A program made the translations under genes and the position numbers. Positions 1-23,808 of a DNA stretch of 23,808 bases are shown in pieces. The stretch covers positions 1-23,808 of IMG/VR virus record IMGVR_UViG_3300025430_000106, one strand, 5' to 3'. This DNA is from a virus. Positions within the stretch are counted from its first letter, which is position 1. Each line of letters starts with the position of its first letter. The notes beneath the pieces are model-generated. The model was not told the origin of the DNA, ran no database searches, and saw only the letters and a list, made by a program, of their open reading frames with translations.

Positions 1-735
1 CTTCTTGGCGTGTCCACCGTGCTTGAAGCCGCCTGCATTGGTTTCCTTAATGCCTTTGGTGCCGTGCGCTTTATCACGCTTGGCTTGGTGCATCTCGGTG
101 TTCAAGTAGTCGTGCTCATTGCCTTCGATGGTGCCGTGCATTTTGATCTTGCCTTTATTGACTTTCTCGTCAGTATCAGCAGGAATTGCGCCACCAGTTG
201 CCTTGTGGTGCTTGTGGGCATGGCCGCCGTGCTTGTAGCCAGCGGGTTTGCCTTCCTTGATCATGCCAGTGCCATGGTGCTTGTCGTGCTTTTGGCCATC
301 AACCACTTTGGTCTTCTCGAATTTCTTCGCATTGCCTTCAATGGTTGTTTTGGTTTCGTCACGATCAATCTCGCCGCCCGAAGCCTTGTGAGCTTTGCCG
401 CCGTGCTTCAAACCATGAGCATGTTTGGAATGCTCGTGATGTTTCAGCTCTTTTTCGACCTTGTGAATCTCTTTTTCAACCTTGCCGCCTTTGGCGTACA
501 TGTTGGGATTCATGGCCTTGCGGCGTTCAGCCATAGAAGGCTTTTTGGGGGCTTTGCCATGTTCAGCTTCAAAAGCCTCATGAGCGCCGTGCATCATGCC
601 GCCAGCGGCTTTGTGCATGGACATATGACCATGCTCACCGTGGTGCTTGGCTGCAACTTTGCCACCTTTTTTGAGTTTCAGAATAACTGAAGGCTCATCG
701 GTGAACATTTTCACCATTGGTTTAAATTGACCCAT
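1..735 (-). CDS. His/Lys/Gly-rich repeat virion-associated protein (partial, runs off the left edge)
   Basis: Reading the minus strand from ATG 735 gives 245 codons with no stop before the window edge, so the C-terminus is missing. The start has an excellent Shine-Dalgarno site (AGGAGG, 5 bases before ATG). About 30 of the 245 residues are His, and Lys and Gly are also very frequent. The sequence is repetitive: TIEGN occurs at residues 131 and 202, and GLKHGG, GYKHGG and GFKHGG recur at spacings of roughly 60-70 residues, usually followed by HAHK or AHK. Short Lys-Gly-Gly signatures (LKKGGK, YAKGGK) resemble those in other proteins of this window. No enzyme domain is visible. It closes the head module after the major capsid protein, so a minor virion or DNA/metal-binding protein is plausible; that role is inference. 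A long open frame on the opposite strand is a composition artefact. Confidence 0.8.
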   Translation of the reverse strand, partial: MGQFKPMVKMFTDEPSVILKLKKGGKVAAKHHGEHGHMSMHKAAGGMMHGAHEAFEAEHGKAPKKPSMAERRKAMNPNMYAKGGKVEKEIHKVEKELKHHEHSKHAHGLKHGGKAHKASGGEIDRDETKTTIEGNAKKFEKTKVVDGQKHDKHHGTGMIKEGKPAGYKHGGHAHKHHKATGGAIPADTDEKVNKGKIKMHGTIEGNEHDYLNTEMHQAKRDKAHGTKGIKETNAGGFKHGGHAKK

Positions 736-747
736 TGTGGCCTCCTA

Positions 748-1740
748 TTAGGCTTGAGTTACACCAAGAGCACCAGTGCGAGTTGCAGTGGGACCTGTGG
801 CAATACCGGGCAAAGCAATCACAACCACCAAGCGTTTCACGCCGTTTGTAGCGGTGGAAGGCAGGTAAGTGCCTCGCACGTCGCCAGTGGTCGATGTAGC
901 GGGTGTGGTCATGTCTGCGGCAGTGAATGTGCCTGTATCGTTTGCAAGGGTGTTGTTCCAACCCACGCGAACCATGTAGCCAGCATCAAATGTGCGCAAT
1001 GGCAAGCCAAGGATATCAGTTGTGCCGACAGTAATTGCCACGGGCAATGCGCCGCTGATTGCAATGCTGGAGATTTGGTAGAACGCTTTTTTGCCAGAGA
1101 CGTTAGCCACGGCAGAAGAGGTTGTACCAGTTGCGATCACTTCGGTCATTGGTTGGCCGTAGTAGTCATAACCAGACACTGTCAAGTTGCGGCTTGTGCT
1201 GATGGTGCCAGAAGCGGTGGTCAACTGAACAGCGCGTGCGACGTCCAATTGGATCACTGTGGTGCCGTCTGTGCGAACAACAGACTTGGCAGAAGTACCA
1301 GCAGTCAGCGTCAAGTTGCCAGCAGCAGCAGGGGTCTGCGAAGCGGCAATGTTTGCTGTTTGCAATGTTTGTGGAACCATGTCCCAAACGTACTCACGAC
1401 CCAAAGGACCAACGCCAACTTCCATTGGTGAAGGATCGCCGAGGCCAGAGTTGCCAGAGGCAGTGATTGTGATCGAACCAGTGGCTGACGAAGAAGCACT
1501 CAAGTTGTAAGTGCCTGTGCCGCCTGCACCAGTGCCGAAAGAAGTGATGTATGACCCAGCAGTAATGCCAGTGCCAGACACGAATTGGCCGAGAACCAAA
1601 GAGTCACCAGAGTTCATGGCTGTCACAGTCATGACCGTGCCAGTCACCGAACCAGTGATCACCGCTTCAGAGTTTGTGTTGTTTGTACCAATGTAACCTT
1701 GGGCAGTACCCAAGAATAGGTCATCGCTAAATTGAGGCAT
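748..1740 (-). CDS. beta-rich virion structural protein downstream of the capsid gene
   Basis: A 330-residue protein. I chose ATG 1740 (MPQFSDDLFLG) because AGGAAG lies 5 bases upstream; an ATG nine codons further up has no such site. The N-terminus (FLGTAQGYIGT), the middle (GDPSPMEVGVGPLGREYVWD, VSGYDYYGQPM) and the end (GALGVTQA) match my memory of a conserved phage protein family encoded next to the major capsid protein, probably a head decoration or accessory protein. Residues about 25-94 are a Gly/Thr/Ser-rich stretch (TVMTVTAMNSGDSLVLG, VSGTGITAGSYIT, GTGAGGTGTY). This pattern is common in phage fibre and adhesin-like beta proteins and looks inserted between the two conserved parts. 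The gene lies between the terminator after the capsid gene and the His-rich gene. The exact role is unknown; membership of the head module is well supported by context. Confidence 0.82.
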   Translation of the reverse strand: MPQFSDDLFLGTAQGYIGTNNTNSEAVITGSVTGTVMTVTAMNSGDSLVLGQFVSGTGITAGSYITSFGTGAGGTGTYNLSASSSATGSITITASGNSGLGDPSPMEVGVGPLGREYVWDMVPQTLQTANIAASQTPAAAGNLTLTAGTSAKSVVRTDGTTVIQLDVARAVQLTTASGTISTSRNLTVSGYDYYGQPMTEVIATGTTSSAVANVSGKKAFYQISSIAISGALPVAITVGTTDILGLPLRTFDAGYMVRVGWNNTLANDTGTFTAADMTTPATSTTGDVRGTYLPSTATNGVKRLVVVIALPGIATGPTATRTGALGVTQA

Positions 1741-1776
1741 TTTTTTCTTCCTTGTGGCTTGAACCACTCAGGGTTT

Positions 1777-1807
1777 AAAAAAAGGGCTGGCTTTTTAGAC
1801 CAGCCCT
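1777..1807 (-). terminator. intrinsic terminator after the major capsid gene
   Basis: On the minus strand an 8-bp stem (AGGGCTGG with CCAGCCCT) encloses a 9-base loop and is followed directly by seven T. It begins 8 bases after the capsid stop codon. The opposite orientation has no T-run, so it acts on minus-strand transcripts. Since the next gene starts only 37 bases further on with no obvious promoter, it probably lets part of the transcription through and sets capsid mRNA above downstream mRNA. Confidence 0.88.
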
Positions 1808-1814
1808 GTTTGGT

Positions 1815-2729
1815 TTAGACGCCGGGTGTACCGTAGGCACAACGGGGGTCTGTGTAGCTGATATCGTAACGCTCGGTCGCTTTGTAGCGCATAGAGTCGG
1901 TTTCGAAGTCGCCTTCCATGGTTTTTTCCAGACGGCGGCGCATCAAGAGCTTGAAGCCCTCGGGAGCGTCGGTCTGCACCCACCATGCTGTCGAGCTGGT
2001 CAAACGGCTCAACACGGCAGCGCCTTCGTCCAACAAACCAATGGATTTCACTGGGTTGATGTCGTTGTTGGCGTTACCAGTGCGGAGCACAGATTTCAAC
2101 AGCACTTCAGCTTGGAAGATGTTGCCAGGAGCAACGATCAGTTGACGTGGAACCAAACGGATTTTTTTACCGTTGTTGTCAACAGCTTGACGGATTTGGA
2201 TCAGCATTTGTTCCAAAGAAGTTTGGGACAAAACAGCGGCGGTGGCCAACTGGTTGCTGAAAGTGCCGTTCACGATGGGGTGAGCAGTGTTGATCAAAGA
2301 AACACCATCACCGCCAGCGTATGTGCTGTTGAAAGCGGTATTGAGCACGTTAGCGGCCAACAATTCTTTGGTTTCCACCAAAGATTGTGCCAAGTGGCGT
2401 GCATAGACTTGACCCAAACGAATGTGGTCACCGTCCTCGACCAACACTTTGGTCAAAGCGAAGGCCAAGCCATACACTTTGTACACATAGCGTTTCAAGA
2501 ACAGAACACCACCTTGTTGGTAGGTCACTGGAGTACCGTCGGGCAACTGGGGAGCTGCACCGAACCCGTACAAAACGGGTTCTTCGTGGTAGTTACGTGG
2601 AATGCCGTCTTCTTCACGGAACACACGGCTCCATTCGTCGGCACGTTGGTCATAGACTCCGTCGAAACATTCGTTGAGGATAGGCTCAACAATCGAACGG
2701 AAGTCCGTACTGCGCATCGGGGCTGCCAT
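1815..2729 (-). CDS. major capsid protein
   Basis: A 304-residue protein assigned as the main shell subunit, by family resemblance and position. ATG 2729 is preceded by AAGGAG at 7 bases. Recognisable segments are LTKVLVEDGDH and LGQVYARHLAQSLVETKE (about residues 92-118), a loop with STYAGGDGVSLINTAHP (about 134-150), and a C-terminal RRRLEKTMEGDFETDSMRYK followed by ATERYDISYTDPR and YGTPG. The last block, describing a charged strand then the 'ATERY...W/D-x-R...YG' end, is what I associate with phage capsid proteins of the HK97-like fold. The length is usual for an HK97 shell domain without a long N-terminal delta domain, consistent with a separate scaffold gene (3957-4949). It is followed by a strong terminator. 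I cannot prove the fold without structure prediction. Confidence 0.85.
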   Translation of the reverse strand: MAAPMRSTDFRSIVEPILNECFDGVYDQRADEWSRVFREEDGIPRNYHEEPVLYGFGAAPQLPDGTPVTYQQGGVLFLKRYVYKVYGLAFALTKVLVEDGDHIRLGQVYARHLAQSLVETKELLAANVLNTAFNSTYAGGDGVSLINTAHPIVNGTFSNQLATAAVLSQTSLEQMLIQIRQAVDNNGKKIRLVPRQLIVAPGNIFQAEVLLKSVLRTGNANNDINPVKSIGLLDEGAAVLSRLTSSTAWWVQTDAPEGFKLLMRRRLEKTMEGDFETDSMRYKATERYDISYTDPRCAYGTPGV

Positions 2730-2744
2730 TTGTTAGCTCCTTAA

Positions 2745-3377
2745 TTAAACAACTGCTGTAGTAGCAGCAACAAATTGAACATATGGCAATGTCACACGAA
2801 CGATCGTGTATGCATCACCCCAAGCGTTGTCCACGTATGGAGCCAAGTCAACCACGCGCATTTGACCTTGTGCACCGACCGTTTGAGCGGATGCAACAGC
2901 CAAAGTAGCTTGCGACAGACCAGTGGTTGTGGAACCAGCGGTGATGTTGCTGAAGTTGTACTCGTTACCAATAGCGGTTTGCGCCAAAGAACCATCGGCT
3001 TGAATTTCGTACACGATTTTTTCGTCGTTGTAGAAGTAAGCAACGCAAGAACCAGTTTGGTATGCGGTGCCAGAAGGCCAGTAGTTCGACACTCGGCGAC
3101 GACCAGTGACGTCAGTCCATTCGACACCAGCGAATGCGCCTGCGACTTGGTAGCCAGAGGTAGCAGCGCTGTTGCCGGGTGTACCAGCAGGGATGATGGT
3201 GCCGTTAGCAGCACCAGTTGAACCGACGGTAGCGGCGGTTGTGTAGACGACTGGTTGGCCTTTCAAAATGTTGACAGCCAAACCTGAAGTGATACCGTTT
3301 GCGAGCGCCTGTGCGCGATCCAGACCAGAGGGGTGGAACGCAGGACGCAAGCCAAACGGAGCAGAGGTTGCACTCAT
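2745..3377 (-). CDS. capsid-neighbour virion protein, head decoration-like
   Basis: A 210-residue protein with a strong start (TAGGAG, 7 bases before ATG 3377). It ends 15 bases before the capsid start. The N-terminus MSATSAPFGLRPAFHPSG, the segment FAGVEWTDVTGRRRVSNYWP (about residues 82-101), IVYEIQADGS and the C-terminal AWGDAYTIVRV are conserved in a phage protein family that I recall next to capsid genes in environmental phages. The sequence is Ala/Thr/Gly-rich and beta-like, with no coiled coil, membrane segment or catalytic motif. A decoration or cement protein is the best inference. It could instead be a minor head protein. Being the gene directly upstream of the capsid gene in the same transcript suggests high expression. 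Confidence 0.8.
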   Translation of the reverse strand: MSATSAPFGLRPAFHPSGLDRAQALANGITSGLAVNILKGQPVVYTTAATVGSTGAANGTIIPAGTPGNSAATSGYQVAGAFAGVEWTDVTGRRRVSNYWPSGTAYQTGSCVAYFYNDEKIVYEIQADGSLAQTAIGNEYNFSNITAGSTTTGLSQATLAVASAQTVGAQGQMRVVDLAPYVDNAWGDAYTIVRVTLPYVQFVAATTAVV

Positions 3378-3393
3378 TGAATACTCCTAAAGG

Positions 3394-3939
3394 TTAACCC
3401 GAAAATACGGGCGTTTTGCTTGGTTGATTATCAAAACTGCCAATTCCGTCGCCCTCGACATCCACGAGACGTTTGCCATTGCTATCGCGTTGACCTTGGA
3501 GGCTTTCCAGTTGAACACGGACTTTATCCGCTTCTTCTTGAGGCTTCTCATGATGTTGGTACAACATGATTTCCTGATACACATCCATGGGCAATTTGAA
3601 CAACAACATTTCGTTGCACGAGATATACCCAACATGCTCACCCGCCTTCACACGATAATTTTCATAGCCGGGCAACTCTTCCGATTTAACGGGAACGTAA
3701 CCGAGGCGAATCCTTTTATCAATGGAGTCGTAGCTGTTGGTTGTCGAAAGCCAGCAGAGATGCCACCCATCCATGTTGGGCAGCTTTGGCAATGCTGATT
3801 GCGTCCACTCCTCGCTCCACATCTTGCGACGTTCCTGCGTAGAAATGAACTTATCTTCAGGCGCTGCGTGGGATGCTTCCCCGTTTGAACGGTCTTGGCG
3901 ACCACCAGCGTTGAGAGATTTTTTAAGGCGTGAGTCCAT
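3394..3939 (-). CDS. conserved head-module protein of unknown function
   Basis: A 181-residue protein starting at ATG 3939 with GGAG 8 bases upstream. The N-terminus is basic and polar (MDSRLKKSLNAGGRQDRSNG), then a central part rich in Trp and Tyr (MWSEEWTQSALP, MDGWHLCWLSTTNSYDSIDK, RLGYVPVKSEELPGYENY) leads to GEHVGYISCNEMLLFKLP (about residues 100-117). The C-terminal third is charged and likely helical (QEEADKVRVQLESLQGQRD). I recall this arrangement as a conserved protein between scaffold and capsid genes in related phages, but no function is known to me. It lies 18 bases downstream of the scaffold gene in the same transcript. A role in head assembly is inferred from position only. Confidence 0.82.
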   Translation of the reverse strand: MDSRLKKSLNAGGRQDRSNGEASHAAPEDKFISTQERRKMWSEEWTQSALPKLPNMDGWHLCWLSTTNSYDSIDKRIRLGYVPVKSEELPGYENYRVKAGEHVGYISCNEMLLFKLPMDVYQEIMLYQHHEKPQEEADKVRVQLESLQGQRDSNGKRLVDVEGDGIGSFDNQPSKTPVFSG

Positions 3940-3956
3940 GATTAGTTCTCCAAGTA

Positions 3957-4949
3957 TTAATTGCGGTTTTGACGGTCGAATTTGATGAAGTTTTCAATCA
4001 TCTTGGCTTTGCGTGTGGGGTTTTCCCACGCGCCAGCATCTTTCATCGCCTTGACTCGTTCGGGAGTCAAAACGAACTGGGAGCGGTTACTGCCCCCAAA
4101 TGATGCTGAAGCCTCACGACCAGAACTAGCCACAGTGTTCCTCGGTTTGCGAACGTCAGAATTAACGTCTTTGGACACATTGTAGCGGTGTGGTAATGCT
4201 TTTTGCAAGCGGCTGTCAAGTTCTTGCCAATAATCTGGATCAGAAGCGTCCCAGCCTTCGGCAATCAGTGCTTCATCGTGCTTTTTGGCGATCAATGAAT
4301 CACGATCGGTTGCGTTGGGGTTGTACCAGCCATTGCGCTTGATCCACTCTGCGGCATTGCGCTGCACAGCAGGATCAGGAAGCTGAATATCGTCACGTTG
4401 CTGGGGTTGTTGGCGTTGTTGCTCGACGGCAGCACGCTTGTATTGGCTCAACTGAGCAATCTCTTGCTTGGCTTGATCCAAAAGCTCTTGCGCCTCCACC
4501 ATGGCATGGCCATCATTGCCGCTCACAGCTTCCGCCAGCTTCATTTTGGCGTATTCGTAGCGGACTTGGCTGTCTTCAATGCCTTTGTCAATGCGTGCAA
4601 GGTCGTTTTGGCGTGTGCGGTCTTCCACACTGGCCAAACGACGCTTGAACTCTTCGTTTTCACGTTGAAGTTGTTGCAAACGGAGGTCTTTTTCCTCGTT
4701 TGTCTTGCGAATCAGGTCTTTTTTGGCTCGGCGACGTGCTCGTTTGGCTTCACGCACGGCATCTGAGTCATCTGGATGGTCTGCTTCGTCTGTTGAGTCG
4801 GTTGAACCGACTGGTTCATCCTTTTGTACTGCTTCTTTAGGCGTATCCTCATCATCAGTTATAAAGTTTTCGGGCAAATCAATGACTGCGGAGCCATCTT
4901 GAGCCTCGGAAACTTGCAGTTCTACTGCTTTTTCGTCTTTTTCTGACAT
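3957..4949 (-). CDS. capsid scaffolding protein
   Basis: A 330-residue protein with the charge layout of a scaffold. The N-terminus is very acidic (residues about 1-65), then a basic stretch (AKRARRRAKKDLIRK, about 68-82), a long coiled-coil-like region (LRLQQLQRENEEFKRRLASVEDR and on to about residue 180), a Gln-rich linker (QQRQQPQQRD), a small domain with AAEWIKRNGWYNPNATD, and a basic C-terminus. Scaffolds bind the inside of the capsid through such a basic tail and leave before or during packaging. The start is supported by AAGGAAA 5 bases before ATG. It is flanked by the GroES-like gene and the capsid genes, the expected place. The N-terminal QDGSAVIDLPENF resembles two copies in the portal N-terminus, a possible docking motif. 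Confidence 0.8.
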   Translation of the reverse strand: MSEKDEKAVELQVSEAQDGSAVIDLPENFITDDEDTPKEAVQKDEPVGSTDSTDEADHPDDSDAVREAKRARRRAKKDLIRKTNEEKDLRLQQLQRENEEFKRRLASVEDRTRQNDLARIDKGIEDSQVRYEYAKMKLAEAVSGNDGHAMVEAQELLDQAKQEIAQLSQYKRAAVEQQRQQPQQRDDIQLPDPAVQRNAAEWIKRNGWYNPNATDRDSLIAKKHDEALIAEGWDASDPDYWQELDSRLQKALPHRYNVSKDVNSDVRKPRNTVASSGREASASFGGSNRSQFVLTPERVKAMKDAGAWENPTRKAKMIENFIKFDRQNRN

Positions 4950-4961
4950 GGTTTTTCCTTG

Positions 4962-5417
4962 TTAGACAAATGTTTTGAATGACAGTGGGTTGTCGGTGAT
5001 CTTGGCAATCAATTCATGGTCGTTGATGGTCATAAAGAGCACTGGGTCTTCGCCATCTTTGGTGTCAGGTGCAGGTCGATCCCAACGGTCGCCACCCCAA
5101 CGAGGCACGCGCACAAAGTCGCCTACCTCTGCCCATGCGCCTTCAGTCCATGGCTGCATGGTGTCGCGGTTTTTGAACGCCAATGGTCCAAGCGCCACGA
5201 CCTTGCCGATCATGTTGTTCCACTTCTCGTTCTCTTTTGTCTCGTCAACGATGATGATGCGGCCAGACGTCTTTTTGATTCGACGCAGTTGCACAATCAC
5301 TCGACCGCCAAAGGGTGCTTGCCCCGGCTTGACGTCAGGAAATGCCCATGCCAGTTGATCTGGATCAGGCACGCTATCGTCCCCCTCAATCGTGGGGATC
5401 GGGTCTTTCTCACTCAT
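4962..5417 (-). CDS. GroES-like co-chaperonin
   Basis: A 151-residue protein. I chose ATG 5417 because AGGAG stands 5 bases upstream; the ATG seven codons higher is not supported. Residues about 36-141 read as a GroES (Cpn10) barrel: FGGRVIVQLRRIKKTSGRII, then IGKVVALGPLAF, WAEVGDFVRVPRWGGDRW, and the end VLFMTINDHELIAKI. In GroES the loop after the first strand binds GroEL through a hydrophobic triplet; here GRIIIVDE occupies this position. The N-terminal 35 residues are an acidic extension absent from cellular GroES. Phage-encoded co-chaperonins such as T4 gp31 adapt host GroEL to fold the capsid protein. The place between portal and scaffold genes fits that role. It lies 13 bases before the scaffold gene. 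Confidence 0.78.
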   Translation of the reverse strand: MSEKDPIPTIEGDDSVPDPDQLAWAFPDVKPGQAPFGGRVIVQLRRIKKTSGRIIIVDETKENEKWNNMIGKVVALGPLAFKNRDTMQPWTEGAWAEVGDFVRVPRWGGDRWDRPAPDTKDGEDPVLFMTINDHELIAKITDNPLSFKTFV

Positions 5418-5458
5418 ACTCACTCCTTTTGACACCATATTGCAGGTGCATCGTTAAA

Positions 5459-5498
5459 GCGCTTTGCAGCGCGGCCTCAGACCCAAGGACTAGGGTCT
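5459..5498 (-). terminator. tandem hairpins in the 80-base gap before the GroES-like gene
   Basis: After the stop codon of the 59-residue gene the minus strand carries two short hairpins. The first pairs AGACCC with GGGTCT (5479-5498) around an 8-base loop. The second has a 5-bp stem GCGCT/AGCGC with a GCAA tetraloop (5459-5472) and is followed only by TTT. The T-run is too short for a confident intrinsic terminator. It may be a partial terminator or an mRNA end-protecting or processing structure between portal and chaperonin genes. Confidence 0.45.
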
Positions 5499-5677
5499 TA
5501 TTCTTTGTTTTCTTCTTCGTCCGCCATACGGTCGAACGAGTCAAGGACGTATTTCAGTCCCTGAGCTTCGCCCACCATACGCTGGTACGCCTCAAACGTG
5601 ACGGCATTGCCTGCCATCAACGATTGCGCAATTTCTTGCTGGCGCACCTTGATCACATGGATCAGTTGTTCAATCAT
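5498..5677 (-). CDS. small acidic helical head-module protein (59 aa)
   Basis: The frame starts at ATG 5677, overlapping the stop of the preceding 48-residue gene by ATGA, and ends at TAA 5498. The protein (MIEQLIHVIKVRQQEIAQSL at the start, ending DSFDRMADEEENKE) is predicted to be nearly all helix. It resembles small proteins of the type 'helix, short loop, helix with EAYQ...GxxxGLK' that I recall directly downstream of portal genes in several phages. No enzymatic feature is visible. Synteny suggests a head or connector accessory role. The start/stop overlap and the lack of any competing frame support it as a real gene in spite of its size. Confidence 0.75.
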   Translation of the reverse strand: MIEQLIHVIKVRQQEIAQSLMAGNAVTFEAYQRMVGEAQGLKYVLDSFDRMADEEENKE

Positions 5678-5820
5678 TTATGTTTCTTTGGCACGTGAGC
5701 CAAGCCACCTTGTTTTTTCTGGCCTGTGTCTTTCATGCTTTGACCGTTAATGGGTGCACCTTGAGCCAAGCGTTTGTGCTGTGGCACGTTGATGCTTCGT
5801 TGTTCGTTATCAGATGCCAT
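5674..5820 (-). CDS. small basic protein with a KQGG motif (48 aa)
   Basis: Begins at ATG 5820, which overlaps the last codons of the portal gene. GGAG lies 6 bases upstream, inside the portal coding sequence. It ends at TGA 5674 with an ATGA overlap to the next gene. The protein starts MASDNEQRSINVPQHKRLAQ and ends KKQGGLAHVPKKHK; it is basic, probably disordered, and has no Cys or membrane segment. The GG preceded by Lys near the C-terminus resembles the Lys-x-Gly-Gly signatures of three neighbouring proteins. Function unknown. The translational coupling to portal suggests that it is made in proportion to it. Confidence 0.72.
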   Translation of the reverse strand: MASDNEQRSINVPQHKRLAQGAPINGQSMKDTGQKKQGGLAHVPKKHK

Positions 5821-8287
5821 TTGGCGCTCCTTGGGGTTGTGCAGCAGGCGCTGCGGGTTGCGCCGCGGGTTGCGGCATTGACGGTGCGGGTTGCACCATG
5901 TTTGAAATTGCTTCGTGTGTCAGCTTGGCGTTTTCGATGGCAATCTTTGTTTGATTGTCCATCGCAGCTTTTTGTGCGTCCGCTTGCAACTTAGCTTGTT
6001 CGTACTGTTGCTTGGCTTGATCTGCCGCGGTTTTGCGTTGTGTCTCTGCCATGCTGGTGTCTTTGACGACCTGAGCATCGGGCGGCAGTTGACCTTGAGA
6101 CGCCTGTGCACGCTGCTGGGCTTGCTGGATGAGCTTTTGGAAGGCTGGAATGAACTGCTCAAACACTTCACCTGTGTCAAGCAAAACATGGCCGCCAACG
6201 GTCGTGTAGAGCTTGTCGATGGTTGCTGTGAGCGCTGGATCGTCGTAGTTGTCCACGGGCTTGCCGCGGTTGGCTTTGGCCACGTAAGTGTTTGAACGGT
6301 TCAAGTACCACAGCGTCATGTGTTGCTTGATGTGCTCGATCAAGTTGTTGAGGTAGTTCGGATCGGCAAACGGCGACTGACCCAAGAATGGGTTGAGGCC
6401 AAACTGCAAGTGATCTTGGATGTGTGCAATGTGGTCTTGCTGCATGTAGGCATAGGACGGCTGACCCAGCAACATGGCGGCGTTCTCGTCGGCACTGGTG
6501 CGCTGTTCGGGCGCAGGCGTGTCTTTCATCAACTCGTTGATGTTGGGCACCTTCATCTGCTTCAGGAAGCGTGACATGACCGCCTGCATGTTGAACTGGT
6601 CGGGGTGCTTCTCAGCCAACGCCAACACAGCTTGGTTTTGAGCCATGCGCTGGGTTTCGCTGAAGATGTGCGGGTCGGAGACTGGCACCACGTCGGTGTT
6701 GCGTGCAAAGTCTTCTCGGTTGATTTCCAAGTCGGCAACGATCTCACCCTTTTGCATTTCATCCAAGTGCCAGCGGTTCAAGCGGCAAAGGATTTTGAGC
6801 ACACGGGCTTGGGACTCATGTAAACGTGCGTGGATGGCGCTAAACACCGCGGCGCCTTGCTCAATCAGCGCTTGGGTGGTGCCCACGGGTGCGTTTTGAT
6901 TGATGTCGGCAATCTTCTCTTCGCTAGTGCTCACCACGCCCTTGGCAGCCGTGTCCAGCCAGCCAAGCAACTCGAACAGCACTGGGCTGGGCGGGTTGAA
7001 CGGCATGGGCATGGCGATCTGACGGATGTCGTTCACGCCGGGTGCGCCTTCAATCTCCACAATCTGCGTGACGTCAACTTGTTGGCTTTGACCGCTGATC
7101 TTTGCTCCCTTGAGTTTGAGCATGGTCGCCGCGTTGTTGATGTGCGCAGAATCTAAAAGAGCACGTAAAGAGCCAGTAAGAGCAGCAGATAAGCCACCGA
7201 TAAGATGAGGCAAACCAATAGCATATGCGCCCCTCCAAGGGATAAATTTGAACTCGACGATCCAGTCCAGCTTGGTCATCGTCTTGTCTTGCTCTTCCCA
7301 GTTGCGGTACAAGCCAAGGACTTCGTTGTCCAGCTCGTCCAGCATCAGGATGTAAGGTGCCATCTTGCCTTTGCTGTACTTATCCTCTTCCAGCTCAAGC
7401 CATGTGTAGATGTGGTAGACCTTGCGCACGCCATCTTCGTTGTCTTGATGGTTGCGGCCTTCAATCTTGTTGTTGGCTTGTTCAGGCTTGGTGGGATCAG
7501 GTGCTTGCGTCGAGCGGACAACGTCTACGTCTCTGTACATGCCGCTGGCAATGCGTCGGTTGAACTCCCAATGCGTAATCTCATGCACTTCCGTGGCACG
7601 CTGTGCCGTGTAGAAGTTGCTGGCCGCAAAGGGAATGATCACACGGTCAATTGGCAAAAACTCCACGCATGGACGTTTTTTCTCTTCGTCGAACCAAAGT
7701 TTGAAATATTGTGAGCCGCCCAATGGCAATTGGGTCAGCAACTGCTCTTGCTCGTCACGGAACTCTTCGATCTGCTCGGTGAGCTGCCAGTTCATAAAGT
7801 CACGCTTGCGCTCTGAGCGTTCGGACTTGATGTCGTCCATCTTGCCAAGAATTTTGGTGCGGACGGGGCCATCTGGCGGGAACATCTCTTTGATGGCGCG
7901 TGCGGCAAAGTCCACACATCCTTCAGCCATGGCGGGGTGCACCACCTTGCTGGCACCCATGAAGGTAGCACCGCCGGGGGCGTCGTTGCCCATGCCAGTA
8001 CGCTTCAGACCCTCTTCATACTTCTTGTCCCGCTCTTCACGTGCGTCTTTGTCTTTTTTGACCAAGTCGGTGTAGCGCATACCCAAAGACGACAAAGCAT
8101 AGTTGTCGTACTCTTCAGCCATGTTGGCGTAAAAGTCTGGGTTCTCTTCGGGGCCTTCTTCTGTGAAGTTAACAATTGCCGAGCCGTCGGGAAGCTCCTC
8201 GATGTCGGTGTCAATATCAGGCATCGTGACGTCAGCACTGCCGTCTTCGTTCTCGACGATGTCGGGTTGGTTCAGTTCATCCATCAT
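5810..8287 (-). CDS. portal protein
   Basis: An 825-residue protein assigned as the dodecameric portal through which DNA enters the head. Support: length, position after TerL, and segments typical of large phage portals: GGATFMGASKVVHPAMAEGCVDFAARAIKEMFPPDGPVRTK (read in two parts, about residues 104-144), MNWQLTE, WLELEE, FKFIPWRGAYAIGLPHLIGG and the helical core SEEKIADINQNAPVGTTQALIEQ. The C-terminal 150 residues are Gln/Ala-rich, coiled-coil-like and end in a Pro/Ala/Gln tail, as in portals with a long barrel or core-contacting tail. The N-terminus has two acidic repeats, NEDGSADVTMP (residues 13-23) and LPDGSAIVNF (32-41). ATG 8287 overlaps the upstream stop (ATGA); the next ATG one codon later fits the AAGG site about equally well. 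Confidence 0.88.
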   Translation of the reverse strand: MMDELNQPDIVENEDGSADVTMPDIDTDIEELPDGSAIVNFTEEGPEENPDFYANMAEEYDNYALSSLGMRYTDLVKKDKDAREERDKKYEEGLKRTGMGNDAPGGATFMGASKVVHPAMAEGCVDFAARAIKEMFPPDGPVRTKILGKMDDIKSERSERKRDFMNWQLTEQIEEFRDEQEQLLTQLPLGGSQYFKLWFDEEKKRPCVEFLPIDRVIIPFAASNFYTAQRATEVHEITHWEFNRRIASGMYRDVDVVRSTQAPDPTKPEQANNKIEGRNHQDNEDGVRKVYHIYTWLELEEDKYSKGKMAPYILMLDELDNEVLGLYRNWEEQDKTMTKLDWIVEFKFIPWRGAYAIGLPHLIGGLSAALTGSLRALLDSAHINNAATMLKLKGAKISGQSQQVDVTQIVEIEGAPGVNDIRQIAMPMPFNPPSPVLFELLGWLDTAAKGVVSTSEEKIADINQNAPVGTTQALIEQGAAVFSAIHARLHESQARVLKILCRLNRWHLDEMQKGEIVADLEINREDFARNTDVVPVSDPHIFSETQRMAQNQAVLALAEKHPDQFNMQAVMSRFLKQMKVPNINELMKDTPAPEQRTSADENAAMLLGQPSYAYMQQDHIAHIQDHLQFGLNPFLGQSPFADPNYLNNLIEHIKQHMTLWYLNRSNTYVAKANRGKPVDNYDDPALTATIDKLYTTVGGHVLLDTGEVFEQFIPAFQKLIQQAQQRAQASQGQLPPDAQVVKDTSMAETQRKTAADQAKQQYEQAKLQADAQKAAMDNQTKIAIENAKLTHEAISNMVQPAPSMPQPAAQPAAPAAQPQGAPNGI

Positions 8288-11200
8288 TTAGCCTTCTTAT
8301 TTCGTGTTAGAGCAAGACGCATAGTGTCGAGATTATCTGTCAGTTTTGTTTTTTTGACGGCGCCGCCTTTCTTTTTGACGGTCCTCAAATCTTGCATGCC
8401 TTCTTTTTTGTAGTAAGGCAACAAAACACCTTGCCCAGTTCCAATCATTGAAAGCACGTGCTTGCGAATGTTTGCAGGGGTTGGCTTTTGTCCTGTGTGA
8501 TGCAAGGTATATGCAGATTGTTTTTCAAGCAAATCTAACGCGTCACCACGAGGTGAACGCAAACCAGTTAATTCACCACCACCAAACCACCGGCCAGCTT
8601 GTGCCATACCACCTGGGATGCCCAATTCATTGGCAATGTTCATCATGTGTTGTTCTGCGGCGCCATATTCAGGATTTCCAAAACCGCCTTGCTCATTGAA
8701 GTAAGGGTGGTAACGACTACCTTGCGTTTGGCCGCCGGCTTCGTGCACATCCAACACTACAGATTTACCAAAATCACCCGCTTTTTGCGTACCGTAAGTT
8801 GGTATTTTGTAATTTGTTGGAATGTTTGCTTTGCTCATCTCGCGCAAATCTTGATCGTTTTCCAAAACATTCCTCACGCCTTGGCCGTGAGTTTTATACA
8901 TCAATGGCAAACCGATTCCATATTTTTGCTTAAATTCTTCCATGCCAGCGCGAACATTCTCTTCTGTCAAAGGTATGCCCCGTGCGTGCATGTCACGTAA
9001 GAACTGGCCTACAGCCATTTCATTCATGATTGAATTCCTGGCTGATGCCGGCGCTATGCTGTGAACAAATCTGTCAAATGCTTTTGGATCATGACCGGCT
9101 TCTAATGAAGCCAATTTGAGAGGGTATAACGATCCATAAAATGTTTCTCCGCCCAAAGGTAACCCACGCATGATTTGACGTTTAATTAAATCTCTGTTTT
9201 CTGGGTCTTCATAAACTTCATGTACGTGTGACAAGTTTGCACGTGGTGGCATGTCCCGAGGGAACGCTGTCTGTTCAATGCCAGGAAAACCTGTCAAAGC
9301 CTCTTTAATAGCGGCCCTATCAAATGCTTGTTTTTCTTTGGGTGGTGGCTGCCAGGCTTCTGTAGGTTGATTTAAAAACTCATTAGCTTTTCTTTTGCGC
9401 TCTTCCACAACTTCTTGTGTGTTTCTCATGCGCTTGGATAAAGGGTCGCTAAAGTTTGATTTTTCAAGTTCGCCATACTTGGCAACAGTTTCTGGTTTAG
9501 TTTGCTTTTCCCAGCTAAGTTTTTGTTCAGCTAATCTCAAGGCTTTTTTCATTACCTCTTCTGAAGTCAGCTTTGGGTTTTCTTTGGCTATTTTGCTTGC
9601 CATTTTGCTGGCAGTAGATGCCAAAAGTTTGGGAGAAAACGCGGCTTTCTTTTCGCTTCCGCCATCTTTCATGTGCCCACCATTCTTCATCTTGGCAGGC
9701 TGCTGGGGCGGCGTCATGGCGTTCATGGCCTGCCCTTGGCGTGTCATCTGCAAGATATTGCTGGGTGGCTGCTGTGCGGGGCTGGATGCTCCTGCGCTGG
9801 GTGGCTGGCCACCTTGCTGCGGTTGGTTCTTGGTTGGGTCAAGGTTGGGCTGGGCTTGCATCAATTGCATACCCGGCTGCATGGCGTTCATGTCCACGCC
9901 ACCCATGCCGTCTTGACCGCCTTCGTTAATGTAGAGCTTGGTGTCAAGCTGCGGGGCTTCTTGTGCGCCAATTGTTTTGAGGTCAGATGATGGCACAACA
10001 AATTTGTTTTGCATGAGTGCCATGCGCATTTGATTGATTGATGGTTGCACTGTGCCTCCTATGGCTTTGTGGATCATGCCGCCTTCTTTGTACAGTGGCA
10101 GGCCGTTTGTGAGTATGTCTTTGCGCATCTCTTCCGTAATGGGGAAGTGGTGCAAAGTAGCTTGATGAACTGGTGGGTGACCATGTTGAGCACGAATTGC
10201 GTTCGCCTCATTGATCGCAGGCAAGTCTGCTTCAGGGTGCGGCAACTTGTGGCCATACAACTGAGTCTTGACTTTGTGCTTCTTGCCGATGGCATTGAGG
10301 ATATTGGGAACCTTCTTGTCGTAGAACGCTTTCATGCCTTCGCCGCCCATTTGAAGTTGTTCACCTTCTAAAAAATGATGATCTCCAACTTTTGGAGCTT
10401 TCAAAAGTCTTTCTGCGGCTTCTTTACCAATCAATTCAGAGATACGTTCAGGCGTGACACCCCGTTCATTCATGACCGTTTCTCTGTTTGGTTTAAATGC
10501 TTGGAATCTTTGCTCTTCAGGATGGTAAGCAACCATGCCAACATGCTTGGCCAAGTTGTAACGGTCAGCCTGTTCTTTGCCGGGCGTCACCACCAAGCCG
10601 TGGTAGCCCTTCTCGGCTGCATGGTGCATCAAACGCTTGAGTGCCATTTCTTCCCAGTTCTTTTTGAATGGGGCGTCTGGAACTGCATCTTTTTGTTGTC
10701 TTCCAAAGTGCTCAAGATTGTGCATTTGGCTATTCAATTCAAGTAGCTTTGGAGTGATGCTATTTGCCTCTTCCATTAAGCTGTCAAACCTTGGTCCAGC
10801 ATCAGGTTCTTGTTTGGCTTGCTCATGCAATTGACGACGGCGTGTCTGAAGTTCTTCAAAAGCACTTTTTAATTTTTCTATTTGCTGTAATTTTTGTTCT
10901 GCATTAGGGTCTATGTAACCCTTATCGCGTCCCTGTTGGTGCCAGTCAGACTGCAACTCTTCAAGGTGCAACAGCTTTTCACCGTTGGGACCAGTGCGAT
11001 CTTTAAGGCGCATACTGGCTAAGATGCCAGACTCTCCACCAAAGTGGCTGCCTACACCTTCGAACACTTCTGGTGTGTTGTTGTACTTCTCACGCAGCTC
11101 ATCCATCTGCCGCATGATGGCTGACCTCTTCTCTGGTGCGGCACGACGAAGTTGGGCATCTAGCTCAAATCGTTTTGTATCCATGTCGTAACGCGGATCA

Positions 11201-11715
11201 GGTAACTTGATCAGCATCTCGCGGTAGTTCTCGCCGCCAGGCAATGTATATGCGCCATGATATGTTTTGTTTTCTAACATATCAGAACGTGCTGTTTTTC
11301 TGGCTTCTTCTACATGGCTTTCTTCAGCCTGCAACTCGCTGAGTCTGTCTTCAAGTTTTTTCTTTGCTTGGTTTTCTGTATAGCCTTCTTGCAACAACTC
11401 GTTGTAAGCACGTTGACGAAGAATTTCTTGTGTTTTATTTTCTAGTTCATCGTAATTAGGGTACTGAAGCACCTTTTCTTGAATGGCTGGCGCTGGCTTG
11501 GCCGCTAAGTGGGTCAAGAACTCTTCATGCGTCATGCGTGGCGCATTCATCAAGCCTTCAAGGTTGCGCTCCTTCAGCTCGGTTGGCTTGACGCCGGGCA
11601 ACGCCATCAGCTCCTTCAGGAACTCCGAGCCAGTGCCGACCTTGCGCTTGAGCGCTTTAGCTCCCAAGTCCAGTGCCGAGTAAAACGGCTTACCTTTTCC
11701 GACGAGGTCTTTCAT
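8284..11715 (-). CDS. large polyvalent-protein-like virion protein (1143 aa)
   Basis: Starts at ATG 11715, overlapping the upstream stop. Three parts are visible. Residues 1-540 contain blocks I know from large polyvalent proteins of phages and mobile elements: GTGSEFLKELMALPGVKPTE (28-47), LPGGENYREMLIKLP (158-172), SHFGGESGILASMRLKDR with LLHLEELQSDWHQQGR (223-263), WEEMALKRLMHHAAEKGYHG (354-373) and GMKAFYDKKVPNILN (460-474). Residues about 541-690 are a Gly/Gln/Pro/Met-rich linker with KEGG, KNGG and KDGG. Residues 690-1143 form a second domain; KIPTYGTQKAGDFGKSVVLD to MAQAGRWFGG (970-1046) resembles another polyvalent-associated domain. No catalytic function is proven; the conserved E/Q/D/W cluster at 252-258 is a candidate site. 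Such proteins are thought to be packaged and delivered with DNA. MR(M/L)AL motifs at 563-567 and 1132-1136 link it to its neighbour. Confidence 0.8.
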   Translation of the reverse strand: MKDLVGKGKPFYSALDLGAKALKRKVGTGSEFLKELMALPGVKPTELKERNLEGLMNAPRMTHEEFLTHLAAKPAPAIQEKVLQYPNYDELENKTQEILRQRAYNELLQEGYTENQAKKKLEDRLSELQAEESHVEEARKTARSDMLENKTYHGAYTLPGGENYREMLIKLPDPRYDMDTKRFELDAQLRRAAPEKRSAIMRQMDELREKYNNTPEVFEGVGSHFGGESGILASMRLKDRTGPNGEKLLHLEELQSDWHQQGRDKGYIDPNAEQKLQQIEKLKSAFEELQTRRRQLHEQAKQEPDAGPRFDSLMEEANSITPKLLELNSQMHNLEHFGRQQKDAVPDAPFKKNWEEMALKRLMHHAAEKGYHGLVVTPGKEQADRYNLAKHVGMVAYHPEEQRFQAFKPNRETVMNERGVTPERISELIGKEAAERLLKAPKVGDHHFLEGEQLQMGGEGMKAFYDKKVPNILNAIGKKHKVKTQLYGHKLPHPEADLPAINEANAIRAQHGHPPVHQATLHHFPITEEMRKDILTNGLPLYKEGGMIHKAIGGTVQPSINQMRMALMQNKFVVPSSDLKTIGAQEAPQLDTKLYINEGGQDGMGGVDMNAMQPGMQLMQAQPNLDPTKNQPQQGGQPPSAGASSPAQQPPSNILQMTRQGQAMNAMTPPQQPAKMKNGGHMKDGGSEKKAAFSPKLLASTASKMASKIAKENPKLTSEEVMKKALRLAEQKLSWEKQTKPETVAKYGELEKSNFSDPLSKRMRNTQEVVEERKRKANEFLNQPTEAWQPPPKEKQAFDRAAIKEALTGFPGIEQTAFPRDMPPRANLSHVHEVYEDPENRDLIKRQIMRGLPLGGETFYGSLYPLKLASLEAGHDPKAFDRFVHSIAPASARNSIMNEMAVGQFLRDMHARGIPLTEENVRAGMEEFKQKYGIGLPLMYKTHGQGVRNVLENDQDLREMSKANIPTNYKIPTYGTQKAGDFGKSVVLDVHEAGGQTQGSRYHPYFNEQGGFGNPEYGAAEQHMMNIANELGIPGGMAQAGRWFGGGELTGLRSPRGDALDLLEKQSAYTLHHTGQKPTPANIRKHVLSMIGTGQGVLLPYYKKEGMQDLRTVKKKGGAVKKTKLTDNLDTMRLALTRNKKAK

Positions 11716-12212
11716 AGTGGGCGCTCTTCTATTTCAAGGTGGTGGGCGTGGGTCACGCAATGATGATTACGAGATTTGGGCATCAGCGCCAGACGCATGG
11801 CGTCTTGGCTCATCGTTCCGCCTTTGGCCAATCCATTACCTTTAATTGGCGTCATGTCTTCAGGCTTGGGCAAAGGCATCGACACTGGGTTCTTTGTTGT
11901 TTGATCCATCACGTAGTCGTAATACGCTGGATTAACTGAGTTGCGCATTCTTTCCAGTGGTGCTTGCGTATTGGCCAGCACTGCGATTCGAGCCAACTTA
12001 CGTGCTGGAAACATGGTATCCATCCCGCGATTGATGGCGTCAACAACACCGCCGTCTGCTTTCTTGGGCATCCAATTGGGATTGGGTTGAATGACTGGCG
12101 TGTACTGGCGATCAGTCTGCCGTGAATACTGAGCGTCCTGCTTGGCTCTTTCAGCAGCTTGCTGGCGAAGTATGTCAAGTTTTGCCGCAATGTCTGGTGG
12201 TGGTGTGGCCAT
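11712..12212 (-). CDS. packaging-module protein with a KGG/MRLAL tail (166 aa)
   Basis: I chose ATG 12212 (MATPPPDIAAK) because GAGG lies 5 bases upstream; an ATG ten codons higher lacks one. The N-terminal part is helical and charged, then a Pro/Tyr region leads to PKKADGGVVDAINRGMD and a helical stretch with FPARKLARIAVLANTQAP. Near the C-terminus stands AKGGTMSQDAMRLALMPK, very like segments inside and at the very end of the large neighbouring protein. The last 17 residues (NHHCVTHAHHLEIEERPL region) are His-rich and unlike the rest, possibly a read-through tail. It lies between TerL and the polyvalent-like gene, and its stop overlaps the next start. I do not recognise the family. A minor virion protein is inferred from position and shared motifs. 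Confidence 0.75.
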   Translation of the reverse strand: MATPPPDIAAKLDILRQQAAERAKQDAQYSRQTDRQYTPVIQPNPNWMPKKADGGVVDAINRGMDTMFPARKLARIAVLANTQAPLERMRNSVNPAYYDYVMDQTTKNPVSMPLPKPEDMTPIKGNGLAKGGTMSQDAMRLALMPKSRNHHCVTHAHHLEIEERPL

Positions 12213-12315
12213 GTCAACCTCAATGGGGGAAATTGCCGTCATTATGCCTTCGCACGCCCTGTACGTCTACAGCAAGGTGTTGTAAGTTTCATGCAAGTTT
12301 GCTCGGTTCAACCGA

Positions 12316-13773
12316 CTAAACGGCATATGGGTTGGTCAACTGGGAGCGCTTGTTGAAGTCCAAGGCATCGATGACGTCCTCTGGATCGTAATCATCCCGC
12401 GGTGGTGCGTCGATGCTGATCCATCCGCCATCACGCAAGTATCTCAAGCCTTGGCTGATGCAGTCCACGAACTCGTCGTGTAGCGTTCCTTCGGGGAATG
12501 AGCATATCTGCGTGACCATGCCCTCCGCCCAGTCTCTGACGTATCCCTTACGCTTGGACGACTCTGGCACCCACACACGGCCAGCTCGGATGATGTTGGC
12601 CACGATGGACAGCCGCTGTATCTTGTCAGCTCTGCCGGGGTTGTAGGCATGGACGGGCAGGTGAGCTTGGTGCAAGTCTTGGATCAGGCTGATGCCTGCG
12701 CTCTTGTCCTCCACCAGCAGCAAGTCCACGCGCTTCTTGTTCTTGCCTTCGCCGTACACCACCTCGTACTCGTCGATGACCTTTGGCCGCAACTGGGGAT
12801 ATTGCAGGTGCTCTTGCCAGCAGTCGAGGATGATGACGCACATCCCGCCGTCCAGTGGCTTGAACACGCCCATGGTGATACAGCCAGTCGGGTCGTTGTG
12901 CGTCTTGTCCGATGTGGCGCAGTCGTAGCTCTGGATGATGTACTCCAGCTTAGGGAAGGGTTTGCCGTCTGGCCAGAGCCTGAACCACTCACGCTTAACG
13001 ATGCCGCCCTCTTCGGGGTCGATGATCTCGGCGTGAATCTCCTGCCGACCGAGCTTGGTGCCCTCATACTGGAGAATCTGCTTCTGAAAGCTGGGCGCAA
13101 GGTTCTCCACGTTGACGTAGGTCGATGCCTTAGTCACCCTGACGTCATCCCCATCCCGATCAATCAAGTCCATGATCAAGGGCTTGGGCTTAGGCGTGGT
13201 CGAGGCAATGATGCGTGTCTTCTTGCCTAACCGCACGGCGAACTGAATCTGATCCCACGCTTCTTGCAGGTAGTCCCACGCCGCCAGCTCGTCCAGCCAA
13301 GCTCCATGCCATTGGCCACCGCGGAAACGCTCAGGCTCGGACGCTGGGATGCCCTTGATGAATGCCCCATTGATCAACTTGATCTCATGCAGGCTCTTGT
13401 TGTAGTCGGCAACGAATATCTTGGGGATGACGTTGAGCAACCCTGAGTCACCCTCAAAGCACGTGCCGCGGACGTCACCACTCGTTGGGGCGGACACCAG
13501 CCACCGACTGTTTGGCATGTTAATAGCCCATTGGCCAATCGTCTCGGCAGCCGCACGGGTCTTACCCGCTCCACGGCCAGCCAGCAGCAACCAGATGTTC
13601 CAGCCTTCGCCCGGCGGCTCAATCTGGTGTTTGTGCGCCTGATTGCTCCAGCCAATCTCCCACTCGAACAATGCCTTTTGGTAGATGTTGACCTTCTGAA
13701 GCTCCCCAACGATGTACTTTCGGTTTGGGGACAGCTCCTTACTCTTTTCCGTAGGCTTCGAGCTGTCTTGCAT
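12316..13773 (-). CDS. terL: terminase large subunit (TerL)
   Basis: The 485-residue packaging motor and nuclease. The ATPase half shows a Walker A motif LLLAGRGAGKT (residues 62-72), Walker B WLDE (159-162) and the coupling-type segment RIIASTTPKPK (187-197). The C-terminal nuclease half (RNase H-like) has the three acidic clusters: Asp284 in QSYDCATSD, Glu355/Asp356 in LLLVEDKSAG, and Asp433/Asp437 in LHDEFVDCIS. This order and length match full-length TerL proteins with an N-terminal ATPase and Terminase_6C-like nuclease. ATG 13773 overlaps the end of TerS by 35 bases, so the two are translationally coupled. No break or missing key residue is seen. TerL type hints at packaging mode only after phylogeny, which I cannot do here. 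Confidence 0.95.
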   Translation of the reverse strand: MQDSSKPTEKSKELSPNRKYIVGELQKVNIYQKALFEWEIGWSNQAHKHQIEPPGEGWNIWLLLAGRGAGKTRAAAETIGQWAINMPNSRWLVSAPTSGDVRGTCFEGDSGLLNVIPKIFVADYNKSLHEIKLINGAFIKGIPASEPERFRGGQWHGAWLDELAAWDYLQEAWDQIQFAVRLGKKTRIIASTTPKPKPLIMDLIDRDGDDVRVTKASTYVNVENLAPSFQKQILQYEGTKLGRQEIHAEIIDPEEGGIVKREWFRLWPDGKPFPKLEYIIQSYDCATSDKTHNDPTGCITMGVFKPLDGGMCVIILDCWQEHLQYPQLRPKVIDEYEVVYGEGKNKKRVDLLLVEDKSAGISLIQDLHQAHLPVHAYNPGRADKIQRLSIVANIIRAGRVWVPESSKRKGYVRDWAEGMVTQICSFPEGTLHDEFVDCISQGLRYLRDGGWISIDAPPRDDYDPEDVIDALDFNKRSQLTNPYAV

Positions 13774-14272
13774 ATCGTGCTGCCTTGGCCAATTCGCCGA
13801 AGATGTTGTGGCTGTTCTCGATCACCAACGGTGCATCGTCATCACCCTTGTGGGTGACGCTGTCGCCATACTTCTTGGGATTGAACTTGGCCAGCAGTTT
13901 CAACCGCGTCTCGATCTGGAGCTTGCGGTGACCCAGCATGTCCACCCGCTTGATGGACTTGGTCTTCTCGCCCTTCTCATTCACCGACTCGGTCGTCTCT
14001 TCCACGAACTCAGGCGTGTCAGCAATCCTCAGGCAATCCTCAGCAATGGCGTCGTAGCCTACATCACGCGCATACGCGATGGCTGTGGAAAGATCAGCAT
14101 CCTTCTTCATCCAATCGTAGACTGTCCTCCACGCTGGGAAGCCTTCTTGTCTGCATATCTCTCTCAGTGGTATCCCCTCACTGAGCTGCTCACACATCTG
14201 TTTGGCTATTAGGGGATCGTATGTGGATGGTCTACCGTTTTTTTTCTTTGCCGCGGATTTTTCTTCGGTCAT
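13739..14272 (-). CDS. terS: terminase small subunit (TerS)
   Basis: A 177-residue DNA-recognition subunit that selects phage DNA for packaging and regulates TerL. After a Lys-rich start the segment GRPSTYDPLIAKQMCEQLSE, then GIPLREICRQEGFPAWRTVYDWMKK (about residues 14-57) is a homeodomain-like helix-turn-helix typical of TerS. The next helices (AYARDVGYDAIAEDCLRIAD) form the oligomerisation region, and KLQIETRLKLLAKFNPKKYGD (about 117-137) is the well-known conserved end block. AAAGGA stands 7 bases before ATG. It overlaps TerL by 35 bases. The order TerS-TerL-portal is standard. Confidence 0.93.
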   Translation of the reverse strand: MTEEKSAAKKKNGRPSTYDPLIAKQMCEQLSEGIPLREICRQEGFPAWRTVYDWMKKDADLSTAIAYARDVGYDAIAEDCLRIADTPEFVEETTESVNEKGEKTKSIKRVDMLGHRKLQIETRLKLLAKFNPKKYGDSVTHKGDDDAPLVIENSHNIFGELAKAARYARQLEAYGKE

Positions 14273-14319
14273 ATTTCAGTCCTTTCGCACATTCGTTTCA
14301 GTGCATTGTGGGCTGGAGT

Positions 14320-14511
14320 TTAACCTGAAGTTGTGGTTCGTGGGAAGACGCTGTCGATGTCGGCTTGCATAGCCTCTATGCCTTGCGGCGTGCCTTGCAT
14401 TCGATAGACGGGTTCTCCTCCCATTTTGTCGTCTGTTTTGTATAGGCGGATTGCGTATTGGTTGCCAAATACCAGCTCAATGAACCGTGGGGATGTTTTA
14501 TCTTGTGTCAT
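14320..14511 (-). CDS. hypothetical protein upstream of TerS (63 aa)
   Basis: I chose ATG 14511 (MTQDKTSPRFIELVFGNQYA) because it overlaps the upstream stop as ATGA and has GGAG 6 bases before it; an ATG four codons higher would have no site. The protein has beta-like N-terminal residues (FIELVFGNQYAIRLYK) and ends in SVFPRTTTSG. No domain recognised. It is the last gene of the small-gene train, 47 bases before TerS. That gap holds only the TerS ribosome site. Confidence 0.72.
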   Translation of the reverse strand: MTQDKTSPRFIELVFGNQYAIRLYKTDDKMGGEPVYRMQGTPQGIEAMQADIDSVFPRTTTSG

Positions 14512-14717
14512 TGCTTTCTCCATTTGAGTGCTCTTGCGCGGCCACGAACTCCTCGGCGTTTAGGCAACACGGCTGGCGTGTACCAAACTATCTGTGTTTT
14601 TAATTCTTCAAGAGCCATCTTCACTGCTTCGCCAGTGTGTTTCATAGCCTTGGCCAATGACTCTGCAAATGTTCCAGCAATCTCTGCCGTCTCATCGTCA
14701 TACATGATGATGTTCAT
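14508..14717 (-). CDS. hypothetical small protein (69 aa)
   Basis: Start at ATG 14717 (MNIIMYDDETAEIAG), chosen because of the ATGA overlap with the upstream stop and AAAGGA 6 bases before it. The N-terminal half is acidic and helical (FAESLAKAMKHTGEAVKMALEEL), while the C-terminal half is strongly basic (PKRRGVRGRARALKWRKQ). The split charge suggests a nucleic-acid-binding tail; that is inference. Family not recognised. Confidence 0.72.
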   Translation of the reverse strand: MNIIMYDDETAEIAGTFAESLAKAMKHTGEAVKMALEELKTQIVWYTPAVLPKRRGVRGRARALKWRKQ

Positions 14718-14944
14718 GGTTTGTCCTTTACCCATAGGCAGTCAAAACAGATGCGCATCATCCAACGCACGAACCAGTTTGGCTCCTTGCCTTTGTTAGG
14801 GCGATAAATAATGCCTGTCAGTCCGGGTCGGTTGCCGAACAGATAACACTGCCACTCTGATTTCTCAGGCGTCAGCGTGAATGTGTATTCCTGTGGCTTG
14901 TAAACCCATTTATCTGTGTCTGTTGGGTGTTCGTACAGTGGCAT
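14714..14944 (-). CDS. hypothetical protein with Trp/aromatic-rich core (76 aa)
   Basis: Of several in-frame starts I chose ATG 14944 (MPLYEHPTDTDKWVYKPQEY), with GGAG 5 bases upstream and the start 3 bases after the previous gene's stop. A longer frame to 15079 lies entirely inside that gene and is low-complexity. The protein has many aromatic residues (WQCYLFGNRPGLTGIIYRP, WFVRWMMRICFDCLW) and a hydrophobic C-terminal segment that might be an amphipathic or membrane-associated helix. Function unknown. Confidence 0.72.
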   Translation of the reverse strand: MPLYEHPTDTDKWVYKPQEYTFTLTPEKSEWQCYLFGNRPGLTGIIYRPNKGKEPNWFVRWMMRICFDCLWVKDKP

Positions 14945-14946
14945 GA

Positions 14947-15204
14947 TCACTCCAAGCTCATGTTCATCACGCGCTGCTCCATCACCTTGTTGGCCATGCG
15001 CAATGCTTTGTTGTCGGCCTCTAAGCGATTGATCTTGGTCTGCATGTGCATCAATCGGCTGCTGGCTTGGTCGATCCAATCCTTCACTTCTTGCGGCATA
15101 GCGAATTCTTTTTCTACAGACTTCACTGGTTTCTGTGTACTTTTAGGGGTTTTGCTCGGTTCAACCGACTGTTTTTTGGCGGTTGTTTTTTTGGCGGTGG
15201 TCAT
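14947..15204 (-). CDS. Lys-rich protein with C-terminal coiled coil (85 aa)
   Basis: Start ATG 15204 overlaps the upstream stop (ATGA). Residues 1-32 are Lys/Thr/Ser/Pro-rich and probably disordered (MTTAKKTTAKKQSVEPSKTP). Residues about 36-80 form a likely coiled coil (VKDWIDQASSRLMHMQTKIN, then RLEADNKALRMANKVMEQRV). The basic tail plus coiled coil layout suits a DNA- or protein-binding dimer, as in histone-like tails, but no family is recognised. Confidence 0.75.
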   Translation of the reverse strand: MTTAKKTTAKKQSVEPSKTPKSTQKPVKSVEKEFAMPQEVKDWIDQASSRLMHMQTKINRLEADNKALRMANKVMEQRVMNMSLE

Positions 15205-15386
15205 TTGTTTGATCCTGTGTTGCGGTCAAGGTTGCGGGTGATCTGCTTCAACTCTTCAATTTCGGCGTTTTGGCGCATTTTTTCTTGAGTTGATGCTTGT
15301 GGTCGGAATATCCGATCAAAGCTCTCCATGAAGGCTTTGGAGTCTTCTGGACGGCGTTTGTCGCCTTTGCCTGCTTCGTGTGTCAT
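15201..15386 (-). CDS. GKGDxRRP-type small phage protein (61 aa)
   Basis: I chose ATG 15386 (MTHEAGKGDKRRPED), which shares its A with the TAA stop of the previous gene (TAATG) and has AAAGGA further upstream; an ATG eight codons higher lies inside that gene. The N-terminal 'HEAGKGDxRRP' signature is frequent in small phage proteins of unknown role; the rest is charged and helical (STQEKMRQNAEIEELKQITR). No catalytic residues can be named. Confidence 0.75.
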   Translation of the reverse strand: MTHEAGKGDKRRPEDSKAFMESFDRIFRPQASTQEKMRQNAEIEELKQITRNLDRNTGSNK

Positions 15387-15580
15387 TAGTCCATGTCCTT
15401 TGCTAAACAAACAAGTGATTTTGGGACGGTTCTAAAAGTGTCTGCTTTGCCTTGTTCAGTGATGAGCTGAACTCTGGCTTTTTCGCACAGCGCTTTGGTT
15501 TTGAATTCGCCGAGGCGTTCCCAACCCAAACTGTTGTTGCTAGTGTTTTGCAACACCACGAGGATGAATGCTCCGATCAT
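15386..15580 (-). CDS. hypothetical small protein (64 aa)
   Basis: ATG 15580 overlaps the upstream stop (ATGA) and is preceded by AAGGAG. The protein starts MIGAFILVVLQNTSNNSLGW and continues RLGEFKTKALCEKARVQLIT. The first residues are hydrophobic beta-like rather than a true membrane helix. The pattern 'strand, aromatic loop, helix starting KTKALCEKA, strand' resembles small alpha/beta phage proteins of unknown function. Two Cys are present but without a metal motif. Confidence 0.75.
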   Translation of the reverse strand: MIGAFILVVLQNTSNNSLGWERLGEFKTKALCEKARVQLITEQGKADTFRTVPKSLVCLAKDMD

Positions 15581-15840
15581 GTGTTTCTGCTCCTTAATTT
15601 GGCTTCAACCTCTTCAACAATTGCTTCGGGGTTTTTAAGTTTGACGCAATAATCAATTTCCTCATCCGTCAGGCCAACCCATTTACGCTGTGCGTCACTC
15701 TTTCCAGCTTCATAAATCAACTCAGCAAATTTTTTGTTGTATACCTGATACCACCTAGTGCTTTTGTATCTGCTTGCTGTGGCTCCATCCGCAAATGCAG
15801 TTGCCAACGCTTTGAAGTTTTCTACATCCTCTTTGTTCAT
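15577..15840 (-). CDS. hypothetical protein with an LTDEEI module (87 aa)
   Basis: ATG 15840 overlaps the upstream stop (ATGA), with GAGGAG 9-10 bases upstream. The N-terminal half (ENFKALATAFADGATASRYK, WYQVYNKKFAELIYEAGKSD) is helical. Then comes RKWVGLTDEEIDYCVKLKNP, a module also present, with variation, in the proteins at 16162-16497 (RKWVDLTGEELETL) and 16501-16866 (RKPLTNEQIDEI). It ends in EVEAKLRSRNT. Such 'RK-LT-E-E-I' blocks are widespread in small phage hypothetical proteins. Function unknown. Confidence 0.76.
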   Translation of the reverse strand: MNKEDVENFKALATAFADGATASRYKSTRWYQVYNKKFAELIYEAGKSDAQRKWVGLTDEEIDYCVKLKNPEAIVEEVEAKLRSRNT

Positions 15841-16007
15841 GTGTTCTTCTCCTCTGATGGGCCATTGAACAGCGCCATGCCAAGTTGCCCAAGCATGACC
15901 GCCTTTAACTCTTCACGTTCTTCTTCTGGATATTCCTGAGCAACTTCATCCATGATTTTCATGATGCTGGCGGCTACTTCTTTTGCTGGAATTGGTTTTG
16001 CACTCAT
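15837..16007 (-). CDS. small acidic helical protein (56 aa)
   Basis: ATG 16007 overlaps the upstream TGA and has AAGGAG 8-9 bases before it; the stop TGA overlaps the next ATG. The protein starts MSAKPIPAKEVAASIMKIMD, continues with EYPEEEREELKAVMLGQLGM and ends SEEKNT. It is almost all amphipathic helix. No family recognised. Its ribosome site and start are part of a 17-base segment repeated exactly at the next gene. Confidence 0.78.
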   Translation of the reverse strand: MSAKPIPAKEVAASIMKIMDEVAQEYPEEEREELKAVMLGQLGMALFNGPSEEKNT

Positions 16008-16165
16008 GTGTTCTTCTCCTTACGTTTGGCGTTAGCCCAGCTTTTCTCCATAAGTTGCCTTGTCTTTTTGTCATAGTAATAAACAAACCACATCACAAAC
16101 GGCAATGACCATGCTAGTCCAGCTAGAGTCCATGCCAAGCCCAACAAAATCCATTCGACCATCAT
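16004..16165 (-). CDS. single-membrane-helix small protein (53 aa)
   Basis: ATG 16165 overlaps the upstream stop; a second ATG follows immediately and either may be used. AAGGAG precedes by 9 bases. Residues about 4-31 are a long hydrophobic, Trp-rich segment (WILLGLAWTLAGLAWSLPFV, then MWFVYYY) followed by a basic tail (DKKTRQLMEKSWANAKRK). This predicts one inner-membrane helix with the tail in the cytoplasm. A role in host takeover or lysis timing is possible, but nothing in the sequence decides it. Confidence 0.78.
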   Translation of the reverse strand: MMVEWILLGLAWTLAGLAWSLPFVMWFVYYYDKKTRQLMEKSWANAKRKEKNT

Positions 16166-16497
16166 GCGTTTTTCTCCTTACATTTGTCTGCAACTGCCCA
16201 TATTGCGCCTAAAGTTAGCGAACGGTTTTCACGCAAAAGTGTTTCTAATTCTTCGCCAGTCAGGTCTACCCATTTGCGGGGTTGTGGTGTGGTGTAGAGA
16301 GGGATTCCAAAAATCATTGCTTTTCGTATTTCCTCAAGAGTAGCTGGCTCACCCTGCTCTGCCTTGGGTTGTGGGTGAAAGTCGCTATGCTCTTTCATGG
16401 CTTTGCGGCTGAAAAAGCCGGACGTAAACTCTTGCTGTTGCTTGGATTGTGAATACTGACAAACACAATTCCATTTTCCACATAAGTTACATGGCAT
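16162..16497 (-). CDS. hypothetical protein with N-terminal Cys cluster and LYTTPQ-RK module (111 aa)
   Basis: ATG 16497 has a clean AGGAG 6 bases upstream. The N-terminus MPCNLCGKWNCVC carries four Cys (two CxxC/CxC pairs) and could bind zinc. The middle is polar. From about residue 50 the sequence GEPATLEEIRKAM, then IPLYTTPQPRKWVDLTGEEL matches, at protein and DNA level, the second half of the neighbouring gene 16501-16866. It ends SLTLGAIWAVADKCKEKNA. Related modules are common in hypothetical phage proteins. The function is unknown; the shared part looks like a mobile or duplicated protein segment. Confidence 0.76.
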   Translation of the reverse strand: MPCNLCGKWNCVCQYSQSKQQQEFTSGFFSRKAMKEHSDFHPQPKAEQGEPATLEEIRKAMIFGIPLYTTPQPRKWVDLTGEELETLLRENRSLTLGAIWAVADKCKEKNA

Positions 16498-16500
16498 TGC

Positions 16501-16866
16501 TTACTCCTTTATGCCGTGGGCGGCTTCGATTGCTCTGGCAAAACGAGTTCTAAAGTCATTCACAATTCCGACCAAAGTCATATTTGACACTATATCGGCG
16601 ATTTCATCAATTTGCTCATTCGTCAGCGGCTTGCGTTGTTGTGGTGTGGTGTAGAGGTCTCCAGCAACAGGACCGTTTACCCAATCAATGTAATGCCGAG
16701 CGATGGATTCATCACCACGCAAAGGAAATACACGACAACACGCCACAGGCTCACCCTGCTCTTGCTTGGCTAGTGCTTCTTCTAGGGCTTTGATAGCGTC
16801 TTCTGCTGACACCGTGTAGTTGCCTTCGATATGCTCAAGCGCCAGCTTCATTGCTTCAATGGTCAT
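16501..16866 (-). CDS. hypothetical protein with LYTTPQ-RK-LT module (121 aa)
   Basis: Two ATG codons stand in tandem (16869 and 16866). I prefer the second (MTIEAMKLALEHIEGNY) because GGAG then has a 6-base spacing. The gene overlaps the end of the 39-residue gene upstream. The N-terminal half is helical (AEDAIKALEEALAKQEQGEP), followed by an insert with CCRVFPLRGDESIARHYIDW and then the module DLYTTPQQRKPLTNEQIDEI shared with the gene at 16162-16497. The C-terminus IVNDFRTRFARAIEAAHGIK resembles the 'F-ARAIE-AHGI' end I recall from many phage proteins. Function unknown. Confidence 0.76.
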   Translation of the reverse strand: MTIEAMKLALEHIEGNYTVSAEDAIKALEEALAKQEQGEPVACCRVFPLRGDESIARHYIDWVNGPVAGDLYTTPQQRKPLTNEQIDEIADIVSNMTLVGIVNDFRTRFARAIEAAHGIKE

Positions 16867-16975
16867 CATCTTCTCCCCAAGGATGGTTCACAGCATCAGC
16901 GTACAACGCCAAGCAACCTCCTACGATAAAAATGGCAACAATGCCGCCAACAACAATGTCAATCCAATCCATCAT
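16856..16975 (-). CDS. tiny membrane protein (39 aa)
   Basis: The frame begins at tandem ATG codons at 16975, overlapping the stop of the 52-residue gene (ATGA), and ends at TGA 16856, 11 bases inside the next gene. The product is MMDWIDIVVGGIVAIFIVGG then CLALYADAVNHPWGEDDDH. Residues 5-27 form one clear membrane helix with an acidic C-terminal tail. AGGT stands 3-4 bases before the first ATG. The gene has no known relatives that I can name. The overlaps on both sides and the clean membrane segment argue that it is real. Confidence 0.7.
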   Translation of the reverse strand: MMDWIDIVVGGIVAIFIVGGCLALYADAVNHPWGEDDDH

Positions 16976-17130
16976 TTACCTGCTCTTTCTTTGCTGAGAT
17001 ACAAAAAGTTGTGTTTGTAAGTGCGGCGCAGTTGGATCAATGCTTTGGTGGCTTGCGCCAACTCTTCGTTTGAGAATCTTGCCCAAATCGTAGGTTTGCC
17101 GTCCTTGTGTTTTTCTTTGAGGTAAATCAT
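16972..17130 (-). CDS. small basic protein (52 aa)
   Basis: ATG 17130 overlaps the upstream stop (ATGA); TGA 16972 overlaps the next ATG. The protein starts MIYLKEKHKDGKPTIWARFS and continues NEELAQATKALIQLRRTYKH to LSKERAGK. It looks like a short beta hairpin followed by a basic amphipathic helix, possibly nucleic-acid binding. A longer frame in another register (to 17173) overlaps it but has no ribosome site and starts inside the upstream gene. Family not recognised. Confidence 0.74.
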   Translation of the reverse strand: MIYLKEKHKDGKPTIWARFSNEELAQATKALIQLRRTYKHNFLYLSKERAGK

Positions 17131-17330
17131 TTTTCGTGCTCAAGTTTGAAAAGCAACATGATTGCAAAGACACACGCCCATACGGTCAACGTAACTTTTA
17201 AACCCGTTGTCCAATTAGCCAAATCCCAACTTGCTGAGATGCCAGCGCCAATCACGTACCAAAACGCATAACTGACAATGAATGGTGTCATGCAATACCC
17301 GATGATTGAGAAGTAGCGCTTCATGGTCAT
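17127..17330 (-). CDS. two-helix membrane protein (67 aa)
   Basis: ATG 17330 overlaps the upstream stop (ATGA). Residues about 8-29 (IIGYCMTPFIVSYAFWYVIG) and 45-62 (LKVTLTVWACVFAIMLLFKL) are membrane helices joined by a short Trp-rich loop, with a charged end LEHEK. It is small enough for a holin and has two helices, but no lysozyme or endolysin gene is in the window and holins are too diverse to call from length. I leave it as a membrane protein. Confidence 0.75.
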   Translation of the reverse strand: MTMKRYFSIIGYCMTPFIVSYAFWYVIGAGISASWDLANWTTGLKVTLTVWACVFAIMLLFKLEHEK

Positions 17331-17605
17331 TGCCTTTGGCTTGGGATGCGGTTCAGGATGGCTTCAGCCGCGTTTTTGAGGGCTGTGCATGTCTCACCCT
17401 CATCTTCGGCTGCCGCCAGCTCTTTGACCAAGTCTGAGCACGCTTGGCGCTCGATGAAGATGGCACGCTTGGTTGTCTCAATGGCCACGGTCATGATTTC
17501 AGCTTGGGCGATGGCCATGGCTTCGTCAAACTCTTGTTGAGTGAAAAACTTGACATGCCCAGCATTTCCCAAGATTTGTTTTTGCAAGTCGCTAATTTCT
17601 TTCAT
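17327..17605 (-). CDS. hypothetical helical protein (92 aa)
   Basis: I chose ATG 17605 (MKEISDLQKQILGNAGHVKF) because GAGG stands 5 bases upstream and the start lies just after the previous stop; an ATG thirteen codons higher lies inside the previous gene. The protein is mostly helical, with a central segment AIAQAEIMTVAIETTKRAIF, then ERQACSDLVKELAAAEDEGE. This resembles the 'AxAxERxAC...' helix seen in other small proteins of this genome (20199-20459 and 23106-23351). No catalytic feature. Function unknown. Confidence 0.76.
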   Translation of the reverse strand: MKEISDLQKQILGNAGHVKFFTQQEFDEAMAIAQAEIMTVAIETTKRAIFIERQACSDLVKELAAAEDEGETCTALKNAAEAILNRIPSQRQ

Positions 17606-17612
17606 GATGTCC

Positions 17613-17801
17613 TCAGTTGTTTGAAAAGTAATATGCCAAGCCAACCCACATCACCAGAGCCACGTAGGCCATGAGCAGGTTGCGCCAGCTATTGTTTTGC
17701 TCAGGTGGGTAGAACCACCCTGCACGGTCGATTGAGTTGGGGAATGCTTCCAGCAGCGTGCGCGGGTAACAGCGTGTTGTTGGGTTGAGGTCTTCAAGCA
17801 T
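17613..17801 (-). CDS. small C-terminally anchored membrane protein (62 aa)
   Basis: I chose ATG 17801 (MLEDLNPTTRCYPRTLLEAF) with GGAGG 6 bases upstream; a TTG two codons earlier is less likely. The polar N-terminal half contains YPRTLLEAFPNSIDRAGWFY and PPEQNNSWRN. The C-terminal half is one membrane helix (LLMAYVALVMWVGLAYYFSN). The gene overlaps the upstream coding end by 8 bases. I believe I have seen this compact 'PRTLxEAFP...PPEQ...membrane helix' protein in other phages, always unnamed. Tail-anchored topology is predicted, with the N-terminus in the cytoplasm. Confidence 0.76.
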   Translation of the reverse strand: MLEDLNPTTRCYPRTLLEAFPNSIDRAGWFYPPEQNNSWRNLLMAYVALVMWVGLAYYFSNN

Positions 17802-17979
17802 TGGCAACCTCCAAGGCTTTTTCCAAGGCGGCGATCAACTGCTTGGTTTGGTTGTGAGTCAACGTCATGTGGGTGCGGCCACCAGGCACGTTCAAGCTGA
17901 TCCAGACATCATCGTCAAACTGGTCAACAAAGATAAAGTGGCGAAGGTTTTCTCCGTTGATGCGAATTGAGTTTTCCAT
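17794..17979 (-). CDS. hypothetical small protein (61 aa)
   Basis: ATG 17979 has AGGAG 6 bases upstream, right behind a very stable hairpin (17991-18008). The protein MENSIRINGENLRHFIFVDQ, then VWISLNVPGGRTHMTLTHNQ and TKQLIAALEKALEVANA looks like a beta sheet with a C-terminal helix. The last part (MTLTHNQTKQLIAALEKAL) resembles the end of small phage proteins in which a helix packs on a beta sheet. No catalytic residues. Function unknown. Confidence 0.78.
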   Translation of the reverse strand: MENSIRINGENLRHFIFVDQFDDDVWISLNVPGGRTHMTLTHNQTKQLIAALEKALEVANA

Positions 17980-17990
17980 GTTTTGCTCCT

Positions 17991-18008
17991 ATGGGGCCGA
18001 AGCCCCAT
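17991..18008 (-). promoter_or_regulatory. UUCG-tetraloop hairpin in front of a ribosome binding site
   Basis: On the minus strand a perfect 7-bp stem ATGGGGC/GCCCCAT closes a TTCG loop, one of the most stable RNA tetraloops. It sits 3 bases after the stop codon of the gene at 18012 and its end directly adjoins the AGGAG site of the next gene. There is no T-run, so it is not a standard terminator. It may protect the 3' end of the upstream mRNA or control access of ribosomes. On the plus strand the loop would be CGAA, so the minus strand is the likely functional one. Confidence 0.7.
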
Positions 18009-18011
18009 TGA

Positions 18012-18308
18012 TTAGTTGGACAAAGGTTTTGTTTCAGCAGACAAAATGTCTTTGGTGATCTTGGTGTGTTTGGCGACCAAGTCAGCAGGTGCATTCAGTT
18101 CTTTGGCAACTGAAGCCCATGACGTAGATTTTTTCTCTGGAGTGTGTTTGATGGTGGTCACGTACATCGTGCCAGCATATGTGCCTGCGCCAAGCAGTTT
18201 GATTTGATCTTTGAGAGCTTCTGCTTGCTCGGTCAGTTGGTCAATTTGGTCTTGGATCAAGCCGAGTTGGTCAACGATTTTGAGGGTGGTTTTGATTGCG
18301 ACTGTCAT
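18012..18308 (-). CDS. coiled-coil phage protein (98 aa), first gene after a promoter
   Basis: I chose ATG 18308 (MTVAIKTTLKIVDQLGLIQD) because GGAG lies 7 bases upstream; the frame is open to 18377, but that would start upstream of the putative promoter. Residues about 10-38 form a coiled coil (LGLIQDQIDQLTEQAEALKD), followed by a beta-like part with YAGTMYVTTIKHTPEKKSTS and the helix WASVAKELNAPADLVAKHTK. I recall this layout (coiled coil, strand, 'W-xVA-LN-xxLVAxHT') as a small conserved phage protein of unknown role. As the first gene behind the 18340-18368 motif it may be well expressed. Confidence 0.78.
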   Translation of the reverse strand: MTVAIKTTLKIVDQLGLIQDQIDQLTEQAEALKDQIKLLGAGTYAGTMYVTTIKHTPEKKSTSWASVAKELNAPADLVAKHTKITKDILSAETKPLSN

Positions 18309-18339
18309 TTGGATTCTCCAGTTAACCTGCATCATTGCA

Positions 18340-18368
18340 GTGGAGTTAGTATAACTCCAAGTTAAAGG
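18340..18368 (-). promoter_or_regulatory. promoter-like motif, copy 2
   Basis: A 29-base minus-strand segment that shares 21 bases with the one at 21379-21407. The common core is GTTATA-x-T-xx-CTCCAC preceded by CCTT. It contains a -10-like TATACT at 18348-18353 but no good -35 box. Here the core lies in a small dyad (GGAGTTA, 3 bases, TAACTCC). It stands in the 142-base gap before the gene at 18308, at the right distance for a 30-40-base leader. A host-RNA-polymerase promoter with weak -35, or an operator, are both possible. Confidence 0.55.
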
Positions 18369-18379
18369 AAAAACCATCC

Positions 18380-18402
18380 TTCACAAACATTTTTTGTGTG
18401 AA
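18380..18402. promoter_or_regulatory. operator-like dyad upstream of promoter copy 2
   Basis: A 23-bp imperfect palindrome with perfect 6-bp ends (TTCACA/TGTGAA) and an A/T-rich centre, 12 bases upstream of the promoter-like motif. The flanking 70 bases are A/T-rich and contain repeated CACAAA words. This looks like a binding site for a dimeric regulator. A weak terminator for the HNH gene that ends at 18451 is the alternative, but the stem is A/T-rich and the following T-run is separated by seven bases. Confidence 0.35.
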
Positions 18403-18450
18403 AACCCTATGTTTTGTGTTGTATTTTTACACAGACGAGAACTTGTGTTT

Positions 18451-18726
18451 TCAACGTCCAGAGACGATCAAGTCAACCGCACGTTCAATCGTGACGTTCA
18501 AGGCGTCAATCTCTTGCATCTTCTTGAGTTTCCACATCTGGCGTTGGCCATGCCACCCATTGCGGCTGCCTTGATGGCAGTCTTTGCACAGCGCAACGCA
18601 GACGTATTGGCTGTGCTGCTTGACATGGTGTGCATCGCTGGGCGGTGGTGCATCGCACACGGAGCAGGGCAGCTCCTTAACGAGTCCTACCCATGCTTTC
18701 TCTTTCTTGTTGAGCGTGTTGTTCAT
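18451..18726 (-). CDS. Ref/DUF968-like HNH nuclease-type protein (91 aa)
   Basis: ATG 18726 overlaps the upstream stop (ATGA). The core LPCSVCDAPPPSDAHHVKQH, then VALCKDCHQGSRNGWHGQRQMW (residues about 19-64) shows CxxC, an AHH motif, a second CxxCH and a final NGWHG. This matches the zinc-bound HNH-like fold of the phage P1 Ref (recombination enhancement) and DUF968 families, where the His pair and the last His bind the catalytic metal. The C-terminus (EIDALNVTIERAVDLIV) is the usual helical end. In P1, Ref acts with RecA at displacement loops. Together with the RuvC-like gene close by this suggests a role in recombination-dependent DNA processing. The family call is good; the activity is inferred. 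Confidence 0.82.
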   Translation of the reverse strand: MNNTLNKKEKAWVGLVKELPCSVCDAPPPSDAHHVKQHSQYVCVALCKDCHQGSRNGWHGQRQMWKLKKMQEIDALNVTIERAVDLIVSGR

Positions 18727-19007
18727 GGTTTACCAAACATTGGTTCTTCCCATTTTGGAATAGACAAACCAGCCATCAACAAATTTTCTTGTGGCAAATG
18801 AAATGCAGCCTCAGAATAATATTTGACTTGCTCAATCAAACCCACGCACTGGTTGTATGCCAACACCGATTTAACATGCGCCGTGTTGTTCTCCATGAGT
18901 TTTTCTAGACCCTGAATTTGGTTTGCAATCAAAACAGATAAAGCGGCTTGTCTGCTCTCCTCGCTCAGTTGAGACTGCAATATTTGAACTTCATTGATTT
19001 TTTTCAT
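18723..19007 (-). CDS. hypothetical helical protein (94 aa)
   Basis: ATG 19007 has AGGAG 7 bases upstream. The protein starts MKKINEVQILQSQLSEESRQ and is predicted to be helical over residues 3-70 (ALSVLIANQIQGLEKLMENN, VLAYNQCVGLIEQVKYYSEA), ending with a Pro-rich tail (LSIPKWEEPMFGKP). I recognise no family. Its stop overlaps the start of the HNH gene, so the two are translated together. Confidence 0.76.
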   Translation of the reverse strand: MKKINEVQILQSQLSEESRQAALSVLIANQIQGLEKLMENNTAHVKSVLAYNQCVGLIEQVKYYSEAAFHLPQENLLMAGLSIPKWEEPMFGKP

Positions 19008-19023
19008 TTGTTTCTCCTAAGTT

Positions 19024-19362
19024 TTACGACAACGAACGATCCAATGCCCTGTTGGAGGCTTCCATTGATCGCCAGACCTCAATTCGAGCCTGTGCTGCCA
19101 CCAACCCCCACCGAAGCGCTTCCGCCTTCTCTACGGCCTCTCTAAGCCCTTTGAGCAGCTCGATGTACTGGACATCTGCATAGGCTTCGATCTCCGCGGC
19201 TGCGGCTGATTTGGCACCGTTTTCAAGGGCTGTCTTCATGAGCATGGCTTTCTTGCTCTTGCGGTACTCCTCAAGATAGGTCACCTCGGCTTTGGCGTGG
19301 GCGTACTTGGCACCCTCTTTGTAGATAAAGTCAACCGACTTGTTGATGTCGTCTTGGTTCAT
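19024..19362 (-). CDS. conserved phage protein next to the resolvase (112 aa)
   Basis: I chose ATG 19362 (MNQDDINKSVDFIYKEGAKY) because GGGAG stands 5 bases upstream and the start overlaps the resolvase stop (ATGA). The protein is strongly helical: YAHAKAEVTYLEEYRKSKKA, then AEIEAYADVQYIELLKGLRE and AVEKAEALRWGLVAAQARIE, ending WRSMEASNRALDRSLS. The block 'EAYAD..Y..L..GLR.A...AE.LRW.L..A...IE.WRS..A..R' is one I recall as strongly conserved in many phages and usually near recombination genes. No enzyme motif is known. A resolvase or single-strand-annealing partner is possible. Confidence 0.82.
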   Translation of the reverse strand: MNQDDINKSVDFIYKEGAKYAHAKAEVTYLEEYRKSKKAMLMKTALENGAKSAAAAEIEAYADVQYIELLKGLREAVEKAEALRWGLVAAQARIEVWRSMEASNRALDRSLS

Positions 19363-19811
19363 ACGTTCTCCCTTCTCAGCCATTCGGCCATTAATAGCGC
19401 CTCAGCGCGTCCATTGTCTTTCTTGCGTTCCAGTGGTGCTGTTGGCCACAACTCACGTGCCAGCGCAAGGCTTTTGTCTTTGTCGTTGTCCAGCTCCATT
19501 GCCCTCTTCCAGACTCGTGGTGGCACGGCGTGGAAGGTGCTGTTGAAACGCTGGAGAATGGAGATGGCGGCACCATATGCCACGCCAAATTTGAACGTGC
19601 TGGAGACGCCTTGCTGGGGCATAGCGTGGACAAACTCAATGACAAACTCAGCGTCTTGTTTGTCCAGCGCCTGAGACATCTCTGCGTGCACCATACGGCT
19701 GTCGATGTATCTTCCATCATGGAGCATATCGCCACACGATACATACTTGCCGTGGTGATCGACCATCCCCCAAGCTCCTGAAAATCCGGGATCGACCCCT
19801 ACGTAAATCAT
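19359..19811 (-). CDS. RuvC-like Holliday-junction resolvase
   Basis: A 150-residue protein with the RNase H/RuvC pattern. Strand 1 carries the first acid in MIYVGVDPGFSGAWG (Asp7), strand 4 the second in FVIEFVHAMPQQGV (Glu59), and the C-terminal helix the third in RKKDNGRAEALLMAEWL (Asp132, with Glu137). FKFGVAYGAAISILQ (residues 73-87) is the helix after the second acid, as in phage RuvC-type enzymes, and VPPRVWKRAM (96-105) the usual Val-Pro-Pro-xxW segment. Such enzymes cut four-way or branched DNA made by recombination and clear it before packaging. Length is normal. ATG 19811 overlaps the upstream stop. Confidence 0.9.
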   Translation of the reverse strand: MIYVGVDPGFSGAWGMVDHHGKYVSCGDMLHDGRYIDSRMVHAEMSQALDKQDAEFVIEFVHAMPQQGVSSTFKFGVAYGAAISILQRFNSTFHAVPPRVWKRAMELDNDKDKSLALARELWPTAPLERKKDNGRAEALLMAEWLRRENV

Positions 19812-20074
19812 TTTTTGCCTTTCAGGTCAAAGTGGTCGCAGCGTTGCAAAACAAACCGCAATTGTGATGTTGGCTTCTTTTGTTTGTCCAAGATGCGGTG
19901 GCACAGCTTGTCTTTGTGGCCAGTGCACTCAAAGCACACACGGCGGTCATCCATCGGGTCACGGTCACGGTCAAACATGCGGCCTGCCAAATCTTCTGCT
20001 TGCACTTCGGTCAATCCTTCAGCCATGAATCGTGCTTTGCGGCGTATGACCAGTTGGTCTTCTTGTTCGGTCAC
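19808..20074 (-). CDS. hypothetical protein with a Cys/His cluster (88 aa)
   Basis: Begins at GTG 20074 overlapping the stop of the 43-residue gene (GTGA); AAGGA lies 7 bases upstream. The N-terminal half (EDQLVIRRKARFMAEGLTEV, QAEDLAGRMFDRDRD) is charged and helical. The C-terminal half has VCFECTGHKDKLCHRILDKQ and a later QRCDHFDLKGK: Cys and His spaced CxxC-x5-C-H-x17-C, plausible for a zinc-binding knuckle. The pattern ends like many small phage zinc proteins (C-D-HF). Function unknown. Its stop overlaps the resolvase start. Confidence 0.78.
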   Translation of the reverse strand: MTEQEDQLVIRRKARFMAEGLTEVQAEDLAGRMFDRDRDPMDDRRVCFECTGHKDKLCHRILDKQKKPTSQLRFVLQRCDHFDLKGKK

Positions 20075-20202
20075 GATTGTTTCCTTGCTAGACGTGCAAT
20101 CAATGCGCTGTCACGCAATTCTTTGCCAAATGCTAAACGCAACAAGTCAAACCATGTAAATTCAACAATGTCACTCTTGAATGGGTGTGGTGTAAATTTC
20201 AT
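20071..20202 (-). CDS. very small protein (43 aa)
   Basis: ATG 20202 overlaps the upstream stop (ATGA) and has AAGGGG 6 bases before it; TGA 20071 overlaps the GTG of the next gene (GTGA). The product is MKFTPHPFKSDIVEFTWFDL then LRLAFGKELRDSALIARLAR to KQS. The middle (VEFTWFDLLRLAFGKEL) resembles the small 'F-W-D-L..L..GK' proteins seen in many phages, of unknown role. A basic amphipathic helix closes it. Overlaps at both ends and the good ribosome site make it a confident small gene. Confidence 0.76.
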   Translation of the reverse strand: MKFTPHPFKSDIVEFTWFDLLRLAFGKELRDSALIARLARKQS

Positions 20203-20459
20203 TCTTGTCCCCTTGCTCGGATTGCTGCTCCGCATTGCATCATCATCCAGCCTTGGGCTTTGTTGTTGTCATCGCCTTTCATGCCATGCGTAATTGCATA
20301 TTCATCACACACCTTTGCGCAAGCCTCACGCTCTTTAGCTGCTGCCAATTCAATTAAATTTTTAGCATAGTCAAGACCAATAACTGGCATCCAGTTCACA
20401 TCCGTTGCCACATAAAGGCCAGCCTGTTTAACCAATTCAATAATTTCATCTTGTGTCAT
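20199..20459 (-). CDS. small protein of the AAAKEREACAKVC family, copy A (86 aa)
   Basis: ATG 20459 overlaps the upstream stop (ATGA). It starts MTQDEIIELVKQAGLYVATD and contains IELAAAKEREACAKVCDEYA (about residues 36-55) and ends CGAAIRARGQE. The protein at 23106-23351 has the same three blocks with a different middle, so the two are paralogues. The core is a long helix rich in Ala, Glu and Arg with two Cys four residues apart. The family is widespread in phages and I know no function for it. Confidence 0.82.
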   Translation of the reverse strand: MTQDEIIELVKQAGLYVATDVNWMPVIGLDYAKNLIELAAAKEREACAKVCDEYAITHGMKGDDNNKAQGWMMMQCGAAIRARGQE

Positions 20460-20923
20460 TTGGTCACCTGTACATCATGTGTTTCGCAACGACCCGCCAA
20501 GATGTCCTGCACACGCTTTTCAGTCTTGCGGTGGCAGTGCATCATGGTTCGCTCGGGCATCTCTTTAAGGGCTGTCTCGTAGTCTTCCAAAAGCCCACGG
20601 ACTGTTTTGATGCCCACACCGTCCAATCGAATTGGCACGTTCTTTGTGATTGATCGTTGCCCTGCAATCGCCAGCGCCTTCACAGCGTCTTCAATCAATC
20701 CATCGGGGTCTTTTGCCCAGCCCATCTCAATCAATGTCTCCATCATGTTTAGGGCATCGGTGACAATTTCCCAATCATGGATGGTGGGGTAGGCTGCACG
20801 CTCCAGAGCCAGCAGGCCATCCTTCATCTTTTTGATCTGGTGCTCACGCTTGTGGTCGGGCATGGGCTTGACGGGGTCAGCCAACATGACGTCCATCAAG
20901 CTGTAGGTGTGGTGGTATTTCAT
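20456..20923 (-). CDS. hypothetical helical protein (155 aa)
   Basis: ATG 20923 overlaps the lipoprotein stop (ATGA). The protein starts MKYHHTYSLMDVMLADPVKP, continues with KDGLLALERAAYPTIHDWEI and VTDALNMMETLIEMGWAKDP, then DVAKAL-type helices, and ends with ERTMMHCHRKTEKRVQDILA. It is helical throughout, with no membrane segment and few Cys. I recall similar 'L.LE.A..PT..DW..VSDA.N..E.L...G' proteins in phage genomes without a function. Its position between lipoprotein and small genes gives no further clue. Confidence 0.8.
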   Translation of the reverse strand: MKYHHTYSLMDVMLADPVKPMPDHKREHQIKKMKDGLLALERAAYPTIHDWEIVTDALNMMETLIEMGWAKDPDGLIEDAVKALAIAGQRSITKNVPIRLDGVGIKTVRGLLEDYETALKEMPERTMMHCHRKTEKRVQDILAGRCETHDVQVTK

Positions 20924-21141
20924 TTAATACCCACTGGGCAATAGAACTCATCCACCGCAACAAATACGGGCGGCAAAACCAATTCAAAAAATAAAATTCC
21001 AAGAGCCACATTCCATGCGCTGACTTTGTAGACCAAATTAGGGTTCTTGTCTTCTCCAATGCCAACGCATGGCCCAAACTCTGTGTTTGATGTGCAGCCA
21101 GTGAGCAACACCACCAACATCAATGCAATTATTTTTTTCAT
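20920..21141 (-). CDS. small lipoprotein (73 aa)
   Basis: ATG 21141 overlaps the upstream stop (ATGA). A short basic start (MKKII) is followed by the hydrophobic ALMLVVLLTGC with a proper lipobox, Leu-Thr-Gly-Cys, so signal peptidase II should cut before Cys16. The mature part has GPCVGIGEDKNPNLVYKVSA, then a second hydrophobic stretch (NVALGILFFELVLPPVFVAV) and FYCPVG. The same layout ('GPC.G....P.L.Y..S..N...G..F.....P......E..CPVG') is known to me from small bacterial and phage lipoproteins of unknown function. A phage lipoprotein can act in superinfection exclusion or as an outer spanin; it lacks the Pro-rich region of spanins, so exclusion is the likelier guess. Confidence 0.85.
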   Translation of the reverse strand: MKKIIALMLVVLLTGCTSNTEFGPCVGIGEDKNPNLVYKVSAWNVALGILFFELVLPPVFVAVDEFYCPVGIK

Positions 21142-21347
21142 TTGCGTGCCTCCAGCATTGCGTCTGCAAAGTCATAAGCCGAATCAGCAATCAGTTTGTG
21201 TTTATCTATGGCATATTTATGAAGAAGTGCTTGCATTGCCTTGGCAGCAAAGTAATCACGCAAGGTCATGCCAGTAATATGCATACCAAGCGTTTGTGTT
21301 CCATGTTGATGTAATGGGAATGCTGGCCCACCTGTTTCTTTTTTCAT
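21138..21347 (-). CDS. GGPAFP...GMTLRDYFA phage protein (69 aa)
   Basis: Of three ATG codons I chose 21347 (MKKETGGPAFPLHQHGTQTL), giving AGGAG a 6-base spacing; ATG 21374 would lie almost at the expected transcript start. The protein has the well-known small-phage-protein layout: GGPAFP, then GMHITGMTLRDYFAAKAMQA and a C-terminal AYDFADAMLEARK. I know this family only as hypothetical. It is the first gene after the promoter-like motif at 21379-21407 and starts the long chain of overlapping small genes. Confidence 0.83.
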   Translation of the reverse strand: MKKETGGPAFPLHQHGTQTLGMHITGMTLRDYFAAKAMQALLHKYAIDKHKLIADSAYDFADAMLEARK

Positions 21348-21378
21348 CATGCTCTCCTGTTGATCCCACGACATTGTG

Positions 21379-21407
21379 GTGGAGAAACTATAACATGAAA
21401 TTTAAGG
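21379..21407 (-). promoter_or_regulatory. promoter-like motif, copy 1 (extended -10)
   Basis: On the minus strand this 29-base segment contains TGTTATAGT, an extended -10 element (TG-x-TATAGT, box at 21387-21392), but no recognisable -35. It matches the segment at 18340-18368 in 21 of 29 positions. It lies 32 bases upstream of the first start of the small-gene train and downstream of the structured RNA region, just where a promoter is needed. Confidence 0.62.
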
Positions 21408-21482
21408 AAGGGGAGTTTGCGCAAAAATTTTTTTGCAGGGGTTTTTGGCGCTGGACGAGGCTTTCCCCCTCTCCCTTGATTT

Positions 21483-21537
21483 CACCCAAAGACCCCCCCT
21501 ACCCCACGAGGATGGGGGTAAGGGAGGAGGTTGGGTG
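21483..21537 (-). other. long G/C rod hairpin in the RNA region
   Basis: A 7-bp outer stem (CACCCAA/TTGGGTG; 21531-21537 with 21483-21489), a symmetrical 3x3 internal loop, and a 13-bp inner stem (21515-21527 with 21493-21505) closed by a 9-base loop. Two inner pairs are G-U on the minus strand and A-C on the plus strand. No T-run follows, so it is not a simple terminator. It probably forms the 3' domain of the structured RNA. Confidence 0.72.
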
Positions 21538-21635
21538 CTTCACCGCTCAGTGAGCATCATCATGGCAACTTGCGTTGACCCCCCGGCGTGATGATTCGAC
21601 CAGCCGCACGGATTGTTCGGGAACTGCCCCCTAGC

Positions 21636-21762
21636 CCATGTGATTGATGATGGTGGCTGGCTTCGAACCCAGCGCGTACCCCTGCCGGAGCTGCTCTTCC
21701 CACCGATGCCTCGGCCCACCTTGTGGTGGATTTTCTGAGCTACACCATCATCAATCACACGG
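21636..21762 (-). ncRNA. tRNA-like domain with an extended acceptor helix
   Basis: On the minus strand GATGGTG-TA-GCTC opens the domain like a tRNA (7-bp acceptor, U8-A9, D-stem), GAGC closes the D-stem, and GCTGG-GTTCGAAG-CCAGC followed directly by CACCATC gives a T-arm and 3' acceptor strand. Differences from a tRNA: the acceptor helix is about 20 bp instead of 7 (last pairs G-C, G-C and one wobble), the D-loop carries two extra hairpins (CCACC-ACAA-GGTGG and CCGA-GGCA-TCGG), the T-loop is one base long, and only 18 bases remain for the anticodon arm. No 3' CCA is encoded. It therefore cannot be an ordinary tRNA. A tRNA-derived or tRNA-mimicking domain inside a larger RNA fits best. Confidence 0.6.
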
Positions 21763-21847
21763 TTGCATACCGTGTACGCTTTCCTTCCGCGCCACCACGA
21801 CTGGGGTGCTTGCTATCGTGCGGAGTACGGGTAAGGCAGAAAGCAAA

Positions 21848-21945
21848 AAACCCATTGGTGAACGAGCTTTAGGCTTGGTTGCCGCATAAGAGCCTGCACA
21901 GACAGGACATCCTAGCTTTGACGAAGCCCGCTCACCAATGGGTTT
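21848..21945 (-). repeat. 21-bp inverted repeat forming a long helix
   Basis: The arms 21848-21868 and 21925-21945 are complementary over 21 positions. The two imperfect positions (21862/21931 and 21865/21928) are G-U pairs in minus-strand RNA. The 56-base loop can form CCTG-TCTGTG-CAGG and GGCT/AGCC hairpins, so the element looks like a closed multi-branch domain. The 3' arm is followed by six T on the minus strand, so this helix could also act as a terminator or attenuator for transcripts from the upstream promoter. Confidence 0.78.
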
Positions 21946-21996
21946 GCGAGTGCGTTTCTGTGAACTACAACGGGTTACCAAGCCGTTGATGATCGG

Positions 21997-22027
21997 ATTA
22001 TACAGTCGTTGTTTCACCTCGTGTCAA
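21997..22027 (-). promoter_or_regulatory. sigma70-type promoter, TTGACA-19-TATAAT
   Basis: On the minus strand a perfect TTGACA (22022-22027) and a perfect TATAAT (21997-22002) are separated by 19 bases, two more than optimal. The promoter lies inside the last codons of the primase gene; the TAA of the -10 box is the primase stop codon. Transcription would start near 21990, just before the first hairpin of the RNA region. It is the only place in the window where I noticed both consensus hexamers. Confidence 0.75.
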
Positions 22028-22915
22028 TACATACCGCCGCAAATCCATAATTTTTTTTGCAACAGCGAACAAACCGTGTTTTTTATGCAAATCGTTGGCG
22101 TCCCAACCGACCTCGTCCGCCATCGTCCAAGGCAGGCCAGTTTGAATCGCTGATCGTTCACCCATCATGCCCACCTCTGCGCCAGTCTCAGGGTGCTTTT
22201 TGTTTGGGTCATTGTCGGCAAAGACGTAGCGCTGGCCTTTGATCTGATCCGCCACCTGAATCAAGTTCGATGCTGAGAAGCACACCACCACAGACGCGAT
22301 AGAACCCGTGCTGCGCAGCGCATCTCGCACAGATAGACCTGTGGCGTACCCTTCAGTCAACCAAATCTCTGAGGCGTCTCTGGCGCCCATGTACAGCACG
22401 GCGTTCTTGGCTCTCATGCCGGGCAGCATCTTCTTTTCGTACTTCATGTTCGGGGCGTCCCAATAGATCGACTGGTAGCCTTGAATCTTGTTGGTCACCA
22501 CGTTGCGCATGGGGATCAACAGCTTGTTGTCTAAAACCAACATTTTCTCGTCAGGGAAGCCTTTGATCTGAAGGTAGGGGTGCGTGCTGGGCTTGGCGTT
22601 GCGCAAGGTGATCATTGCGCGTTCGGCCGCCAGCTCATACGACAGATCTTTGTCGGCGTTGGCTGTCTGGCGCTTGAGTGCCCAATCACGCTTTTCTTGG
22701 TCTGTCCAAGGCTTGGCGTGGGGGTCTTCGTACCACATCGCCCGAGCGTCACCGCTCCAGTCCATCACCCAACCGCGCTGGCCATCCCAAAAGAATGCGC
22801 CATTGGTTGATCGGGGCTTGTCCACCGTGCCAGTGCGACGAATCTTGTCCGAGGCGTAGAACTTGGCGGGATCAATGTCGATGCCATGGGCGCGTGCAAA
22901 AGCAATGAAACTCAT
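21998..22915 (-). CDS. Toprim DNA primase
   Basis: I chose ATG 22915 (MSFIAFARAHGIDIDPAKFY), which overlaps the upstream stop (ATGA); the frame is open fourteen codons further but inside that gene. The 305-residue protein has an N-terminal part with GAFFWDGQRGWVMDWSGDAR, a middle with HPYLQIKGFPDEKMLVLDNK leading to LLIPMRN and IQGYQSIYWD, and a Toprim domain: WLTEGYATGLSVRDALR with the catalytic Glu at about 188, YVFADNDPNKK with the Asp pair at about 234/236, and the end WDANDLHKKHG. This matches phage primases that lack a zinc finger in the same chain. It makes RNA primers for lagging-strand synthesis. The helicase partner lies upstream. Confidence 0.9.
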   Translation of the reverse strand: MSFIAFARAHGIDIDPAKFYASDKIRRTGTVDKPRSTNGAFFWDGQRGWVMDWSGDARAMWYEDPHAKPWTDQEKRDWALKRQTANADKDLSYELAAERAMITLRNAKPSTHPYLQIKGFPDEKMLVLDNKLLIPMRNVVTNKIQGYQSIYWDAPNMKYEKKMLPGMRAKNAVLYMGARDASEIWLTEGYATGLSVRDALRSTGSIASVVVCFSASNLIQVADQIKGQRYVFADNDPNKKHPETGAEVGMMGERSAIQTGLPWTMADEVGWDANDLHKKHGLFAVAKKIMDLRRYVLTRGETTTV

Positions 22916-23109
22916 TTTGCACTCACTGGGTAAAAGGTCACTACATCGGATTTCCAATGAATAGTGGCTTTGCAGCCCAACTTCTTGGCTGTGCTCTCAA
23001 TCCAGTGCTTGATCGCAGGCTCGTATATTAATTTTTCAAGCAAAGCCAAACTGATGGTCGCCTCTTTGCCGCTATTCACCTTCTCGGCAATCCATGCTTC
23101 ATAGTTCAT
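22912..23109 (-). CDS. hypothetical small protein (65 aa)
   Basis: ATG 23109 has AGGGG 6 bases upstream and overlaps the previous stop (ATGA). The protein starts MNYEAWIAEKVNSGKEATIS, then LALLEKLIYEPAIKHWIEST and AKKLGCKATIHWKSDVVTFY PVSAK. It looks like two helices followed by a beta hairpin. No family recognised. Being between helicase and primase suggests a replication accessory protein, but this is position only. Confidence 0.77.
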   Translation of the reverse strand: MNYEAWIAEKVNSGKEATISLALLEKLIYEPAIKHWIESTAKKLGCKATIHWKSDVVTFYPVSAK

Positions 23110-23351
23110 GCTTGTCCCCTTGCTCTGATTGCTTGTGCAAAATCATTTCCTATTGCTTGCATTTCTTCAGCCAGACCATAGTCTTCACAAACTTTTGCAC
23201 ATGCCTCACGTTCTTTAGCTGCTGCACGTTCCTCTACCAGTTTGGCAAATCTCTCCATGAATGGATAAAAAGATTTCTCATTTTGTTCGCATGTATTGTG
23301 ACCATAGCCACCAGCCTCACCGATCATTTCAATGGTGTCTTGTTGTGTCAT
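23106..23351 (-). CDS. small protein of the AAAKEREACAKVC family, copy B (81 aa)
   Basis: I chose ATG 23351 (MTQQDTIEMIGEAGGYGHNT): AGGAG lies 7 bases upstream and the start overlaps the helicase stop (ATGA). A start seven codons higher would lie inside the helicase gene. The protein shares its N-terminus (MTQ), the core ERAAAKEREACAKVCEDYGL and the end AQAIRARGQA with the protein at 20199-20459; the middle differs. DNA identity is high around the core and the ribosome site of the next gene. Function unknown; the core is a long charged helix. Confidence 0.82.
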   Translation of the reverse strand: MTQQDTIEMIGEAGGYGHNTCEQNEKSFYPFMERFAKLVEERAAAKEREACAKVCEDYGLAEEMQAIGNDFAQAIRARGQA

Positions 23352-23808
23352 TTGCCTGCTCCTTTGCGCCATTGCATGTTCATCTGAGTAATTTTGTTGT
23401 AAACATTGCGGGTAATCTCAACCGTGGGCGCAGTCGTGAATCGCCATGTCGGGTCTTGCCCTGTGATCTTCTTGTAGAGGTGATACGCACGGCCTTGCTG
23501 GTTCTCGGGCTTGCTGTGGTGACGAGCATATGAGACGCATTGATGCCAAAGGTGCTCAAGGTTGTCAGCCAGTTTCTTTTTGTTCTTGCCTTCACCAATG
23601 AAAATCTCTTGCATCTGACCCGGCAGCGCCTCTTTCATGGCAGGCGACACCTTCTCATACCCGCACGCCATGCAGCGTTTATGGAATGGTTTGTAGCCAC
23701 ACTTGGGGCAACCCTTCAACTCGTAGTCTTCGTCTTTGCGAATCTTCTTGTCGAGCTTCTCGCCATCGTCCAGCTTGTCCAGACCGTTAAAAAACACTTC
23801 GGTGAAGT
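23348..23808 (-). CDS. C-terminal part of a DNA helicase (partial, right edge)
   Basis: The frame is open through the right edge (reading FTEVFFNGLDKLDDGEKLD from about 23806), so the N-terminus with the motor motifs is missing; an internal GTG at 23797 should not be taken as the start. The visible part contains a zinc ribbon GCPKCGYKPFHKRCMACGYE (CxxC, eight residues, CxxC), then a helical region (LEHLWHQCVSYARHHSKPEN) and PTWRFTTAPTVEITRNVYNK. I recall this ribbon-and-tail end from phage DEAD/DEAH-type helicases encoded next to a Toprim primase. The gene order fits. Without the ATPase domain the call remains moderate. Confidence 0.6.
   Translation of the reverse strand, partial: FTEVFFNGLDKLDDGEKLDKKIRKDEDYELKGCPKCGYKPFHKRCMACGYEKVSPAMKEALPGQMQEIFIGEGKNKKKLADNLEHLWHQCVSYARHHSKPENQQGRAYHLYKKITGQDPTWRFTTAPTVEITRNVYNKITQMNMQWRKGAGK

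Follow-up and report, generated by a model that had tools for sequence, protein, structure and literature searches.

The window analyzed here, a 23,808-nucleotide stretch of viral DNA (IMG/VR record IMGVR_UViG_3300025430_000106), raises the question of what lies between a primase-like gene (21998-22957; phrog_2249, E 1.9e-28) and a group of small genes, with terminase, portal, and head genes further downstream on the same strand. A preliminary description of the locus had suggested a large structured RNA on the minus strand, with its start near 21990, in a stretch without a supported gene. Both proposals were borne out: positions 21990 to 21480 (minus strand) form a structured RNA gene of about 510 bases, whose helices are kept by compensating changes in relatives. 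The longest open reading frame (ORF) in the stretch has 90 codons, compared with 113 in shuffled sequences, and in the relatives that share its type of body (class A) the values are 68 and 65. We also looked across the relatives for an open frame conserved among homologs, and found none that was shared or longer than expected by chance. With ORF lengths within chance, the coding reading of this stretch was rejected; the window RNA has no protein product. One or more unrecognized small protein genes are thus an extremely improbable explanation: hypothetical proteins in GenBank do span the related RNAs of phages MW202753.1 and MW202545.1, but against this stand the frame data and strong base-pair covariation. 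The hypothetical proteins UOF78434.1 and UOF81610.1 overlie RNA header and body (L210, 2972-3199; MW202753.1, 32238-32669), and are probably RNA misannotated as protein.

Related RNAs occur in more than 100 other phage sequences. The window primase, used as a query, identified 25 related viral loci, and BLASTN of the RNA region against these loci revealed conservation in blocks with sharp breaks. Exact-pattern scans of viral contigs matched the start of the RNA core in at least 119 stretches and the second half of the core in 68, some of the latter being unrelated coding sequence. Removal of near-duplicates left 111 loci with upstream sequence among the matches listed. Grouping of the bodies that have the core hairpin gave classes of 70, 30, 8, 7, 4, and 4 loci plus singletons (among the matches listed), and inspection by eye points to structured conservation in classes B and C as well. 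When annotated phages were searched by BLASTN with the region, MW202753.1 was the sole genuine relative, and a weak one, the rest being chance matches; with the related locus L026 as the query, MW202545.1 was also found. The plasmids searched for a related RNA gave no match. A pattern scan of genome contigs returned eight matches, of which the class A covariance model described below (R1) scores only L204 and L208, and 4 of 301 bacterial genomes related to a Burkholderiales metagenome-assembled genome (MAG) match, including that MAG and one 3.8-Mb contig. The matched bacterial regions look like prophage, and the weakest of these matches, G204, is doubtful.

The minus strand of the RNA region folds better than dinucleotide shuffles (z = -5.6, versus -3.3 for the plus strand). 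The long helices claimed in the preliminary description are present at 21848-21869/21924-21945 (22 nt, 91% complementary) and 21636-21655/21743-21762 (20 nt, 95%). The second of these belongs to the 3′ portion, or body, which has the following elements.

21480-21831, minus strand: class A body, with roughly 223 conserved positions and, in one arm, a 129-nt insert (model R1, covariation).
21786-21829, minus strand: core pseudoknot, formed by GCGGA (21786-21790) and the loop UCCGC (21820-21824) of hairpin CGU-ACUCCGC-ACG, with a small hairpin enclosed (covariation).
21607-21774, minus strand: helix CACGG (21770-21774)/CCGUG (21607-21611), closing the variable-arm domain (covariation).
21636-21762, minus strand: variable arm, a 20-bp helix (21636-21655 with 21743-21762) capped by a cloverleaf-like insert (fold z = -6.3).
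21556-21606, minus strand: second pseudoknot, formed by GAUGAU (21556-21561) and the loop AUCAUC (21590-21595) of a CGGC/GCCG hairpin that starts from 21606 (covariation).
21480-21538, minus strand: 3′ G-rich hairpin ending UCUUUGGGUGAAA (window fold z = -2.5).

Model R1 was built from 32 diverse relatives with the window left out, and it nevertheless recovers the window with 185.8 bits (E 2e-58). On the class A alignment (32 diverse members, 248 columns), RNAalifold predicted 55 pairs, 18 of them with two-sided changes. A hand-written structure of 56 base pairs, including the two pseudoknots, is paired in 95.8% of cells, compared with 35 to 49% in shifted controls. Two-sided changes that keep the pair occur at 24 of its 56 pairs (154 cells), whereas shifted structures reach at most 8 pairs and 16 cells and shuffles average 13.7 pairs and 36.5 cells; because the structure was read from the same sequences, the shifted control is somewhat favorable to it, but the two-sided count is far beyond such bias. 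In the core pseudoknot, which is common to all body classes defined by the core hairpin, the enclosed hairpin covaries at three of four pairs and the loop pairing changes from G-C to A-U in five relatives. The CACGG/CCGUG helix is paired in 100% of cells, with two-sided changes at four of its five pairs, and both helices of the second pseudoknot are likewise paired in 100% of cells, with three covarying pairs each. Most class A members have a short stem-tetraloop in place of the variable arm, and elsewhere other inserts take its position.

The preliminary description had argued for selection on a minus-strand RNA from five named imperfect pairs. All five are indeed A/C on the plus strand and G-U in minus-strand RNA, which taken alone is weak evidence of strand (1 in 32). 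The relatives carry the same argument much further: the alignment contains 142 G-U cells versus 13 A-C cells, or 40 versus 7 if the G-rich 3′ hairpin is left out, and this excess fixes the RNA strand as minus. In that hairpin the G-run is invariant, while the facing strand drifts between C and U and so pairs only as RNA of the minus strand. Judged by covariation, the body folds as listed above, and does so as minus-strand RNA.

The invariant class A 3′ end, GGGG-A-GGGGG, also bears on whether the transcript serves replication, as a primer or origin transcript like ColE1 RNA II whose G-rich 3′ end forms an RNA-DNA hybrid. Primase, helicase, and recombination genes adjoin the RNA in many phages, which speaks for such a role; body classes B and C, however, lack the G-run, and the strand facing this run is kept as a pairing partner. 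We regard a replication-linked transcript as very improbable.

Upstream of the body lie a promoter and a 5′ module, the header, made up of the following elements.

22022-22027, minus strand: -35 hexamer TTGACA, read from the sequence and overlapping the 3′ end of the primase gene.
21997-22002, minus strand: -10 hexamer TATAAT, read from the sequence, 19 nt from the -35 hexamer, with a predicted RNA start near 21990.
21968-21988, minus strand: header hairpin P1 (CAACGG/CCGUUG) with loop CUUGGUAAC, a predicted fold found at the same position in all three header types.
21977-21984, minus strand: header pseudoknot strand A, GGCUUGGU (P1 loop plus last stem bases), complementary to 21872-21879.
21872-21879, minus strand: header pseudoknot strand A′, ACCAAGCC, inside P2 and pairing with strand A.
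21848-21945, minus strand: long hairpin P2, a 22-bp inverted repeat (arms 21924-21945 and 21848-21869) with two G-U pairs.
21845-21850, minus strand: terminator-like U-run right after P2, read from the sequence.

The consensus promoter noted earlier at one end of the stretch is perfect in both hexamers and is conserved at the predicted start in relatives; a promoter scan restricted to spacers of 16 to 18 nt reports none because the window spacer is 19 nt. In 72 of the 111 relatives among the matches listed, the core is preceded by TTGACA and a -10 hexamer at a spacing of 16 to 19 nt, mostly 18 to 19 nt, and in most relatives with this promoter it lies 120 to 175 nt upstream of the core. The spacers of many relatives (e.g., L075, L144, L187, L189, and L037) hold inverted repeats of differing sequence between the -35 and -10 hexamers, such as ACACGTC-ATGA-GACGTGT and GGGGG-CCCCC. 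Stems of at least 5 occur in 19 of 70 spacers, and the mean stem of 3.76 is a small excess over the 3.22 in shuffles.

P2 is found in every header type, and 95 of the 111 relatives among the matches listed have a T run of at least four in the 60 nt before the core; some others (as seen in L040 and L088) have an extra hairpin between U-run and core. Pairing between strands A and A′ is kept with 19 different sequences in type I headers and 22 in type II, and none of 300 permutations did as well, so that in these two types covariation demonstrates the predicted loop pairing. In the type III header, which is the window's own, the two strands are nearly invariant and pairing is weaker in some members; support for the pairing there therefore comes by analogy with types I and II. 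Identity is lower in the header loop (0.54/0.49) than in the stem (0.73/0.67), which is suggestive of loop hypervariability at the sequence level. One prophage copy, L213, is without a header.

Comparison of related phages indicates that header, body, and arm are exchanged among them. The body of L010 is 98.9% identical to that of the window, but its header is different and the match begins at the core; L007 keeps the header-distal parts, with the arm replaced; and a different body (class F) is present in L004 and L008, which share 95% and 88% primase identity with the window. In L011, L013, L210, and L227, the body slot is occupied by the Betaproteobacteria-1 RNA (Rfam RF02932), joined to the same header types, which stand before several bodies unrelated to one another. 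Among 13 contigs with an exact header pattern, a structured-looking body always comes next. In L040 and L154, the in-body arm domain of the window's relatives (GATGGTG...CACCATC) is located between U-run and core on a different helix, and the arm itself is therefore a movable module.

The Rfam checks proposed in the preliminary description, which had named GOLLD as a size comparison only, revealed no membership. The window gave no match at the gathering score; a scan of 21300-22100 at E values up to 10 gave chance matches only, the GOLLD, ROOL, HEARO, and tRNA models remaining unmatched; and none of the scanned class A, B, C, and D bodies matched Rfam. For HEARO, the IscB guide RNA, there was also no nuclease among the window genes tested. 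The window RNA is absent from Rfam, and its family may already be listed, undescribed, among candidate phage RNAs in published or unpublished lists. RF02932, which reportedly stems from Weinberg's 2017 work, shares the slot and header types, but its body differs from class A: its model does not match the window, although it does match L011, L013, and L210, and R1 in turn does not match the RF02932 loci. The lambda pR′-6S RNA-tR′ unit, in which a strong promoter, a short RNA, and a terminator-like hairpin precede the late genes, resembles the window header in those three elements; its position before late genes is not general among relatives of the window RNA, and we know of no header pseudoknot or large conserved body in the lambda unit.

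GOLLD and ROOL are described as cage-forming RNAs of phages and prophages that occur near tRNA islands and whose function is unknown (PMC12286853), and in GOLLD a tRNA is sometimes located in the variable region (Kretsch et al. 2025, PMC12286853). The window RNA resembles GOLLD as a large phage and prophage RNA with multiple pseudoknots, unknown function, and frequent proximity to tRNA islands, found in lake phages; it differs in length (about 510 nt, versus more than 800 for many GOLLD RNAs) and in having a promoter-linked header pseudoknot and exchangeable bodies. With ROOL it shares phage and prophage occurrence, tRNA islands, multiple pseudoknots, and the lack of a known protein partner, but it differs in helices and host group. 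Because the GOLLD and ROOL covariance models fail on the window, we do not file the RNA as a member of either family.

All 13 tRNA genes in 109 relatives (957 kb) are on the strand of the RNA and no more than 700 nt away from it, where a share of 15% is expected and random placement reaches 13 of 13 once in 10,000; these genes come from only six loci. In phage ctpbd312 (MW202545.1), six tRNA genes directly precede the header, while ARAGORN found none in the window. Closeness to tRNA genes is thus seen in the relatives and not in the window, and since it is common to GOLLD and ROOL it is not diagnostic. The variable arm of the window was considered as a tRNA or tmRNA and rejected: ARAGORN and the Rfam tRNA model were negative, and the likeness (GUAGCUCAG, GGUUCGAAGCC) is by eye only. 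A tRNA decoy, whose cloverleaf arm binds tRNA-handling factors or the ribosome, would account for this tRNA-like sequence, for a similar cloverleaf in L153 and its relatives, and for the adjoining tRNA genes. We consider it very improbable, as most class A members lack the arm, there is no 3′ CCA end, and neither tRNA search recognizes the arm.

Our overall reading, which we hold to be moderately probable, is that of a non-coding phage RNA of about 510 nt with two modules, for which we favor a role as a trans-acting RNA or RNA particle. Its own sigma-70-type promoter would drive a minus-strand RNA starting near 21990, with the conserved body ending at 21480. The 5′ header comprises P1 and P2, with the P1 loop predicted to pair inside P2 and P2 ending in the U-run, and the body folds compactly, with two or more pseudoknots and an arm that can be replaced. 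P2 and the U-run may act as a partial terminator, in which case a short RNA consisting of the header would be made alongside a longer one produced by read-through. The longer product, as suspected for GOLLD and ROOL, would then function in trans, either as a stable RNA or in the form of an RNA particle, and could self-associate through the header loop. Particle formation by the window RNA is proposed by analogy only.

The main rival to action in trans is a cis-acting leader, in which P1 and P2 form a conditional terminator and the body is an antiterminator or riboregulator of the downstream operon. We take this possibility seriously because some bodies run directly into a gene, a class A body being followed in some cases by a ribosome site and start codon about 30 to 60 nt downstream. 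P2 with its U-run looks like an intrinsic terminator and occurs in nearly all relatives, neighboring genes are those of replication and recombination (functions assigned by eye except for the window primase), and in L217, from a genome of a Burkholderiales family, the body lies just before a terminase-like gene. Terminator-like sites follow the body in 8 of 58 relatives, compared with 2 of 116 controls, which favors our overall reading; the other side of this count, 50 of 58 class A members without a recognizable terminator in a search that was blind to P2 because it allowed hairpins of only 36 nt, weighs against action in trans, as does the header-less prophage copy. A leader, on the other hand, fits poorly with downstream genes that are not conserved: we sought a universal protein partner, and no family occurs in more than 30 of the 111 loci among the matches listed, the best, at 30, being mostly upstream on the other strand. 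Moreover, a separate promoter-like -10 sequence, GTGTTATAGT, precedes the next gene in the window's relatives, and the U-run lies before the large body rather than after it. On this evidence we consider a leader possible but rather unlikely.

Returning to a trans-acting RNA, we tentatively suggest a shared modular platform, in which a hypervariable, self-complementary header loop would let each RNA recognize its own kind, for self-assembly or autoregulation in trans, and would be joined to exchangeable bodies, one of them known to Rfam. To our knowledge, large ornate RNAs are few and mostly without known function. To these the present family contributes a group that is widespread among freshwater and betaproteobacterial phages and far exceeds in size the one body in Rfam, and copies in bacterial chromosomes make the RNA testable there. 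Near-identical phages that have exchanged header, body, or arm offer a natural experiment in RNA modularity, and the association with tRNA genes, which GOLLD and ROOL also have, points to a shared role open to comparison among unrelated RNAs. None of the header and body construction, the pseudoknots, the breadth of the family, or the tRNA neighborhood had figured in the preliminary description.

Several further features were observed near the RNA or in the window. In L013 (920-1200) and L026 (190-460), primase and header are separated by a further stretch that looks structured, CGCATGGGGATTGGGG...CAGTCCCCAGCCGTGTTGGTGG, and in L009 a protein gene (5900-6510), HNH-endonuclease-like by eye, occupies that interval. 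A second promoter-hairpin-terminator unit is present about 200 nt upstream of RF02932 in L016 (1640-1810), L017, L020, and L023. Among the head genes of the window, positions 4962 to 5438 (minus strand) encode a GroES-like co-chaperonin (phrog_3188, E 6.4e-07).
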